A stretch of DNA of 64,000 nucleotides from Kribbella pratensis (GTDB taxonomy: Bacteria; Actinomycetota; Actinomycetes; Propionibacteriales; Kribbellaceae): NCBI RefSeq assembly GCF_004366075.1, contig NZ_SODU01000003.1, forward strand, positions 992,001-1,056,000, written 5' to 3'. The position numbers and the translations under genes are program-made. Under the pieces are notes generated by a model. That model did no database searches. It saw only the letters and a list, made by a program, of their open reading frames with translations, and was not told the DNA's origin. Below, piece by piece: positions 1 to 64,000 of this stretch. Position 1 is the first letter of the stretch; each line of letters begins with the position of its first letter.

Positions 1-591
1 GTGGGCCTCGTCGACCAGCAGTACGGCGTTGTGCGCGCGGGCGACCGCGGCCAGTTCGAGCAGTGGCGCCTCGTCGCTGAGCACACTGAACACCGACTCC
101 GTCATCACCACCGCGTGCGGCTCGTTGCGCTCGGCAAGCATCTTCTCGACGGCCTCGACGTCGTTGTGCGGAACGATCTCGACCCGGGACCGCGCTAGGC
201 GGCAGGCGTCCACCAGCGACGCGTGCACGTGTTCGTCGGAGACCAGCAAGGTTCCCGGTCCGCCGAGTGCGGTGACGACGCCGAGGTTGGCGAGGTATCC
301 GGACGAGAACACCAGCGCGGACTCTTGCCCGGCGTACGCCGCCAGAGCGGATTCGAGTTCCTCGTGAAGTTCCGTCGTACCGGTGACGAGGCGGGACGCG
401 GTCGAGCCTGTTCCCCAGATGCGTACGGCGTCGGCCGCGGCCGTCACCACCCGCGGATCGCGAGCGAGGCCGAGGTAGTCGTTGCCCGCGAGGTCGATCA
501 GGTCACCGTCCGCGGCCCGCGCCCTGAGCCGCCGGGTCAGACCGCGGGCCTCCAGCGCGGCAGCCTTCGGGGCGAGCCAGTCCTCCAACAT
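1..591 (-). CDS. bioF: 8-amino-7-oxononanoate synthase BioF (5' part only)
   Basis: PLP enzyme that joins a pimeloyl thioester with L-alanine in biotin synthesis. Only the first 197 codons are present; the gene runs off the left edge in frame. Translating the minus strand gives an MLEDWLAP start, a GTGSTASRLVTG segment, SSGYLANLGVV and a DEAH at the window edge. All of these fit the alpha-oxoamine synthase family. The ATG shares one base with the bioA stop (TGATG), so the two genes are probably translationally coupled. KBL or other alpha-oxoamine synthases share these motifs, but the bioA neighbour decides for BioF. Confidence 0.9.
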   Translation of the reverse strand, partial: MLEDWLAPKAAALEARGLTRRLRARAADGDLIDLAGNDYLGLARDPRVVTAAADAVRIWGTGSTASRLVTGTTELHEELESALAAYAGQESALVFSSGYLANLGVVTALGGPGTLLVSDEHVHASLVDACRLARSRVEIVPHNDVEAVEKMLAERNEPHAVVMTESVFSVLSDEAPLLELAAVARAHNAVLLVDEAH

Positions 592-1904
592 CAGCCGGCC
601 TCCTCGACCGCGCCTGTGATTGCCGCGCCGATGGTGGCGATGTCGGCGTCGGTGCAGACGTACGGCGGCATTGTGTAGACGAGATCGCGGAACGGCCGGA
701 CCCAGACCCCGCGACGCAACGCGGCCTCGGTCAGCCGCGGCAGGTCCACCGGCCCACCGAGCTGTACGACGCCGACCGCGCCGAGCACCCGTACGTCCTT
801 CACCGCAGGCAACTCGGCCGCTGGAGCGAGCCCCGCCGAAAGCCCCGCGGAAATCGCAGCCACCCGCGAAGCCCAATCCTGTGAGAGCAGCAGATCGATC
901 GACGCGAGCGCGACCGAACACGCGAGCGGGTTCGCCATGAACGTGGGCCCGTGCATCAACGCACCACCCGGCCCGTTGGACACCGTGTGCGCGACGTCCG
1001 ACGTACACAGCATCGCGGCCAGCGTCAGGTAGCCGCCGGTCAGCGCCTTGCCGACGCACAGGATGTCGGGGTCGACGCCCGCGTGCTCGGACGCGAACAA
1101 CGTGCCGGTGCGGCCGAACCCGGTGGCGATCTCGTCGAAGATCAGCAGGAAGCCGTGCCGGTCGGCGAGCTCGCGGAGAACGCGCAGGCAGGCAGGGCTG
1201 TACGGGTACATCCCACCGGCTCCCTGCAGGACCGGCTCGACGATGATGCCCGCGATCTCACCCGCATGTCGCTCGGCCAGTGCCGCCAGCTCGCCGGCCC
1301 AGGCCTGCAGCTCGGGATCGGTGTCCGGCCGGTCGAAGCCGGCCGGCGGTTGCGGTCCGAACACCTGCTCCTTGAGCGCGCCGGTGAACAGCGAATGCAT
1401 CCCGTTGACCGGGTCGCACACGCTCATCGGCGCGAACGTGTCGCCGTGGTACCCGCCGCGGACGGTCAGCATCCGCGTACGCCCATGGTTGCCGCGCGCA
1501 ACCTGGTACTGCAGCGCGAGCTTGATCGCCACCTCGACCGAGACCGATCCGGAGTCGCAGAAGAACACGTGCCGCAACGGCTCCGGCGTGATCTCCACGA
1601 GCCGCTCGCCCAGCCGGACCGCCGGCTCGTGGGTCAGCCCACCGAACATCACGTGACTGAACTCGTCCACCTGGCGCTTCAACGCGGCGTCCAGCACCGG
1701 GTTCCGGTAGCCGTGGATCATGCACCACCAGGACGCCATCGCGTCGATCGCCTCGACCGTCCCGCCCGTACCGTCGTCAAGCTGCAGCCGTACGCCGTCC
1801 GCGCTCCGGACCAGCCGCACCGGCGAGGGCTCGGCCAGCGACGAGTACGGATGCCATAGCAACTCCGCGTCCCGCTGTAGCCACCCATTGACCGACTGTG
1901 ACAC
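591..1904 (-). CDS. bioA: Adenosylmethionine-8-amino-7-oxononanoate aminotransferase BioA
   Basis: Class III PLP aminotransferase that makes 7,8-diaminononanoate from the BioF product, with SAM as amino donor. 437 aa, normal for BioA. Visible: WHPYSS near the N-terminus (residues 17-22), GGYHGDTF (150-157), the DEIATGFGR cofactor motif with Asp257, and the Schiff-base lysine in CVGKALTGG (Lys286). The GTG start has a GGAGGAG ribosome site a few bases upstream. First gene of a bioA-bioF operon. bioB lies 3.7 kb away behind unrelated genes, so the biotin genes are split here. Confidence 0.95.
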
Positions 1905-1991
1905 CGCGCTCCTCCATCCTGAGGATCCCCAACGGTAATCGCTGCTTGCCGCGAAGGACGGCGCGGGTGGTCAGGATGTGGGCGACATCTC

Positions 1992-2933
1992 CTACTGCTG
2001 GGTGCCGGCAGTTGCGATGTGCAACGTCACCGCGTCGGGATGCAATCGCGGGCGAGCCAGCGCAGTGACCGTCTTCCCGCCCTCGACCGACTCGTCCCGG
2101 ATCCACTGCACCGGCGCCGCCAGCCCGATCCGGGCGACCTGCGAAGTGGTGTCCAGGAAGTACCGCGACTCCACCACGGTCCACGGGCGGTCCCGCTCGT
2201 ACATGATCGCCTCGGCGGTCCGGACCGGTCGCTGCCACTCACCGGCGGCAGCCCGCTGATTGCCGTAGAGCAGTTGGCCGTCCGGACGCAGTACGGCGAT
2301 CCGGTCGGCCCACTCGCCGCCGTCGATCAGCTCGGCGGCCCGCAGTACACCTGCGTAGCCGGCATCGTGGACGCTCTGCGGGGCGAGCCGGCCGAAGCCG
2401 TAGGCCTCCAGTGCGCGTAGATGCCGCTCGAGCACGCCGAGGCGACTGAAAGCCTCGGGAACCGCAAGGATCGCGACCTCGACCTGGTAGCCGGCCGCCT
2501 TGAATCTCCGGGCCGAGTCCGCGAAGGCGTCGGGGTCGAGGAGCTCGGTCTCGACGATCCCGTCGTACCGCTGCTCGATCACGTGCGCCTCTGCCATCGC
2601 GTACCAGCGCCGGCCGTCGGCCTCGACGCCGGGGCTCGGTGTCGGAGGTACGTCGCTGATCGGCTGGTAGAAGCGTGGATGGTACGGCTCGTAGGCGGCC
2701 GGGTTGAGGACGACGGGGCGGCCGCGGTGGCGCAGGATCGCGGCCACCAGCGCGGTGATCGTGGCCTTGCCGTCGCCCGGCTGGCCCCCGACGAACACCA
2801 CGACCGGATGCTCCTGCGGCCTCCCGGCGAGCTGGTCAGGCACGATCCGCTCGCGGAAGATCTGTGCGCTCTCCCCCGCATCCAGCGGTTCCCGATCAGC
2901 CCCCGCCGGCCCGATCCCCCACGGACTCGTCAC
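1992..2933 (-). CDS. Zeta-toxin-family P-loop kinase-like protein, altered active site
   Basis: 313 aa. Residues about 44-200 follow the zeta toxin/PezT layout: a P-loop (GGQPGDGKA), a YEPYHPRF segment, an IVETELLDP segment holding the conserved Glu, and the later SVHDAGYAG segment. Zeta toxins phosphorylate UDP-N-acetylglucosamine. Two usual features are missing: the Ser/Thr after the P-loop lysine is Ala, and the segment that normally carries the catalytic Asp before the HP pair reads NPAAYEPYHP. The 3' third (from about residue 200) is not recognised. It starts at GTG two bases after the acidic ORF, so the two are one operon. Activity as a toxin is doubtful. Confidence 0.7.
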   Translation of the reverse strand: MTSPWGIGPAGADREPLDAGESAQIFRERIVPDQLAGRPQEHPVVVFVGGQPGDGKATITALVAAILRHRGRPVVLNPAAYEPYHPRFYQPISDVPPTPSPGVEADGRRWYAMAEAHVIEQRYDGIVETELLDPDAFADSARRFKAAGYQVEVAILAVPEAFSRLGVLERHLRALEAYGFGRLAPQSVHDAGYAGVLRAAELIDGGEWADRIAVLRPDGQLLYGNQRAAAGEWQRPVRTAEAIMYERDRPWTVVESRYFLDTTSQVARIGLAAPVQWIRDESVEGGKTVTALARPRLHPDAVTLHIATAGTQQ

Positions 2934-2935
2934 GA

Positions 2936-3322
2936 CTACTCCAGCGTCCCGTCGTCTTCGTCGTCTTCTTCGTCGTCCTCGTCGAGGTCGTCGTCCGCAC
3001 CGGCCTCGTCGTCTTCGTCCTCATCGTCGTCTTCGTCATCGATGATGAGGAGGTCGTCGGCTTCTTTGCGGATCCGCTTGATCGCGCGACTGTCCAGTGG
3101 CGTGAGCTCCTGACCGCGCGCGGCCCAGGCCTCCTGCTCGGTCCGCCGGCTCGCGGCGGCATCAGGCTCGGCAGCAGCTTCCTCGGCCTCGATCGGCCGG
3201 GCGTAGAACCCGATCGCCTGCCGCACACCCTCCTGCGCGATCTCGTACGCCATCGCTTCCGTTCGCGACCAGCTCGCCTTACCGAGCTTGGTCAACACGT
3301 CCACGGCGGGGAGATCAACCAC
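2936..3322 (-). CDS. Small protein with highly acidic tail, unknown function
   Basis: 128 aa from the chosen GTG (VVDLPAVDVL start). An upstream GTG at 3385 is possible but adds a sequence unlike the rest. The N-terminal 50 residues look globular (KASWSRTEAMAYEIAQEG), then comes a charged helix. The last 40 residues are almost only Asp and Glu. No family recognised. It lies directly upstream of the zeta-like kinase with a 2-base gap, the position an antitoxin would occupy, and the acidic tail could mimic nucleic acid or shield a basic partner. That role is inference. Confidence 0.6.
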   Translation of the reverse strand: MVDLPAVDVLTKLGKASWSRTEAMAYEIAQEGVRQAIGFYARPIEAEEAAAEPDAAASRRTEQEAWAARGQELTPLDSRAIKRIRKEADDLLIIDDEDDDEDEDDEAGADDDLDEDDEEDDEDDGTLE

Positions 3323-3415
3323 GCCGAAACGATAGCTGACGTGCCAGGTCACTACCCGAACGGCCCCGGCCCTGTGCGAACACACGATGAACCCCAGCCG
3401 TGGTTAGCCTTCCGA

Positions 3416-3517
3416 TGCTTCAAACCACCGGGGAACCGGCCGGCGTCGATCAGCGTCTGCTGGAGAACAAACACCGATCAGCCGCGTTTCGCGGCTCTCG
3501 TCGACAGGAGCATCAGG
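3416..3517 (+). promoter_or_regulatory. Leader copy 1 in front of a small basic ORF
   Basis: About 100 bases that match a second copy at 3665-3765. Shared blocks in order: GGGGAACC, CGTCTGCTG, an ACCGATCA-like box, the hairpin GCCGCG-TTT-CGCGGC, then CGACAGGAG as ribosome site. Both copies end at the start codon of a tiny Lys/Arg-rich ORF. Conserved spacing and the hairpin just before the ribosome site suggest a structured 5' untranslated region. Confidence 0.55.
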
Positions 3518-3655
3518 GTGCCGTACGGCAGCAAGGACTCGAAGAACGAGAAGCCCAAGGCCAAGCCGGAGAAGGGCTCGAAGGCGACGCCGCCCAGGGA
3601 CCTCCCGATCTTGACCCCGGCCCGCAAGCCGAGGGGTCAGGGCCAGGGCCGCTGA
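3518..3655 (+). CDS. Tiny basic protein behind leader copy 1
   Basis: 45 aa from GTG, preceded by GACAGGAG at good spacing. It begins MPYGSKDSKNEK and is rich in Lys, Pro and Gly with almost no hydrophobic residues, so it is probably disordered. Its N-terminus resembles the neighbour at 3766 (MPFSKKGK) and the product at 5145 (MAFGSKKA). No function recognised. Support comes from the ribosome site and the duplicated leader, not from homology. Confidence 0.5.
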   Translation: MPYGSKDSKNEKPKAKPEKGSKATPPRDLPILTPARKPRGQGQGR

Positions 3656-3664
3656 CCTGCCACA

Positions 3665-3765
3665 CCTTTGAACCCGCGGGGAACCAGCCTGCGGTTCTGA
3701 ACGTCTGCTGCAAACACAACCGATCATGCGCCGCGTCTCGCGGCTTCGACAGGAGGAACGGGACC
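3665..3765 (+). promoter_or_regulatory. Leader copy 2 in front of a small basic ORF
   Basis: Second copy of the leader at 3416. It holds the same GGGGAACC and CGTCTGCTG blocks, AACCGATCA, the hairpin GCCGCG-TCT-CGCGGC, and TTCGACAGGAGGAACGGG running into an ATG. The loop differs from copy 1 by one base while the stem is kept, consistent with selection on structure. Confidence 0.55.
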
Positions 3766-3960
3766 ATGCCCTTCAGCAAAAAAGGCAAGCCGCAGGAACA
3801 CACCAACAACCAGAGCCCGAGCAACGCGCCCCGGCACGAGAGGGGCGCGTCCCGGAAGCAGGCCGACCAGAATCGGTCCACGAACCCGAACACCCGTCGC
3901 GGACGCGAGAACGCCGCCCAGAAGAAGAACGAGAAGAAGAAGGGCAACGGCCGGGGCTAG
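3766..3960 (+). CDS. Tiny basic, disordered protein behind leader copy 2
   Basis: 64 aa, starting MPFSKKGKPQEH and ending KKNEKKKGNGRG. Composed mostly of Lys, Arg, Asn, Gln and Ser, with no predicted membrane or signal segment. A strong AGGAGG lies 10 bases before the ATG. It may bind nucleic acid through charge, but no family is recognised. A bidirectional terminator follows immediately. Confidence 0.6.
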   Translation: MPFSKKGKPQEHTNNQSPSNAPRHERGASRKQADQNRSTNPNTRRGRENAAQKKNEKKKGNGRG

Positions 3961-3983
3961 GGCAACCGACCCGACGTGCCGGC

Positions 3984-4018
3984 GGCCGGGGAAACCGTTC
4001 AATCGGTTGCCCCCGGCC
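3984..4018. terminator. Bidirectional terminator between convergent genes
   Basis: GGCCGGGG pairs with CCCCGGCC, with an inner AACCG/CGGTT stem, followed on the plus strand by CCTTTAT. An outer competing pair, GGCAACCGA/TCGGTTGCC (3961-3969 and 4003-4011), overlaps it. It lies between the plus-strand small ORF and the minus-strand isopentenyltransferase gene. Confidence 0.6.
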
Positions 4019-4021
4019 CCT

Positions 4022-5101
4022 TTATGTTCGGCGGCGGCGTGCCGCGTCGGGGCGGCTCGCTCCGGAGCGTTGGGGTTTCGGACGTCGCGGTGCGGCCTTC
4101 TGCTTCGGGTTCTTCGCCGCCGTCGGGGCCGGCGGCCGGGCCTCGAGGGCCTTCTTGACTGCGGTGAAAGCGTCGTTGGCGTTGCGGGCGGGCTTTACGC
4201 CGGTGAGTTTGGGGATGGCGGAGCGCTGGCGGCGGGTGTGGGTCTGGATGCGCTCGACGACGCGGGTGCGGACCTCGTCCAGGTCGGCGCCGGTCAGGTT
4301 CTCCACCGGTTTGCCGCGGTCCAGGGCGACGTCGAACCATTCGGTGTAGCCGTGCGTGTGGACGACCTGGTTCGGCGACTTCTGGCCGAGGCGGCGGTAC
4401 TGCGTCAGTACGTCGTACCGCTCGTCGAGTCCGAGGACCTCGTCGCGGAGCCCGAGCTCGACCTGGCGGTCGTAGGTCGCGGCGACCCGCTGGTCGATCT
4501 CGGCGGCGGAACGGTCGACGGAGAACACGACCTGCCGGGTCGCCGGGGCGACGGCCCGTTCCGGATCGTTGCCCATGGCACGCGCCAGCGCGTTCACGAT
4601 CGCGTCGTAGTTGTTCTCGTGGATCTTCGCGGCGGCCTTGGCGTCCAGCCGGCTCAGTACCGCGTAGGCGTCCTCGGCCATGCTGCGCGGGAAGTCACGC
4701 CGTACGGCGTTCCGCGCCTCCGCGACCGCGTCCACCTCCCAGCCCTCCAGCAGCGAACGCACGTACACGCTGGTGCCGCCGACCACGACCGGGACGCCAC
4801 CCGCCTTCCAGCACTCGTCCATGTGCTGCCGCGCCTGCGCGACGAACGTCTCCAACTCGAGTTTCCGCACCGGCTCGGTGACGTCGATCATCGTGTGCGG
4901 GATCCCGCGCATCTCCTCCGGCGTGGTCTTGCTGGTGCCGATGTCCATGTACCGGTACACCTGCCGCGAGTCTGCCGACACGACCATCGGCGGCAGCCCG
5001 AGCTCGTCCCGGATCCGCAGGCACAGATCGACCGACACCGCGGTCTTACCCGCCGACGTCGGGCCGTACAGAGCGACCAGGAGCCGGGGCACGTTGGACA
5101 T
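4022..5101 (-). CDS. tRNA dimethylallyltransferase (MiaA/IPT) family protein
   Basis: 359 aa. Isopentenyltransferases move a dimethylallyl group to the N6 of adenine, usually A37 of tRNA. The P-loop GPTSAGKTA (residues 13-21), SADSRQVYRYMDIGTSK with the conserved Asp, and GGTSVYVRSLLEG are all present. The middle is divergent (THGYTEWFDVALDRGKP where MiaA usually has a GYKE-like helix). The C-terminal 50 residues are a very basic Lys/Arg/Pro tail. Actinobacterial miaA normally lies with miaB and dapF, so this may be a paralogue with another RNA or nucleotide substrate. I leave the symbol blank. Confidence 0.75.
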   Translation of the reverse strand: MSNVPRLLVALYGPTSAGKTAVSVDLCLRIRDELGLPPMVVSADSRQVYRYMDIGTSKTTPEEMRGIPHTMIDVTEPVRKLELETFVAQARQHMDECWKAGGVPVVVGGTSVYVRSLLEGWEVDAVAEARNAVRRDFPRSMAEDAYAVLSRLDAKAAAKIHENNYDAIVNALARAMGNDPERAVAPATRQVVFSVDRSAAEIDQRVAATYDRQVELGLRDEVLGLDERYDVLTQYRRLGQKSPNQVVHTHGYTEWFDVALDRGKPVENLTGADLDEVRTRVVERIQTHTRRQRSAIPKLTGVKPARNANDAFTAVKKALEARPPAPTAAKNPKQKAAPRRPKPQRSGASRPDAARRRRT

Positions 5102-5144
5102 ACCCCCAACCCTAGCCGGACCGGGCCCGACGCCGGCGCAGTCC

Positions 5145-5348
5145 TCAAACGCCGTGCTCGTTCGGCGCCCTCGGGGTCCGGCCCGCGAAGTTGCCGATCA
5201 CCTTGCCCCGGGTGTCGCGAACCTTCCCGTCCTCACCGAGACGGCCGGCAACGGCCTCCTTGGCGGCCTTCCTCGCCTGGCGCCCCGTCAGCTTGCCGCC
5301 ATTCGCCACCGCATCGCTGCGTGCCGCCTTCTTGCTTCCGAAAGCCAT
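5145..5348 (-). CDS. Small basic protein of unknown function
   Basis: 67 aa. The ATG is chosen because GGGAGG stands about 12 bases upstream. It begins MAFGSKKAARSDAV, then has a Lys/Arg/Gly-rich centre and ends near TPRAPNEHGV. It shares the M-x-[YF]-(G)-S-K start and basic composition with the two tiny ORFs at 3518 and 3766. Its upstream region shows only weak likeness to their leader. Separate from bsaP by 72 bases. Confidence 0.55.
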   Translation of the reverse strand: MAFGSKKAARSDAVANGGKLTGRQARKAAKEAVAGRLGEDGKVRDTRGKVIGNFAGRTPRAPNEHGV

Positions 5349-5420
5349 CGCGCTCACTTCCCTCCCGCGTCGAATGATGGAACGACGGTAGGACCACGCA
5401 GGGGCAAACGACCGTTCCAA

Positions 5421-5603
5421 TCAGCTTGCGGTCAGGTTCCCGTGGACGGAGCATCGGGCCGACCAGCCCATGGGGTGGACCTGGACGATCATGCGGCGGC
5501 GGCAGCTCGCGCAGTACCTCGGCGGCTCGAGTTCGAGCGCGCGCCGGCAATCCTCGTGACTGCCGTCGGTCAGCTCGCGCCCGCATCTCCCGCAGTAGCT
5601 CAT
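5421..5603 (-). CDS. bsaP: Biotin synthase auxiliary protein BsaP
   Basis: 60 aa. It contains CGRCG, EDC and CASC cysteine pairs and a C-terminal CSVHGN, a small metal-binding pattern. The ATG overlaps the bioB stop (ATGA), so both are made from one message. BsaP-type proteins next to bioB in actinobacteria support biotin synthase activity, probably by helping with Fe-S cluster supply or repair. The assignment rests on size, cysteine pattern and position. Confidence 0.8.
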
Positions 5604-6595
5604 AGCGTCTTCTGGAGTTCCTTCACCGGCATCTTCAGCTCGGCGAGCAGGTCGAGGTCGGCGGTCGCCGGGCGGCCCAGGGTGGTCAGGTAGTTGCCGA
5701 CGATCACCGCGTTGATGCCGCCGAGCAGACCTTCGCGGGTGCCGAGGTCGCCGAGGGTCAGCTCGCGACCGCCGGCGTACCGCAGGACCGTCCGCGGCAT
5801 CGCGAGCCGGAACGCGGCGATGGTCCGCAGCGCGTCCTTGCCGTCCATGATCTCGAGGTCGCCGAACGGCGTACCCGGTCGCGGGTTGAGGAAGTTCAGC
5901 GGAACCTCGTGCGGGTCGAGCTCGGCGAGCTGCGCGGCGAGCTCCGCGCGCTGCTCGAGCGACTCGCCCATCCCGACCAGACCGCCGCAGCACAGCTCCA
6001 TGCCGGACTCGCGCACCATCAGGCAGGTCTCCCAGCGCTCCTCGAAGGAGTGCGTGGTGACGACGTCGCCGAAGTAGGACCGGGCCGACTCGAGGTTGTG
6101 GTTGTAGCGGTGCACGCCCCACGACTTCAGCTCGTCGACCTGGTCCTGCGTCAGCATGCCGAGTGAGCAGGCGATGTTGATGTCGACCTCGGCGTTGATC
6201 GCCTCGATGCCGGCCTTCACCTGCGACATCAGCCGCTCGTCCGGCCCGCGGACCGCGGCGACGATGCAGAACTCGGTGGCGCCGGTCTTCGCGGTCTCCT
6301 TGGCGGCCTCGACGAGCTCGGGGATGTTCAGCCAGACCGCGCGCACCGGCGAGGTGAACTGGCCGGACTGGGAGCAGAAGTGGCAGTCCTCGGGGCAGCC
6401 GCCCGTCTTCAGCGAGATGATCCCCTCGACCTCGACCTCCTCGCCGCACCACTTCACCCGGACGTCGTGCGCGAGCGCGAGCAGTTCCGGCAGCCGGTCG
6501 TCGGGCAGGGTGAGGACCTCGACCAATTGCTCCTGGCTCAGCCCCGTGCCCTGCTCCAGAACCTGCTCACGTGCCACGTCCAGGATCTTGCTCAT
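5600..6595 (-). CDS. bioB: Biotin synthase BioB
   Basis: Radical SAM enzyme that inserts sulfur into dethiobiotin. 331 aa. The CxxxCxxC cluster motif is at Cys67, Cys71 and Cys74 ([10 protein letters not shown]). Further family segments are [20 protein letters not shown] and [14 protein letters not shown] with GGAG upstream. Followed with a 4-base overlap by bsaP. No convincing biotin-regulator operator was seen upstream. Confidence 0.96.
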
Positions 6596-6769
6596 GGTTC
6601 TCCTGCCTCATCTCGACGGTCGGCCTCACAGTAGGTCAGACAGGTACGGCGGGGCTGCGGCGGGCGTCACGTGGAACACCTGCGGCCGAAGTGCCTCACC
6701 GCCACTCTCCGCACTCCCCGGAAAAAGTTTCTGGGTTTTTCTGCGGAACCTCGTAACCCCCTGTAGATG

Positions 6770-7088
6770 GGCTCGTTGATGTGTGCAGAGGCGGTTACCG
6801 CAAGGAAGACCGCCACCCGGTTACCAGGAGCTACAAATGCTGATCATTACGATCAGCACGCAGAGTGGTCACAAGCCCTGAAGCGCCTGGAAATCGGATG
6901 TAAGGTAGTAACCAAGAGCTCGGGTCGCCAGCCATGGTTGGCGATCCGATCCCAAAGCGCCGGGCGCCTCACCCCGGCTTGAGTGGGTCCCTCGGGAAAC
7001 GATTTGGGCGGAAACGTTCCCGAGGGACCTGCTCCCTTTTCCGGACCTTTGCACAAAGCCTCAGCAACTTACTGCTGAGGCTTTTTCA
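6770..7088 (+). ncRNA. Candidate structured non-coding RNA (about 310 nt)
   Basis: The 517-base gap between bioB and the GMC oxidoreductase holds no credible gene and is lower in GC than its flanks. On the plus strand it shows several stems: TGCTGATC/GATCAGCA (6838-6858), ATCGGAT/ATCCGAT (6893-6950) enclosing a 20-base near-palindrome (6925-6944), a perfect 13-bp stem (6986-6998 with 7017-7029), then a classical terminator. An AT-rich tract and a TAGATG -10-like box lie at 6721-6769. Size and layout resemble 6S-like or Ms1-type RNAs, but I recognise no consensus. It could also be a long 3' structure of a minus-strand gene. Confidence 0.4.
7055..7086 (+). terminator. Rho-independent terminator
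   Basis: AAAGCCTCAGCA pairs perfectly with TGCTGAGGCTTT around a 6-base loop, ending in five Ts on the plus strand. The T run favours plus-strand transcription, although the hairpin could also serve the minus-strand oxidoreductase ending at 7113. Confidence 0.85.
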
Positions 7089-7112
7089 TTTGCGCAATTC
7101 TTCGCTGTTCCG

Positions 7113-8813
7113 TTACGAATCCGTCACAGCCTGCTTCGGGAAGATCGGGAGTCGCAGCGCACCCGGGGCATCCGTCGGGACGACCGGGTGCTCGGGCTTC
7201 ACCGGCTGGATCCGCTGGTACGCCGTACCGACCGCCGGGCGCGGGTCCGCGGCACCCTTGTTCGGCCAGAACGAGAGCGCCCGCTCGGCCTGGGCGGTGA
7301 TCGTCAAGGACGGGTTGACCCCGAGGTTCGCGGAGATGGTCGAGCCGTCGACGATGTGCAGGCCGTCGTACCCGTAGACCCGGTGGTACGGATCCACGAC
7401 CCCCGACGACGGTGAGTCGCCGATCGCGCAGCCGCCGATGAAGTGCGCGGTCATCGGTACGTTGAACGGCTCCCCGATCGTGCCGCCCGGCGTACCGTTC
7501 ATCAGCTTCGCCATCCGCCGGACCACCTGGTTCGCGACCGGGATCCAGGACGGGTTCGGCGCGCCGTGCCCCTGCTTCGACGTGAGCTTCCACCGGCCCA
7601 GCCGGTCACGCTTGCCGTACGTCGTGATCGAGTTGTCCGCGGTCTGCATCACCAGCGCGATCACGGTCCGCTCGGACCAGTGCTTCAGGTCGTACAGCTT
7701 CCGGATGTTCTTCCGTTGGACGCCGAGCTCGCGCAACCACGTCCGCCAGCGCGGCCTGTCACCGTCGCCGTCGGTCAGCACGGTCTGCAGCAGCGACATC
7801 ACGTTGCTGCCCTTCCCGTACCGCACCGGCTCGATGTGAGTGATGTCGTCGGGGTGGAACGACGACGTGATCGCGACCCCGCGGCTGTAGTCGACGTCGG
7901 TGTCGCGGGAGATCGCGCCGAGCAGCGACTCCGAGTTCGTCCTGGTAAGCACCCCGAGCCGGTCCGACAGCCGGGGCAGTTTGCCCTCGTCACGCAGCCG
8001 GTGCAGCAACTTCGCCGTACCGAGAGCCGACGCGGCGAAGATCACCTGTCCCGCGGTGAAGCGGCGGGTGGCCTTCTTGTTCGACGTACGCCGGGTGTCG
8101 ATCGCGTACCCGCCGTCCGGCAGCGGCTCGACCGACGTGACCGTGGTCAGCGAGTAGACCTCGGCTCCGGCCTTCTCGGCCAGGTAGAGGTAGTTCTTCG
8201 TCAGGGTGTTCTTCGCGTTGTGCCGGCAGCCCGTCATGCACTCGCCGCAGTCGATACAGCCGGTACGGCGGGGGCCCGCGCCACCGAAGTACGGGTCGTC
8301 GACCTCGACACCCGGCTCACCGAAGAAGACACCGACCGGTGTCGGGTGGAACGTCTCCCCCACGCCCATGTCCTCGGCAACCTGCTTCATCACCTTGTCG
8401 GCCGGCGTGAATCCGGGGTACGTCGTGACGCCGAGCATCCGCTTCGCCTGGTCGTAGTACGGCGCCAGCTCGGACTGCCAGTCGGTGATGTGCGCCCACT
8501 GGCGATCGGTGTAGAACGCGGGCAGCGGTTCGTACAACGTGTTCGCGTAGACCAGGCTGCCGCCGCCGACCCCGGCGCCGGACAGGATGATCACGTCGCG
8601 CAGCGCGCTGATCCGCTGGATGCCGTACCAGCCGAGCTTCGGCGCGAACAGGAACCGTTTCTTGTCCCACGAGTTCTTCGCGAACCCCGCGTCGTCGAAC
8701 CGGGCACCCGCCTCGAGTACGGCGACCCGATAGCCCTTCTCGGTCAGCCGCAAAGCCGAAACCGACCCGCCGAAGCCGGACCCGACGATCACCACGTCAT
8801 AGTCGAAACTCAC
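7113..8813 (-). CDS. GMC-family FAD oxidoreductase (ChoD-like cholesterol oxidase)
   Basis: 566 aa from GTG. The N-terminus carries the FAD-binding GSGFGGS; a GAGVGGGSLVYAN segment follows, with a cysteine group CIDCGECMTGC near residues 180-190. The C-terminal HIVDGSTISANLGVNPSLTI is the GMC signature. Proteins of this type (M. tuberculosis ChoD) lie close to guaB3-guaB2-sigD, as here. The substrate is probably a sterol or other bulky alcohol, not proven. The GTG overlaps the dehydrogenase stop (GTGA), so both are one operon. Confidence 0.8.
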   Translation of the reverse strand: MSFDYDVVIVGSGFGGSVSALRLTEKGYRVAVLEAGARFDDAGFAKNSWDKKRFLFAPKLGWYGIQRISALRDVIILSGAGVGGGSLVYANTLYEPLPAFYTDRQWAHITDWQSELAPYYDQAKRMLGVTTYPGFTPADKVMKQVAEDMGVGETFHPTPVGVFFGEPGVEVDDPYFGGAGPRRTGCIDCGECMTGCRHNAKNTLTKNYLYLAEKAGAEVYSLTTVTSVEPLPDGGYAIDTRRTSNKKATRRFTAGQVIFAASALGTAKLLHRLRDEGKLPRLSDRLGVLTRTNSESLLGAISRDTDVDYSRGVAITSSFHPDDITHIEPVRYGKGSNVMSLLQTVLTDGDGDRPRWRTWLRELGVQRKNIRKLYDLKHWSERTVIALVMQTADNSITTYGKRDRLGRWKLTSKQGHGAPNPSWIPVANQVVRRMAKLMNGTPGGTIGEPFNVPMTAHFIGGCAIGDSPSSGVVDPYHRVYGYDGLHIVDGSTISANLGVNPSLTITAQAERALSFWPNKGAADPRPAVGTAYQRIQPVKPEHPVVPTDAPGALRLPIFPKQAVTDS

Positions 8814-10402
8814 GGGCGGCCGATCTTCTTCAGGATGCGTAGTGCGCCGGTCATCAGCTCCGCGAACTGCTCGTCGGAGAGGCCGTGCGAAGCGGCGATC
8901 GGGATCAGCCGTTGGGTGGCGATCGCCTGCGGTTCGACGTACCGGCGGATGCCCTCGACACCCTGCCGCCGGCCGAGACCGGACGACCGCATGCCGCCCA
9001 TCGGCGTGTCGATCGAGCCGAACGTGGCGCCGTACCCCTCGTTGACGTTGACCGTGCCGGCCATCAGTTGCGCGGCGACCGCGCGACCTCGGCGGCCGTC
9101 GCGGGTCCAGACGCTCGCGTTCAGGCCGTACTCGCCCTCGTTCGCGCGCTGGATCGCCTCGGACTCGTCGGAGAACCGGTAGATCGAGACGACCGGCCCG
9201 AAGGTCTCGTTGTCGAAGCACTCCATCGCGGGGGTGACACCGGACAGTACGGTCGGCTCGTAGAAGAGCGGGCCGATGTCCGGGCGAGCCTTGCCGCCGG
9301 CAAGCACCGTGGCGCCCTGCTCACGGGCGTCCTCGACGTGCCGGGTCACCGTCTCCAGCTGCGCCTTCGAGATCAGCGAGCCCATGTCGACGTCCCAGCC
9401 GGTGCCGGCCGAAAGGCGGAGCTTCTTCACCCGGTCCACGAACGCCGTGACGAAGGCGTCGTACACCTGGTCGGCGACGTACAGCCGCTCCATCGAGACG
9501 CACAGCTGGCCGGCGTTCGCGAAACACGCCCGTACGGCGCCCTCTGCCGCTCGGTTGATGTCGGCGTCCCGCAGTACCAGCATCGGGTTTTTACCGCCGA
9601 GCTCGAGGCTGCAACCGATCAACCGCTCGCCGGCCTGTTTCGCCACCAGCCGGCCCGTCTTGGTCGACCCGGTGAAGCAGATGTAGTCGGCGTTCTGGAT
9701 GAGCGCGCCGCCGACCGTCGGGCCGTCGCCGTTCACTGCGAGCCAGGCCTCCCGCGGCAGGCCGGCCTCGTACAGCAGTTCGATGCCGCGCAGGGCGGTG
9801 AGCGGGGTCTGGCTGTCGGGTTTGTGGACGACGGTGTTGCCGGCCAGGATCGCGGGCAGACCGTCGGAGATCGCCATCGTCAGCGGGTAGTTCCACGGCG
9901 AGATGATGCCGACGACACCCTTCGGGACGAACCGCTCCTCAGCGCGGGTGAGCAGCGGGAAGATGCCGAGCTTGCGCTGCGGCTCGAGCAGCTCGAACGC
10001 CTTGCGGCCGTAGTACCGCGCCGTCAGCGCGACGTGCGCGAGCTCCTCGAACGCCTGCTTCCGCGCCTTGCCGGACTCGCGGATGATCAGGTCGACCAGC
10101 TCGTGCCGGTGATCGAGAACGAGATCGTGGTATCGCAGCAGGATCGCCGCGCGCTCCGCGAGCGGCACCCGCCGCCAGGTCTGCTGGGTCCTCCGAGCGG
10201 CCCGGACGGCCGCGACCACGTCGTCGTCACTCGACACCGGCAGGTCCGCGATCGGCTGCCCGGTGGCCGGCGCGTACGACGTACGCGTGCCGGCCGTGGC
10301 GCGCAGCAGCCCCGACAACCGGCGGATGACCGACTGATCGGTCGCGTACGACGCGGTCGGGTCGAGCTCCGGATCCGCAGGAATCGAAGTCTGCTCGCTC
10401 AT
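8810..10402 (-). CDS. NAD(P)+-dependent succinic-semialdehyde-type aldehyde dehydrogenase
   Basis: 530 aa aldehyde dehydrogenase. Conserved: the SPWNYPL cofactor loop (168-174), FTGSTKTG (243-250), general base Glu267 in LELGGKNP, and catalytic Cys301 in NAGQLCVS. The C-terminal GGMRSSGLGRRQG also fits. The closest type is the actinobacterial GabD2-like enzyme, which oxidises succinic semialdehyde to succinate. It overlaps the GMC oxidoreductase by four bases, so the second enzyme could supply or share its aldehyde chemistry. The exact substrate is inferred. Confidence 0.85.
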   Translation of the reverse strand: MSEQTSIPADPELDPTASYATDQSVIRRLSGLLRATAGTRTSYAPATGQPIADLPVSSDDDVVAAVRAARRTQQTWRRVPLAERAAILLRYHDLVLDHRHELVDLIIRESGKARKQAFEELAHVALTARYYGRKAFELLEPQRKLGIFPLLTRAEERFVPKGVVGIISPWNYPLTMAISDGLPAILAGNTVVHKPDSQTPLTALRGIELLYEAGLPREAWLAVNGDGPTVGGALIQNADYICFTGSTKTGRLVAKQAGERLIGCSLELGGKNPMLVLRDADINRAAEGAVRACFANAGQLCVSMERLYVADQVYDAFVTAFVDRVKKLRLSAGTGWDVDMGSLISKAQLETVTRHVEDAREQGATVLAGGKARPDIGPLFYEPTVLSGVTPAMECFDNETFGPVVSIYRFSDESEAIQRANEGEYGLNASVWTRDGRRGRAVAAQLMAGTVNVNEGYGATFGSIDTPMGGMRSSGLGRRQGVEGIRRYVEPQAIATQRLIPIAASHGLSDEQFAELMTGALRILKKIGRP

Positions 10403-10493
10403 ACCCGAAGGCTACCTGCCAGTAATAGCGGCTGTCAGTATCAAGAGACCGTTAAGCTGAGCGGCTGAACCTGCGAAGGGGTGGAACGTACAG

Positions 10494-11942
10494 ATGGTGG
10501 ACAGCGGGGGGCTTTGGACGCCTCCTGAGGACGAGCTCGGTGAGGCACTGCAGACAGCTCAGGTGCTGATCGAGGAGGGCCGCGCCGACGAGGCAGGGCC
10601 GTACCAGCAGCGGGTCATCGAGCTGGCCAGGGAGCGCGCCGAAGGGCACCCGAACCACTACGAGGCCAAGCACCTGATGGCCGCGACCCAGTACGAGCTG
10701 GCCGGATCACTGAACGCGTCCGGCCGCCACGAGGAGGCCCTCGCCGCGCTGCACGAGGCGCAGCTTGGGTACACCGAGCTCCAGGATGCCGGCGTACTCG
10801 ACGCGACCTGCTTCCTGGCCGACGTCCGCGCCCGGCGCGCGATGACCCAGGCACACCGGGGTCACGGCGCCACCGCCGTACTGGAGATGGACGGCGCGGT
10901 GATCGCGTACGGCCAGCTCGTCGGCGGCGAGGACGGTCTCAAGCACCAGCCGGACTTCGCCCGGGTGCTCGCGATGAACGCGCTGATCCTGCGGCGGTAC
11001 GGCGACCCCGCGCTGGCGGTCGCGTCCGCGGACGCGGCGACCCAGCTGTTCCTGCAGCTCGCGGACCAGATCAACGAGAGCCCCCAGTCACTGTCCTACG
11101 CGCGCTATCTCTGCACGGCGACCGCGGTGTCGGCCGACGTCCACGCTGCCGAAGGCCGGCTGGACCTTGCGCTCGAGGCGGACGAGATCGGACTGACGAC
11201 AGCCGACACACTCGCCGACTCGGACTCGGCGACCGACATGCGCACGCTGGTCGCCGCCCTGGTCAGGAAAGGCAAGCACCTCGGCATCGTCGGCCGGTTG
11301 GAGGGCGAGGCCTGCTTGCGGACGGCGTACGACACCGATGCCGAGACGGCGGCCCGCGTGGTCGAGGAGCTGGACCGCGGGTTGCCGCTGACGCTGGTCG
11401 CGGCACTGGAGAACGCAGAGATCAAGCTCGGGCCGTTCGAGCAGTACCACCGGCTGGTGGCGCTGAGTGAGCCCGCGCCCGGGATGACGCTGGCGACCGT
11501 GTCGGGCCGGACCGACCCGGAGTCGGCGGCGCAACGCGCGACCGAGCTCGCGGAGTTGGTGAAGCCGCTGCTTTCGCAGGACGGCAACGCCGCGCTCACG
11601 CTGGGCATGGAGGCGCACTACCTGTTCGCGATCTCGTCCGAGCGGGAGTCGCACCGGATGCGGTTCCAGACCGAGATGTACGTACCGATCTGGGCGCAAC
11701 TGCTGCTCGACATCTCCGAGGCATACTTCCAGGCCGGGCGGACCGACCTCGCGCTCGATCTCGGGGGCTGGTGCGCGGAGGTCGCGACCGCCCTGATCCC
11801 GTACGCCGACGACAACGCGCTGATGAAGGACCTGGCCGGCGCCTGCTACCGGCACCACGGCAACCTCCTGGCCGCCACCGGTGACCTGGCCGCGTCCCAT
11901 CACGCCCACGAGGCCGCGGAGCAACTCCAGCTCGGCCGTTGA
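10494..11942 (+). CDS. Tetratricopeptide-like repeat protein, unknown function
   Basis: 482 aa. Built of helical repeats with TPR-like spacing (GRHEEALAALHEAQLGYTEL; EGRLDLALEADEIGL; AGRTDLALDLGGWCAEV; TGDLAASHHAHEAAEQL). No signal peptide or membrane segment, so a cytoplasmic scaffold is likely. GAAGGGG lies upstream of the ATG. Divergent from the dehydrogenase operon with 91 bases between; no clear promoter boxes seen. No specific partner can be named. Confidence 0.75.
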   Translation: MVDSGGLWTPPEDELGEALQTAQVLIEEGRADEAGPYQQRVIELARERAEGHPNHYEAKHLMAATQYELAGSLNASGRHEEALAALHEAQLGYTELQDAGVLDATCFLADVRARRAMTQAHRGHGATAVLEMDGAVIAYGQLVGGEDGLKHQPDFARVLAMNALILRRYGDPALAVASADAATQLFLQLADQINESPQSLSYARYLCTATAVSADVHAAEGRLDLALEADEIGLTTADTLADSDSATDMRTLVAALVRKGKHLGIVGRLEGEACLRTAYDTDAETAARVVEELDRGLPLTLVAALENAEIKLGPFEQYHRLVALSEPAPGMTLATVSGRTDPESAAQRATELAELVKPLLSQDGNAALTLGMEAHYLFAISSERESHRMRFQTEMYVPIWAQLLLDISEAYFQAGRTDLALDLGGWCAEVATALIPYADDNALMKDLAGACYRHHGNLLAATGDLAASHHAHEAAEQLQLGR

Positions 11943-11988
11943 CGTCCCGGCCTCCTCCGGCCCACGCTGACGCTGGGAGGGGGATGTC

Positions 11989-12897
11989 ATGGACGTTGTG
12001 GAACTGCACAATCGCACGGTCGCCAACTTCGCGGACCTGGTCTCGGAGGTGCCGGCCGATCAGTGGTCGGCGCCGACACCGTGCTCGGACTGGGACGTCC
12101 GGGCGCTGGTCAACCATGTCGTCGGCGAGGAGCGCTGGACCGTGCCGCTGATGGCGGGCAAGACGATCGCCGAGGTCGGGGACACCCTCGACGGTGACCT
12201 GCTCGAGGACGATCCGGCCGCCGCGGCCTCGTACGCCGCGCGCGAGGCGGAGGTCGCCGCAACCTGGTCGATCGACAAGGTGCACCTGTCGTACGGCGAC
12301 GAGGATCCGCACGAGTACCTGCGACAGCTCGCGGCGGACCACCTGATCCACGGCTGGGATCTGGCCGTCGCGATCGGTGCACTGCCGCGGATGGACCCCG
12401 AGCTCGTGGACGAGGTCGCGGACTGGTTCGCCAAGCGCGAGGACCTCTACCGGTCGGCCGGAATCATCGGCAAGCATCTGGAAGGCTTCACCGATCCGGC
12501 CGAGGCCCTGCTCGCCGCGTTCGGGCGGGATGCCCGGTGGACGCCGGCGACTCCGGTGCTCGAGCGGTTCGGGACCGCCTTCGACGAGGGCGACCTGGAG
12601 ACGGCGATGTCGCTGGTCACCGACGACATCGTGTTCGAGTCCACGTCGCCGGCGCCGGACGGCGGGCGCTTCGAGGGCGCGGACGCGGTCCGGGCGGTGT
12701 GGGCGACGCTGTTCGCGGACACTGCCGACCCGCACTTCGAGACCGAGGAGACCGTGCTGCTCGGCGACCGGGCCGTCGTACGGTGGCGGTACTCCTGGCG
12801 CGAGCCGTCCGGCAACCGAGGCCAGGTCCGCGGTGTCGACGTACTGCGACTACGAGACGGCAAAATCGCTGAGAAGCTGTCCTACGTCAAAGGCTGA
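11989..12897 (+). CDS. DinB-like (TIGR03086 type) domain fused to a SnoaL-like domain
   Basis: 302 aa with two parts. Residues 1-185 match the mycothiol-dependent maleylpyruvate isomerase/DinB-like fold: the CSDWDVRALVNHVVGE start and the LAADHLIHGWDLAVAIG core with potential metal-binding His residues. Residues 190-302 are a SnoaL/NTF2-like cone (ERFGTAFDEGDLETAMSLV, then GGRFEGADAVRAVW). DinB-like enzymes often use mycothiol, the actinobacterial thiol, in transfer or detoxification. A GGAGGGGG ribosome site precedes the ATG. Substrate unknown. Confidence 0.8.
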   Translation: MDVVELHNRTVANFADLVSEVPADQWSAPTPCSDWDVRALVNHVVGEERWTVPLMAGKTIAEVGDTLDGDLLEDDPAAAASYAAREAEVAATWSIDKVHLSYGDEDPHEYLRQLAADHLIHGWDLAVAIGALPRMDPELVDEVADWFAKREDLYRSAGIIGKHLEGFTDPAEALLAAFGRDARWTPATPVLERFGTAFDEGDLETAMSLVTDDIVFESTSPAPDGGRFEGADAVRAVWATLFADTADPHFETEETVLLGDRAVVRWRYSWREPSGNRGQVRGVDVLRLRDGKIAEKLSYVKG

Positions 12898-12898
12898 A

Positions 12899-13297
12899 TC
12901 AGTCCTGCAGGTCGGGGCGGAGGGCGCCGACGAACAGGCCCGCTTCGGCCTCGGTCATGCCGGTCTCGCTGACGACGAGGGCGGTCGCCTGGTGGAGTTC
13001 GCCCGCGGCCTTGAGGGCGCGGGTGCGCTCGGCCAGGTTGGTACCCGGGCGGCGGACCAACGGCGTACCGGTCGTCGGCGGCACGTACCGCCCGAGGCGG
13101 ATGTCGTCGACCAGCTCCTTGGACTGCCTGAGGTCGAGGCCGGTGCGGTCCCGGATCAGCTTGACCGCGTGCACCGCCTTCTTCGTGGTGATCAGGAACC
13201 GCACCTGATCGACGTCGTCCGGGGACAGTCGGCCTCGCGCTGCGGCGAGGGCAACATTGTCCGTGTCCTGGCTGCTCCGGCGGCTGAACAATCCCAT
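12899..13297 (-). CDS. Protein with ribosomal L7/L12 C-terminal-like domain
   Basis: 132 aa. Residues 38-70 (KKAVHAVKLIRDRTGLDL, then SKELVDDI) closely follow the C-terminal domain of ribosomal protein L7/L12, the part that touches translation factors. The L7/L12 dimerisation N-terminus is absent; instead there is MGLFSRRSSQD. A second related helix set may follow (LAERTRALKAAGELHQA). It may interact with translation GTPases or be a stand-alone domain of other use. It ends one base from the convergent DinB-SnoaL gene. Confidence 0.7.
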   Translation of the reverse strand: MGLFSRRSSQDTDNVALAAARGRLSPDDVDQVRFLITTKKAVHAVKLIRDRTGLDLRQSKELVDDIRLGRYVPPTTGTPLVRRPGTNLAERTRALKAAGELHQATALVVSETGMTEAEAGLFVGALRPDLQD

Positions 13298-13349
13298 GCG
13301 GCAATCCTTCCAGAACCCGTCAAACCGGGTGAACTCGACGCAAGTCGGC

Positions 13350-14060
13350 TCAAGCTCCGAGCAGTTCCAGGATCTCGGGCCACGCTCGGGCGCCCAACTC
13401 GCGGTCGGCTGCCTCGGTCCCGCCGCGCGCCATCCGCTGTCCCGCGGTCTTCGGCTCCTCCCCCGGCAGCACCGCACGATGCCCGGCGTCCGGGACCATC
13501 ACGATCCGGGTCGTCTGCTCGGCACGACGCCGGGCGATCTCCTCCGCGAACTCGACCGCCGGCCACACCTTGTCGTCACCGCCGGCGATGAGAAGCACCT
13601 GGTTGATCCGCTCCACCGGGATCCGCGCCTGCTCCGGAGCACGCCGCAGGCTCTGGCGATACAGGCCGGTGTAGCTCGGCGGATCGTCCTCGGACTTCCA
13701 GTCCAGGTCGAGCGGTACGAACGGGAGGGGCTCTCCCTGCCAGGTCCAGGCCGACCGCTGGCTGCCGTCCTCCAGGTTTCGGCCCCACACGTAAGCGCTC
13801 GGTGCGAACGCGACCACCGCGTCGACCCGCTCGTCGAGCGCACCCAGCAGCAACGCGGCCTCGGCACCCCAGGAACTGCCCATCACAACCAGCCGATCGT
13901 GGTGCGCCAACTCAGCCAGCGGGAACGACTCCAACGGAACCTCATGCGTCACGTTCCATCGCGGCGCGAGTACGTCGTACCCCTCGGCCTCGAGCAGACG
14001 AGCCCGATCCAAGTCCGGCGTACCACTCGAACCGTGCAGGAGCAGTACGCCGGTACTCAA
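13350..14060 (-). CDS. Alpha/beta hydrolase (BAAT C-terminal / dienelactone hydrolase-like)
   Basis: 236 aa alpha/beta hydrolase. The nucleophile elbow is GSSWGAE (Ser near residue 63), the acid lies in LLIAGGDDKVWPA, and the His in VPDAGHRAV. The layout is like the acyl-CoA thioester hydrolase BAAT C-terminal family, as a single domain. Substrate unknown. The ATG overlaps the guaB3 stop by four bases, so it is co-transcribed with the purine genes. Confidence 0.75.
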   Translation of the reverse strand: MSTGVLLLHGSSGTPDLDRARLLEAEGYDVLAPRWNVTHEVPLESFPLAELAHHDRLVVMGSSWGAEAALLLGALDERVDAVVAFAPSAYVWGRNLEDGSQRSAWTWQGEPLPFVPLDLDWKSEDDPPSYTGLYRQSLRRAPEQARIPVERINQVLLIAGGDDKVWPAVEFAEEIARRRAEQTTRIVMVPDAGHRAVLPGEEPKTAGQRMARGGTEAADRELGARAWPEILELLGA

Positions 14061-15163
14061 CCTACGACGACCTCGACTCGCTGGAACTCCTTGAGTTCCG
14101 TGTAGCCGGTGGTGGCCATCGCGCGTTTGAGGGCGCCGACCAGGTTCATCGTGCCGTCCGGGACCCAGGACGGGCCGAACAGGATCTGCTCCATCGTGCC
14201 GGTGACGCCGACCTCGACCCGCTCACCGCGGGGCAGGTCCTGGTGCCAGGCCTCGGCGCCCCAGTGGTACCCGCCGCCCGGAGCGTCGCTCGCGCGGGCC
14301 AGCGGCGAACCGACCATCACGGCGTCCGCGCCGCAGGCGATCGCCTTCGCCACGTCACCGGACCGTCCGACCGAGCCGTCCGCGATGACATGCACGTACC
14401 GGCCGCCGGACTCGTCCATGTAGTCCCGCCGCGCCGCCGCCACGTCGGCCACCGCACTCGCCATCGGCACCGCCACCCCGAGCACCTTCCGCGTGGTGTG
14501 CGCCGCACCGCCGCCGAAGCCGACGAGTACGCCGGCCGCACCGGTCCGCATCAGGTGCAACGCCGCCTGGTGCGTCGCGCAGCCGCCGACGATCACGGGT
14601 ACGTCGAGGTCGTAGATGAACTGCTTCAGGTTCAGCGGCTCCGCCTGGCCCGACACGTGCTCGGCGGACACCGTCGTACCGCGGATGACGAACAGGTCGA
14701 CCCCCGCGTCCACGACGTGCTTGGCGAACTGCTTGGTGCGCTGCGGGGACAGCGCTCCGGCCACCGTCACACCGGAGTCGCGAATCTCCTGCACCCGCTG
14801 CGAGAGCAGCTCGGGCTTGATCGGCGCCGCGTAGATCTCCTGCAACCGGTGCGTGGCCTGCTGCGTCTCGAGGCTGGTGATCTCCTCGAGCAGGCTGGTC
14901 GGGTCCTCGTACCGCGTCCAGAGACCTTCGAGGTTCAGGACGCCGAGACCGCCGGCCTTGCCGATCGCGATGGCGGTGGCCGGCGACATCACCGAGTCCA
15001 TCGGCGCGGCCAGGATCGGCAGCTCGAACCGGTACGCGTCGATCTGCCAGGCGACCGAGACCTCCTCGGGGTCCCGCGTGCGGCGCGACGGCACGATCGC
15101 GATGTCGTCGAACGCGTACGCCTGCCGACCCCGCTTCGCGCGGCCGATCTCGATCTCGGTCAT
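14057..15163 (-). CDS. guaB3: IMP dehydrogenase-related protein GuaB3
   Basis: 368 aa TIM-barrel protein of the IMPDH/GMP reductase family without CBS domains. It keeps the phosphate-binding ADGSVGRSGDVAKAIACGADAVMVGSPLA segment split over residues 260-290. Where IMPDH has the catalytic Cys in its GSICTT loop, this protein has GFGGGAAHTTR with His222. The second copy beside guaB is an actinobacterial hallmark. Its reaction is not settled: GMP reductase activity has been reported for cyanobacterial GuaB3, but the missing Cys makes transfer of that function uncertain. Confidence 0.88.
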   Translation of the reverse strand: MTEIEIGRAKRGRQAYAFDDIAIVPSRRTRDPEEVSVAWQIDAYRFELPILAAPMDSVMSPATAIAIGKAGGLGVLNLEGLWTRYEDPTSLLEEITSLETQQATHRLQEIYAAPIKPELLSQRVQEIRDSGVTVAGALSPQRTKQFAKHVVDAGVDLFVIRGTTVSAEHVSGQAEPLNLKQFIYDLDVPVIVGGCATHQAALHLMRTGAAGVLVGFGGGAAHTTRKVLGVAVPMASAVADVAAARRDYMDESGGRYVHVIADGSVGRSGDVAKAIACGADAVMVGSPLARASDAPGGGYHWGAEAWHQDLPRGERVEVGVTGTMEQILFGPSWVPDGTMNLVGALKRAMATTGYTELKEFQRVEVVVG

Positions 15164-15189
15164 CTGGTGTCCTTACAGGTAGCAGGCGG

Positions 15190-16845
<1,656 letters not shown>

Positions 16846-18291
16846 TTACTTGATGGGCGCGTTCACGACGTCCAGGATCTGCAGCAGGCTGGCGTCGGTG
16901 GTCGAGCCGTACGTCCGGGCGATGGCGGCGTGCCTGCCCTCGGCGTACGCACCGCTGGAATGCTTGCCCTTCGGGTAGGCCTTGCGGACCGAGCCCGTGC
17001 TGACCGTCCCGCTCGCATGCTTCCCGGTCGCCTTGGCCGCCGCCTTCTTCGCTGTCGCCTTGCTCGTCGTGACGGACTTCGCCGTCGCGTCGGGTGTGCC
17101 GAAGAACCGCTCGGTGGTTTCGTTCGCGACCGGCTCACCGCTCGGCGTCGGCAGGACCGGCGCCACGATCGTCTCGACCACGTCTGCGATTTCCTTGACC
17201 TGGTCCGGGACCTGCGTGACATCGCTACCCGGCGTCTCACCGGCGCCGGAGGTGTCGGTGCCCGACGTGTCCGAACCGCTGGTACCGGCGGGAGTGGTGG
17301 TGCTGTCCGAGCCCGGCGTGGTCTCCCCGTCGCTCGTCTGACCCTCTCCGGAGCCGGCGCTCGGCGTCGACGTCGGCTCACCGGTCGACGTGTTGTTGTC
17401 GCCCGTGCCCGTGTCGCCCGTACCGGTGTCGACGTTCGTCGGCGGCGTCGTGGTGGTCGTCTCCGTCGGCGTCGGAGTCGGCGTGGTGGTGCCGGGCGGC
17501 TCGTCGGTCGGGGTCGTCGTCGGGGTGTCCGGCGGCGTCTCCGTCGTCTTCGTGTCCGTCGGCTCGGTGGTCTTGGTGTCGGTCGGCTCCGTCGTCTTGG
17601 TGTCGTCGGTCGGCGTCGGCGTCACCTCGGTCGTCGGCTTGACCGGGTCCTCGGTCGGCTCCGGCTTGACCGGGAAGGCGTCCTTGTCGCGGATCGCGAA
17701 CGGCTTGTCGTCCGCCGGCAGTCCGAGCGCGTCCGGCTTCTCGGTGCCGTCCTGCGACAGTTCGCCGTCGCCGGCCACGTTGGTCTTGCCGGCGTTCTCG
17801 GCGGCGTGCTCGGCCTTCGCCTTCTCCTTGAAGTCCTTGCCGACCTTGACGATCTTGCTCCGGTCCACGACCGGCAGTCCGTCGAGGTCCTCCTTCGGGA
17901 AGCTGGTCTGCGGGCGGACCGCGTCGACCATCTTCTCGATGACCTTCTCGTACGGCGACAACGGGTCACCGGTGACGGCCGCGGCCACCCCGGAGACCGA
18001 CAGCGCCGCCACCGCGGCAACACCGAACGCCAGACCGCGGGTCGCCACCTTACGGGCGAACGGGTCGGTGACCGGGTTGAGCGCGGCGCACCGCGCCAGG
18101 AAGCTCTCCGGATCGTCGATGGTCTCCACCGGGAGCTCGTCCTCGACCTCGACCGCCAGCCGTAGATCGGCCAGCAGTGCGACGGCCGGGTCGTGCTCGC
18201 CCGCCGCTCGGGCGGACTCCCCACCGGCGGCGAGCAGATCGAGCAGCGCGTCATCGGCCTCGATCGCGTCCAGGTCGAAACGGTCAGCCAT
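16846..18291 (-). CDS. rsdA: Anti-sigma-D factor RsdA
   Basis: Membrane anti-sigma factor for the adjacent sigma factor. 481 aa from the ATG that has GGGGAGGGGC before it. Residues 4-25 (DRFDLDAIEADDALLDLLA) form the sigma-binding region of the RsdA family. One membrane segment lies at about 86-106. The external part carries a long Thr/Pro/Asp-rich stretch (about 190-360) with repeated TKTTEPTD units, as in wall-spanning linkers. It overlaps the sigma gene by 8 bases. Degradation of RsdA would release the sigma factor. Confidence 0.88.
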   Translation of the reverse strand: MADRFDLDAIEADDALLDLLAAGGESARAAGEHDPAVALLADLRLAVEVEDELPVETIDDPESFLARCAALNPVTDPFARKVATRGLAFGVAAVAALSVSGVAAAVTGDPLSPYEKVIEKMVDAVRPQTSFPKEDLDGLPVVDRSKIVKVGKDFKEKAKAEHAAENAGKTNVAGDGELSQDGTEKPDALGLPADDKPFAIRDKDAFPVKPEPTEDPVKPTTEVTPTPTDDTKTTEPTDTKTTEPTDTKTTETPPDTPTTTPTDEPPGTTTPTPTPTETTTTTPPTNVDTGTGDTGTGDNNTSTGEPTSTPSAGSGEGQTSDGETTPGSDSTTTPAGTSGSDTSGTDTSGAGETPGSDVTQVPDQVKEIADVVETIVAPVLPTPSGEPVANETTERFFGTPDATAKSVTTSKATAKKAAAKATGKHASGTVSTGSVRKAYPKGKHSSGAYAEGRHAAIARTYGSTTDASLLQILDVVNAPIK

Positions 18292-18907
18292 GATGCCCCT
18301 CCCCTGCTCTTCCTCGTTCCAGCTCTGCTTCATGCCCCACAAACCCCCTGAGCGTGTTCAACGCCCGATGCTGTGCGACCCTCACCGCCCCCGGTGTCAT
18401 CCCCAGTGCCCGGCCGGTCTCCTCGGCTGACATCCCCGCAACGACGCGAAGGCGCAAAATCTCCCGCAGTTTCTCCGGCAACTTGTCCAGCAGGCCCATG
18501 ATGTGCTGGACCTCTGAGTGCCGAACCGCGCGCTCCTCCGGCGTCGGTGACTCGTCCGCGCCGTCCGGCAGGTCCGGCGTCGAGACGTCGGCGACCGCGA
18601 ACGCACGCTGGGCATCGGCGACCTTGCGGGCCGCGATGCCGTAGACGAAAGCCTCGAAAGGCCTCCCCTCGTCACGATACCGGCCCAGCGCGCCGAACAC
18701 CGCGACACATACTTCTTGTGCGACGTCGTCGACCATGTCGGCGCCGCCGGGATAGGTCCACAAACGGGACCGTACGTAACGGTGCGCTACTGCGCGCACC
18801 CTGGTGAGCAGGTCATTGAGAGCTGTACGGTCCCCGTCGCCGGCCAGCGCGGCAAGATCCCTGAGCTCGACCCGGTCGTGGGTGTCAGGTACTCGGACCT
18901 CTGTCAC
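18284..18907 (-). CDS. sigD: RNA polymerase sigma factor SigD/ShbA
   Basis: 207 aa ECF-type sigma factor. Region 2 lies around DMVDDVAQEVCVAVFGALGRY and region 4 around LPEKLREILRLRVVAGMSAEE, with the GMTPGAVRVAQHRAL recognition helix. Downstream rsdA and the nearby guaB-guaB3 match the SigD locus of mycobacteria and the ShbA locus of Streptomyces, where ShbA drives transcription of the principal sigma gene. GTG start with AGGGGGCAAGGG upstream. A palindrome 80-100 bases upstream may control it. Confidence 0.9.
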   Translation of the reverse strand: MTEVRVPDTHDRVELRDLAALAGDGDRTALNDLLTRVRAVAHRYVRSRLWTYPGGADMVDDVAQEVCVAVFGALGRYRDEGRPFEAFVYGIAARKVADAQRAFAVADVSTPDLPDGADESPTPEERAVRHSEVQHIMGLLDKLPEKLREILRLRVVAGMSAEETGRALGMTPGAVRVAQHRALNTLRGFVGHEAELERGRAGEGHHG

Positions 18908-18985
18908 CCCTTGCCCCCTCGTGTTCGGACCGGTCAGCCGTGAAAGATGGTACGGCGCTCAACTCTCATTGCATAGTGGCAATTC

Positions 18986-19010
18986 GTGATCAAGCCCCCC
19001 AAATGATCAC
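18986..19010. promoter_or_regulatory. Palindrome upstream of sigD
   Basis: GTGATCA and TGATCAC, 7-base arms separated by 11 bases, in the 112-base gap upstream of sigD. The arms are one helix turn and a half apart, as for dimeric repressors. The binding protein is unknown; no matching copy was noticed elsewhere in the window. Confidence 0.4.
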
Positions 19011-19019
19011 AATCTGTCA

Positions 19020-19316
19020 CTACTGACCAGTTCGACCTACGCGGTCGAGCAGCTGCCGCCCGATCCCCTGCCGGGTCGCCCGCGGATCCACGAACAACCG
19101 CTCCACCTCGGCACCATCACCGACCGCCGTCAGCACCACATGCCCCACGACCCGCGCACCACTCACCGCGACCCAGCAACCCAGGCTGTTCTCCGGCGTC
19201 AGCCAAGTTCGGGGGTCGGCAGGCCAGTTGATCGGGTACACCGCCTGCTCGTGCACAGCCCACAACAGCTCCACGCAAACACCCAGATCCTCGTCACCCC
19301 GCGCCCGTACCAGCAC
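19020..19316 (-). CDS. Short GNAT acetyltransferase, probably C-terminally truncated
   Basis: 98 aa from the GTG before LVRARGDEDLG. An in-frame start at 19412 adds a Pro/Arg-rich stretch that looks non-coding. It has a GNAT core (GCWVAVSGARVVGHVVLTAVG) and the acetyl-CoA motif RQGIGRQLL, but stops at VGRTGQ about 12 residues after that motif, where GNAT enzymes normally continue for 40-60 residues. It may be a remnant or a minimal form. No substrate can be assigned. Confidence 0.5.
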   Translation of the reverse strand: MLVRARGDEDLGVCVELLWAVHEQAVYPINWPADPRTWLTPENSLGCWVAVSGARVVGHVVLTAVGDGAEVERLFVDPRATRQGIGRQLLDRVGRTGQ

Positions 19317-19447
19317 CCACCCATCCCACCAGATCCCCCGACGTCCCCCGCCGTACGGGGGTGGAGACAGGCGCCGGGGACTGGGGACAGGCAATTGCCC
19401 GTTCCGACTCACCGGGGGCTATGCCCACATGTCTCGCCGTACAGCAG

Positions 19448-19480
19448 AGCACCGCCCGGCAGAGTCTGCCGGGCGGTGCT
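19448..19480. terminator. Strong hairpin downstream of groEL
   Basis: A perfect 15-bp stem (AGCACCGCCCGGCAG with its complement) around a 3-base loop, about 33 bases after the groEL stop. No T tract on either strand. Placed to end the groES-groEL message. Confidence 0.7.
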
Positions 19481-19512
19481 TGGTGTGCTGTCGAACTCTT
19501 AGTACTGAGGGA

Positions 19513-21231
<1,719 letters not shown>

Positions 21232-21255
21232 TCAGTCAGGAACAGCGGGCGTTCG

Positions 21256-21552
21256 TCACTTGCTGACGACTGCGAGGATGTCGCGGGCGCCCAGGATCAG
21301 GTAGTCCTGACCGTCGTACTTGACCTCGGTGCCGCCGTACTTGGAGTAGATGACCTTGTCGCCGACGCTGACGTCCAGCGGGACGCGGTTGCCGTTGTCG
21401 TCGATCCGGCCCGGGCCGACGGCGAGGATCTCGCCCTCCTGCGGCTTCTCCTTGGCGGTGTCCGGGATCACCAGGCCGGACTTCGTGGTCTGCTCGGCTT
21501 CGAGCGGCGCGACGAGGACACGGTCCTCGAGCGGCTTGATCGTGACCGACAC
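21256..21552 (-). CDS. groES: Co-chaperonin GroES
   Basis: 98 aa lid protein for GroEL. The GTG of [11 protein letters not shown] is chosen because GGAGGT stands 6 bases before it and GroES proteins begin there. An ATG 13 codons upstream ([11 protein letters not shown]) is less likely. Conserved: [22 protein letters not shown], and the YGGTEVK and [12 protein letters not shown] end. The promoter and two CIRCE elements lie upstream; groEL1 follows after 123 bases. Confidence 0.95.
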
Positions 21553-21636
21553 TTGCTGACCTCCACGGTCGAATTCGCTTGTCTGTGACATGTGGTCGCG
21601 CTCCCCTGCCGTCGCGGGGGTCAGGAGGCCGGACCG

Positions 21637-21663
21637 TTGGCACACTCACACCGAGAGTGCCAA
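21637..21663. promoter_or_regulatory. CIRCE operator 1 (HrcA site)
   Basis: On the minus strand TTGGCACTC-N9-GTGTGCCAA, one base off the CIRCE consensus in the second arm. It lies just downstream of the groES -10 box, in the likely untranslated leader. Confidence 0.85.
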
Positions 21664-21668
21664 CACCG

Positions 21669-21697
21669 AATCTAGGCCGCGATTAGCACTCGGTCAA
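21669..21697 (-). promoter_or_regulatory. groES-groEL promoter
   Basis: -35 TTGACC (21692-21697), 17-base spacer, -10 TAGATT (21669-21674), a good SigA-type promoter. The -35 box lies inside the second CIRCE element, so HrcA binding there would block RNA polymerase. Confidence 0.8.
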
Positions 21698-21709
21698 CTC
21701 GAGTGCCAA
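21683..21709. promoter_or_regulatory. CIRCE operator 2 (HrcA site)
   Basis: TTGGCACTC-N9-GAGTGCTAA on the minus strand, matching the CIRCE consensus. It overlaps the -35 box of the groES promoter. A second element 20 bases away makes a double HrcA operator. Confidence 0.9.
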
Positions 21710-21816
21710 ACAATCTCGGCAACCCGGTGATCGGGCGGGTACGGAATGTGGCCGAACGCTGGGCCGGACCCGCCGGCACGTGCGACCGTTCTCTCAGAGC
21801 GATCAGAGGAGGGGCC

Positions 21817-22431
21817 ATGGCGTTCAAGTTACCGGCGCTGCCGAAGCCGTCGGGGCGGACGATCGCGCTACTGGCCGCGGTCGGCGCGGTCGTCGTCGGG
21901 GCCGTCGCCGCCAACGCGTCGAAGAACCCGTCACCACCCGCCGCAGCGCCGGTGTCCACAGCGCCGGTCTCCGAAGCGCCGGCGGCCAAGGCGCCGGCCG
22001 ACCAGCCTGTCGCCCACGACGCCACGGCCGCCGAGCTGAAGGCAGCAGCCGCTCTGCCGCAGTGCAGGTCCGCGCGCCTCGTGCCGGTGAACCGCAGCTG
22101 GGGCATCCCGATGCCGTCGATCCTGGGCAGCACCAGCACCACCTGCAACCTGATGTACGGCGACGACCCGTACCGCGGCTCCAGCCGGACAGGTGACCCG
22201 GAGACCGCGATCCAGGTCCTCCAGCGCAACCTGAACTTCTGCTACGGCTCCAAGCTCGCCGTCGACGGCATCTACGGCAGCAACACCCGCGCGGTCGTCA
22301 AGACCGTCCAGCGCAAGCACCACCTGGTAGTGGACGGGATCTACGGCCCGAAGACCCGCTCTGCGATGAACTGGCGGTTGTACTCGATGGCAACCCGTAG
22401 CTGGAGCAGGAGCTGTTCGAGCCCCCTCTAA
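21817..22431 (+). CDS. Membrane-anchored peptidoglycan-binding protein
   Basis: 204 aa from the ATG preceded by AGAGGAGGGGCC. One hydrophobic segment (residues 14-35, TIALLAAVGAVVVGAVAA) is followed by an Ala/Pro-rich linker. The C-terminal 65 residues are a peptidoglycan-binding type 1 domain (AIQVLQRNLNFCYG, LAVDGIYGSNTRAVVKTVQ, GIYGPKTRSAMNW). Cys residues around 86, 109 and 133 may form disulfides. Probably anchored in the membrane with the domain in the wall. No catalytic domain seen. Confidence 0.8.
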   Translation: MAFKLPALPKPSGRTIALLAAVGAVVVGAVAANASKNPSPPAAAPVSTAPVSEAPAAKAPADQPVAHDATAAELKAAAALPQCRSARLVPVNRSWGIPMPSILGSTSTTCNLMYGDDPYRGSSRTGDPETAIQVLQRNLNFCYGSKLAVDGIYGSNTRAVVKTVQRKHHLVVDGIYGPKTRSAMNWRLYSMATRSWSRSCSSPL

Positions 22432-22440
22432 AGTTGCGGG

Positions 22441-23610
22441 GTGAGTGTCACCGCGCTGCTCGAGGGTCCGGGCGCTGAGGTACTGGCTGCTGCCTGCGCC
22501 GAGTACCGCCCTGGCAACGAGCTCCAACTCGTCGAGAAGCTCAGACGCCGGTACGACGCACCGCTTGTCACGACTGCGGTCACCCAAGCCGCACTACGCC
22601 ACCGCGCCGTCGCCAAGTTCGGACCGGACGCAGAACGCATGTACTTCACCCCAGACGGCCTTGAGCAAGCCACCCGCACCACGGTCAGCACCCACCGAGC
22701 CGCACGCCTCGCAGCCACCCTGCCCGGCGCCCGCGTGGTCGATCTGGGATGCGGAATTGGCGGCGACCTCATCAGCGCCGCACGCGCCGGACTGCACGTC
22801 ACCGGAGTCGAACGCGATCCAGAGACGGCAGCCACCGCCCGCGCCAACCTGTCCGCACTGGGGCTGTCCGGCGAGGTACTGGTAGGCGAAGCCGAGTCCA
22901 CCGACCTCACGCCGTACGACGTGGTTTTCGCGGACCCCGCGCGCCGGGCCGATGGACGGCGCGTGTTCGACCACAACGCCTACTCGCCGCCGTGGTCGTT
23001 CGTCACCCAGCTCCTCCAGCGGACTGCATGCGTGAAGGTCGCGCCCGGCATCCCGCACGACGCGATCCCCGAAGGTGTGGAAGCCGAATGGATCAGCGAC
23101 TCCGGTGAGGTCAAGGAGGCCGCCCTCTGGTCGGGGCAGCTCTCCCCAGGCACGTCCCGGCGGGCCACGCTGCTCCCCGGCGGTGCGAGCGTCACCGACG
23201 CACCGGAGGCCGACAGCGGTCCGGTCGGCAAGTACATCTACGAGCCCGACGGTGCAGTGGTCCGCGCTGGTCTGGTCACCGCCGTCGCCGCAGCGGTCGA
23301 CGGTTGGCTGCTGGATCCCCGCATCGCCTACGTCACGGCGTCGACGTACGTCCCGACGGCGCTAGCCTCGGCGTACGAGGTGCTGGAAGAGCTGCCCTAC
23401 AAGGAGAAGGCGTTGCGCTCCTGGGTCCGCACCCAGGGCATCGGGACCCTGGAGATCAAGAAGCGCGGCGTCGACCTCGACCCGGCCCAGCTACGCAAGA
23501 AGCTCGCACCGAAGGGATCGGCGTCGGCGACCCTCGTCATCACGCGCATCGGCCGCGACGCCGTCGCCTACTCGTGCCGCAGGGTGACGACCAGCTTCCC
23601 GGTCGCCTGA
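22441..23610 (+). CDS. SAM-dependent methyltransferase with THUMP-like C-terminal domain
   Basis: 389 aa, GTG start 9 bases after the previous stop. The SAM-binding motif VVDLGCGIGGDLISAA is near residue 100, and the FADPARR segment (about 162-168) stands where N6/N2 methyltransferases carry DPPY-like motifs. The C-terminal 90 residues are like the THUMP-like domain of actinobacterial proteins of this kind. The target is probably RNA, but none is known. The last 43 bases overlap the 3' end of the convergent oxidoreductase gene. Confidence 0.8.
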   Translation: MSVTALLEGPGAEVLAAACAEYRPGNELQLVEKLRRRYDAPLVTTAVTQAALRHRAVAKFGPDAERMYFTPDGLEQATRTTVSTHRAARLAATLPGARVVDLGCGIGGDLISAARAGLHVTGVERDPETAATARANLSALGLSGEVLVGEAESTDLTPYDVVFADPARRADGRRVFDHNAYSPPWSFVTQLLQRTACVKVAPGIPHDAIPEGVEAEWISDSGEVKEAALWSGQLSPGTSRRATLLPGGASVTDAPEADSGPVGKYIYEPDGAVVRAGLVTAVAAAVDGWLLDPRIAYVTASTYVPTALASAYEVLEELPYKEKALRSWVRTQGIGTLEIKKRGVDLDPAQLRKKLAPKGSASATLVITRIGRDAVAYSCRRVTTSFPVA

Positions 23611-24545
23611 TCGTCCTCCATGTACCGGTGCGCCGCGACGATCTCGTCCAGCTCGAAGACACGGTCGACGTTCGGCCGGTAGACGCCGCCCTCGACCTCG
23701 CTCACGATCCGCTGCAGCACGTCCGCGCGACCCTTCATCGTCTCGCTGTGGAACGCGGTCAGCCGAGTCCCGGACGGGATCATCGCGATCGGCTCGAAGT
23801 CCTGGATCAACCACCCACTGAGTGAACCCGCCACGCACACCGTGCCGCCGCGACGGACGAGCCGCAGCGAGCCCACAGCCGTACGCGCGCCGACCAGGTC
23901 CAGAACGTACTCCGGTCCGTCAGGCCAGATCTCCCGCAGCGATCCGCCCAGCGATTCACCGGCGTCGACCACCACATGGTCTGCGGTCAGCGCATCGACC
24001 TTGCTCGCCTGCCGCGTCGTCACCGCGGTCTCGACCCCGGACCCGGCCGCGATCGCCGCGGCAGCCATCCCCACCGACGACGTACCACCGCGAATCAGCA
24101 GCCGGGCGCCGCGCTCGATCCCCAACGCGTCCAACGCGCCCTGCGCCGTCAGGTACGTCTCGGGCAGCGCGGCCAGCACGTCCCACGGCAGCGTCGTGGC
24201 CACCGGCATCAACGTTGCGTTCGGCAACAATGCGTACTCCGCATAGCCGCCGTCGTACGCGCGGCCCATCTCCCCCATCACCGCCGCGACCGTCGTCCCT
24301 TCCGGTACGGCGGGATCGGTCGAGGCAGCCACAACGCCGACACATTCGATCCCGAGGACCCGCGGGAACCGCACCGACGGCGAATGCCCCTGCCGGGTCC
24401 GCAGCTCCGACCGGTTCAGACCGGCTCCGTGTACCCGCACCAGACTCCAGCCGTCCCGAACCGCCGGCACCGGTAGCTCGCGAAGCTCCAGTACTTCGGG
24501 ACCACCCGCCCGGACACACACCGCGGCACGCATCGTCGCACTCAT
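23568..24545 (-). CDS. Zinc-free medium-chain oxidoreductase (quinone oxidoreductase-like)
   Basis: 325 aa. MDR-superfamily NADPH-dependent reductase: GroES-like N-terminus (GAGLNRSELRTRQG), the cofactor motif IRGGTSSVGMAAAAIA, and LDLVGARTA later. It lacks the Cys/His set of zinc alcohol dehydrogenases. Start chosen at MSATMRAAVCVRAGG. Divergent from an AraC-type regulator with only 54 bases between, so the regulator probably controls it. Substrate unknown; quinones or enals are typical. Confidence 0.82.
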   Translation of the reverse strand: MSATMRAAVCVRAGGPEVLELRELPVPAVRDGWSLVRVHGAGLNRSELRTRQGHSPSVRFPRVLGIECVGVVAASTDPAVPEGTTVAAVMGEMGRAYDGGYAEYALLPNATLMPVATTLPWDVLAALPETYLTAQGALDALGIERGARLLIRGGTSSVGMAAAAIAAGSGVETAVTTRQASKVDALTADHVVVDAGESLGGSLREIWPDGPEYVLDLVGARTAVGSLRLVRRGGTVCVAGSLSGWLIQDFEPIAMIPSGTRLTAFHSETMKGRADVLQRIVSEVEGGVYRPNVDRVFELDEIVAAHRYMEDDQATGKLVVTLRHE

Positions 24546-24599
24546 GCCTTCACTCTCGCCGCAGAGCGGCATGGCCGACCACCGATAGAATGCCAAGCT

Positions 24600-25388
24600 A
24601 TGCCCGTTAGCCGCCAACCTCTCCGCTCGGAACTCTTCCCGTCCGCCGGCGCCCACCACTGGGCCTCGGGCGGCACCAGCTCTGTGCAGACGCACGACGA
24701 GGGACACCTGGTGTACGCCGCCCGCGGCGTCCTGGCCGTGCAAACCGATCGGGGTACGTCGATCGTGCCCGCCAACCGGATCGCCTGGACGCCGGCCGGG
24801 TTCACCCACCAGCACCGCGCCCATGGCGAGACCGACATGCGGATCGTGTTCCTCCCCGCACCACTGGCCGAGAGCATCCCGGACCGTCCGGCAGTGTTCC
24901 TGGCCTCCGGTCTCGCCCGGGAGGTCGTACTCGCCCTGACGAGCCGCCACCTCGAGCCCGACGCCCGCACCCGCCTCCAGCACGTTCTCGTCGACGAACT
25001 CCACGAGGCGACGGAGCAGCCACTGCAGCTACCGGAACCGCGGGACGACCGCCTGCGCAGCATCGCCGAACTCCTCCGCGAGAACCCCGCGGACAACACA
25101 CCCCTAGCCGAATTGGGGCGCAAGGCCGGAGCCGGCGCCCGCACTCTGAGCCGCTTGATCCGCAACGAGCTCGGCATGACGTACTACGAATGGCGCACGC
25201 AGCTCCGCATCTACCACGCTCTCGTCCTGCTCGCGGACGGTCACGACACCACGTACGTCGCACACGCCTGCGGATGGGCGAACCCGAGCGGCTTCATCGC
25301 AGCCTTCGCCGCTGTCGTCGGCACCACACCCGGCCGCCATCGCGCCCAACAATCAGGACTTGCGTTCGCCGCACATTCGAACATATGA
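24600..25388 (+). CDS. AraC-family transcriptional regulator
   Basis: 262 aa. The N-terminal cupin (about 1-110, HDEGHLVYAARGVLAVQT) is a ligand- or redox-sensing region. The C-terminal double helix-turn-helix follows (PLAELGRKAGAGARTLSRL, then DTTYVAHACGWANPSGFIAAF). It reads away from the quinone-oxidoreductase-like gene and probably controls that promoter. The inducer is not evident. Confidence 0.88.
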   Translation: MPVSRQPLRSELFPSAGAHHWASGGTSSVQTHDEGHLVYAARGVLAVQTDRGTSIVPANRIAWTPAGFTHQHRAHGETDMRIVFLPAPLAESIPDRPAVFLASGLAREVVLALTSRHLEPDARTRLQHVLVDELHEATEQPLQLPEPRDDRLRSIAELLRENPADNTPLAELGRKAGAGARTLSRLIRNELGMTYYEWRTQLRIYHALVLLADGHDTTYVAHACGWANPSGFIAAFAAVVGTTPGRHRAQQSGLAFAAHSNI

Positions 25389-25400
25389 TCGATCTCGCGA

Positions 25401-25469
25401 GCGGGTCTCCGGGCGACAAGCCGGCGGGCGAGGTGCTGCGTCCGCTGCCGCAACTCCCCGGAGACCCGC
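25401..25469. terminator. Long stem between convergent genes
   Basis: GCGGGTCTCCGGG (25401-25413) pairs perfectly with CCCGGAGACCCGC (25457-25469); the 43-base loop can fold further. It fills the gap between the AraC gene and the convergent hydrolase gene, so it is likely a bidirectional terminator. Confidence 0.55.
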
Positions 25470-25471
25470 CA

Positions 25472-26182
25472 CTAACCTGCCCGGAACCGTTCCTTCACGG
25501 CCATCCGGAATCGAGCGATCGCGATCTCGCCGATCGCCGACGCCGTCTGATCGCGCACCGTCGGCAAGTGCTCGTCGCCACCACCGGCAGGGATCCCGGC
25601 GACGAACTCGGCCACCAGCCGGTTCCAGTCCTTCGGCCGCCGCAGCATCGCGTGCCCTTCCCCGGCGAGCGAGTACGTCGTCACCGCTGTCCCGGCCGCA
25701 CGCAACCTCTGCACGTACGCCGTCGTGCCCTCGGGAGACGTGATCGTGTCGTCGGTCCCGTGCACGAACGTGACGGGCGGGCGAAGCGCGACGAGCGGCT
25801 CGTCGCGCGGCAGCCACGGCGCCAGCGCCAGGACGCCCGCCACCCGCGGATGATCGCCGCCGGCGACTACGGCTCGCCCGCCCATCGAGTGCCCGATCAG
25901 TAGCACGCGCGAGATCACCGGCGGCAGCTCGTCCAGGACGGTCCGCAGATCGGTCGCCGCGTCGCCGGCGTCGTTCCAGCCGCGGAAGCGATACCGGAGG
26001 AACCCGATGGCGGCGTTCGGCGCGACCGACCGCGCGGCCCGCGCGAACGGCCACAACCGCAGCACCGCGGGGCGCCACAGGTGCGGGTCGGCGAGCGAGT
26101 GCTCCTCGCCGCCGTGCGCGAGCAGCACCAGCTCGGTCGCTCCCGCCGGGTGCCGGACGAGATCGACACCCGGACGCCTCAC
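25472..26182 (-). CDS. Alpha/beta hydrolase
   Basis: 236 aa from the GTG that overlaps the GNAT stop (GTGA). Nucleophile elbow GHSMGGRA, acid region FVHGTDDTITSP, and His in GEGHAML. A small single-domain esterase or lipase-like enzyme with no signal peptide. Last gene of the t6A operon by position, but nothing links it to tRNA modification. Confidence 0.8.
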   Translation of the reverse strand: MRRPGVDLVRHPAGATELVLLAHGGEEHSLADPHLWRPAVLRLWPFARAARSVAPNAAIGFLRYRFRGWNDAGDAATDLRTVLDELPPVISRVLLIGHSMGGRAVVAGGDHPRVAGVLALAPWLPRDEPLVALRPPVTFVHGTDDTITSPEGTTAYVQRLRAAGTAVTTYSLAGEGHAMLRRPKDWNRLVAEFVAGIPAGGGDEHLPTVRDQTASAIGEIAIARFRMAVKERFRAG

Positions 26183-26625
26183 GGCCGCACGTACAACTCG
26201 GCCGGTTCCCTGCGGATCGCCATCATCCGTCCAGGCGGCGTTTCGCTGAAGCCGTACGACCGGTAGAGCTCGTGCGCGTCGGCGGTCGCCAGCAGGATCT
26301 GCCGCAGGCCCTTCAAGTCCGGATGCTCGAGCAAGGTCGACACGACGAACCTCCCGAGGCCGTGCCCACGGTGCGATTCCAGCACGAACACGTCGGCCAG
26401 CCAGGCGAACGTGGCCCGGTCCGTCACCATCCGCGCGTACGCGACCATCGCACCGTCCGCGCCGTACACGCCGAGGTTCAGCGAACCGGCGATCGCTCGG
26501 TCCACCACCTCCCGCGGGATCCCCTCGGCCCAGTACGACGTACTCAGGAAGCCCTGCACCACATCGACGTCGATCCGCTCGGCGTCGTCGTCCGCCTCGA
26601 AGCCGTCCGGGCCGGTCCACCTCAT
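26179..26625 (-). CDS. GNAT family N-acetyltransferase
   Basis: 148 aa. The acetyl-CoA motif [15 protein letters not shown] and the C-terminal [11 protein letters not shown] are standard GNAT elements. [12 protein letters not shown] near the N-terminus is shared by a common bacterial GNAT group of unknown substrate. It overlaps the tsaD stop by four bases (ATGA), so it is in the same message. Confidence 0.85.
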
Positions 26626-27674
26626 TTGTTCAGTACCTCCGTGATCGGCATGGACGAGTCGGCGGGAAGATCGAGGGGCGACGGGGCCTTCCCGGACCGG
26701 ACCAGCTCCGAGCCCAGCGCGGCGACCATCGCGCCGTTGTCGGTACACAGGCCGGGCCGCGGCACCCGTACGGCGATACCCGCCGCGGACGCACGCTCCT
26801 CGGCCATCGCCCGGAGCCGCGAGTTCGCCGCGACACCGCCGCCGATCAGCAGGTGCTCGAAACCGCGGTCCTTGCACGCGTCGATCGCCTTGCGGGTCAG
26901 TACGTCGCAGACCGCTTCCTGGAACGCCGCCGCGACATGGTTCACCGGCACGTCCTCGCCGTCCCGCCGCCGAGCCTCGACCCAGCGCGCGACCGCGGTC
27001 TTCAACCCGGAGAACGAGAAGTCGAACCGGTGCCGCTCGAGGTCCCGCTGCGACGTCAGCCCGCGCGGGAACGTCACGTACAGCCGGTCCCCGCCGTCGC
27101 GCGCCGCCTTGTCGATCCACGGCCCGCCCGGGAACGGCAGCCCGAGCACCCGCGCCACCTTGTCGAACGCCTCACCGGCCGCGTCGTCGATGGTGCTGCC
27201 CATCGGTACGACGCCGTCGGTGATGTCCTCGACCGCGAGCAGCGACGAGTGCCCACCGGACACCAGCATCGCGACGCAGCCCTTCGGCAGATCGCCGTGC
27301 TCCAGGGTGTCCACCGCGACATGCGCCGCGAGATGGTTCACGCCGTAGATCGGCTTGTCCAGCGACAACGCCAGCCCCTTGGCCGCTGCGACACCGACGA
27401 GCAAGGCGCCGGCCAGGCCAGGCCCGCTGGTCACCGCGACTGCGTCGACGTCGGTCGGTTTGACACCGGCCGTCTCGCAGGCGCGCCGGATCGTCGGCAC
27501 CATCGCCTCGAGGTGCGCCCGGCTGGCCACCTCGGGGACGACCCCGCCGAACCGTGCGTGCTCCTCGACGCTGGACGCGATCGCGTCGGCGAGCAGCGTC
27601 TGCCCGCGCACGATCCCGACCCCGGTCTCGTCACACGACGTCTCGATCCCCAGAATCAGGGGCTCTGTAGTCAC
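26622..27674 (-). CDS. tsaD: tRNA N6-threonylcarbamoyltransferase subunit TsaD
   Basis: 350 aa. Transfers threonylcarbamoyl from the adenylate to A37 of ANN-reading tRNAs, working with TsaB and TsaE. It has [10 protein letters not shown], the metal-binding HLAAH (His114, His118), and SGGHSSLL. The GTG start overlaps the rimI stop (GTGA). Essential in most bacteria. Confidence 0.96.
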
Positions 27675-28120
27675 TGTTCCTCCCGCCACCGCATGATCAC
27701 CGCATCCTCGCCGGCGCCGTAGTACCCGCTGCGCCGGCTGATCTCCTCGAAGCCGAAGCCCCGGTACAACCCGATCGCCGATTCGTTGCTCGCAGCAACT
27801 TCCAGCAACACCGTCCGGCCGGCACACCGGTCCAGCGCCGCCGTCAGCAACTGCCCGCCGATCCCGGTACGGCGCTCTGCCGGGGTCACCGCGATCCGCA
27901 GCACCTCGACCACATCAAGCGCGACCGGAGGCAGCAGCAGGACGACGTACCCGACCAGCGCGCCCTCGTCCGCGACCAGGACGACCCGGTCCTCGCTCAG
28001 CCGGTCGAACTCGTCCGCCCAGGCGCCCGCGCTCCAGGCAGCCGGGCCGAAGCACAGCTCGTCCAACGCGACCAGTTCAGCCTGGTCGTCCGGACGCGCC
28101 GCTCTGATCGCAGGTCTCAC
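27671..28120 (-). CDS. rimI: Ribosomal protein S18-alanine N-acetyltransferase RimI
   Basis: 149 aa GNAT enzyme. The acetyl-CoA motif [10 protein letters not shown] and C-terminal [17 protein letters not shown], with the RRxxYY pattern typical of RimI, are visible. It acetylates the N-terminus of S18 and perhaps other proteins. Between tsaB and tsaD with 4-base overlaps on both sides, the usual actinobacterial place. Confidence 0.9.
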
Positions 28121-28776
28121 AGCACGCTCTTCGGCCCGCTGGACATGGTCACGTCCGGCCGGCGCAGGTACAGCGGATCCGGCGCGACGACCTCGAGCGT
28201 CCCGGTTGCCACGCCCGTCGCCAGCACATCGGCCGACGGGTACTCCGGGACCTCGACAGCGGTCACGCCCAGCGCCTCGGCGTACAGCACCGCGCCGCGG
28301 CCGATCACGGGCAGCCCGGACAGCACGTGGGCGACCTCGGCAGGCTTGTCGACCGCAGGTCCCTCGAGCCGCCGACGGCTGCCGTCCGCGGCCGGGCCGT
28401 CGTACAGCGCCCAGTAGATCTCCTTGCGCCGCGCGTCCGTCGCGACCGCGACGGGCAACGTCAGCGTCGACTGCCGCGCGATGATGTCGAGGCTGCACAC
28501 GCCGGAGACCTCGATCCCCAGCACTTCGCCCATCGTCCGGGCCGTCACGAGTCCGACCCGCAGCCCGGTGAACGGACCCGGGCCGACGCCGACCGCGATC
28601 CCGGTCAGGTCGCGCGGCGTGACTCCTGCCGTTTCCAGCGCCGCTGCGATCGCGGGCGCGAGGAGTTCCCCGTGGCGCAAGGCGTCGACGGTCGTCGACG
28701 AGGCGACGACCTCGCCGGCCGGCGTGGCCAGTGCGACGGTGACAGCGGCACTCGAGGTGTCGAAGGCAAGCAACAT
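28117..28776 (-). CDS. tsaB: t6A biosynthesis protein TsaB
   Basis: 219 aa. Inactive TsaD-like partner that forms the core of the t6A complex. It starts MLLAFDTSSAAVTVAL and carries GVGPGPFTGLRVG and the DARRKEIYWALYD segment. The ATG follows the tsaE stop by one base, and the stop overlaps rimI. Confidence 0.93.
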   Translation of the reverse strand: MLLAFDTSSAAVTVALATPAGEVVASSTTVDALRHGELLAPAIAAALETAGVTPRDLTGIAVGVGPGPFTGLRVGLVTARTMGEVLGIEVSGVCSLDIIARQSTLTLPVAVATDARRKEIYWALYDGPAADGSRRRLEGPAVDKPAEVAHVLSGLPVIGRGAVLYAEALGVTAVEVPEYPSADVLATGVATGTLEVVAPDPLYLRRPDVTMSSGPKSVL

Positions 28777-28777
28777 G

Positions 28778-29704
28778 TCAGTTCTTCTCCAGTACGGATA
28801 CCTGGACGCCGGATGCGGCCCATCGCGGACCCACCGGAGTGATCCGCAGCGACCGCGTCTCGTCGGTGTCGTCGTCCCCACGGGTCACCACGATGTCCAA
28901 CCGATCGGGCGCCAGCGCCTCGGCCAGCCCATGACCCCATTCGACCACTGTGACCGCGTCCTCCAGGCTCGCATCCAGGTCGAGATCGTCGAGCTCCGCG
29001 AAGCCGCCGATGCGATACGCGTCGACGTGCACCAACGCCGGGCCGCCGGACAGCGACGGGTGCACGCGCGAGATCACGAACGTCGGCGACGTGATCGCCC
29101 CACGCACCTTCAGCCCGACGCCGAGTCCTTGCGTGAACGTGGTCTTGCCCGCGCCCAGGTCGCCGGACAGCACGAGTACGTCGCCCGCCCGCAGCTGACC
29201 GGCCAGCTCCTCGCCGATCGCCTGCATCTCGTCGGCGGTCGGCACGGTCAACTCGATCGGCATCGCCTTGGCGAAGGTCAGGTTGTGCGCCTGCTGGTCG
29301 ACGACGGAGTACCCCCGCCGCCTCCAGAACTCCACGGTGTCCGGCAGTTCGACCCGCGCGATCAGGTTCACCCGGCTGAGCCCCCGACGTACGGCGACCT
29401 CCTCCGCGCAACCGACCATCGCCGAGGCGACGCCACGGGCTTGGTACCGGGGGTCGACGGACACCCGGCGCAGGTTCAGGACGTCACCGACCTGCTCGAA
29501 CAGCACTGCCCCGAGCGGAACGCCGTCGCTCAGCACCAGCAACCCGCCGTGCTCGGCGATCGCCGCGGCCACGGTCGTCGCGTTCTCGGACAACGCCGTC
29601 GCCGGCGGGTCGAGAACCCGGCGCGCGGAGAAGGCGTGGTGGATCACATTGACGATGTCGTCGACGTGTTCCTGGGTGGCGTCGACGACGTGCAGATCTG
29701 TCAT
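28778..29704 (-). CDS. tsaE: GNAT acetyltransferase fused to t6A ATPase TsaE
   Basis: 308 aa, about twice the usual TsaE length. Residues 1-145 are a GNAT domain (motif RYQARGVASAMVG, then WRRRGYSVVDQQ). Residues 150-308 are TsaE with Walker A GDLGAGKTT (Lys187), SPTFVISR, HVDAYRI and VEWGHGL. TsaE hydrolyses ATP to reset the TsaB-TsaD complex. The fused acetyltransferase has no known role in t6A formation and may target ribosomal or tRNA-modifying proteins. The start codon lies 14 bases from the palindromic element. Confidence 0.9.
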   Translation of the reverse strand: MTDLHVVDATQEHVDDIVNVIHHAFSARRVLDPPATALSENATTVAAAIAEHGGLLVLSDGVPLGAVLFEQVGDVLNLRRVSVDPRYQARGVASAMVGCAEEVAVRRGLSRVNLIARVELPDTVEFWRRRGYSVVDQQAHNLTFAKAMPIELTVPTADEMQAIGEELAGQLRAGDVLVLSGDLGAGKTTFTQGLGVGLKVRGAITSPTFVISRVHPSLSGGPALVHVDAYRIGGFAELDDLDLDASLEDAVTVVEWGHGLAEALAPDRLDIVVTRGDDDTDETRSLRITPVGPRWAASGVQVSVLEKN

Positions 29705-29718
29705 CAGGAGGGTCCTAA

Positions 29719-29883
29719 AGGGGGTGTCTGATGGTTCCACGCCGTCGCGAGGAGGTGCTCGGTGCGGTGCATCGGCGTGCGGGGGCGAAGGTCTCGATGC
29801 GGAGCATCGTGGCCTTTGCACCCGTGCGGCGAGGTGCCGTGCCGAGTGCCCCGCAGTAGGCGGGGAACCATCAGACACCCCCT
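29719..29883. repeat. 165-bp palindromic (MITE-like) element
   Basis: Perfect 20-base inverted ends (AGGGGGTGTCTGATGGTTCC and its complement). The inside is also a long imperfect palindrome whose centre is CGATGC-GGA-GCATCG near 29802. Many arm differences are TG against CA, which become G-U pairs in plus-strand RNA. It lies inside an operon; its right end supplies the last codons and stop of the upstream hydrolase, and its left end lies just before tsaE. No coding capacity and no obvious target duplication. Confidence 0.75.
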
Positions 29884-30989
29884 AACGATTGTTCGGCTCG
29901 CTCGATCATCCCAAGGAGGGCCGCGGTGAATTCACGGTGGTGCTCGATCAGGCCCAGATGACCGCAGTTCTTCACCTCGACCAGCTCGGCGCCGGGGACC
30001 CGCCGGACGATCTCCTCGGCGTGGGCGAACGGTGTCAGATGGTCCTTGTCGCCGCCGACGACCACGCACTCCACCTTCTGCAGCGGCTCCAGGGAGTCGT
30101 ACTTGTCGTGCAGCGCGAAGATCGGGTAGAACTCCGCGATCACCTCGATCGGCGTCGCCGCGATCATCTCGTTGACGAACTCGGTGAACGCCGGCGGCAC
30201 CTCGGACCCGAACGAGTACTTCCGGGTCAGCAGGTAGCTGATGTCCGTGCCGGCCTTCCGGCTGCGCTCGACCACGTCCGGGATCCGGGCCAGCGCGGCG
30301 ACCGTCGGCGTCGCGAGCGCCCGCGCGAGCATTCCGACCTTGCCCGGGAACACGATCGGCACCTGGTCCAGCCCGCCGGCGCTGGTCGAGCACAGGCCGA
30401 CACCGATCACCCGGTCGCCGAACAGCTCGGGATGCTGCTCGGCGAGCGCCATGATCGTCATACCGCCCATCGAGTGACCGATCAGGATCACCGGCCCGGT
30501 CGGCGCGAACCGCTCGATGATCCCGTACAGGTCCCGGCCGAGCTGGTCGATGCTGACGTTCGCCTTCGCGGACCGGCCGGAGCGTCCGTGCGAGCGCTGG
30601 TCGTAGAACACCATCGTCCCGATGCCGGCCAGGTCACGGCGCTCGAAGTGCCAGGCGTCCATGTTCAGGCCGTAGCCGTGCGCGAAGATCACGGTCAGGT
30701 CCTCGGGCGGCAACGGCAGCTTCCGGCCGAGCCGGCGCTTCGGCGGTGGTGCGGGTCGCCGTGAGCGCTTCAGCTCGTCTACTTCGACATACAGCTCGAC
30801 ACCGTCGTCGGCGGTGAAGATGTACGGCGTCCCGCGCTGGGACCCGAACGGCTCGGCCTCGAGCTGTTTGCGTTGCCCTGAGCGCCGGCCGATCACCTGG
30901 CGCTCGACCGCGACCCCGGCCGCGGCTCCCGCGGCCAGCACTCCGACCGCGGCCCCGATCAGACCAGCAGTCCGCCCTGCTTTGGACAT
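29871..30989 (-). CDS. Membrane-anchored alpha/beta hydrolase in the alr-tsaE interval
   Basis: 372 aa. An N-terminal hydrophobic segment (residues 8-28, AGLIGAAVGVLAAGAAAGVAV) is followed by a linker and an alpha/beta hydrolase domain with GHSMGGM, HGYGLNMDAW and the C-terminal His in NCGHLGL. A hydrolase at this place between alr and tsaE is common in actinobacteria. The last residues (LGGV and stop) are encoded by the end of the palindromic element, so the native C-terminus was probably slightly different. Confidence 0.85.
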   Translation of the reverse strand: MSKAGRTAGLIGAAVGVLAAGAAAGVAVERQVIGRRSGQRKQLEAEPFGSQRGTPYIFTADDGVELYVEVDELKRSRRPAPPPKRRLGRKLPLPPEDLTVIFAHGYGLNMDAWHFERRDLAGIGTMVFYDQRSHGRSGRSAKANVSIDQLGRDLYGIIERFAPTGPVILIGHSMGGMTIMALAEQHPELFGDRVIGVGLCSTSAGGLDQVPIVFPGKVGMLARALATPTVAALARIPDVVERSRKAGTDISYLLTRKYSFGSEVPPAFTEFVNEMIAATPIEVIAEFYPIFALHDKYDSLEPLQKVECVVVGGDKDHLTPFAHAEEIVRRVPGAELVEVKNCGHLGLIEHHREFTAALLGMIERAEQSLGGV

Positions 30990-30995
30990 GCCGGT

Positions 30996-32147
30996 CTACC
31001 TTTCGCTGTCGATGTACCTGCGTGGGATCCGGACGCCCAGGCGAGTGACGATCTCGTAGTTGATGGTCCCGGCCGCGTCGGCCCAGTCGTCCGCGGTCGG
31101 CTCGCCCGACGCACCCGGGCCGAACAGCACGACCTCGTCGCCTGCCGCGGCCTGGTCGTCCTCGAGGTTCACGACGCACTGGTCCATACAGATCCGGCCG
31201 ACGATCGCACGCCGCGCGCCGTACGCCTGGACCGGTCCGCCGTTCGAGGCGTGCCGCGGCAGCCCGTCGCCGTACCCGAGCGGGATCAGGCCGAGCGTCG
31301 ACGGCCGCGGCGCGGTCCAGGTCAGCCCGTACGAGACGCCGGCGCCGGCCGGCACCCGCTTCACCATCGCCAGCCGCGCCTTCAGCGTCATCGCCGGCCG
31401 CAGCCCGAGCTCGGACGACGGCAGCGCATGCCCGAACGGCGACAGTCCGTACGTCGCGACGCCCGGACGGACCAAGTTGAAATGGGTCTCCGGCAACGCC
31501 AGCGTGGCACCCGAGTTCGCGAGGTGCTTGAACTCGGCGTCGATACCGAACGACTCGGCGACCTCGATCGCCTCGGTGAAGGTCGCCAGCTGGGACTCGT
31601 TCGCCGGGCTCTTCGGCTCGTCAGAGGAGGCCAGGTGCGACCAGATGCCCTTGATCTCGATCTGCCCGGTCGCCTGCGCGCGGACGGCGGCGCGGATCAG
31701 CGCCGGCCACGCCTCCGGTACTGCGCCGCCGCGGGACATCCCGGTGTCGATCTTGAGGTGCACCCGCGCCGGGCGGTCCCGCACCCCGGCGACGACCTCG
31801 TCGATCTCCCAGGGCGCACCCGCGGACAGGTCGATCCCGGCCTCGATCGCGTCGGCCAGCGGCTCGCCCGGGGTGGTCAGCCAGCAGAAGATCGGCCCGG
31901 TGTCACCGGCCGCGCGCAGTCCGAGCGCCTCCTCGAGAACCGCGGCGCCGATCCAGTCCGCACCGGCCTCGCGGGCAGCCCGGGCGACCGGGACCATCCC
32001 GTGCCCGTACCCGTCGGCCTTGACCACAGTCATCAGCTGCGCACCCTCGGCACGGGCACGCAGCGTGCCGACGTTGTGACGAATCGCAGCCAGATCGACC
32101 ACGGCCTCAGCACGGACCGGACGTGACTCAGGAGTAGACATGGTCAT
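30996..32147 (-). CDS. alr: Alanine racemase
   Basis: 383 aa PLP enzyme that makes D-alanine for peptidoglycan. The Schiff-base lysine is in VVKADGYGHG (Lys43), the second-base tyrosine in GVSYGLTW, and CMDQ follows IVGRI. Two in-frame ATGs (codons 1 and 3) are possible. The downstream hydrolase begins 6 bases after its stop, giving the conserved alr-hydrolase-tsaE order. Confidence 0.96.
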   Translation of the reverse strand: MTMSTPESRPVRAEAVVDLAAIRHNVGTLRARAEGAQLMTVVKADGYGHGMVPVARAAREAGADWIGAAVLEEALGLRAAGDTGPIFCWLTTPGEPLADAIEAGIDLSAGAPWEIDEVVAGVRDRPARVHLKIDTGMSRGGAVPEAWPALIRAAVRAQATGQIEIKGIWSHLASSDEPKSPANESQLATFTEAIEVAESFGIDAEFKHLANSGATLALPETHFNLVRPGVATYGLSPFGHALPSSELGLRPAMTLKARLAMVKRVPAGAGVSYGLTWTAPRPSTLGLIPLGYGDGLPRHASNGGPVQAYGARRAIVGRICMDQCVVNLEDDQAAAGDEVVLFGPGASGEPTADDWADAAGTINYEIVTRLGVRIPRRYIDSER

Positions 32148-32156
32148 TCCAGTGTC

Positions 32157-32798
32157 TCAGGCTCCGTCGATCAGGGCCGCGAGGGCCGTCATGTTGTGGA
32201 AAACCGTGTCGGCTTCGGAGAGTTTCGCGGGGTCGGTCATACCGGCGTACCCGAAGACCTTCATGCCGGCGGCGACCGCGGCGGCGACGCCCAGCGGGCT
32301 GTCCTCGACGACCAGGCAGTCGGCCGGTTTCACGCCCATCGAGGCGGCCGCGTGCAGGAACAGATCCGGGGCGGGCTTGCCGTGCGCGACGTCCTCGGCG
32401 CTGAAGATCCGGCCCTCGAACCGGTGCAGGAAGCCGACCGCGGTCAACGCCGTACGGATCCTTCGATGGGTGCCCGAGGAGGCGAGGCAGTACCTGACGC
32501 CGCGCTCGTCCAGGTGGTCGAGAACGGCCTCGACCCCCTCGATCGCCTGCAGGTTCGCAAAGCCGTCGAACAGCCGCTGGTGGTACCGGTCCTCGAGATC
32601 CGCCGGCAGCGGCCGCCCGAGCTGAGCCTCCGCCTTCTGGCGCATCGACGCCATGGACCCGCCCATGAAGTCCCGCACCGCCTCCTCGAAGGTGTACGGC
32701 AGCCCGGCCTCCGTGAGCAGCTCGGCCAGAATCGTGTTGGCCAGCCGCTCGGAGTCCACCAGCACACCGTCGTTGTCGAAGATCACGAGTCCCGTCAC
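32157..32798 (-). CDS. HAD-family phosphatase (beta-phosphoglucomutase-like)
   Basis: 213 aa. HAD motif I is FDNDGVLVDSE, so the first Asp is kept and the second catalytic residue is the Asp in the DND pair. Motif II is ASSG, with HGKPAPD and VVEDSPLG following as motifs III/IV. The cap helices (residues 15-80) are of the beta-phosphoglucomutase/GS1 type. A sugar phosphate or similar small molecule is the likely substrate. It lies 9 bases upstream of alr. Confidence 0.85.
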   Translation of the reverse strand: MTGLVIFDNDGVLVDSERLANTILAELLTEAGLPYTFEEAVRDFMGGSMASMRQKAEAQLGRPLPADLEDRYHQRLFDGFANLQAIEGVEAVLDHLDERGVRYCLASSGTHRRIRTALTAVGFLHRFEGRIFSAEDVAHGKPAPDLFLHAAASMGVKPADCLVVEDSPLGVAAAVAAGMKVFGYAGMTDPAKLSEADTVFHNMTALAALIDGA

Positions 32799-32812
32799 AC
32801 CGAAACCCTAAG

Positions 32813-32838
32813 CGGCCACCGCGTGAACGCGGTGGCCG
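32813..32838. terminator. Hairpin after the GH12 gene
   Basis: CGGCCACCGCG pairs with CGCGGTGGCCG around a TGAA tetraloop, 25 bases after the glucanase stop. A perfect 11-bp stem without a T tract. Confidence 0.65.
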
Positions 32839-32863
32839 CCGGGGTCTGCGAGAGCGAGCTGGG

Positions 32864-34108
32864 TCAGGACGTGGTGAGCGAGTAGTCGTCCAGCCGGAAG
32901 GTCTGCGGGCCGTTGGTGGAGGAGATCTCCACGCCGTACTCGATCGCGCTGACCTTGTCCGTGCCGGACAGCCAGCCCTTCGAGACCAGCCAGTCGAAGA
33001 CCGCCTTCAGGTCGACGGAGCTCACGGCCTTCTGGTCGGTCATCGCGAGCGCGATGTACCTGCTGCCGACGGCGCCGCGCTTCCAGGCGGTGAACGTGTG
33101 GCCGCCGATGGTCGCGGTCGCCTTGTCCTGCGCGTCACCAGGCGGCAACGAGCCGGGGTACCGGTAGTTCGTCCAGATCATCAGCTCTTCGTTGCCGAGT
33201 CCGTTCAGCCAGATGTCGTAGGACCAGTTGTACTCGCCGGACGACGGGGCGGACTGGGAGTTCGCGTACGTGCTCTTGATGCTCCCGAACGAGCTGATGG
33301 CCTTGTCGGGGAAGTTCTTCTGGGTGTCCGGGTAGGTCTTGACCGATCCCGGGTTGCTCGCCAGCTCCTTCTGGTCCGAGGTGACGTACCAGCTGTTGAA
33401 CCCGCAGGCGTGGATGCTCTGCGGCCCGGCCTCGCCTTCGTTCCACTTGTTGTTGTTGACCAGGTAGCCGCTGGTGTTCCAGGTCCCGAAGGCGTCCGAG
33501 GACGACCAGACCGGGTTCTTGCAGGTTCCGGCCGCCGGCGGGGCGGTTGTCGTCGGCGCCGTGGTCGTCGGGGCGGACGTCGTCGGCGTCGTGGTGGTCG
33601 GAGGCTTGGTGCTGGTTGTCGTGCTGGTCGGCGTCGGCGACGGCTTCGGGGTGCTTGTCGTCGGCGCACTGGTCGGCGCTGTGGTCGGGGCCGGGATGGT
33701 CGGCTGACCCGCTACGGCGGCGAAGTCGTAGTGGACGGTGTAGCTCAGCTTGGTGCCGGCCTGGTACCTCTGGCCGTCGTAGCGGAGCGCGCGCAGCCGG
33801 TAACTCTGATCGGTGGTGCGGCGCGGGTCGATCGACAACATAGCGGGGCCGGAGGCGGTCGCGGTGATCGCGACCGGCTTCTGTCCGAAGCCGTGCAGGA
33901 CGGTGCACCCGGAATAGGCATCGAGGACGCAGGTCTCCACGCGTCCGACGTTGGGCAGGGCTGTCACCGTGCTGTCCGCGGCGTTCGCGGTCGCGACCGG
34001 CGAGTCCTTGGACGCGTGTACGACGATCGGTACGGCGACCAGACCGGCGACAGCGACGAGGGCCGCAGGCAGAATCGCGCGACTCCGGGCAGTTCGGGTG
34101 AGGGGCAT
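32864..34108 (-). CDS. Secreted glycoside hydrolase family 12 endoglucanase
   Basis: 414 aa. A signal sequence (about 1-32) is followed by a small beta domain and a Thr/Pro linker (about 140-195). Then comes a GH12 domain: WNEGEAG, YDIWLNGLGNEELMIWTNY with one catalytic Glu, and IEYGVEIS toward the end with the second. GH12 enzymes cut beta-1,4-glucan or xyloglucan with retention. AAAGGAAAC is the ribosome site. The protein is exported to attack plant cell walls, in line with the alpha-glucuronidase further on. Confidence 0.85.
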   Translation of the reverse strand: MPLTRTARSRAILPAALVAVAGLVAVPIVVHASKDSPVATANAADSTVTALPNVGRVETCVLDAYSGCTVLHGFGQKPVAITATASGPAMLSIDPRRTTDQSYRLRALRYDGQRYQAGTKLSYTVHYDFAAVAGQPTIPAPTTAPTSAPTTSTPKPSPTPTSTTTSTKPPTTTTPTTSAPTTTAPTTTAPPAAGTCKNPVWSSSDAFGTWNTSGYLVNNNKWNEGEAGPQSIHACGFNSWYVTSDQKELASNPGSVKTYPDTQKNFPDKAISSFGSIKSTYANSQSAPSSGEYNWSYDIWLNGLGNEELMIWTNYRYPGSLPPGDAQDKATATIGGHTFTAWKRGAVGSRYIALAMTDQKAVSSVDLKAVFDWLVSKGWLSGTDKVSAIEYGVEISSTNGPQTFRLDDYSLTTS

Positions 34109-34203
34109 GCGAAAAGTTTCCTTTGTGTGCTCGACGGGTCGCGCTGCATGCCCCAGAACTCCAGCGCGGCCCTCAACTGATCGATTGGACGGATCCCCAG
34201 AAG

Positions 34204-34220
34204 GGCCAGTTCGACTGGCC
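34204..34220. promoter_or_regulatory. Perfect inverted repeat in the GH12/META intergenic gap
   Basis: GGCCAGT-TCG-ACTGGCC in the 241-base gap between the divergent GH12 and META genes. It may be an operator or a leader hairpin of the GH12 message. No other firm signal found in this gap. Confidence 0.35.
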
Positions 34221-34349
34221 TTGTCGTGCTGTTCGCTCTCGCGTACGGCGGTGACGTTATCGAACCGTGATCAGATCTGCCAACTCCGGCCCCTGAATTA
34301 ACGAACCCTTCACCTGCAACGTTAGCGTCCCAGGCGGCGTCCTGTAGTT

Positions 34350-35132
34350 GTGAACAAACGGATGATCGCGCTTGCCGCGACGGTTCTGCTGGCCCTGACC
34401 GCCTGCGGCAACGAGTCCGCGGCCCGGCCCGACTCGGGCGCGTCGTTGACCGGGCGGACGTTCCTGTCCACGTCGGTCACCGAGAACGGGAAGCCGCGAC
34501 CGCTCGCCGCGAATACCCGGGTCCGGCTGCAGTTCACCAGCGGCCGGATCTCGTGGAACGCCGGCTGCAATTCGTCGGACACCACGGTGTCGGCGTCCGA
34601 CGGCCGGCTGAGCCTCGGCAAGGAGATCACGTCGACGGCGATGGGCTGCATGGGTGCTCTGCAGAACCAGGACACCTGGATCGGCAGGGTTCTCCTGTCG
34701 AAGCCGACCTGGAAGCTGGACGGCGACAAGCTCGTACTCAGCACCGAGACCACGACGATCTCGCTGCTCGACAAGGAGACCGCGGAGCCGGACCTCGCTC
34801 TCGACGGAACGAAGTGGAAGCTCACCTCGATCGTGTCCGGCCAGTCAGCGTCGTTCCCCGCCGGCTTGGAGAAGGTCTGGCTGACGCTGAACGGCGAACG
34901 CGTCACCGGATCGACCGGTTGCAACGAGTTCCAAGGCGTGGTCGCACGCGCCACCGGCAAGGTCACCTTCGGCGAACTGGCCACCACACGCCGGGCGTGC
35001 GCCGGGGACGCCGCTACGATGGAATCCCTTGTCCTGAAGGGATTGAAGGGCGAGCTGACCTACCAGATCGACAGCTCGACACTACAGCTGCGCTCCACCG
35101 CCGGCGGCCTGGACTTCACCGCGGCCCGCTGA
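34350..35132 (+). CDS. Lipoprotein with two META domains
   Basis: 260 aa, GTG start. A signal peptide ends in the lipobox LTAC (Cys19 or so). Two META/HslJ-like repeats follow: LTGRTFLSTSV, GCNSSD in the first; LDGTKWKLTSI, GCNEFQG in the second. Each carries the GCN motif of this family. META lipoproteins are attached outside the membrane and may bind or protect other envelope proteins; no reaction is known. Confidence 0.85.
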   Translation: MNKRMIALAATVLLALTACGNESAARPDSGASLTGRTFLSTSVTENGKPRPLAANTRVRLQFTSGRISWNAGCNSSDTTVSASDGRLSLGKEITSTAMGCMGALQNQDTWIGRVLLSKPTWKLDGDKLVLSTETTTISLLDKETAEPDLALDGTKWKLTSIVSGQSASFPAGLEKVWLTLNGERVTGSTGCNEFQGVVARATGKVTFGELATTRRACAGDAATMESLVLKGLKGELTYQIDSSTLQLRSTAGGLDFTAAR

Positions 35133-35143
35133 CAGTCGACCCG

Positions 35144-38080
35144 CTACGCGATGCGGATGTCGAAGGCTTGGACCTCGTTCTTCGCTGTCTCGTAGGAGAT
35201 GAGCAGGTGGCCGCGGTCCTTCAGTTGCTGCTGTTGGGTCGCGGTCAACGGGATCGTCCAGTGCTGCACGCCGCGGGTGACCTGCCGCGTCGCCTGCTTC
35301 ACCAGGTGACCACTCATGTCCGGTGACCACGGCGGCGTCGCGCCGTCGGTGATCGCACACGGCGTGAACCCGTAGTCCGGAGGCGGGTCGGTCGTGCACG
35401 ACGTCGTCCACACCAGGATCGCGCCGAGCTCACCACTGGTCAGGAAAGCGCGAGCAGTGCCGTTTCCCTTCGACGACGTGACGAGGTGTACGGCGTCGCC
35501 ACGCACGGCGGAGGACAGAATCTCGAGGTCGTCGGTCGGCACCCGGCCGGAGATCGGTACGCCGTTGCGCGCGGACTGCGCAATCGTTTGCGGCGACAGG
35601 ACGCCGTTGAGGTTCGGGTTCGACACGTCCGGCGGCGCCGGCGTGGTCGGGCGGTCCGCCGGCGGTGTGTACCCGGGCAGCGTGGCGAGCCCCCAGCGGT
35701 ACGGGTCGGACTGCACGGAGCCGAGCGCCGACCACCCGAGTCGCGTACTCATGTCGATATGCCGCAACGTCGTCGTACCGGCAGCCGAGGTGTCGTCGTT
35801 GTCGTACGGCGTGATGTTCAGCCCGAGCCGTGCCGGGTCGACGGCGGACGGGAGGTCGGCGAGCGGGATCTTCACCTCGAGGTCGTAGCCTCCGCCGGCG
35901 TACGCGTGCGGGACCGTGGTCTGGTTGCTGCCGACCCACTGCGCGGTCGACGCAACCTGCACGCCGGGCGCGTTGCCGGTGTCGAGGGCGCCGCTCGAGT
36001 AGCCCTGGTGGTTGTCCGCGTCGCGTTCCCAGCACGGGCCGCCGCTCTGGCTGAACGGGAAGATGCCGAGCTTGAACGTGTTCGCGGTGTCTTTCAGGTC
36101 CTGGGACGCGGTGCCGCGCGGGTCGAGCAGGATCTCGACCGAGTCGGCCTGCCAGTGACCGACGCATTCGGCCGGCGTCACGGCGTACGACTGGTAGTCG
36201 TCGCGGACGTGGATGAAGAAGTAGAGCGCGTCGCCGGACCAGCTGACCTTGGCCGTATTGCCTTCTCCTGTTGACGAAACGCCACAGTCGTCGACGCCGG
36301 TGCAGGTGCTCGCGCCCTGCCAGATCCGGCCGAGGTCGAGCGTCGGGCCCGGGTACTCACCCGGGTTCGCCTTGCCGTCGACGACCGGCGTCGCCTGCTG
36401 GATCACCGTCGTCGGAACGAGCGTGAGGGTCAGCGTTTCACTCCCGGTCGCCGTCCGAATGGGAATGCCGACGTTCTGCTGGGCGGGCAAGGTCGTATCG
36501 GTGTTGGTCAGCTTGAACGTGACGGTGGCGTCCGCGCCCGGTGCGAGGTCGTACGGCTTGGCCTGCGCGTCGACGGTGAAGTTGGCCGGGAGGTCGAGGG
36601 ACACGGCGCCGGTCTGCTGCTCGGCGGACCAGTTGTGGACGACGACCGGTACGTCGATGGTCTGGCCGATGCCCATCGACTGGATCGCCTGCGAGCGGCC
36701 GAGACGGTTCGCCTGCGGTGCGGTGTTCCGCAGCCACTCGTCGTACTCCTGCCAGTTCCCCCAGCGCTGGAAGCGGCCTTCGGCCGCGGAAACGATCCGT
36801 ACAACGTTTTCCGTGTAGCCGGTCGCGTGGTCGGTGGTGGTGTAGAGCGCGGAAACCTTCGCGTTCTGGTCGACGGTCGCGGTAGCGGCAGGGGTGACCG
36901 TGAAGGTGATGTCGGCGCTCGATCCCTTGCTGACCGGTTTCGGGCCGTCGGTCGACCAGCCCGCCGGCACCGTCAGCGCGACGTTGCCCTTGGCAAGCTT
37001 TCCGCGGAGATGCACGGTGGCCTCGAAGGGTTCACCGGCGACGTTGTAGAACCTTTCGAAGGTCAGGTACTCGAGCGTCCCGAGCGGCAGTCCGCCCGGA
37101 TCGGGTTTGGTCGCTCCGAACAGGATCGCGTCGTCGCGGCCCGCTGCCGCGTTGCTGTTCGGCTGGAACGGCACGAACGACTCGGTCATGCCGAACCGCG
37201 GACAGGCGGGAACCGACGTGCCCTTGTACATCACGCGGCTCTGGGTCGGGTACGCCGCGCGGCCCTCGTCCGCGACCTGCTGCCAGATCTTCGGCGTACC
37301 AGCGGTCTGCCCTTGCGTGTTACCGGCCGGCCAGGTGTACGGCGAGTTGTAGCCGGTCCACACGCCCGCGACGGTATCCAGGCCGGTCGGGGTGAATCCG
37401 GTGGTGCAATTGGCCGAGGTCGTCGTACCGCCGGTACCTGCGGTGGCTCCGCCGGAGAAGACCTTCTTCACCTGCCAGGTGCTGAGCGCGTCCGGACCCT
37501 TGAGTTGCTCGGGGAACATGTTCGGGTCGGCGGCCGCGAGTACGCCTTCCCAGATCAGCCGGCCGGCCTGCTGATGGTTTCCGTGGCCGGCCGCGAGGGT
37601 CGGGGTGAAGCCGATGTAGATCTCCGGCTGCGTCTCGCGGATCACCCGCGTGACCCGCCGGAGCGTCTCCTGCTCGTCCCAGAAGTACTGCGTCAGCGGC
37701 GCGCTCTGGTTGTAGAAGAAGTCGATCCGGTCCAGGTTGAAGATGTCGACCGTGCCGGAGCGGTAGTGCGCGACGCGGTCCTCGTTCTCGCGCCGCAGAC
37801 CGAGCTCGGGCCCGAGTTCGGGGCCGGTCGCGTTGCCGCCGCCTTCACCTCGGGTCACCATGATCACGCCGCACTTGACGCCGTACTGCTGATGCCAGAC
37901 ACCGCACGGCCCGATGATGCTGGTGTCGTCGTCCGGATGGGCCCACTCCCCCATCACGTCGATCTTCGTCTGCCGATCAGCCACGTACGGCTGGGTCGTC
38001 TGGGATGTGGCCACGGCCGGCACCGGCAGCGCGGCGAGCAGGACAAGCATCACGAACCCGGCGAATCGCTTCACGTGCAC
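35144..38080 (-). CDS. Large secreted PIG-L deacetylase with NEW3 and CBM9-like domains
   Basis: 978 aa with a signal peptide (1-24). The PIG-L/LmbE-type deacetylase domain (about 38-330) has AHPDDD (48-52) and HGNHQQAG (His169) as zinc ligands. A middle section (about 345-560) carries two beta-sandwich NEW3-like domains (VPAGWSTDGPKPV, LDLPANFTVDAQ). Residues 575-800 resemble a family 9 carbohydrate-binding domain (DDYQSYAVTPAECVGHWQAD). The C-terminal part is unclassified. It likely removes acetyl groups from N-acetyl-sugars in an outside polymer. Confidence 0.8.
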   Translation of the reverse strand: MHVKRFAGFVMLVLLAALPVPAVATSQTTQPYVADRQTKIDVMGEWAHPDDDTSIIGPCGVWHQQYGVKCGVIMVTRGEGGGNATGPELGPELGLRRENEDRVAHYRSGTVDIFNLDRIDFFYNQSAPLTQYFWDEQETLRRVTRVIRETQPEIYIGFTPTLAAGHGNHQQAGRLIWEGVLAAADPNMFPEQLKGPDALSTWQVKKVFSGGATAGTGGTTTSANCTTGFTPTGLDTVAGVWTGYNSPYTWPAGNTQGQTAGTPKIWQQVADEGRAAYPTQSRVMYKGTSVPACPRFGMTESFVPFQPNSNAAAGRDDAILFGATKPDPGGLPLGTLEYLTFERFYNVAGEPFEATVHLRGKLAKGNVALTVPAGWSTDGPKPVSKGSSADITFTVTPAATATVDQNAKVSALYTTTDHATGYTENVVRIVSAAEGRFQRWGNWQEYDEWLRNTAPQANRLGRSQAIQSMGIGQTIDVPVVVHNWSAEQQTGAVSLDLPANFTVDAQAKPYDLAPGADATVTFKLTNTDTTLPAQQNVGIPIRTATGSETLTLTLVPTTVIQQATPVVDGKANPGEYPGPTLDLGRIWQGASTCTGVDDCGVSSTGEGNTAKVSWSGDALYFFIHVRDDYQSYAVTPAECVGHWQADSVEILLDPRGTASQDLKDTANTFKLGIFPFSQSGGPCWERDADNHQGYSSGALDTGNAPGVQVASTAQWVGSNQTTVPHAYAGGGYDLEVKIPLADLPSAVDPARLGLNITPYDNDDTSAAGTTTLRHIDMSTRLGWSALGSVQSDPYRWGLATLPGYTPPADRPTTPAPPDVSNPNLNGVLSPQTIAQSARNGVPISGRVPTDDLEILSSAVRGDAVHLVTSSKGNGTARAFLTSGELGAILVWTTSCTTDPPPDYGFTPCAITDGATPPWSPDMSGHLVKQATRQVTRGVQHWTIPLTATQQQQLKDRGHLLISYETAKNEVQAFDIRIA

Positions 38081-38167
38081 ACTCCCAAGGCGGCGGAGGC
38101 AACGCTCCAGTCCTACGTCCGCACCACAGAGCCGCGCAACCGCTTACCGCGCGTCCCTCTGCTGGGT

Positions 38168-39598
38168 TCAGCTCAGGAGGCGGCGGGTTGCTTCGGGGAG
38201 GGCTTGGGCGACGGCGATGGCAGTGATGGGTCCGCCGCCGGATGCGAGGTTGGCCGCGGCGGCATGCAGGTACGCGCCGACGCTTGCCGCGTCGAGCGCG
38301 GTCAGGCCGCCGGCGAGGAGAGCGCCGCAGAGTCCGGCGAGCACGTCGCCGGCACCTGCCGTCGCCAGCCATGGAGTGGCGTTCGTGTTCACCCGGACCT
38401 CGCCGTCCGGACCGGCGATCACGGTGGTGGAGCCCTTGAGCAGGACGGTCACGTCGAAGGTCTCGGCCGCGAGCCGCGCGTACTTCAGCCGCTCGGCCTC
38501 GACGGTCGCGCGATCGACCCCGAGCAGACGAGAGAGCTCGCCGGCGTGCGGTGTGATCAGTACGTCGACGTGGTCGCCGGAATCGTCGAGCGCTTTCAGA
38601 CCGTCCGCGTCCAGGACCACGGGCTCCTCGGCGTCGAGCAGCTCGCGGATCCGGGGGACGTCGAGCTCGTCGCCGAGTCCGGAGCCGATGGTCCACGCCT
38701 GCACCCGGCCGTCGCCGACGACCTCCGGGTGAGCTTCACGGACGGCGCTCGCCACCGCGTCCGGACCGACGTACCGCACCATGCCGACGGGGCCGGCGAG
38801 AGCGCCCGCAGTGGCGATCACCGCAGCGCCTGGGTACTGAGCGGAGCCGACCATCAGGCCGAGTACGCCGCGGGAGTACTTGTCCGACTCGCCGTGCGGG
38901 ACGGGATAGAGCGCTTTGATGTCCGCGGCTTGGAGCGCCTGCACTTGCGCGGGTGGGAGGTCGAGTCCGATGTCGACGAGGTGAACCGGGCCGCAGGCCG
39001 TGGCGGCTGGGTCGACGAGATGGCAGATCTTGTGCGTGCCGAACGTCACGGTGAGCGCGGCGTTCACGTGCGGCTCGGGCGTCTCACCCGTGTCCACGTC
39101 GACACCGGACGGCGTGTCAACAGCCACGATCGGTACGCCGTACCGCTCGGCAACCTGCACCACAGCAAGCGCCTCAGGCCGAAGCCCCGGCCGCCCACCG
39201 ATCCCCACAATCCCATCCACCACAACGTCAGCCCCGGCAACAGCACTCTGGGCGGCCGTGGTGCCGTTGGAGGCGGAGGACGCGGTGACGGGGATCGCTT
39301 GGCCGCCCGCTGTTTCGAGGGCGGCGAGGCCTGCTGCGTGCGGCTTGTCCGACAGCAGGACGGCGGTGACCTGGGCACCGCGGCGGGCAAGGTACGCGCC
39401 GGCGTACAGGGCGTCGCCGCCGTTGTCGCCGGAACCGATCAGGAGAACCACGCGGGCGCCGTACGTGCCGCCGAGGAAGTTGCTGATGGCAACCGCCAGC
39501 CCGGTCGCCGCGCGCTGCATCAGCGTGCCCTCCGGGAGCCGCGCCATCAACGCCGCCTCAGCCGCCCGAACCTGCTCAACGGTGTGCGCGTGACGCAT
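38168..39598 (-). CDS. nnr: Bifunctional NAD(P)HX epimerase/dehydratase Nnr
   Basis: 476 aa metabolite-repair enzyme. The N-terminal half is the epimerase (LIGSGDNGGDALYAG). The C-terminal half is the ADP-dependent dehydratase (TPHAGELSRL, VNTNATPWLATAGAGDVLAG with the catalytic Asp). It restores NAD(P)H from its hydrated forms. Preceded by acpS, the usual actinobacterial pairing; 2 bases separate them. Confidence 0.94.
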   Translation of the reverse strand: MRHAHTVEQVRAAEAALMARLPEGTLMQRAATGLAVAISNFLGGTYGARVVLLIGSGDNGGDALYAGAYLARRGAQVTAVLLSDKPHAAGLAALETAGGQAIPVTASSASNGTTAAQSAVAGADVVVDGIVGIGGRPGLRPEALAVVQVAERYGVPIVAVDTPSGVDVDTGETPEPHVNAALTVTFGTHKICHLVDPAATACGPVHLVDIGLDLPPAQVQALQAADIKALYPVPHGESDKYSRGVLGLMVGSAQYPGAAVIATAGALAGPVGMVRYVGPDAVASAVREAHPEVVGDGRVQAWTIGSGLGDELDVPRIRELLDAEEPVVLDADGLKALDDSGDHVDVLITPHAGELSRLLGVDRATVEAERLKYARLAAETFDVTVLLKGSTTVIAGPDGEVRVNTNATPWLATAGAGDVLAGLCGALLAGGLTALDAASVGAYLHAAAANLASGGGPITAIAVAQALPEATRRLLS

Positions 39599-39600
39599 GG

Positions 39601-39951
39601 TCAGCCCTCCAGGACGACTACTGCGGAAGCGATGCCGGCGTCGTGGCTCAACGAGAGGTGCAGGCTCTGTACGCCGAGTTTGGCTGCCTGCGCCGCGACG
39701 GTACCGGTGATCTCCAGCCACGGCCGCCCGGTCTCGTCGGTCTGCACCTCGGCGTCGTGCCAGTGCATGCCCGCGGGCGCCCCGAGCGCCTTCGCCAAGG
39801 CCTCCTTGGCGGCGAACCGTGCCGCCAGCGACGCCGGCGGCTTCACCGCCTCCACGGCGGTGAACACCCGATCCCGCAACCCCGGCGTACGCTCCAGCGT
39901 CCGCATGAACCGATCCACGTCGACCACATCGATACCCACGCCGACGATCAT
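39601..39951 (-). CDS. acpS: Holo-ACP synthase AcpS
   Basis: 116 aa. Moves phosphopantetheine from CoA to acyl carrier protein. [12 protein letters not shown] (Asp8) and [12 protein letters not shown] (Glu50) are the Mg2+-binding signatures. The ATG is placed at MIVGVGIDV. Directly upstream of nnr. Confidence 0.93.
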
Positions 39952-39991
39952 GCAGCCCACCCTAACCGCCCCCTTCGCCCCGCACCTTCCG

Positions 39992-40039
39992 GGTTGGGGA
40001 GGGTTTCCCGCCCGATTCGGCACAAAACTCTCCCCAACC
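39992..40039. terminator. Inverted repeat between acpS and the LacI gene
   Basis: GGTTGGGGAG and CTCCCCAACC, 10-base arms with a 28-base loop, in the gap between the 3' end of the LacI gene and acpS. Probably the terminator of the LacI message. An operator role is possible. Confidence 0.4.
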
Positions 40040-41043
40040 TAGCTAGAGGGAGACGCTGTGGACTGGCGGATTCGCAGGTCGACCGCCAGGTCCAGGCGGA
40101 GGGCGGTGGGGGTGCGGCCTCGGGAGAGATCGAGTACGACGCGGGTCGCGAGTTCGGCCATCTGCTGCAGGGGCTGGTGGACCGTGGTGAGGGTCGGAGT
40201 CACCCATTGCGCCACCGGAAGGTCGTCGTACCCGACGACCGACAGGTCCCGCGGGACCTCCAGCCCGAGTTCACGGGCAGCCTGGTAGACGCCCAAGGCC
40301 TGCATGTCGCTGCCGGCGAAGATCGCGGTGGGCCGGTCGGGGAGCCGGAGAAGGGCAAGCGCCTCGCGATGGGCGCCGGCGACCTCGAAGTCGGCCCACC
40401 GGATCAGCCCCGGATCCACATCGACACCGGTCGACCGCAGCGCATCGGTGTACCCGTCGACGCGTTGCCGCGAGCACAGCGTCTCGATCGGACCGCCGAT
40501 CATCCCGATCCGGGTGTGACCGAGCGTCCGCAGATGTGTCGTCGCCAGGCGGCCGCCGTTCCAGTTCGCGGAGCCGATCGACGGTACGTCGTCCCCCACG
40601 TCACCGACCGGATCTACGACCACGAACGGGATCCGCCGCGCCTCCAGCTGCGCACGCTGGTCGGCGTCCAGGTCCGAGAACACCATGATCACGCCGAGCG
40701 GCCGCCGGTTCAGCACCGACTCGATCCATTCCTGCCGCGGCCGGAGCGTCCCGCCGCACTCGGACAGCACGAGCTCGACGCCCTCGGAACGTACGACCTC
40801 CTCGACGCCGCGGATCAGCTCCATCGCCCACTCGCCGCCGAGCTGGTTGAACACCAGGTCGATCATCGGGCCGGCAGATGTACTCGAGCTCCGCCGCCGG
40901 TACCCGTGCTCCTGGATCAGGCTCTCGATCCGGGCCCGGGTCGCCGCCGCCACGTCCGCGCGCCCGTTCAGCACCTTGGAGACGGTCGGCACCGATACCC
41001 CGGCCTGCTCCGCAATTTTCGCAATGGTCGGCCGCTCGGCCAC
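40039..41043 (-). CDS. LacI-family regulator of xylan use (XlnR/BxlR-like)
   Basis: 334 aa from the GTG preceded by GGGAGG. Helix-turn-helix TIAKIAEQAGVSVPTVSKVLNG at residues 5-26 (shown here in part), hinge RARIESLIQEHGYRRR, and a periplasmic-binding-type sensor domain. A perfect CGAAACTTTCG lies 15 bases upstream of the start, and its complement CGAAAGTTTCG lies upstream of the GH67 gene. The palindrome CGAAA-N-TTTCG is known from Streptomyces xylanase promoters. Self-control and control of aguA are inferred. Confidence 0.85.
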   Translation of the reverse strand: MAERPTIAKIAEQAGVSVPTVSKVLNGRADVAAATRARIESLIQEHGYRRRSSSTSAGPMIDLVFNQLGGEWAMELIRGVEEVVRSEGVELVLSECGGTLRPRQEWIESVLNRRPLGVIMVFSDLDADQRAQLEARRIPFVVVDPVGDVGDDVPSIGSANWNGGRLATTHLRTLGHTRIGMIGGPIETLCSRQRVDGYTDALRSTGVDVDPGLIRWADFEVAGAHREALALLRLPDRPTAIFAGSDMQALGVYQAARELGLEVPRDLSVVGYDDLPVAQWVTPTLTTVHQPLQQMAELATRVVLDLSRGRTPTALRLDLAVDLRIRQSTASPSS

Positions 41044-41057
41044 GACGCCTCCCGATC

Positions 41058-41068
41058 CGAAACTTTCG
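41058..41068. promoter_or_regulatory. LacI operator CGAAACTTTCG
   Basis: An 11-base perfect palindrome around C, between the aguA stop and the LacI start. Same half-sites as the operator at 42957. Consistent with negative autoregulation. Confidence 0.7.
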
Positions 41069-41074
41069 AACAGC

Positions 41075-42913
41075 CTACCTATGGATCGTGCGGCCGTCGG
41101 CATCCGGTACGCCGGAAAGCCGGTAGAAGAACGTGTTGACCTGGTCGCGCCACTCACGGGCGTTCGACAGCTGGGCCTCGAAGCGGGCGGTGATGTTCGC
41201 GCGGATGGCCGGCTCGAAGCGCTCGGCGATCACCTGCCAGCGCGCGACCATCGCCTCTACCTCGGCGTACCCCTGGAAGTGGGTGTCGTAGATGTGTTGC
41301 AGCACGGTGCTGCCGCTCTGCAGCACGTGGTCGTAGGGCACGTGGTGGAAGAACAGCAGCAGCTCGTCGGGGCAGGTGTACACGTCCTCGTACAGACTCG
41401 CGAGGGGTTCCGGGTACTGCCCGGTGAACCCCGATCCCGTCTTGACCGTCCGGTCCACGCCGACGCCGTACCGATCCGCGAAGTGGTACGTCCCCGCGCC
41501 CGAGTACTCGTACCCGTTCACGCTCGGCCCGTAATGCGTTCCCGGCGTCACCATGAACCCGACGCCGAGCGGTGCGGTGTACCGCTCGTACGTCTGCCAC
41601 GACCCGGACAGGATGGTCACCAGCTCGCTTCGGGTCCGGTCGTCCATCGCGAAGGTCGCGGCCACCCACTCGTGCAGCAGGCTGATCGGGTCCGCGGCCG
41701 GGTCCCACGCCAACCGGCCGAACGCGTAGAGGTTGCTCTGCGCAAGCTTGTGCCCGGTCCAGTTGGGGTCGTCGCCGACGTTCGACACGGCAACGATCGC
41801 ACCGATGCGGTCGGCAACGGTCACGCCCCCGCCACCGGTCGTGTCGAACTGCAGGATCTCCCGCCACCAGGGCCCCAGGTAGCAGAGGTCCTGCTGCTGG
41901 CCGGAGTACTCCTGCGTGACCTGCAGCTCGACACCGAAAACGGTTTCCTGGAGTTCCCCGAGCAGCGGGGCGACCGGCTCCCGGACCTGGAAGTCCAACG
42001 GCCCGTGTTTGACCTGCAAGACAACGTTTTCCTCGAACCGCCCGTCCAGCGCGATGAACGAGTCGTACGCCGCTCGCGCCCGATCCGCCCGCCGATCCCG
42101 CCAGTCCTGTTCGGGCTCCGCGCCGGAACATCGCCAGAAAACGCTTCCGCCGTACGGCGCCACTGCCCGCGCCAGCAGGTTCGCGCCCTCGGGATCACGG
42201 GCCGTCCGCACGACGAGACCGCCGAGATCCGGTACGACGTCGTACACCCGGGCGATCGTGGCGTCCCACCAGCGCGCGACCCGCTCGTCGCGCGGGTCGT
42301 CGATGAAGTCGACCGCGAGGCTCAGCGCGATCCCGTACTCACGGAAAGCGCCGGCCAACCGCGCCACGTCGGGCAGTTCGGCGGTGGCGAGCGCGACCGC
42401 GTTGATCCCGATCGACGCCAGCAACCGCGCGTACGCCCGAACCCGTGTGAGGTCAGGTACCACCGCACCGTCGCGGAAAAAGATCGATCCGCCCGCGTAT
42501 CCGCGCCGTACGACACCGGACAGCTCGTCCCAGTGATCCAGCATCCGGATCGGTACGGCGGGCTGCTCGACGACGGTGAAGTCGCCGCTCATCCACTCGA
42601 AGTACCGCAGCACGTAGAAGTACCCGTACAGCAAGCCGTGCCCGCCCTCGGCCGCGACCACGAGATCGTTGCCCCGTCGCACCACCACGAACCCCTCGAC
42701 GCCCAGCCCGTGCTCGGGAACCGCGGCCTCGACCTCCTGCCAGAGAGCCGTCTCCCGGACCCGGGTCAACGTGCACACTGCGATCTGTACGTCGGTGCGG
42801 AAACGACGGATCTGCCGGACCTCGGCGCGGATCGTCTGCGCGAGCACGCCCGAGGCATGCACGGTCACCTCGGGCAGGCGTTGCGTACCAAGCCAGGCGG
42901 AATCGGCGGTCAT
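41075..42913 (-). CDS. aguA: GH67 alpha-glucuronidase
   Basis: 612 aa. Releases 4-O-methylglucuronic acid from short glucuronoxylan pieces. Family segments: LDHWDELSGVVRRGYAGGSIF (201 on; 20 shown at most), the HGPLDFQVREP barrel strand, ELQVTQEYSGQQQ, and GHKLAQSNLYAFGRLAWDP. No signal peptide is seen, so it acts inside after uptake of the sugars, as usual for GH67. Start at MTADSAWLG. The LacI gene follows in the same direction. Confidence 0.88.
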   Translation of the reverse strand: MTADSAWLGTQRLPEVTVHASGVLAQTIRAEVRQIRRFRTDVQIAVCTLTRVRETALWQEVEAAVPEHGLGVEGFVVVRRGNDLVVAAEGGHGLLYGYFYVLRYFEWMSGDFTVVEQPAVPIRMLDHWDELSGVVRRGYAGGSIFFRDGAVVPDLTRVRAYARLLASIGINAVALATAELPDVARLAGAFREYGIALSLAVDFIDDPRDERVARWWDATIARVYDVVPDLGGLVVRTARDPEGANLLARAVAPYGGSVFWRCSGAEPEQDWRDRRADRARAAYDSFIALDGRFEENVVLQVKHGPLDFQVREPVAPLLGELQETVFGVELQVTQEYSGQQQDLCYLGPWWREILQFDTTGGGGVTVADRIGAIVAVSNVGDDPNWTGHKLAQSNLYAFGRLAWDPAADPISLLHEWVAATFAMDDRTRSELVTILSGSWQTYERYTAPLGVGFMVTPGTHYGPSVNGYEYSGAGTYHFADRYGVGVDRTVKTGSGFTGQYPEPLASLYEDVYTCPDELLLFFHHVPYDHVLQSGSTVLQHIYDTHFQGYAEVEAMVARWQVIAERFEPAIRANITARFEAQLSNAREWRDQVNTFFYRLSGVPDADGRTIHR

Positions 42914-42938
42914 CGAAGGGTGATACTTACACACCACA

Positions 42939-42967
42939 CGGTCACGACCTGGTGACCGAAAGTTTCG
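42939..42967. promoter_or_regulatory. aguA operator region: two adjacent palindromes
   Basis: CGAAAGTTTCG at 42957-42967 matches the regulator's site at 41058. Directly beside it, CGGTCAC-GACCTG-GTGACCG (42939-42958) forms a second palindrome with 7-base arms. Both lie 25-55 bases upstream of the aguA start, so they could act together or bind different proteins. Confidence 0.65.
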
Positions 42968-42980
42968 AGACCGTACCGTA

Positions 42981-43040
42981 GCTGAGACACACTGAGACAC
43001 ACCGGGACACACCGGGACACTCCGGGACACTCTGAGACCA
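42981..43040. repeat. Six tandem 10-base repeats between aguA and coaA
   Basis: Six units in exact 10-base register: GCTGAGACAC, ACTGAGACAC, ACCGGGACAC (twice), TCCGGGACAC, TCTGAGACCA. They lie between the aguA operator and coaA, in the shared divergent upstream region. A repeat length of one DNA helix turn puts each unit on the same DNA face. Confidence 0.85.
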
Positions 43041-43094
43041 AGGCCACGCCCTCCCGATGTGGTGCATCCGGCGCCGATGGGAAGAATGGGCCAC

Positions 43095-44048
43095 ATGCTG
43101 CAGCCGTCGCGGGAGGTGACTCCCTACACCGAGCTCGACCGGGCCACCTGGGCGCAACTGGCCGAGACCACCGTCTCCCCGCTGACGGCGGACGAGGTCG
43201 AGCGGTTGCGCGGTCTCGGGGACGAGATCGACATGGACGAGGTCCGCGAGGTGTACCTGCCGCTGTCGCGGATCCTCTCGCTCTACGTCCGGCACGCCCG
43301 CGCGCTGCACGCCGACACCGAGAGCTTCCTCGGCAAGCAGGTCGAGACCCGCACCCCGTTCGTGATCGGGATCGGCGGATCGGTTGCCGTCGGCAAGTCC
43401 ACGACCGCGCGACTGCTGCGCGAACTGCTGGCTCGCTGGCCCGAGCACCCGCGGGTCGCGCTCGTCACCACCGACGGGTTCCTCTGGCCGAACGCCGAAC
43501 TCGAACGCCGCAACCTGATGCAGCGCAAGGGCTTCCCGGAGTCGTACGACCGCAAAGCCCTGCTGCGTTTCGTGGTCGAGGTGAAGTCCGGAATGGACAC
43601 GGTCGAGGCGCCGGTCTACTCCCACCTGCACTACGACCGGATGGAAGGCGTACGGACAACCGTCGAGCAACCGGACATCCTGCTGCTCGAGGGCCTGAAC
43701 GTCCTGCAGCCCGCGCCCCGGCACGCGGACGGCAAGAGCGGTCTCGCGGTCAGCGACTTCTTCGACTTCTCGGTGTACGTCGACGCGGCCGCCGACGACG
43801 TCCGCTCCTGGTACGTGGCCCGCTTCCTCAAACTCTGGGAAACGGCGTTCCGCAACCCCGAGTCGTACTTCGTCCGGTACGGCGAACTCAGCCGCGAGGA
43901 AGCAATCAAGAAAGCCGAGTCGCTCTGGGACGGCATCAACGGCCCGAACCTGCGCGAGAACATCCTCCCCACCCGCTCCCGCGCCACCCTCGTCCTCCGC
44001 AAAGGCCCCGACCACGCCGTCCGCTGGGTCAGACTACGGAAGCTCTGA
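43095..44048 (+). CDS. coaA: Pantothenate kinase, type I
   Basis: 317 aa from [11 protein letters not shown]; in-frame ATGs at 43059 and 43077 lack a better ribosome site. Phosphorylates pantothenate, the first step to CoA. P-loop [10 protein letters not shown] (94-103), TTDGFLWPN, and the [14 protein letters not shown] segment fit type I. The last 15 bases (with the stop) are repeated in tandem just after the gene. Confidence 0.94.
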
Positions 44049-45212
44049 CTACGGAAGCTCTGACGGCCGGTACGACGGCCAGTGCTACGACCGCGGCGGT
44101 CAACGCGAACGCGATGGGATAGCCGGTGCCGCCGACGATCGCGCCGAAGGCCAGTGCGCCGAGGCCCCAGCCGCCGTCGTACGCGAGGTTCCAGAGGGCG
44201 CTGACCTGGTCTGGCCGTAGCGGGAGCGCTCCACGCGGTTGTACATGAGGGTCAGCGTCAGGTTCTGCGCCGCGCCGAAGCCGGCGCCGAAGCAGGTGGA
44301 GCCGATCAGGATCGCGATCGGGCTGGGCAGGAAGATCAGCGATCCGGCCCCGACGGCAGCGAGCAGGAGGGCAGGCGCGAGGAGCTTCGCGGGACCGATG
44401 CGGTCGGCGTACCGACCGGCCAACCAACGCGCCGCCGGCGCCGCGATCGCCTGCAGCAGAAGGGCCGACGCGACCATCGACTGCCTGTCCCCGGCAACGG
44501 CCAGCGGCAGGAACGTGACGCTGATCCCAGCCGCGACAGTCACCGCGGCAAACACGAGAGTCGGCATCAACAGCCCACTCCGCCGTACGCCGCCCAGCAC
44601 CTTCACGTGCTGCTCTTCGACAGCGATCCGCGCCGGCAGACCGACCAGCATGACCAGCCCGGCGAGCGAAGCGACGGCCGCCAGCACGAACAGCGCACCG
44701 AACCCGATCACGTCGATGAGGTAAACCCCGAGCGGCAGCCCGATCACCGCAGGCACACCAACGGCCACGCCGTACACCCCAAGCGCCTCACCCCGCCGAG
44801 CCGGCGGCGTCAGGTCGGCAACCAGCGCAACCGCCCCAACCACCAGAATCGCCAGCCCCGCACCACGCACGATGCACACAGCCAGCACAACCGGAAGCGA
44901 CGCAGACCCCAGCAGCACAAGCGAAGGCGCCCCCAGCAGAACCAGCCCCAACCCCAACACAACCTAATAACCCCGCCGCGCCAACATCCGCGGCACCACC
45001 AACTCAACCCCCACCGCAGCAAACATCATCGCCGCAGTAGACAGCCCCGCCCCCACACCCCCAGACCCGTTGGCCGCCAGATACATCGGCACCACCGAGG
45101 TCAGCAGATACATGCTCAGCCCCGACCCAAACACCATCACCAACAACCGCACGAACTGCCTACTCAGAAGCGGGCTAACACTGACTGCAGGAACCTCGCA
45201 CACGGTGGCCAT
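44029..45212 (-). pseudogene. MFS transporter, inactivated by a stop and a frameshift
   Basis: A 12-helix-type MFS protein can be read from ATG at 45212 to 44029, but only with two corrections. An in-frame TAG at 44964-44966 interrupts after MLARRGY. Near 44204-44215 a 5-base duplication (CCAGA then CCAG on the coding strand) shifts frame just before VSALWNLAYDGG. Parts are clear: helices such as VVLAVCIVRGAGLAILVVGA and LAFGAIVGGTGYPIAFALTA. It overlaps the coaA end by 20 bases. Sequencing error is the alternative, but two separate lesions argue for decay. Confidence 0.8.
44034..44063 (+). repeat. 15-base tandem duplication at the coaA 3' end
   Basis: CTACGGAAGCTCTGA occurs twice head to tail. 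The first copy encodes the end and stop of coaA. The second gives the opposing MFS remnant a doubled RASVV end. Confidence 0.9.
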
Positions 45213-45299
45213 ACCAAGAAGCTAAAGCCAAACCGGTACGCCCCACAGATCCAGTTCCCCACCACCAGACAGGACCAGTTACCACATCACTTTGTCGAC

Positions 45300-45884
45300 A
45301 TGACGCTCAGATACGCTCTTCTCGTGGGACGTCCCGTCCAGGTGTGGCTGGCGCCGGTCGGTGCTGAGCCGCGGCTCGCAGCCCACAACCTGCTGCGCAC
45401 GCTCGGGAGCACGCTCGTCGACAACCCGACCCTCCGTCATGACCAGAGCGGCCGACCACACATCCCCGGGTTGGCGGTGAGCATCTCGTACTCCCGCCAC
45501 CTGATCGCTGTTGCTGCGTCGTACGGCGGGCCGGTTGGGGTGGATGTTGAGGAGGTCCGGGCGAGGGATGTCGCGGGGCTTGCTGGGCGGTGGTTTGCCC
45601 CGCGGGAGTTGGAGTGGATGGGGCGGCAGGACGACGAGTTGGTCGCGTTTCTTCAGTTGTGGACGGGTAAGGAGGCTGTGGGGAAGGCGCTCGGGGTTGG
45701 GCTTGGGGAGGCGGGGTTGCGGCGGGAGATGCCGCTCGGCGGTGGTGCGGTCGAGTCCGTGCCTGGGCTGGTGGTGACACACCTGCGCTGGCCGGATGCG
45801 GTGCTCGCCGTCGCGGCGCCGGCGGGCGAGGTGGAGGTCAGCCGGCGGTCACCGACTCTTGACCCACCGTGCGCGCGTGGGTAA
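45300..45884 (+). CDS. 4'-phosphopantetheinyl transferase (Sfp-like)
   Basis: 194 aa. Activates carrier proteins of polyketide, peptide or siderophore synthesis. The conserved VGVDVEEVR (Mg2+ Asp) and WTGKEAVGKALG (Glu and Lys) motifs are present; the N-terminal ATG at MTLRYALLVGRP is one choice, a GTG eight codons later another. The window has no carrier protein cluster, so its partners lie elsewhere. Distinct from AcpS in this window. Confidence 0.85.
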   Translation: MTLRYALLVGRPVQVWLAPVGAEPRLAAHNLLRTLGSTLVDNPTLRHDQSGRPHIPGLAVSISYSRHLIAVAASYGGPVGVDVEEVRARDVAGLAGRWFAPRELEWMGRQDDELVAFLQLWTGKEAVGKALGVGLGEAGLRREMPLGGGAVESVPGLVVTHLRWPDAVLAVAAPAGEVEVSRRSPTLDPPCARG

Positions 45885-45908
45885 CTTTCGCGTCGCGGGG
45901 GAATATCT

Positions 45909-45921
45909 GTAATTCAATTAC
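45909..45921. promoter_or_regulatory. Palindrome upstream of nagZ
   Basis: GTAATT-C-AATTAC, a perfect 13-base palindrome 45 bases before the nagZ start, in an AT-rich patch. Candidate operator, perhaps for MurR, although no equal copy was found at murQ. Confidence 0.4.
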
Positions 45922-45965
45922 CTTGGCGCTCGCCCACGCCCGCCCGGACTGAGTTGGGGACACCG

Positions 45966-48539
45966 ATGGAACTGACCCGACGCCAAACCCTCGGACTAGC
46001 GGCGGCCGCCGTCGCTGGATCGACGGTCGCAGGCACCATGACCGCAAACGCCCAGCGCGACCCCTGGGTCCGCGACACGCTGAGCCGGCTGACACTGGAG
46101 CAGAAGGTCGGCCAGTTGTTCGTCTGCTACGCCTACGGACCGACCGCCGACACAGCCGACGCCCGCAACACCAGCCTGTACGGCGTGGCCACGCCGGCCG
46201 AGGTGGTGGCGAAGTTCAACCTCGGCGGCGTCATCTACTTCGCCTGGACCGATTCGGTCCGCGACCCGGACCAGATCGGCCGGCTGTCGAACGGACTGCA
46301 GGCCGCCTCGCTCGCCGCCAGCGGCGTCCCGCTGCAGATCAGCACCGACCAGGAGTACGGCGTCGTCTTCCGTTTCGGACCGCCCGCGACCCAGTTCCCC
46401 GGCGGGATGGCGCTCGGCGCGACCCGGTCGGCGGCCTTTGCGCGATCCGCGGGGCGGATCGGCGGCCGGGAGATGAAGTCGGTCGGCATCACCACCGACT
46501 TCGCACCGGACGCCGACGTCAACGTGAACCCGCTGAACCCGGTCATCGGGGTCCGCTCGATCTCGTCCGACCCGGCGCTGGTCGCCGAACTCGTCGCTGC
46601 CCAGGTCAAGGGCTACCAGCGCGACGGCGGGATCGTCTCGACCGCGAAGCACTTCCCCGGGCACGGCGACACCGACACCGACAGCCACGTCGGCATCCCG
46701 GAGATCCACCACACCCGCGAGGAGTGGACCCGGATCGACCTGCCGCCGTTCCAGGCCGCGATCCGGGCCGGGATCCACTCCATCATGACCGCGCACATCG
46801 TCGTACCGGCACTCGACCCGTCCGGTGACCCGGCGACGCTGAGCAAGCCGATCCTGACCGGGATCCTGCGACAGCAGCTCGGGTTCGACGGCGTGGTGAT
46901 CACGGACTCGCTGGGGATGAAGGGGGTCCGCGACAAGTACGGCGACGCGGAGATCCCGCTCCGGGCGATCGAGGCCGGTGTCGACCAGCTCCTGATGCCG
47001 GTCGATCCGGGGCTGGCGTACAACTCGGTCCTGAACGCCGTCCGCGGCGGCCGGATCAGCGAGGCCCGCATCGACGAGAGCGTCGCGCGCATCCTCTGGC
47101 TCAAGCGCGCCACCGGCGTCGTCGACGCGCCGTACGTCGACCTGTCCCGGATCGCCACCGTCGTCGGTACGCCGGCCAACTACGCCGAGGCCCAGCGGAT
47201 CGCGGACCGCAGTATCACGCTGCTGCGCAACGACGCGGACCTGCTCCCGCTCTCCCCCGCGCCCCGCACGATCGTCGTTGCGGGATACAGCCCCAAGACG
47301 CTGGCGACCGCACTGCAGAGCCGGGGCGCGACCGCGATCGTGAAGGACACCGGCACGACGCCGACCGATGCCAAGATCGCCGACGCGGTGGCCGCCGCCG
47401 CGAACGCCGACCTGACCGTCGTCCTCACCAACAAGGCCTGGGACACCACGGTCACCGACAAGCTGGCGAAACAGCAGAAGCTCGTCAACACGCTGCTCGC
47501 CACCGGCCGTCCGGTGATCGTGGTCCCGGTCCGCGACCCGTACGACGTCGCGTACTTCCAGACCGAACCGCCGACGTCGCTCGTCACGTACGGCAATGCG
47601 GCCGTGTCGATGGAGGCCGTCGCCAAGGTCCTGTACGGCGAGATCGCGCCGGCCGGAAAGCTTCCGGTGGAGATCCCGGCCAAGCCGGATCCGAACCGTC
47701 CCGGTCCGGCTCCCACGCTGTACCCGTTCGGCCACGGGCTCACCTTCGACCCCGAGGTCACCCGGCTGACCGTTGCCTCGTACAACATTCATGCCGGCGC
47801 CGGCGAGGACAACGTATTCGACCTCGACCGGACCGCGCAGGCGATCAAGGCGCTGGACGCGGACATCATCGGGCTGCAGGAGGTCGACGTGCACTGGGGC
47901 GACCGCAGCCAGTGGCTGGACACGCTCGCCGAGCTGGCCGGCAAGCTCGGGATGTACCCGGCGTTCGCACCGATCTACGACCTCGACCCGCCTGCAGCCG
48001 GTCGACCGCGGCGCCAGTACGGCGTCGGCGTGCTCTCGCGGTTCCCGCTGGTGCGCTTCGAGAACCATCCGATCACACGGCTCTCCACCCAGGACCCGAA
48101 CCCGGTCCCCGCGCCGGCACCCGGTTTCCTCGAGGCGGAGGTCGATGTCCGCGGCCGCCGGCTGCACGTGTACTGCACCCACCTCGACTATCGCGCCGAT
48201 CCGTCGGTCCGGCGGGCCCAGGTCGACGACACCCTGAACATCCTCGCCGCCGACAGCCGTCGCGACCTGCAGGTCCTGGTCGGTGACTTCAACGCCGAGG
48301 CCACCGCACCGGAGCTCGCCGGGCTCTGGACCCGGCTGACGGACTCGTGGACCGCTGCCGGTAAGACGAGCGGCGGACCGAACACCTACCCGGCGGTCGC
48401 CGCGAACAAGCGGATCGACTTCGTCACCGTCGGCAAAGGCCTGACCGTGCGGAGTGCCGAAGTACCCGCCGAGGTCCCGGTCGCCGAGGCAGCCAGTGAC
48501 CACCGTCCGATGATCGCCGACCTCTCGTTCCGTCCCTGA
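45966..48539 (+). CDS. nagZ: Secreted GH3 beta-N-acetylglucosaminidase (NagZ) fused to an EEP phosphatase/nuclease-type domain
   Basis: 857 aa from MELTRRQTLG. The twin-arginine signal (RR at 5-6, then LAAAAVAGSTVAG) directs export. The GH3 N-domain (35-370) has KHFPGHGDTDTDSH with the His/Asp dyad of NagZ (Lys228-His233) and the nucleophile Asp314 in VITDSLGMKG; a GH3 C-domain runs to about 595. From about 600 an endonuclease/exonuclease/phosphatase domain follows: ASYNIHAG, GLQEVDVHW, VLVGDFNAE, SDHRPM. GH3 frees GlcNAc from peptidoglycan pieces; the second domain's target is unknown. Confidence 0.88.
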   Translation: MELTRRQTLGLAAAAVAGSTVAGTMTANAQRDPWVRDTLSRLTLEQKVGQLFVCYAYGPTADTADARNTSLYGVATPAEVVAKFNLGGVIYFAWTDSVRDPDQIGRLSNGLQAASLAASGVPLQISTDQEYGVVFRFGPPATQFPGGMALGATRSAAFARSAGRIGGREMKSVGITTDFAPDADVNVNPLNPVIGVRSISSDPALVAELVAAQVKGYQRDGGIVSTAKHFPGHGDTDTDSHVGIPEIHHTREEWTRIDLPPFQAAIRAGIHSIMTAHIVVPALDPSGDPATLSKPILTGILRQQLGFDGVVITDSLGMKGVRDKYGDAEIPLRAIEAGVDQLLMPVDPGLAYNSVLNAVRGGRISEARIDESVARILWLKRATGVVDAPYVDLSRIATVVGTPANYAEAQRIADRSITLLRNDADLLPLSPAPRTIVVAGYSPKTLATALQSRGATAIVKDTGTTPTDAKIADAVAAAANADLTVVLTNKAWDTTVTDKLAKQQKLVNTLLATGRPVIVVPVRDPYDVAYFQTEPPTSLVTYGNAAVSMEAVAKVLYGEIAPAGKLPVEIPAKPDPNRPGPAPTLYPFGHGLTFDPEVTRLTVASYNIHAGAGEDNVFDLDRTAQAIKALDADIIGLQEVDVHWGDRSQWLDTLAELAGKLGMYPAFAPIYDLDPPAAGRPRRQYGVGVLSRFPLVRFENHPITRLSTQDPNPVPAPAPGFLEAEVDVRGRRLHVYCTHLDYRADPSVRRAQVDDTLNILAADSRRDLQVLVGDFNAEATAPELAGLWTRLTDSWTAAGKTSGGPNTYPAVAANKRIDFVTVGKGLTVRSAEVPAEVPVAEAASDHRPMIADLSFRP

Positions 48540-48550
48540 GGAGACCTCTC

Positions 48551-49834
48551 ATGAAGCGACGCAGTTTGCTTGCCGGCGCCGGTGCAGTCGCCGCCGCCCC
48601 GCTGATCGACATACCCCAGGCACACGCTGGGCAGGCCGTGACCAGCCGGAAGGTGATGACCGGCGCCGAGGTACTCGCGAACGACGGCTGGGGCGCCCTG
48701 GCCGGCCAGAAGGTCGGCGTGATCAGCAACCCGACCGGGATCCTGCCGGACTTCACGCACATCGTGGACACCATGCACGCATCCGGGAAGGTGAACATCG
48801 TCGCGGTGTTCGGTCCAGAACACGGTTTCCGCGGCAGCGCGCAGGCCGGCGGTTCGGAGGGCGACCACGTCGACCCGCGCACCGGGATCATGGTGTACGA
48901 CGCGTACGGCGCGAACGCCGACAAACTGGTGAAGCTCTACACCCAGTCCGGTGTGGAAACCGTTGTGTTCGACATCCAGGACGTCGGCGCCCGGTTCTAC
49001 ACCTACATCTGGACGATGTTCGAGGCGATGCTCGCCGCGGTCCGCACCGGCGCCCGCTTCGTGGTCCTCGACCGCCCGAACCCGGTCGGCGGGTACGCGC
49101 GCGGCCCGATGCTGAAACCCGGCTACACCTCGGGCGTCGGCAAGAAGGAGATCCTCCAGCAGCACGGCATGACGGTCGGCGAGCTGGCCCGGATGTTCGA
49201 CGCCGAGTACCTGCCGCTGGAACCGAACGGCGGCCGGCTGAAAGAACTGACCGTCATCGAGACCAAGAACTGGAAGCGCGACCAGCTGTACGACGACACC
49301 GGCCTCACCTGGGTGATGCCGAGCCCGAACATGCCCACCCCGGACACCGCGCTGCTGTACCCGGGCCTGTGCCTGTTCGAGGCGACCAACATGTCCGAGG
49401 GCCGCGGTACGACGCGGCCGTTCGAGCTGATCGGCGCGCCGTACGTCGACCACCGCTGGGCGGAGGCGCTGCAGGCCCGGAACATTCCGGGCGTGGCGTT
49501 CCGCGAGGCGTACTTCACGCCGACGATCAGCAAGAACGCCAACGTCCTGTGTGCCGGCCTCCAGGTGCAGATCCTCGACCCGCACCAGGTCGAGGCGATC
49601 ACCGTGGCGACGCACATGATCGTCGAGGCCCGTAAGCTCTACCCCGGATTCACCTGGCGGGCGGAGACCCCACCCGGCCGGTGGATCGACCTGCTCACCG
49701 GGTCCGATCGGTTCCGCACCATGCTGCTGGCCGATGCGACCGCGGAGGAGATCGTCGCCGCCTGGAGGTCCGAGACCGACGCCTGGACGGCCCGGCGGGC
49801 GAAGTACCTTCTCTACAAGGGAGCGCACCGATGA
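48551..49834 (+). CDS. namZ: Exo-beta-N-acetylmuramidase NamZ (GH171, DUF1343)
   Basis: 427 aa, signal peptide at 1-26. Removes terminal MurNAc from peptidoglycan chains, as shown for Bacillus subtilis NamZ. Family segments: VFGPEHGFRG, DIQDVGARFYTYIW, DRPNPVGG, WVMPSPNMPTPDTA. Between nagZ and a beta-lactamase-fold gene, as in the B. subtilis cluster. It follows nagZ by 11 bases and overlaps the next gene by four. Confidence 0.88.
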   Translation: MKRRSLLAGAGAVAAAPLIDIPQAHAGQAVTSRKVMTGAEVLANDGWGALAGQKVGVISNPTGILPDFTHIVDTMHASGKVNIVAVFGPEHGFRGSAQAGGSEGDHVDPRTGIMVYDAYGANADKLVKLYTQSGVETVVFDIQDVGARFYTYIWTMFEAMLAAVRTGARFVVLDRPNPVGGYARGPMLKPGYTSGVGKKEILQQHGMTVGELARMFDAEYLPLEPNGGRLKELTVIETKNWKRDQLYDDTGLTWVMPSPNMPTPDTALLYPGLCLFEATNMSEGRGTTRPFELIGAPYVDHRWAEALQARNIPGVAFREAYFTPTISKNANVLCAGLQVQILDPHQVEAITVATHMIVEARKLYPGFTWRAETPPGRWIDLLTGSDRFRTMLLADATAEEIVAAWRSETDAWTARRAKYLLYKGAHR

Positions 49835-51555
49835 AGCGGTGGGCTGCGGTCACGACGACGTCTGCGGTGATACTCACGATGGCTTCCCCTGCTGTTGCTA
49901 GCGGCAACAACTCCGGCCGGTTCGACCAGCCGTACGACGGCTATGCGCCGAAGACCACGCTGCTGCGCGACGCGACCCCGGCGAAGGCCGGCCTGGACCC
50001 CGCGCCGATCGACGCCGCGCTGGCCCAGGTCGCGGCCTGGACCCAGCCGAGCGGAGCGACGAAACCGCTGTACGCCGGCGCCGTCACGCTGCTCGGCCAC
50101 AACGGGAAGATCGTCACCCGGACGGCGACCGGCCTGGCGCTGAAGTACGCCGACGGGCAGGGTACCGAGCTGCCGCCGGACCAGCAGCTCCCGATGCGCA
50201 CCGACACGATCTTCGACATGGCCTCGGTGTCCAAGCTGTTCACGTCGATCGTCGTGCTGCAGCTGGTCGAGAAGGGCAAAGTCGACCTGGACGCGCCGAT
50301 CGCGACCTACATCCCGGAGTTCGCGGAAAACGGCAAGGAAACCGTAACCGTGCGGCAAGCACTTACGCACACGAGTGGATTTCCGTCCTGGCTCCCGCTG
50401 TGGAGCGCCCAGCCGGATCCCGCGTCCAGACTGCATATGGCGCTGACCGCGAAACTGCAGAACCCACCGGGTTCGACGTACCTCTACAGCGACCTGAACC
50501 TGATCGCGCTCGGCGAGCTGGCGCACCGGGTGACCGGGAAAACGCTGGACAAGCTGGTCGCCGACGGGATCACCAAACCGCTGCAGATGCGCGACACCGG
50601 CTACAACCCCGACCCGAAGAAGAAGCAGCGGATCGCCGCCACGGAGTACCAGGCCTCGCCGCCGCGCGGCATGGTCTGGGGCGAGGTGCACGACGAGAAC
50701 GCCTGGTCCCTCGGCGGTGTCGCCGGCCACGCGGGCGTGTTCAGCACGGCCGACGACATGGCCGTGCTGGCGCAGACGTTCCTGAACGGCGGGAGCTACC
50801 GCGGCGCCCGGATCCTCAAGGAATCCTCGGTGACCGCGATGATCACGAACTTCAACCAGGGCTTCCCCGGCAACGACCACGGCCTCGGCTTCGAGCTGAA
50901 CCAGCGCTGGTACATGGGCGGCCTGTCCGGACCCCGCACGGCCGGCCACACCGGCTACACCGGTACGTCGCTGGTGATCGACTTCGACTCCCGCTCGTTC
51001 GCGATCCTGCTCAGCAACCGCGTGCACCCGAGCCGCAACTGGGGCAGCAACAACCCGGCCCGCCGTGCGGTTGCCCAGGGCCTCGCACTCGCCCTCGGCG
51101 TCGGCCCGCGGCACGGCAAGGACGCCTGGTTCTCCGGTACGACGGACAACGCGACCAGCACGCTCGACGCGAAGGTCGCCGTACCGGCCGAAGGCGCGAA
51201 GCTCGCGTTCGACCTGTTCGTCGACACCGAGGTCTCCAATCTGCTGTACCTGGAGACCTCCACGGACGGAACGACCTGGACGAAGGTTCCGTTCTCGGTG
51301 CGCGACCGGGGCTCGGTGATCGACACCGACGGCTCGATCAGCGGCTCCGGTGACCGGCACTGGCACCAGGTCACCGCCGAGCTCCAAGCCGGCGAGCAGA
51401 CCGTTCGCTGGCGGTACACCTCCGACCCGCTGTACCAGGGCCGCGGGGTGTACATCGACGGTGTGAAGATCACGAGCGGGGCTGGTCAACTTCTCGACGG
51501 TGAACGATCGCCGGAATCATTTACCGCAACAGGTTGGAGACTTTCGCGTCGATGA
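49831..51555 (+). CDS. Secreted serine beta-lactamase-fold hydrolase (AmpH/EstB type)
   Basis: 574 aa with a signal peptide (1-23). The catalytic SVSK tetrad (Ser132, Lys135), YSD (Tyr219) and HTG (in GHTGYTG, about 370) are present. The family includes penicillin-binding proteins, esterases and D-amino-acid amidases. The C-terminal 140 residues form an extra beta-sandwich (LAFDLFVDTEVSNLLYLE). In the MurNAc cluster of B. subtilis a protein of this family is also present; trimming stem peptides is a possible role. Confidence 0.8.
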   Translation: MKRWAAVTTTSAVILTMASPAVASGNNSGRFDQPYDGYAPKTTLLRDATPAKAGLDPAPIDAALAQVAAWTQPSGATKPLYAGAVTLLGHNGKIVTRTATGLALKYADGQGTELPPDQQLPMRTDTIFDMASVSKLFTSIVVLQLVEKGKVDLDAPIATYIPEFAENGKETVTVRQALTHTSGFPSWLPLWSAQPDPASRLHMALTAKLQNPPGSTYLYSDLNLIALGELAHRVTGKTLDKLVADGITKPLQMRDTGYNPDPKKKQRIAATEYQASPPRGMVWGEVHDENAWSLGGVAGHAGVFSTADDMAVLAQTFLNGGSYRGARILKESSVTAMITNFNQGFPGNDHGLGFELNQRWYMGGLSGPRTAGHTGYTGTSLVIDFDSRSFAILLSNRVHPSRNWGSNNPARRAVAQGLALALGVGPRHGKDAWFSGTTDNATSTLDAKVAVPAEGAKLAFDLFVDTEVSNLLYLETSTDGTTWTKVPFSVRDRGSVIDTDGSISGSGDRHWHQVTAELQAGEQTVRWRYTSDPLYQGRGVYIDGVKITSGAGQLLDGERSPESFTATGWRLSRR

Positions 51556-51591
51556 CCCCATCTCGTGCATAGTCGCCGTACCGTGGCTGCC

Positions 51592-52479
51592 ATGAATTCA
51601 ACAACCTCTCCAGAACCCACGGGGCCGCTGCTGGTCCGGGTCCGCGCGGTGATGCCCGCGCTGGCGCCGGCCGAGCAGCGGGTTGCGAACGCGGTCCTCG
51701 CGGACCCGGGCGGAGTGGCGGCGATGACGATCTCCGAACTGGCCGAGGTGGCGTCCACCTCGGAGACCACGGTCATCCGGTTCTGCAAGCAGATCGGCGT
51801 CCCCGGCTATCCGCAGCTCCGCCTGCAACTGGCGGCCCAGTCGGCGCAGGAGAGCATCCGGCCGGAGGTCGGCGGGGACATCGAGCCGGGCGACTCGCTG
51901 GCCGACGTGGTCAGCAAGGTCGCGTTCGCCGACGAGCGCGCGGTCCGCGAGACCGCGCAGCAGGTCGACGTGGACGCGCTGGCCAAGGTCGTCGACGCGG
52001 TGGTGAACGCTTCCCGGGTCGACCTCTACGGTTTCGCCGCGAGCGCGTTCGTGGCCCTTGACCTGCAGCAGAAACTGCACCGGATCCGCCGGGTCGCGTT
52101 CGCCTGGTCGGACGTGCACATCGCGCTGACGAGTGCCGCGCTGCTCGGCGAGGGCGACGTCGCGATCGGCATCTCGCACACCGGCACCACGGTCGAGGTC
52201 GTCGAAGCGCTCGAGGAGGCGGCCAAGCACGGCGCCACCACGGTCGCGGTGACGAACTTCCCGCGCTCGCCGCTGGCCCGTACAGCGGACCTCGTCCTCA
52301 CCACGGCCGCGCGCGAGACGACGTACCGATCGGGCGCGATGGCCAGCCGGATCGCGCAACTGACGGTGATCGACTGCCTGTTCATCGGAGTCGCGCAGCA
52401 GGTGCTGCCGGACGCGCGGAAGGCCCTCGAGGAGACCGCCAGCGCGGTCCGCGGGCACCGGCTCAAGGGATCCGACTGA
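51592..52479 (+). CDS. murR: MurR/RpiR-family transcriptional regulator
   Basis: 295 aa from ATG. The N-terminal HTH_6 domain (TISELAEVASTSETTVIRF) is followed by a SIS sugar-phosphate-binding domain (GISHTGTTVEVVEALEEA). MurR represses MurNAc genes and is released by MurNAc-6-phosphate. Position between the lactamase-fold gene and murQ fits this. The ribosome site is weak. Confidence 0.85.
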   Translation: MNSTTSPEPTGPLLVRVRAVMPALAPAEQRVANAVLADPGGVAAMTISELAEVASTSETTVIRFCKQIGVPGYPQLRLQLAAQSAQESIRPEVGGDIEPGDSLADVVSKVAFADERAVRETAQQVDVDALAKVVDAVVNASRVDLYGFAASAFVALDLQQKLHRIRRVAFAWSDVHIALTSAALLGEGDVAIGISHTGTTVEVVEALEEAAKHGATTVAVTNFPRSPLARTADLVLTTAARETTYRSGAMASRIAQLTVIDCLFIGVAQQVLPDARKALEETASAVRGHRLKGSD

Positions 52480-52489
52480 GGTCGATCAG

Positions 52490-52510
52490 TTCCGTCAACG
52501 ATGAACGGAA
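52490..52510. promoter_or_regulatory. Inverted repeat in front of murQ
   Basis: TTCCGT and ACGGAA, 6-base arms (7 of 8 when extended) separated by 9 bases, directly upstream of the murQ -35 box. Candidate MurR site. Confidence 0.45.
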
Positions 52511-52546
52511 TTGAAAAACCTTCAGTAGAAAACTAACATAATCTCG
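52511..52546 (+). promoter_or_regulatory. murQ promoter, leaderless message
   Basis: TTGAAA (52511-52516), 17-base spacer, TAACAT (52534-52539). The predicted start point falls on the GTG at 52546, so murQ would have no 5' untranslated region. No ribosome site is seen. Confidence 0.6.
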
Positions 52547-53430
52547 TGACCTCACCGACCGAGCAGCGCAACCCGAGAACGCTGGCCATCGATGCGGTGG
52601 GCACGTCCGAGATCCTCCAGTTGCTGAACAACGAGGACGCCCTGGTCGCCGGGGCCGTCAGCGCGGTGATCCCGGAGCTGACCAAGGCCGTGGACGCCGC
52701 CGTCGAGGCGGTCCGTGGCGGTGGCCGGGTGCACTACTTCGGCGCCGGTACGTCGGGACGCCTGGCGACCCTGGACGCCGCCGAACTGCTGCCCACGTTC
52801 CACGTCCCGGACGGGCTGGTGGTCGCCCACCACGCCGGCGGCACGGAGGCGTTGCTCCGCGCGGTCGAGAACGTCGAGGACTCCGAGGAGGGCGGCGCCC
52901 GGGACGCGGCCGCCGTCACCGGTCAGGACCTCGTCGTCGGCCTCGCTGCTTCCGGGAGCACGCCGTACGTCGCCGGTGCCCTGAAGGCCGCCCGCGCGGC
53001 CGGGGCGACCACCGTGCTGGTCACGTCCAACCCGGACGCCCCGCTGGCGCCGCTGGCCGATGTCGTGATCGCCGCGGACACCGGCCCCGAGGTGATCGCC
53101 GGCTCGACCCGGCTGAAGGCCGGCACCGCGCAGAAGATGATCCTGAACGCGTTCTCGACGACGCTGATGATCAAGCTCGGCCGCACCTGGTCCAACCTGA
53201 TGGTCGACCTGGTCGCCACCAACAAGAAGCTCCGCGGCCGGATGCTCCGCATCCTCGCCGAGGCCACCGGCGCCGACGACGCCGCCTGCGAAGCCGCCCT
53301 GGCCGAAGCCGACGGCGAACTGAAACCCGCGCTCGTCCACCTCCTGACCGGCACTCCCATCCCCGCCGCCCGAGCCGCCCTGGAGGCAGCTCACGGCCGA
53401 GTAGCGACCGCCCTCGCCGAACTAGGCTGA
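52546..53430 (+). CDS. murQ: N-acetylmuramic acid 6-phosphate etherase MurQ
   Basis: 294 aa SIS-domain enzyme. Splits the lactyl ether of MurNAc-6-phosphate to GlcNAc-6-phosphate and lactate. GAGTSGRLATLDAAELLPTF near residue 65 is the signature; the Glu in this region is catalytic. GTG start is leaderless by promoter placement. It needs a MurNAc kinase or PTS to supply substrate; neither is in the window. Its end overlaps the convergent ltrA by 9 bases. Confidence 0.93.
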   Translation: MTSPTEQRNPRTLAIDAVGTSEILQLLNNEDALVAGAVSAVIPELTKAVDAAVEAVRGGGRVHYFGAGTSGRLATLDAAELLPTFHVPDGLVVAHHAGGTEALLRAVENVEDSEEGGARDAAAVTGQDLVVGLAASGSTPYVAGALKAARAAGATTVLVTSNPDAPLAPLADVVIAADTGPEVIAGSTRLKAGTAQKMILNAFSTTLMIKLGRTWSNLMVDLVATNKKLRGRMLRILAEATGADDAACEAALAEADGELKPALVHLLTGTPIPAARAALEAAHGRVATALAELG

Positions 53431-54585
53431 CCGCTCCACCGGTGGTCGCAGGACCAGGGTGACGACGATCAGGGCCATGAAGACTGCGGTCAGCGCGAAC
53501 GGGACCGGGATCAGGGGGTCCAGCAGCACGAGTACGGCGCCCACGGGTACGACGATGTTGACCACGCGGTCCGCGTTGTCGCGCAGGGCGATCCACCAGA
53601 TGCCGAGGACGAAGATCGCGATCGGGATCGTCACCGTGTAGGACGCGGCGAGCTCACTCAGCTCGGTGTGGTGGGTGATGCTGTCGATCTCCACCTCGAT
53701 CCCCGCCGAGAACGCGCCGGCCGCGGCGAACACGAAGTAGTGCACGTACCCGTAGCGGATCGAGCGGGCGAACGACGTGATCGCGGTGTGGTGCGGCGGC
53801 CAGAAGTAGATCCACCAGAGCGCGGCGGTGACCACCAGCATGAGCACCGACAGCGCGATCAGCTCGCCGAGGTGCTCGTGCTCATGGACGGCGTCGAAGA
53901 TCGCGTTCGCCGAGGCGAGCAGGCTCTCGCCGAGCAGGATGAGCGTGAACAGGCCGTACCGCTCGGTGATGTGGTGCGGGTGCCAGGGTGTCGTCCAGCG
54001 TCGCTCCGCCACCACCGGTACGGACAGCTCGGCCAGCACGAACACGAACCAGGCGACGACGACGATCTTCTCGGACATCACCAGCGTGGTCAGCCACAGC
54101 ACCTGCACGATCGCGATCCCGGCGGCGTACCGGAGGGTCGCCTGCCGGCTCTCCCCTGCCGTGTGGGAGGCCCGCAGCCACTGGGCGATCATCGCGACCC
54201 GCATCACGATGTAGCCGAACACCACCACGGTGAAGTCGCGGTCGGTGAAGACCGGCTCGATCCCGGCGGCGAGCACCAGGACACCGCTCATCTGCACGAT
54301 CGTGAGGACCCGGTACAGCCAGTCGTCGGTCGCGAAGGACGTGGCGAACCAGGTGAAGTTCATCCACGCCCACCAGATCGCGAAGAACACCATCCCGTAG
54401 GACAGCAGGCCCTCGGCGATGTGCTTCTCGGACAGCGCGTGATGGAGCTGCGCCGCGGCAACACTCACCGCGACCACGAACACCAGATCGAAGAACAACT
54501 CCAGCGACGACGCGGTCCGTCCAGGCTCCTGCGGATCCCGAGGCCGCATCGGAACCAGCCGCAACCGCGTCGTAGAGGGCGTCAT
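53422..54585 (-). CDS. LtrA-family (low temperature requirement A) membrane protein
   Basis: 387 aa with about 10 membrane segments. The N-terminal SSLELFFDLVFVVAVS and EHEHLGELIALSVL fit the LtrA family. LtrA was named from cold-growth mutants of Listeria; its reaction is unknown. Convergent to murQ, not functionally linked to it. Confidence 0.85.
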   Translation of the reverse strand: MTPSTTRLRLVPMRPRDPQEPGRTASSLELFFDLVFVVAVSVAAAQLHHALSEKHIAEGLLSYGMVFFAIWWAWMNFTWFATSFATDDWLYRVLTIVQMSGVLVLAAGIEPVFTDRDFTVVVFGYIVMRVAMIAQWLRASHTAGESRQATLRYAAGIAIVQVLWLTTLVMSEKIVVVAWFVFVLAELSVPVVAERRWTTPWHPHHITERYGLFTLILLGESLLASANAIFDAVHEHEHLGELIALSVLMLVVTAALWWIYFWPPHHTAITSFARSIRYGYVHYFVFAAAGAFSAGIEVEIDSITHHTELSELAASYTVTIPIAIFVLGIWWIALRDNADRVVNIVVPVGAVLVLLDPLIPVPFALTAVFMALIVVTLVLRPPVERSA

Positions 54586-54595
54586 GGCGCCTAGG

Positions 54596-56041
54596 CTAAA
54601 CGGAGATGTCCACGGATGGGCGGAGCTCGGCCGCCGCGGCGAGCGCTTCGTGGGCGGGATTCTCCAAGAAACCCTTCATGAGCTCAGGATCGGCGGGGTG
54701 GTCGAGGTTCGGGAGGGTGAGCTGTTCGTACGCCGCCTGGAAACGGGGCCCCCAGCGGCGGGTGCCGAGGCGGGCGGTGCGGGAGCAGTTGTCGACCATG
54801 TAGGCGACGTCGCGGGCGTGCATGTACGGGAGGAGCGAGTCGACGGCCTCGATGACCGACTCGTTGACGATCTCGGACCACGCGTGACCGCGGGCCGCGA
54901 ACTCGTCCACCTGCGCCGTCATCGTCGCCACGAACAACCCGGCGGTCAGTGGATCGATGCGGGCCGGCGCAGTACCCCGGCGGGCGTGGGCCTCGGCGCT
55001 GTGCGACCACATCGGACTGCCGCCGATCTCGGTCATCGGACGGGTGGCGAGTCGGCGTTCGGCGAGGATCACGCTGCGCAGTTCGGTGCCGTCGGCAACC
55101 TCGTCGTACACCTCGGCGACCAGGTCACGGGCCGGTCCGTACGCCGCGGAGTACGCCCGGTCGAACAGCTCCTCGTCCCCGCTTGCCGCCCGCACGGCCG
55201 CGAGACCTTCGGTCGAGATGGTCCGCGCGATCGGCCCGGTGATCGCCTCGGTGGACCGCTCGTACGCCGTCACCGGGTCCGCGCCCTCGATCCGGAAGTA
55301 CCGGTACAGCGCCTCCACCAGACCGTGCACCGCTCCGAGCAGGATCGCCCGCTCACCGACGATGTCCGACAGGTACTCGGACCGCAACGTGGTCGCGAAC
55401 GTGTACGGCGACCCGAGCCCGATCGACCACGCGAGCGCCCGGTCCCACGCGTGCCCGTCCGGATCCGCATGTACGGCGATACTCGCGTTGATCCCGGCCC
55501 CGTTGACAGTGGCGCCCTGCTGGTACAGGCGCCGTACCGAGTCCCCCATTCCCTTCGGGCACACCGCGACGACCGGATGCCCGTCAGGGAAGGCGCTGCC
55601 GATCGAGGTCAGATGACCCAGCAGGAAACCGTGGGACAGGCCAACGGTCGCCCCGGGCTTCAGGACCGCGAAGATCTCCTCGTGATGTGCCGCCAGCGCC
55701 GCGTCCGCGATCAGCAGGATCACCAGGTCCGAGACCGCGGCCACCTCGAGCCAGTCCCCCAGCGTCCCGTCGTCCTCGCTGAACCCATGCCTCCGTGCGT
55801 CCTCCGCCGATGCCGACCCCGGCCGCAGACCGACCGACACGACCAGACCGGTCCCTTCCAGCGAGTCCCGCAGATTCAGCGCCTGCGCGCGTCCTTGCGG
55901 TCCCCAGCCGAGGACGCCGATCCGCTCCACATCGTGCAACGCCGCAGGCAGCAGACCGAACAGGTCCCGCCCGCCCCGCACGATGTCCTCGGACCCGCCC
56001 GGCACCTGCATCTGCTCAACCCGAAACACCGAACTCTTCAT
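54596..56041 (-). CDS. ilvC: Ketol-acid reductoisomerase of plant-like type
   Basis: 481 aa from MKSSVFRVEQ; a GTG two codons upstream is possible. NADPH enzyme of branched-chain amino acid synthesis. GVLGWGPQGRAQ is the cofactor loop; Asp226 and Glu230 (SDIVGERAILLG) are the metal ligands. GLSHGFLLGHL, VCPKGMGDSVRRLY, FMVDNC-like YMVDNCSRTARLG and the end ELRPSVDISV closely follow the chloroplast enzyme. The usual actinobacterial IlvC is the short class I form beside ilvB/ilvN, so this is an extra gene. Confidence 0.85.
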   Translation of the reverse strand: MKSSVFRVEQMQVPGGSEDIVRGGRDLFGLLPAALHDVERIGVLGWGPQGRAQALNLRDSLEGTGLVVSVGLRPGSASAEDARRHGFSEDDGTLGDWLEVAAVSDLVILLIADAALAAHHEEIFAVLKPGATVGLSHGFLLGHLTSIGSAFPDGHPVVAVCPKGMGDSVRRLYQQGATVNGAGINASIAVHADPDGHAWDRALAWSIGLGSPYTFATTLRSEYLSDIVGERAILLGAVHGLVEALYRYFRIEGADPVTAYERSTEAITGPIARTISTEGLAAVRAASGDEELFDRAYSAAYGPARDLVAEVYDEVADGTELRSVILAERRLATRPMTEIGGSPMWSHSAEAHARRGTAPARIDPLTAGLFVATMTAQVDEFAARGHAWSEIVNESVIEAVDSLLPYMHARDVAYMVDNCSRTARLGTRRWGPRFQAAYEQLTLPNLDHPADPELMKGFLENPAHEALAAAAELRPSVDISV

Positions 56042-56066
56042 GCCCACCAGTCAAAGGGCGGCGCGC

Positions 56067-56087
56067 ACATTGCAGCAAGCGCAATGT
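56067..56087. promoter_or_regulatory. Palindrome upstream of ilvC (IlvY-like site)
   Basis: ACATTGC-N7-GCAATGT, perfect 7-base arms, containing ATTGC/GCAAT in the T-N11-A layout of LysR-type sites. It lies 26 bases from the ATG. The known E. coli IlvY sites also carry TTGC/GCAA-type half-sites; this match is recalled, not tested. Confidence 0.55.
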
Positions 56088-56117
56088 CCGCACCGCCCCG
56101 TTGCAGGAACTGAAAGA

Positions 56118-57209
56118 TCAGGGTTCCAGGCCGACTGCCTTCAGCGGATTGGGCCACGCCGTGAGCGCCGCGTGCAGCGCTGCGTCCTGGGTGGTTGCCA
56201 GGGCTTCGGTGTAGGCGGCGGCGATGACGTCAGCGATACGGACGGGTACGCCGGTGTTGGCCGAGAGTACGGCGGCCTCGACCATGGCGATGCTGACGAC
56301 GTTGGAGTGCACCTCGGACTGCGGGATCGTCGAGCTGCGGACCGCGTCGACGAACTCGACCAACGAACCGGCGATCTCCTGTGGTTCGTCGGCCATCACC
56401 GCGGGCAGTGCCTCGCCGGACGCCAGTTCGGCGACCGGTCCGTTGTCCCCGTCCCAGGTCGCCGTACCGCCGGGGGTGCTCGCGCGCCAGCGGCCGTTCC
56501 ACGATGTCTCCAGTCCCGCCGCGCACCAGCTGCCGGTGAAGGAGAAGCGGGTGCCGTCGGCGTACCTGAAGATCGCGGACGCGGCCGCGTTGCCGTCGAA
56601 CCAGCTCCAGGACGGGTTGTACGACTCGCAGTACACCGACACCGGCTCCGACCCGATCAGCTTGCGGGACAGGTCGAACTGGTGGATCGCCATGTCGACC
56701 AGGAGCGGCTCGGCCATCCGCTCCCGGAACCCGCCGAAGTGCGGAGCCTTGTAGAACTCGCACGACAGCGTCCCGATCGGGCCGAGCTCGGCGAGCTGAC
56801 GCTGGAACGCCGCGACGGCCCGGAAGTACCGGCGGGACTGCGAGACCATCAGCAGCTTGCCGCTCACCTCCGACGCCGCGACCATCTGCAGACACTCGCG
56901 CACCGTCTCGGCCAGCGGTTTCTCGCAGAGCACCGGAAGCCCACGCAGCAAGGCGTCCACGCTGACCTTCGGATGCGCGAGCGGAACTGTCACGTCGATG
57001 ACCGCATCCGCCCGGTCGGCCAGCTCGCCGAGCGAGGCGGCCACCGGTACGTCGCCGAACCCGTGCTCGTCGGCCGCGGCCCGGGCCACGTCGACGTCGA
57101 GGTCGACGAGTCCCGCGAGGACGACGTCCGGGTTGGCGGCGATGGTGCGCAGCCAGGCGCGCCCCATCCCGCCGGCGCCGACCTGCAGCAGTCGCAAGGG
57201 TTCAGGCAT
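56118..57209 (-). CDS. Gfo/Idh/MocA-family oxidoreductase
   Basis: 363 aa. N-terminal NAD(P) domain ([14 protein letters not shown]), then CEKPLAET, the family's lysine motif. It oxidises or reduces a sugar or cyclitol. Overlaps the ThuA gene by 8 bases and ends the sugar operon, so it likely acts on the imported sugar. Confidence 0.88.
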
Positions 57210-57972
57210 CGGCAGGCTCCTCGATGGGTCCGGTGTACCCATGTCCGTTGAAGAAGTCGCCGGTCTCGTAGCGCAGCAGCGTCGGCACCGCGCGCTCGGG
57301 CCGGTCGGAACGGGCCCAGGCGACGCCGTTCGCAATCACCTTACGCACGTCCTTGTGGTGATAAACCGGGTAGTCCTGGTCACCGGGCGAGAAGTAGAAG
57401 ATCTTCCCGTGCCCGCGGCGGAACGTGCAGCCGGAGCGGAACACCTCACCGCCGGAGAACGACGACACGAAGACCAGTTCGTCCGGGACCGGGATGTCGA
57501 AGAACTCGCCGTACATCTCCTGCTGGTCGATCACGATCGGGTGCGGGACGCCCTGCGCGATCGGGTGGGTCGGGGCGACCGTCCAGACCAGTTCGCGGTC
57601 CCGTTCGCTGCGCCAGCGCAGGGTGCACGTCGTACCCATCAGCTTGCCGAAGATCTTCGACCAGTGCCCGGAGTGCAGCACGATCAGGCCCATCCCGGCC
57701 AGCACGTGCTGGTACACGCGGTCGACGACCTTGTCCTCGACCTCGCCGTGCGCGGCGTGGCCCCACCAGACCAGTACGTCGGTTTCCGCCAGCACCTCTT
57801 CGGTCAGACCGTGCTCGGGCTCGTCGAGGGTGGTCGTGGTGACAGTCGCCTCGAGGTTCTCGCGGATCCCGGCGGCGATGGTCTCGTGCATGCCGTCGGG
57901 ATAGATCTCCCGGACATGCGGTTCCACCTGCTCGTGCCGGTTCTCGCCCCAGACGAGTACGCGAATCGTCAT
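57202..57972 (-). CDS. ThuA-family protein (trehalose utilisation-like)
   Basis: 256 aa glutamine-amidotransferase-like fold. It starts [11 protein letters not shown] and has [24 protein letters not shown] and the [19 protein letters not shown] end. ThuA works with a ThuB-type Gfo/Idh enzyme to process trehalose-type sugars in rhizobia; here the next gene is of that type. The true sugar is not proven. Confidence 0.85.
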
Positions 57973-57995
57973 AGTTCTTCCTTGTGTGTAAAGGG

Positions 57996-58799
57996 TTATT
58001 TGACGGCTCCGCCGATGGCACCGGCGGCGATGTACTTCTGCGCGGCGATCAGCAGCACGATGGCCGGGACCGCCGAGAGGACCGCGGTGGCCATCACCGC
58101 GTTCCAGTTCTGCACCTGCGTGCCGAGGTACTGGTAGATCCCCAGCGTGACCGGCCGGACGCCGCCCTTCGTGGTCAGCGTCAGCGCGAACAGGAAATCG
58201 CTCCAGGAAAACAGGAAACTGAACAACCCGGCCGTGATCAGCGAGTTCTTGCTGATCGGCAGCACGATCGCGACGAACGCCCGGAACAACCCGGCGCCGT
58301 CGACCCGCGCCGCCTCCACCAGCGACGGCGGCAGCGAGAGCATGAACGACCGCAGGATCAGGATCGCGAACGGGATCCCGTTGCTGCAGTTGGCGACGAT
58401 CAGCCCCGGGATCGAGTTCAGCAGGCCGATCCGTTCGTATGCCGTGTACAGCGCGTTCGCGATCACGATGCCCGGAATCATCTGTGAGATCAGGATCGCG
58501 AGCAGCCCGACCGACACCCAGCGGGACCGGAACTGCGACAACGCGTACGCACACGGGGTCGCGATCGCCAGACTCAGCACCACGGTCCCGGCCGCGATGA
58601 TCAGGCTTGTGACGAGGTTTCCGCCCTGCTCGTCGAGGGCGCGTTTGTAGCCGGAAAACGTCGGATGCAGCGGCAGGAATCCAGCAGTGAGCGTGTTTCC
58701 GGACGGCTGCAGCGAGGCGTTCAGCATCCAGTAGACCGGGAACAGCATCACGCACAGGATCAGTACGCCGATCACGGTGTACGCCGTACGTCGCATCAT
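57996..58799 (-). CDS. Sugar ABC transporter permease (MalG-like)
   Basis: 267 aa with six membrane segments. The permease EAA loop ([20 protein letters not shown]) docks the ATPase. Start at the ATG after GGGGAAGAGC. Second permease of the CUT1 sugar importer with the gene at 58810. Confidence 0.9.
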
Positions 58800-58809
58800 G
58801 CTCTTCCCC

Positions 58810-59748
58810 CTACTCGTCGACGGCACGACGGGTGCCGCGCAGGTAGAAGATCGCGAACACGAACGAGATCGCGATCAGGATGTTGGACAGCGCCGCACCC
58901 TGGCCGAACTTGAAGTCGACGAAGGACTTCTCGTACGACTGGGTCGCCAGCGTCTGGGTCGCGTTCGCCGGTCCACCGCCGGTCAGACCGAGGATGATGT
59001 CCAGGACCTTGATCGTGTAGACGACGCCGAGCATCAGCACCACGCTCGCGACCGACCGCAGGTTCGGCCAGGTGATGTGGAAGAACGCGCGCCAGCCGGT
59101 GGCGCCGTCGAGCTGGCCGGCCTCGTAGAGCTCGTCGGGGATCTCCGCGAGACCGGAGTACAGCAGGGTCACGTTGAACGGGATGCCGATCCAGATGTTC
59201 ACGCCGATCACCGCGATCAGCGCGACCGACGGCGAGTTCAGCCAGGGCACCGGATCGCCGATCAGGTGCAGCTTCAGCAGCGTGCGGTTCAGGATGCCGC
59301 TGTCCTGTTCGAGGATCGACCGCCAGGTCGCGCTCGACACGATCAGGGGCAGCAGCCACGGCAGCAGGAGCAGCGAACGCAGCAGACCGCTCAACGGGAA
59401 CTTCTTGTGGAAGAACAGCGCCAGCCCCAGCCCGATCACGAACTGGAAGGCGATCGACCCGATGGTGAACAGCGCGGTGTTCACCATCGCGTCCGAGAAC
59501 AGCTTGTCCGTCACGACCGTGCTGTAGTTCTTCAGCCCGACCCACGGCGCGACCCCGGTGAAGAAGGTCTTCAGCCCGTAGTCCTGCAGGCTCATCAACA
59601 GGTTCTTCACCACCGGGTAGCCGAACAGCGCCACCATCGCCACCACGGCCGGCAGGACGAACAGGACCTTGGTGAGGGTCTCGCCCCGGTGGCGCCGGCC
59701 GCGCGTCTTCGCGCGGCCGGCCACCGTCGTACGTGTGAGCGTCACCAT
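58810..59748 (-). CDS. Sugar ABC transporter permease (MalF-like)
   Basis: 312 aa, six or seven membrane segments. The EAA loop reads YEAGQLDGATGWRAFFHITW. Starts 4 bases after the binding protein. Pairs with the MalG-like subunit; no ATPase is encoded nearby, so a shared ATPase such as MsiK is expected. Confidence 0.9.
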   Translation of the reverse strand: MVTLTRTTVAGRAKTRGRRHRGETLTKVLFVLPAVVAMVALFGYPVVKNLLMSLQDYGLKTFFTGVAPWVGLKNYSTVVTDKLFSDAMVNTALFTIGSIAFQFVIGLGLALFFHKKFPLSGLLRSLLLLPWLLPLIVSSATWRSILEQDSGILNRTLLKLHLIGDPVPWLNSPSVALIAVIGVNIWIGIPFNVTLLYSGLAEIPDELYEAGQLDGATGWRAFFHITWPNLRSVASVVLMLGVVYTIKVLDIILGLTGGGPANATQTLATQSYEKSFVDFKFGQGAALSNILIAISFVFAIFYLRGTRRAVDE

Positions 59749-59752
59749 GCCG

Positions 59753-60982
59753 TCAGCCGCCGGAGGCCTGCTTGAAGGCGTCCTGGGCCGAGGCCTTACC
59801 GGTCAGCGCCAGCTGGATCGCCTGGTAGATCACCTTCGCGGCGTCCGGCCACTTGTCACCCAGCTTGCCGGTCCGGGCCCGGGCCGTCTTCACCTGCTCG
59901 GCGAACGCCTTCATCGACGGCACCTCCTTGGCGTACTGGTCCAGCAGCGCCGTCTTGGTCGGGAGGGTGAACCGGGCCTTCGCCCAGGCCAGCTCGTTCT
60001 CGTCCGAGTTCAGGCACTTCACGAAGTCCGCGGCCTTCTGCTGCTTGGCCTGGTCCTTGTTCAGCGGGACCGTCCAGGCCTCACCGCCGAGCGGCGCGAC
60101 CGGCGTCTGGTCCGGCTTGTTCAGCGGGAACGTGACCACGTCCCACTTGACGTTCGGGACCTTCTCCAGCGCCGGGATCTGCCACGGGCCGTTCACCATC
60201 ATCGCGGCCTTACCCGCCGCGAACTGGTCCTTCGCGTCGCCTTGCGTCCAGTTGATGACGCTCTTGGACGCCGACCCCGACTTCACCAGATCGACCCACA
60301 GCTGCAGGGCTTCCGCCACCTGCGGGCTGGTCAGATCGGTCTCGTCACCGCCGTTGGTCCACATCGCCGGCAGGAACTGCCAGGAACCTTCGTACGTCGC
60401 GTTGGCGTTGAACGCGATCCCGTACCGGCCGGGCTTGGTGAGCTTCTTCGCCGTGGCCTTCAGCTCGTCCCAGGTCTTCGGCGGCTGGACGCCGGCCTCG
60501 GCGAGCATGTCCTTGTTGTAGAACAGCGCGATCGTGTTCGTCACCGGCGCGAGTCCGTAGAGCTTGCCCTGGTACGACGTCGCGTCGACCATGCCCTGAA
60601 TGACGCCGTCGGCGTTCAGACCCATGTCGTTCAGGGGCGCGAGCGCACCGGTCGCGGCGATCTGCTGTACGTCGGGATTGTCGAGCATGAGCACGTCGGG
60701 AAGCGTCTTGGACGACGCCTGCTGCAGCACCTTCTGGATCAAGGTGTCACCAGGCACCGTCTCCCGCTGGATCGTGATGCCGAGCTTCGACGCGCAGGAG
60801 TCGAGTCCCTTTTGCACAAGGGACTTGTCCGGGTCGTTGTTGTAGTAGTCCAGGATCGTGAGGCTCTTGACGCTGTCGCCGGACGAGGCGGGCGACTGGC
60901 CGCCGTTGTCACCGCAGGCGACCAGCAGGAGCGACACCGTCGTCGCACCCGCCAGCGCGGCGGCGATCCGCTTGCTGATCAT
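59753..60982 (-). CDS. Sugar-binding lipoprotein of an ABC importer
   Basis: 409 aa from the ATG after GAAGGAG. Signal with lipobox LVAC, then a family 1 extracellular binding protein (NNDPDKSLVQKGLDSCASK, ALFYNKDMLAEAG, PKTWDELKATAKKL). It captures the sugar outside. First gene of the operon; two LacI-type operators lie just upstream. Confidence 0.92.
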   Translation of the reverse strand: MISKRIAAALAGATTVSLLLVACGDNGGQSPASSGDSVKSLTILDYYNNDPDKSLVQKGLDSCASKLGITIQRETVPGDTLIQKVLQQASSKTLPDVLMLDNPDVQQIAATGALAPLNDMGLNADGVIQGMVDATSYQGKLYGLAPVTNTIALFYNKDMLAEAGVQPPKTWDELKATAKKLTKPGRYGIAFNANATYEGSWQFLPAMWTNGGDETDLTSPQVAEALQLWVDLVKSGSASKSVINWTQGDAKDQFAAGKAAMMVNGPWQIPALEKVPNVKWDVVTFPLNKPDQTPVAPLGGEAWTVPLNKDQAKQQKAADFVKCLNSDENELAWAKARFTLPTKTALLDQYAKEVPSMKAFAEQVKTARARTGKLGDKWPDAAKVIYQAIQLALTGKASAQDAFKQASGG

Positions 60983-60997
60983 GACATCGGACTCCTT

Positions 60998-61010
60998 CAA
61001 AGCGTTTAAC
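60998..61010. promoter_or_regulatory. LacI-type operator at the binding-protein gene
   Basis: CAAAGCGTTTAAC; on the minus strand GTTAAACGCTTTG. It shares GTTAA-N-CG-N-TTT with the site at 61052. It lies between the promoter and the start codon, where bound protein would block transcription. Confidence 0.65.
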
Positions 61011-61037
61011 CGAGGAACGTGCGGACTGCAGAGAAGC

Positions 61038-61066
61038 TTGTGGATTGTGCGGTAAACCGCTTAACT
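61038..61066 (+). promoter_or_regulatory. Promoter of the divergent LacI gene
   Basis: TTGTGG (61038-61043), 17-base spacer, TTAACT (61061-61066). The spacer and -10 box overlap the operator at 61052, consistent with self-repression. Confidence 0.55.
61052..61065. promoter_or_regulatory. LacI-type operator in the divergent region
   Basis: GTAAACCGCTTAAC; minus strand GTTAAGCGGTTTAC. Core AANCGNTT as in many LacI-family sites. Common core with the site at 60998. Confidence 0.65.
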
Positions 61067-61079
61067 GAGGCGTTGAAGG

Positions 61080-61109
61080 ACTATGTTCCGTACGTCACAC
61101 CGCTGTCAA
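61080..61109 (-). promoter_or_regulatory. Promoter of the sugar ABC operon
   Basis: Minus strand TTGACA (61104-61109), 18-base spacer, CATAGT (61080-61085). Both operators lie downstream of it, within about 90 bases of leader. Confidence 0.6.
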
Positions 61110-61130
61110 GAGTTCGGAGGGGGTCGATCG

Positions 61131-62195
61131 ATGGTCACGATGAAAGACGTCGCTCAGCGGGCCGGGGTCTCGATCGCGACCGTCTCGTTCCTGCTCAACG
61201 ACACCAAACCGGTGACGGCGGCGACCCGGGCGCGGATCGAGCAGGCGATGCTCGACCTCGGGTACCGCCGCAACATGGTCGCCCGCGCGCTGGCCAGCCG
61301 GCGGACCCACATCATCGCGATGGCCTACCCGGCGCTCGAGCACCGGTTCGGGATGTCGACCTCGGAGTTCTTCACCAGTGCGGCCGAGGCGGCGCGCAAG
61401 GACGACTACCACCTGGTGCTGTGGCCGGTCGGCAACGACGGCGTCGAGCTACGCGAACTGCTGGGGCAGGGCCTGGTGGACGGCGTCGTACTGATGGAAG
61501 TCCAGTTGGACGACCCACGGATCGACGTACTGCAACAGGCCGGCACGCCGTTCGCGCTGATCGGGCGTACGACGGAGCTCGAAGGGTTGTCGCACGTGGA
61601 CATCGACTTCGACACCACGGTCGAGGACGCGGTCAGGCACCTGCGCGAGCACGGGCATCACGAGCTCGTGCTGATCTCCGGCGATCTGGACGATCCGCGG
61701 TTCCACGACTACGGCCCGTGGGTCCGCACCGAGGAGGCGTACCGTCGCGTGGTCGCGTCGTACGACCTGCCGATCAGGATCATCCCCTGCTCCGACACCA
61801 CCCAGGCCGGCAAGGCCGCCGCCGCGCGAGTGCTGACCGAGTACCCGGAGGCCACGGCAATCCTGGTCCTCAACGAGTACGCCGCCCTGGGGGTCGTCGC
61901 CGGCCTCAAGCACACCGGTCACGACATCCCCCGCGATTTCTCCGTCTTGTCCCTGCTGACGGTCCCCGAAACCGCCGCGATGGCCGATCCCGAACTCACC
62001 ATGATGCGCACCCCCGGTCCCGAACTCGGCCAGCTGGGCACGCAGGCCCTCCTCCGCCAGCTCGAAGGCGACGACCCGCTCCCGCCGCAACTCGTCCCCG
62101 CCAAGCTCTGCCCCGGCGCTACGGTCGCAGGTCCCAGAGCGCCGCGATCAAAGGGCGGTGCAGGTCGGCGCGGCGCGCGCAAAGCCCGATCGTGA
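61131..62195 (+). CDS. LacI-family regulator of the sugar operon
   Basis: 354 aa from the ATG after GGAGGGG. HTH MKDVAQRAGVSIATVSFLL, hinge RARIEQAMLDLGYRRN, and sugar-binding domain. Divergent from the ABC operon; the two operators between are probably its sites. The C-terminal end (KGGAGRRGARKARS) runs 77 bases over the opposing LysR gene. Confidence 0.9.
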   Translation: MVTMKDVAQRAGVSIATVSFLLNDTKPVTAATRARIEQAMLDLGYRRNMVARALASRRTHIIAMAYPALEHRFGMSTSEFFTSAAEAARKDDYHLVLWPVGNDGVELRELLGQGLVDGVVLMEVQLDDPRIDVLQQAGTPFALIGRTTELEGLSHVDIDFDTTVEDAVRHLREHGHHELVLISGDLDDPRFHDYGPWVRTEEAYRRVVASYDLPIRIIPCSDTTQAGKAAAARVLTEYPEATAILVLNEYAALGVVAGLKHTGHDIPRDFSVLSLLTVPETAAMADPELTMMRTPGPELGQLGTQALLRQLEGDDPLPPQLVPAKLCPGATVAGPRAPRSKGGAGRRGARKARS

Positions 62196-62952
62196 GCGGT
62201 TTCAGGTCAGCCGGCAGTTCGGTCAGCTGATCGCGTACGGCGGACGACTCGAGCACCAGCCTCGGGACCACCCCGGTTCCGCAACCCAACGCCACCAGCG
62301 CGAGCAGCGCCTCGTGCCCGTCCGGCTCAGCCGCGATCACCGGCTTCACGCCAGTCTTCCGGAACCAGCGGAACGCAGCTTCGCGAACCAGCCCCCGAGC
62401 AGGTACGACGTACGGCACGTCGGACGGGCTCTCCCGGGCTTTCACCAGGACGAGGTCGGTGACTGCGACGGGCCGGCTCACCAGGGTCTGCGGGAGGCGC
62501 TTGGGAATGCCCGCGACCGCGGCATCCACCTCACCTTCGTCCAGGCGGGCAAGGGCGGCGGCCGCATCACCGGTGCGGATGTCGAGACGAATCTGCGGAT
62601 GTTCTTCACGCAGCGGCGCCAGCAGGTCCGGCAACAGGGTCTGACAGGCGGTGACAGTGGCGAAGATCCGGAGCTCGCCGCTGAGACCGGTCGGTTCGGC
62701 GGAGCCGGATCGGTAGTCCGCCCACAGTTCCAGCGCTTGCTCGGCGTACGCCGAGAAGCGTCGCCCCTCCGCAGTCAGCACGACGCCCCGCGGCCCGCGA
62801 TCGAGCAACTGCGCACCGGCCCGGGTCTCCAACCGCTGGATCGTCCGAGTCAGCGTCGCCGCACTGACATGACACTCCAGACTGGTCCGCCCGTAGTTGA
62901 GCGTCCGAGCCAGATGCAGAAACAAGTCCAACTCACGATGCTCTGCACTCAC
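62119..62952 (-). CDS. IlvY-like LysR-family regulator
   Basis: 277 aa from GTG (VSAEHRELDLFLHLAR). HTH HVSAATLTRTIQRLETRAG; effector domain with ATVTACQTLLPDLLAP, TGDAAAAL and VAGIPKRLPQ segments that follow E. coli IlvY. IlvY activates ilvC in the presence of acetolactate-type substrates. The plant-like ilvC lies 6 kb away in the same direction, with a fitting palindrome in front of it. Linkage is inferred. Confidence 0.8.
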   Translation of the reverse strand: MSAEHRELDLFLHLARTLNYGRTSLECHVSAATLTRTIQRLETRAGAQLLDRGPRGVVLTAEGRRFSAYAEQALELWADYRSGSAEPTGLSGELRIFATVTACQTLLPDLLAPLREEHPQIRLDIRTGDAAAALARLDEGEVDAAVAGIPKRLPQTLVSRPVAVTDLVLVKARESPSDVPYVVPARGLVREAAFRWFRKTGVKPVIAAEPDGHEALLALVALGCGTGVVPRLVLESSAVRDQLTELPADLKPLTIGLCARRADLHRPLIAALWDLRP

Positions 62953-63196
62953 GTCAGGGTCACCTCTGGCCTCGACCTTCACGCGGTCCTGCCGACACGC
63001 GCACCAGCATCGTCGCAGCCACCCAGATCGCACCGAACACGAGGGGATATCCGGCTGTGCCCAGTCACCAGCGCCTGTCCCCACTCCCCACCATCGCCCC
63101 GCGTCGAGCAGACGACGGGTTATCCGGCCGTTGCTGTCCTGCTCGGTGTGTGGGCGATTCAGGTGTGCAGTTTGGACAGGAGGTGTCGGGTGGCGG

Positions 63197-63254
63197 GGTA
63201 GTGCACCTGAGCGTGAACGTGTCCGTGCGTACAGCGTCTCACCGGTGCACTACC
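63197..63254. promoter_or_regulatory. Inverted repeat in the 349-base gap after the partial LacI gene
   Basis: GGTAGTGCACC and GGTGCACTACC, 11-base arms with a 36-base loop, in the gap at 62953-63301. Each arm itself holds GTGCAC. It could be a terminator for the partial LacI gene or a pair of operators. Nothing else is supported in this gap. Confidence 0.4.
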
Positions 63255-63301
63255 TGTCGACCGTGCACATCACACAACCCGCGACGAGCACGACCAAGCC
63301 G

Positions 63302-64000
63302 TCACGCATCTGCCGGGAGTCGTGTCCCCGGCTCCGCGGTTGACTGAGCAAGCCGGATCGTCGGTTTCGGGACCTGGTACGTCGTGACCTCGCCGCCCTC
63401 CATGACCGTGAGGATCGCCTCGCCGACGATCGTGCCGAGGCCGTGGACGTCGACGGTGACGACGCTCAACGGCGGATGCGCCAACCGGGCGACGGCCGTG
63501 TCGTCCCACGCGATCACGGACAACTGATCGGGGATGCGGACGCCCAGGTCCTTGGCCGCGGCGAGACCGCCGATCGCCATCAGGTCGTTGTCGTACACAA
63601 CGGCCGTCGGGACCTGGCTGCCGGTCAGCAGCCGTCTGGTCGCCTCCCGGCCCGCGTCCTCGGAGTAGTCGCCTTCGATGACCCGGCCCTGCACGTCCCG
63701 CTCCGCACACGTCTCCATGAACGCGTCGTCACGCGCCTGGCAGTGCAGCATGTCCCGCGGACCGCTCACCCGGGCGATGTCGCGATGCCCGAGATCCGCG
63801 AGCGCGCGAACGGCCGCCCGGGCGCCCTCGGCGTTGTCGACGAGCACGTTCGTGATCGGCGCCTGCAGTTCCGGCCCGCCGAGCAGCACGGCCGGCACCC
63901 CCAGCCGCTCGAGCTCGGCGAGCCGCGCGTCGTTCGCCCGGAGGTCGACCATGACGATGCCGTCGACGTGGTCATTGGCCACCCAGCGCTGCCAGGTCGC
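63302..64000 (-). CDS. LacI-family regulator, 3' part only
   Basis: 232 codons of the sensor domain; the gene runs off the right edge, so the HTH is not seen. LGHRDIARVSGPRD, AVVYDNDLMAIGGLAAAKDLG and VIAWDDTAVARLAHPPLS are typical for LacI/GalR effector domains. Its targets lie outside the window. Confidence 0.85.
   Translation of the reverse strand, partial: ATWQRWVANDHVDGIVMVDLRANDARLAELERLGVPAVLLGGPELQAPITNVLVDNAEGARAAVRALADLGHRDIARVSGPRDMLHCQARDDAFMETCAERDVQGRVIEGDYSEDAGREATRRLLTGSQVPTAVVYDNDLMAIGGLAAAKDLGVRIPDQLSVIAWDDTAVARLAHPPLSVVTVDVHGLGTIVGEAILTVMEGGEVTTYQVPKPTIRLAQSTAEPGTRLPADA

Follow-up and report, generated by a model that had tools for sequence, protein, structure and literature searches.

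The palindrome at the hydrolase-tsaE junction

Kribbella is a genus of soil bacteria. We analysed a stretch of 64,000 nucleotides of Kribbella pratensis, hereafter the window. Its minus strand carries, in this order, the genes of an alanine racemase, an alpha/beta hydrolase, a GNAT-TsaE fusion and a TsaD-family protein. Between the hydrolase and the fusion lies a 165-base element (29719-29883), an imperfect palindrome over its whole length with 20 perfect terminal pairs. The features are the following.

28778-29704, minus strand: GNAT-TsaE fusion gene, starting 14 bases past the element; it overlaps the hydrolase stop in relatives with an empty site
29716-29717: left TA of the 2-bp target duplication; the empty sites of relatives carry one TA
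29719-29883, plus strand: palindromic MITE; its canonical strand, the one that folds well, is plus and runs antisense to the operon around it
29719-29738, plus strand: left terminal inverted repeat, perfect over 20 nt; its sequence is copy-specific and its self-complementarity is kept
29741-29762, plus strand: 5' half of the asymmetric internal-loop motif, consensus GCCGTNGCGAGSAGGYGCYCGR, from which single copies deviate
29763-29841, plus strand: distal hairpin, conserved in the genus, of other sequence in Kineosporia and genome G046, and deleted in short forms
29842-29861, plus strand: 3' half of the asymmetric internal-loop motif, consensus YCGRGTGCCSCGCAGYAGGY, from which single copies deviate
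29864-29883, plus strand: right terminal inverted repeat, partner of the left 20-nt repeat
29871-30989, minus strand: alpha/beta hydrolase gene, whose final codons and stop now lie inside the element
29883-29884: right TA of the 2-bp target duplication, again with one TA at the empty sites of relatives

We confirmed the palindrome, which far exceeds what chance would produce. The plus strand folds as RNA at -133.4 kcal/mol, against a mean of -76.3 for shuffled sequences (z -13.2), and the minus strand at -100.9 kcal/mol (z -9.8); none of 200 shuffles was as good for either strand. When arms of at least 13 bases lying at most 200 bases apart are considered, the next longest perfect arm in the window has 16 bases. 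The predicted fold contains 11 G-U pairs on the plus strand and 2 on the minus strand, because an arm difference that gives G-U on one strand gives A-C on the opposite one. An earlier note on this DNA had described a 165-base palindrome with 20-base perfect ends and an imperfect interior, whose arm differences are mostly G-U on the plus strand, and our calculations bear out both the coordinates and the pairing. Placed between the two TA dinucleotides, the refined unit is 29718-29882. The G+C content of the MITE is 70%. A search of Rfam with the element gave nothing at the gathering score; its five matches, all below gathering, are four eukaryotic miRNA precursors (the best with 51.9 bits against a gathering score of 268) and one lncRNA region, and were rejected. 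No promoter-like (sigma-70-like) or terminator-like site was found around the element. Elsewhere in the window, at 19448-19480, lies a hairpin unrelated to the MITE, with perfect 16-base arms and a 1-base loop.

As the earlier note had it, the hydrolase stop is provided by the element (TGA, 29873 to 29871, minus strand), and 14 bases separate the end of the element from the GNAT-TsaE ATG at 29704. We located the orthologous junction in all 38 genomes of the genus and read it in 30 of them. According to a motif scan, 28 of these 30 junctions are without the element, which is present only in the own genome (G000) and in G026. The four closest relatives (G021, G023, G029 and G025) have a single CTAG at the junction and no element. 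By inspection, the hydrolase stop and the tsaE ATG overlap in all four, in the form ATGA in G023 and TGATG in the other three. The hydrolase ends in ...EQSLGP(S/T) in G021, G029 and G025 and in ...EQSLGGV in the own genome, where its stop now lies ~166 nt upstream of the tsaE start. Read from the sequence, the loss of the stop-start overlap follows directly, and the insertion would have altered the last two hydrolase residues, shifted the stop and ended the overlap. The case shows how an operon with t6A-synthesis genes gained a long hairpin.

In a tree of 22 of the 30 junction loci, G000 and G026 fall into separate well-supported clades, each with empty relatives, and therefore two changes are forced by starred (well-supported) branches. 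For the element in G026, the most plausible history is a second insertion, independent of the first, into the same TA; this is simpler than one gain followed by several traceless losses. The two insertions have the same orientation. A regulatory role needed for tsaE, which the earlier note had considered, does not agree with 28 of 30 junctions lacking the element and with the apparent origin of the other two by separate insertions. A different repeat containing TCGCTTCGCTCCCTGCGCTC fills the hydrolase-tsaE gap in three relatives (L085, L088 and L089, from G001, G035 and G036), and therefore the junction has been invaded repeatedly by unrelated repeats. The TCGCTTCGCTCCCTGCGCTC-containing repeat also occurs once in L169.

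Dispersal, mobility and insertion sites

The earlier note had proposed a BLASTN check for dispersed copies and empty sites, and both were found. In addition to the empty junctions, the own genome has 11 long copies, the junction copy included, and several fragments, and all 38 genus genomes match the element at E 0.001, some of them weakly. The copy counts per genome are lower bounds, with 22 and 24 candidates scored per genome. We compared the joined flanks of 117 copies with the loci in hand to find empty sites; several other matches were ragged and uninformative. The own copy L004 and its empty counterpart L296 in Kribbella sp. VKM Ac-2569 have two TA in the filled site and one TA in the empty site. 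L132 and L155 compared with L041 are compatible with a TA duplication, and so is the hydrolase-tsaE junction. Of the 117 copies, only 27 have TA at both flanks. The element is mobile and duplicates TA on insertion, and it is not a fixed tsaE regulator. Thus, of the two possibilities raised in the earlier note, the mobile MITE-like unit is supported, by the dispersed copies, by orthologous sites with and without the element and by a TA duplication. For the selected hairpin that tunes tsaE, a needed role at this locus is not supported, while selection on the hairpin is retained for the element itself. We found no description of a palindromic Kribbella MITE family in the open-access papers searched, and we class it as a new palindromic MITE family. 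The element had no match in the plasmid and phage collections.

Copies are occasionally found close together. Two copies lie head to tail, ~9 bases apart, at G019:C25:431627-431944, the right flank of L045 starts a second element copy, and Kribbella sandramycini L215:7643-7828 has two motif matches 163 bases apart.

A motif pattern was used to select the 117 copies out of 126 loci, with the own-genome fragment loci (26) and the transposase and tsaE loci set aside. They are not a random sample, because the 126 loci include the best matches per genome, and the pattern misses copies without the motif. Gene context was assigned by a codon-position G+C rule without annotation, by which genes broken by an insertion go unrecognised and 5' ends are the longest-ORF starts. 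Only 3 of the 117 copies lie inside an open frame running through them by this codon-bias rule, and 42 lie within 5 nt of a gene 3' end. Only one copy adjoins a longest-ORF start, but predicted starts of this kind often extend into the element, and the number is therefore not reliable. In the window, CTAG occurs 12 times where base composition predicts 184, a ~15-fold depletion, and the preferred insertion context is therefore rare. This CTAG context may often coincide with TAG stops. TATA, TTAA and ATAT are also rare in the window, and GATC and TCGA exceed expectation by more than 3-fold. For annotation, it should be kept in mind that insertion at rare TA sites remodels gene ends and gene coupling in these genomes.

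Arm pairing, strand asymmetry and the internal-loop motif

The outermost 21 pairs of the 117 copies comprise 2342 Watson-Crick cells, 57 G-U, 6 A-C and 52 otherwise unpaired, and pairing drops immediately outside the TA ends. The outer arms vary from copy to copy with self-complementarity retained, and the core is 120-124 nt long in the 117 copies. In an alignment of 30 copies, 99.0% of the cells are paired and 29 of 67 pairs have changed on both sides; none of 500 shuffles was as high, which is not a probability since the copies are related. Slid controls of this alignment gave 10-14 pairs with two-sided changes and 34-50% paired cells. Eight short forms (L014, L015, L016, L235, L242, L245, L257 and L282) have most of the distal hairpin deleted; in this pattern-limited search, they retain the arms and the internal-loop motif.

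The two strands of the element are not equivalent. If the canonical strand is defined by the motif, it has the more stable fold in all 117 genus copies, by 32 kcal/mol on average, and also in 10 of 10 copies from other lineages, in one further Kineosporia copy and in the longer G046 copy. At arm positions 3-21 we counted 50 G-U against 5 A-C, or 34 against 5 with repeated contexts collapsed; the copies are not independent, and strand-biased mutation may add to this G-U excess. In copies with a canonical strand antisense to the genes on either side, the G-U to A-C ratio is 16:1; in those where it is sense to both, the ratio is 13:2. The G-U bias of the arms is independent of the direction of host transcription. 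Where the two neighbours run in one direction, 40 copies have the canonical strand antisense to them and 23 have it sense (p = 0.043), a weak indication that mRNAs tend to avoid the better-folding strand. The canonical strand is likewise antisense in the copy at the hydrolase-tsaE junction, where the mRNA carries the weaker-folding strand, and the insertion may have been tolerated there perhaps for this reason.

Bacterial MITEs are often regarded as inert transposon remnants. The more than 100 copies found here amount to a mutagenesis experiment done by nature, and they suggest that the fold of one strand is under selection. The hairpin appears to be selected for the element itself, because the strand-specific fold is kept in every copy examined, whatever the neighbouring genes, and so the single-strand structure of the MITE looks selected in its own right. 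The selected feature could be the single-strand fold with its internal loop, acting either as strand-specific ssDNA or as RNA, in the latter case as a structured transcript or an RNase III substrate.

The internal-loop motif is found beyond the genus. A pattern scan of named genomes gave at least 114 stretches, among which 105 have the two-sided motif. The stretches listed belong to Kribbella species, with four from Kineosporia rhizophila (L216, L231, L274 and L305) and two from Streptomyces; Kineosporia is placed in Kineosporiales and Kribbella in Propionibacteriales, which are different orders. We rejected the two Streptomyces records as one-sided chance matches, having no right half of the motif and no covariance-model match below E 0.2. 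A covariance model built from 30 copies found the element in one non-genus genome, G046, among 79 others sampled in the order; G046 belongs to another family and has 8 copies. The alignment from the covariance search was left out, since it mixed both strands. The Kineosporia and G046 copies are 164-167 bp long (one G046 copy is 191) with the hairpin retained, and their arms and distal stem differ in sequence, with GCCGTNGCGAGSAGGYGCYCGR opposite YCGRGTGCCSCGCAGYAGGY persisting. In a cross-lineage alignment of 19 copies, whose distal part is unsure, 27 of the 34 invariant columns fall within two blocks of the element, positions 22-43 and 125-142, which together make up 40 of its 165 positions; these bounds were set after viewing the alignment. 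The tandem U-G/G-U step in the motif is kept across lineages, with UG in 17 and GU in 19 of the 19 copies. In a phylum sample of 396 genomes, the strict two-sided motif pattern, which would miss variants, matched 0 of the 395 besides the own genome, and the family is therefore patchy and rare elsewhere in the phylum.

We compared copies at orthologous sites as well. Among 15 flank pairs, four were dropped (one flank only or crossed), and in the 11 orthologous copy pairs left, the 231 arm positions include 8 double changes, of which 7 are Watson-Crick, and 5 single ones. The Watson-Crick double changes include transversions, and core variants switch in blocks. These observations point to conversion between copies or arm-templated correction acting in addition to selection, and chiefly on their account we refrain from attributing the covariation to selection alone.

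An alternative hypothesis could be that the element is an ordinary MITE, with its arm complementarity produced by DNA processes only, such as template switching and copy conversion, and its G-U excess by strand-biased mutation. The orthologous sites speak for it, as double Watson-Crick changes, transversions included, are as common there as single ones and the same core variants switch. However, correction from arm to arm should also erase the conserved bulges and the tandem U-G/G-U step, and the motif persists where most of the other sequence has changed. We regard this hypothesis as rather unlikely, and as the most serious of the alternatives.

Selection on the single-strand fold, the reading we prefer, may be carried one step further. 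We tentatively speculate that the element persists and propagates through its strand-specific fold, with the asymmetric loop and wobble pairs being recognised on one strand by a protein, in ssDNA transposition or in a structured RNA, and with the arms and distal stem free to drift as long as they remain paired. This is a possibility that we would not yet back over its negation. If true, the family would represent a mobile element of fixed length that is encoded by its structure and has a patchy spread between orders of actinobacteria. The copy series and the motif in distant relatives make structural recognition of the hairpin directly testable. The sites attC of integrons are sequence-variable hairpins that are recognised by structure, and their unpaired bases set the choice of strand. 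Unlike attC, the Kribbella MITE has no integrase link, has a TA duplication and has different ends.

Known repeats and a candidate transposase

The element has the properties by which bacterial MITEs are described (PMC2229807): it is short, non-coding and dispersed, with terminal inverted repeats and a TA duplication shown by an empty site. ERIC, Correia/NEMIS and RUP are described there as MITEs of 100-200 bp, mostly intergenic, with terminal inverted repeats and long stem-loop transcripts, and the Kribbella MITE is like them in size range, absence of a protein, TA ends and target duplication. Unlike these families, described in the same source as mostly A+T-rich, it has the high G+C content given above. 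It also differs from them, as far as that description extends, in its 20 perfect terminal pairs, its palindromic nature throughout, its copy-specific arms, its strand-asymmetric fold and a motif common to another order. The BOX, RUP and SPRITE elements of pneumococcus are interspersed repeats with predicted RNA structure and paired terminal inverted repeats, and the ends of RUP resemble IS (PMC3049150). BOX is described as modular and variable in length (PMC3049150), whereas the Kribbella core is one hairpin of 120-124 nt. MITEPye1 of Paracoccus is likewise low-copy and preferentially intergenic, with a foldable transcript and terminal inverted repeats resembling a known IS family (PMC11578231); its ends are of IS1182 type, and strand asymmetry is not among the features described for it in the part of that source cited here.

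GTAG/CGTC REPs are described as having alternative complementary stem residues, GT pairs, a location downstream of genes and possible donation of TAG stops (PMC3733652). These likenesses, together with the GTAG contained in the element motif, would be expected if the element were a REP/REPIN-like repeat moved as ssDNA by a Y1 (RAYT-type) tyrosine transposase. But REPs of this kind are 20-40 bp long and the GTAG REPs are tied to Y1 transposases (PMC3733652), while Y1 (PF01797) was found in a single one of the 38 genus genomes, which is not the own genome, and neither the TA target duplication nor the 165 bp with long terminal inverted repeats fits such a repeat, so we consider this origin improbable. 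Still less probable, in our view, is a locus-specific RNA hairpin selected for control of tsaE expression: the element does adjoin the ribosome-binding region of tsaE and both junction insertions share an orientation, but the junctions read are nearly all empty, those of the four nearest relatives included, the family is dispersed across the genus, and the better-folding strand is antisense to the operon.

We therefore favour, as the likely explanation, a non-autonomous TA-inserting MITE of ~165 bp that is all hairpin, with a putative IS5-type partner and a selected single-strand fold. The partner is the weakest link. PF13358, PF13340, PF13586, PF01609 and PF13546 were not detected in the own genome, the sole genome searched for PF13358, the domain of an IS630/Tc1-type partner. 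Neither an IS630-type nor an IS701-type partner is supported; for the latter, PF13546 occurs in 11 of the 38 genomes and not in the own one, and the two IS701 ends compared did not match. Five other IS ends were compared with the MITE arms, and 33 to 209 of 300 shuffles did as well.

The only IS found with matching ends is L058 (684-1598), a 915-bp IS5-family element with TA at both ends, present in one congener (G036) and not in the own genome. Of 20 positions compared, its two terminal repeats share 15 and 16 with MITE arms, a level reached by 0 of 300 shuffles for each, and its reading frames match PF13340 and PF13586 in two frames. For the IS427 group, 10 of 11 elements are reported to leave 2-bp repeats and some members to use two frames (PMC3281130); the TA duplication of the MITE, also of 2 bp, agrees with this property. 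The end match, the frames and the 2-bp repeats therefore point to an IS5/IS427-like partner. The MITE is probably moved by transposases of the IS5/IS427 type, the partner being absent or lost in the own genome, and an IS5-family (IS427-group-like) transposase supplied in trans would recognise the ends of the element. Within the genus, PF13340 was found in 8 of the 38 genomes and PF13586 in 4.
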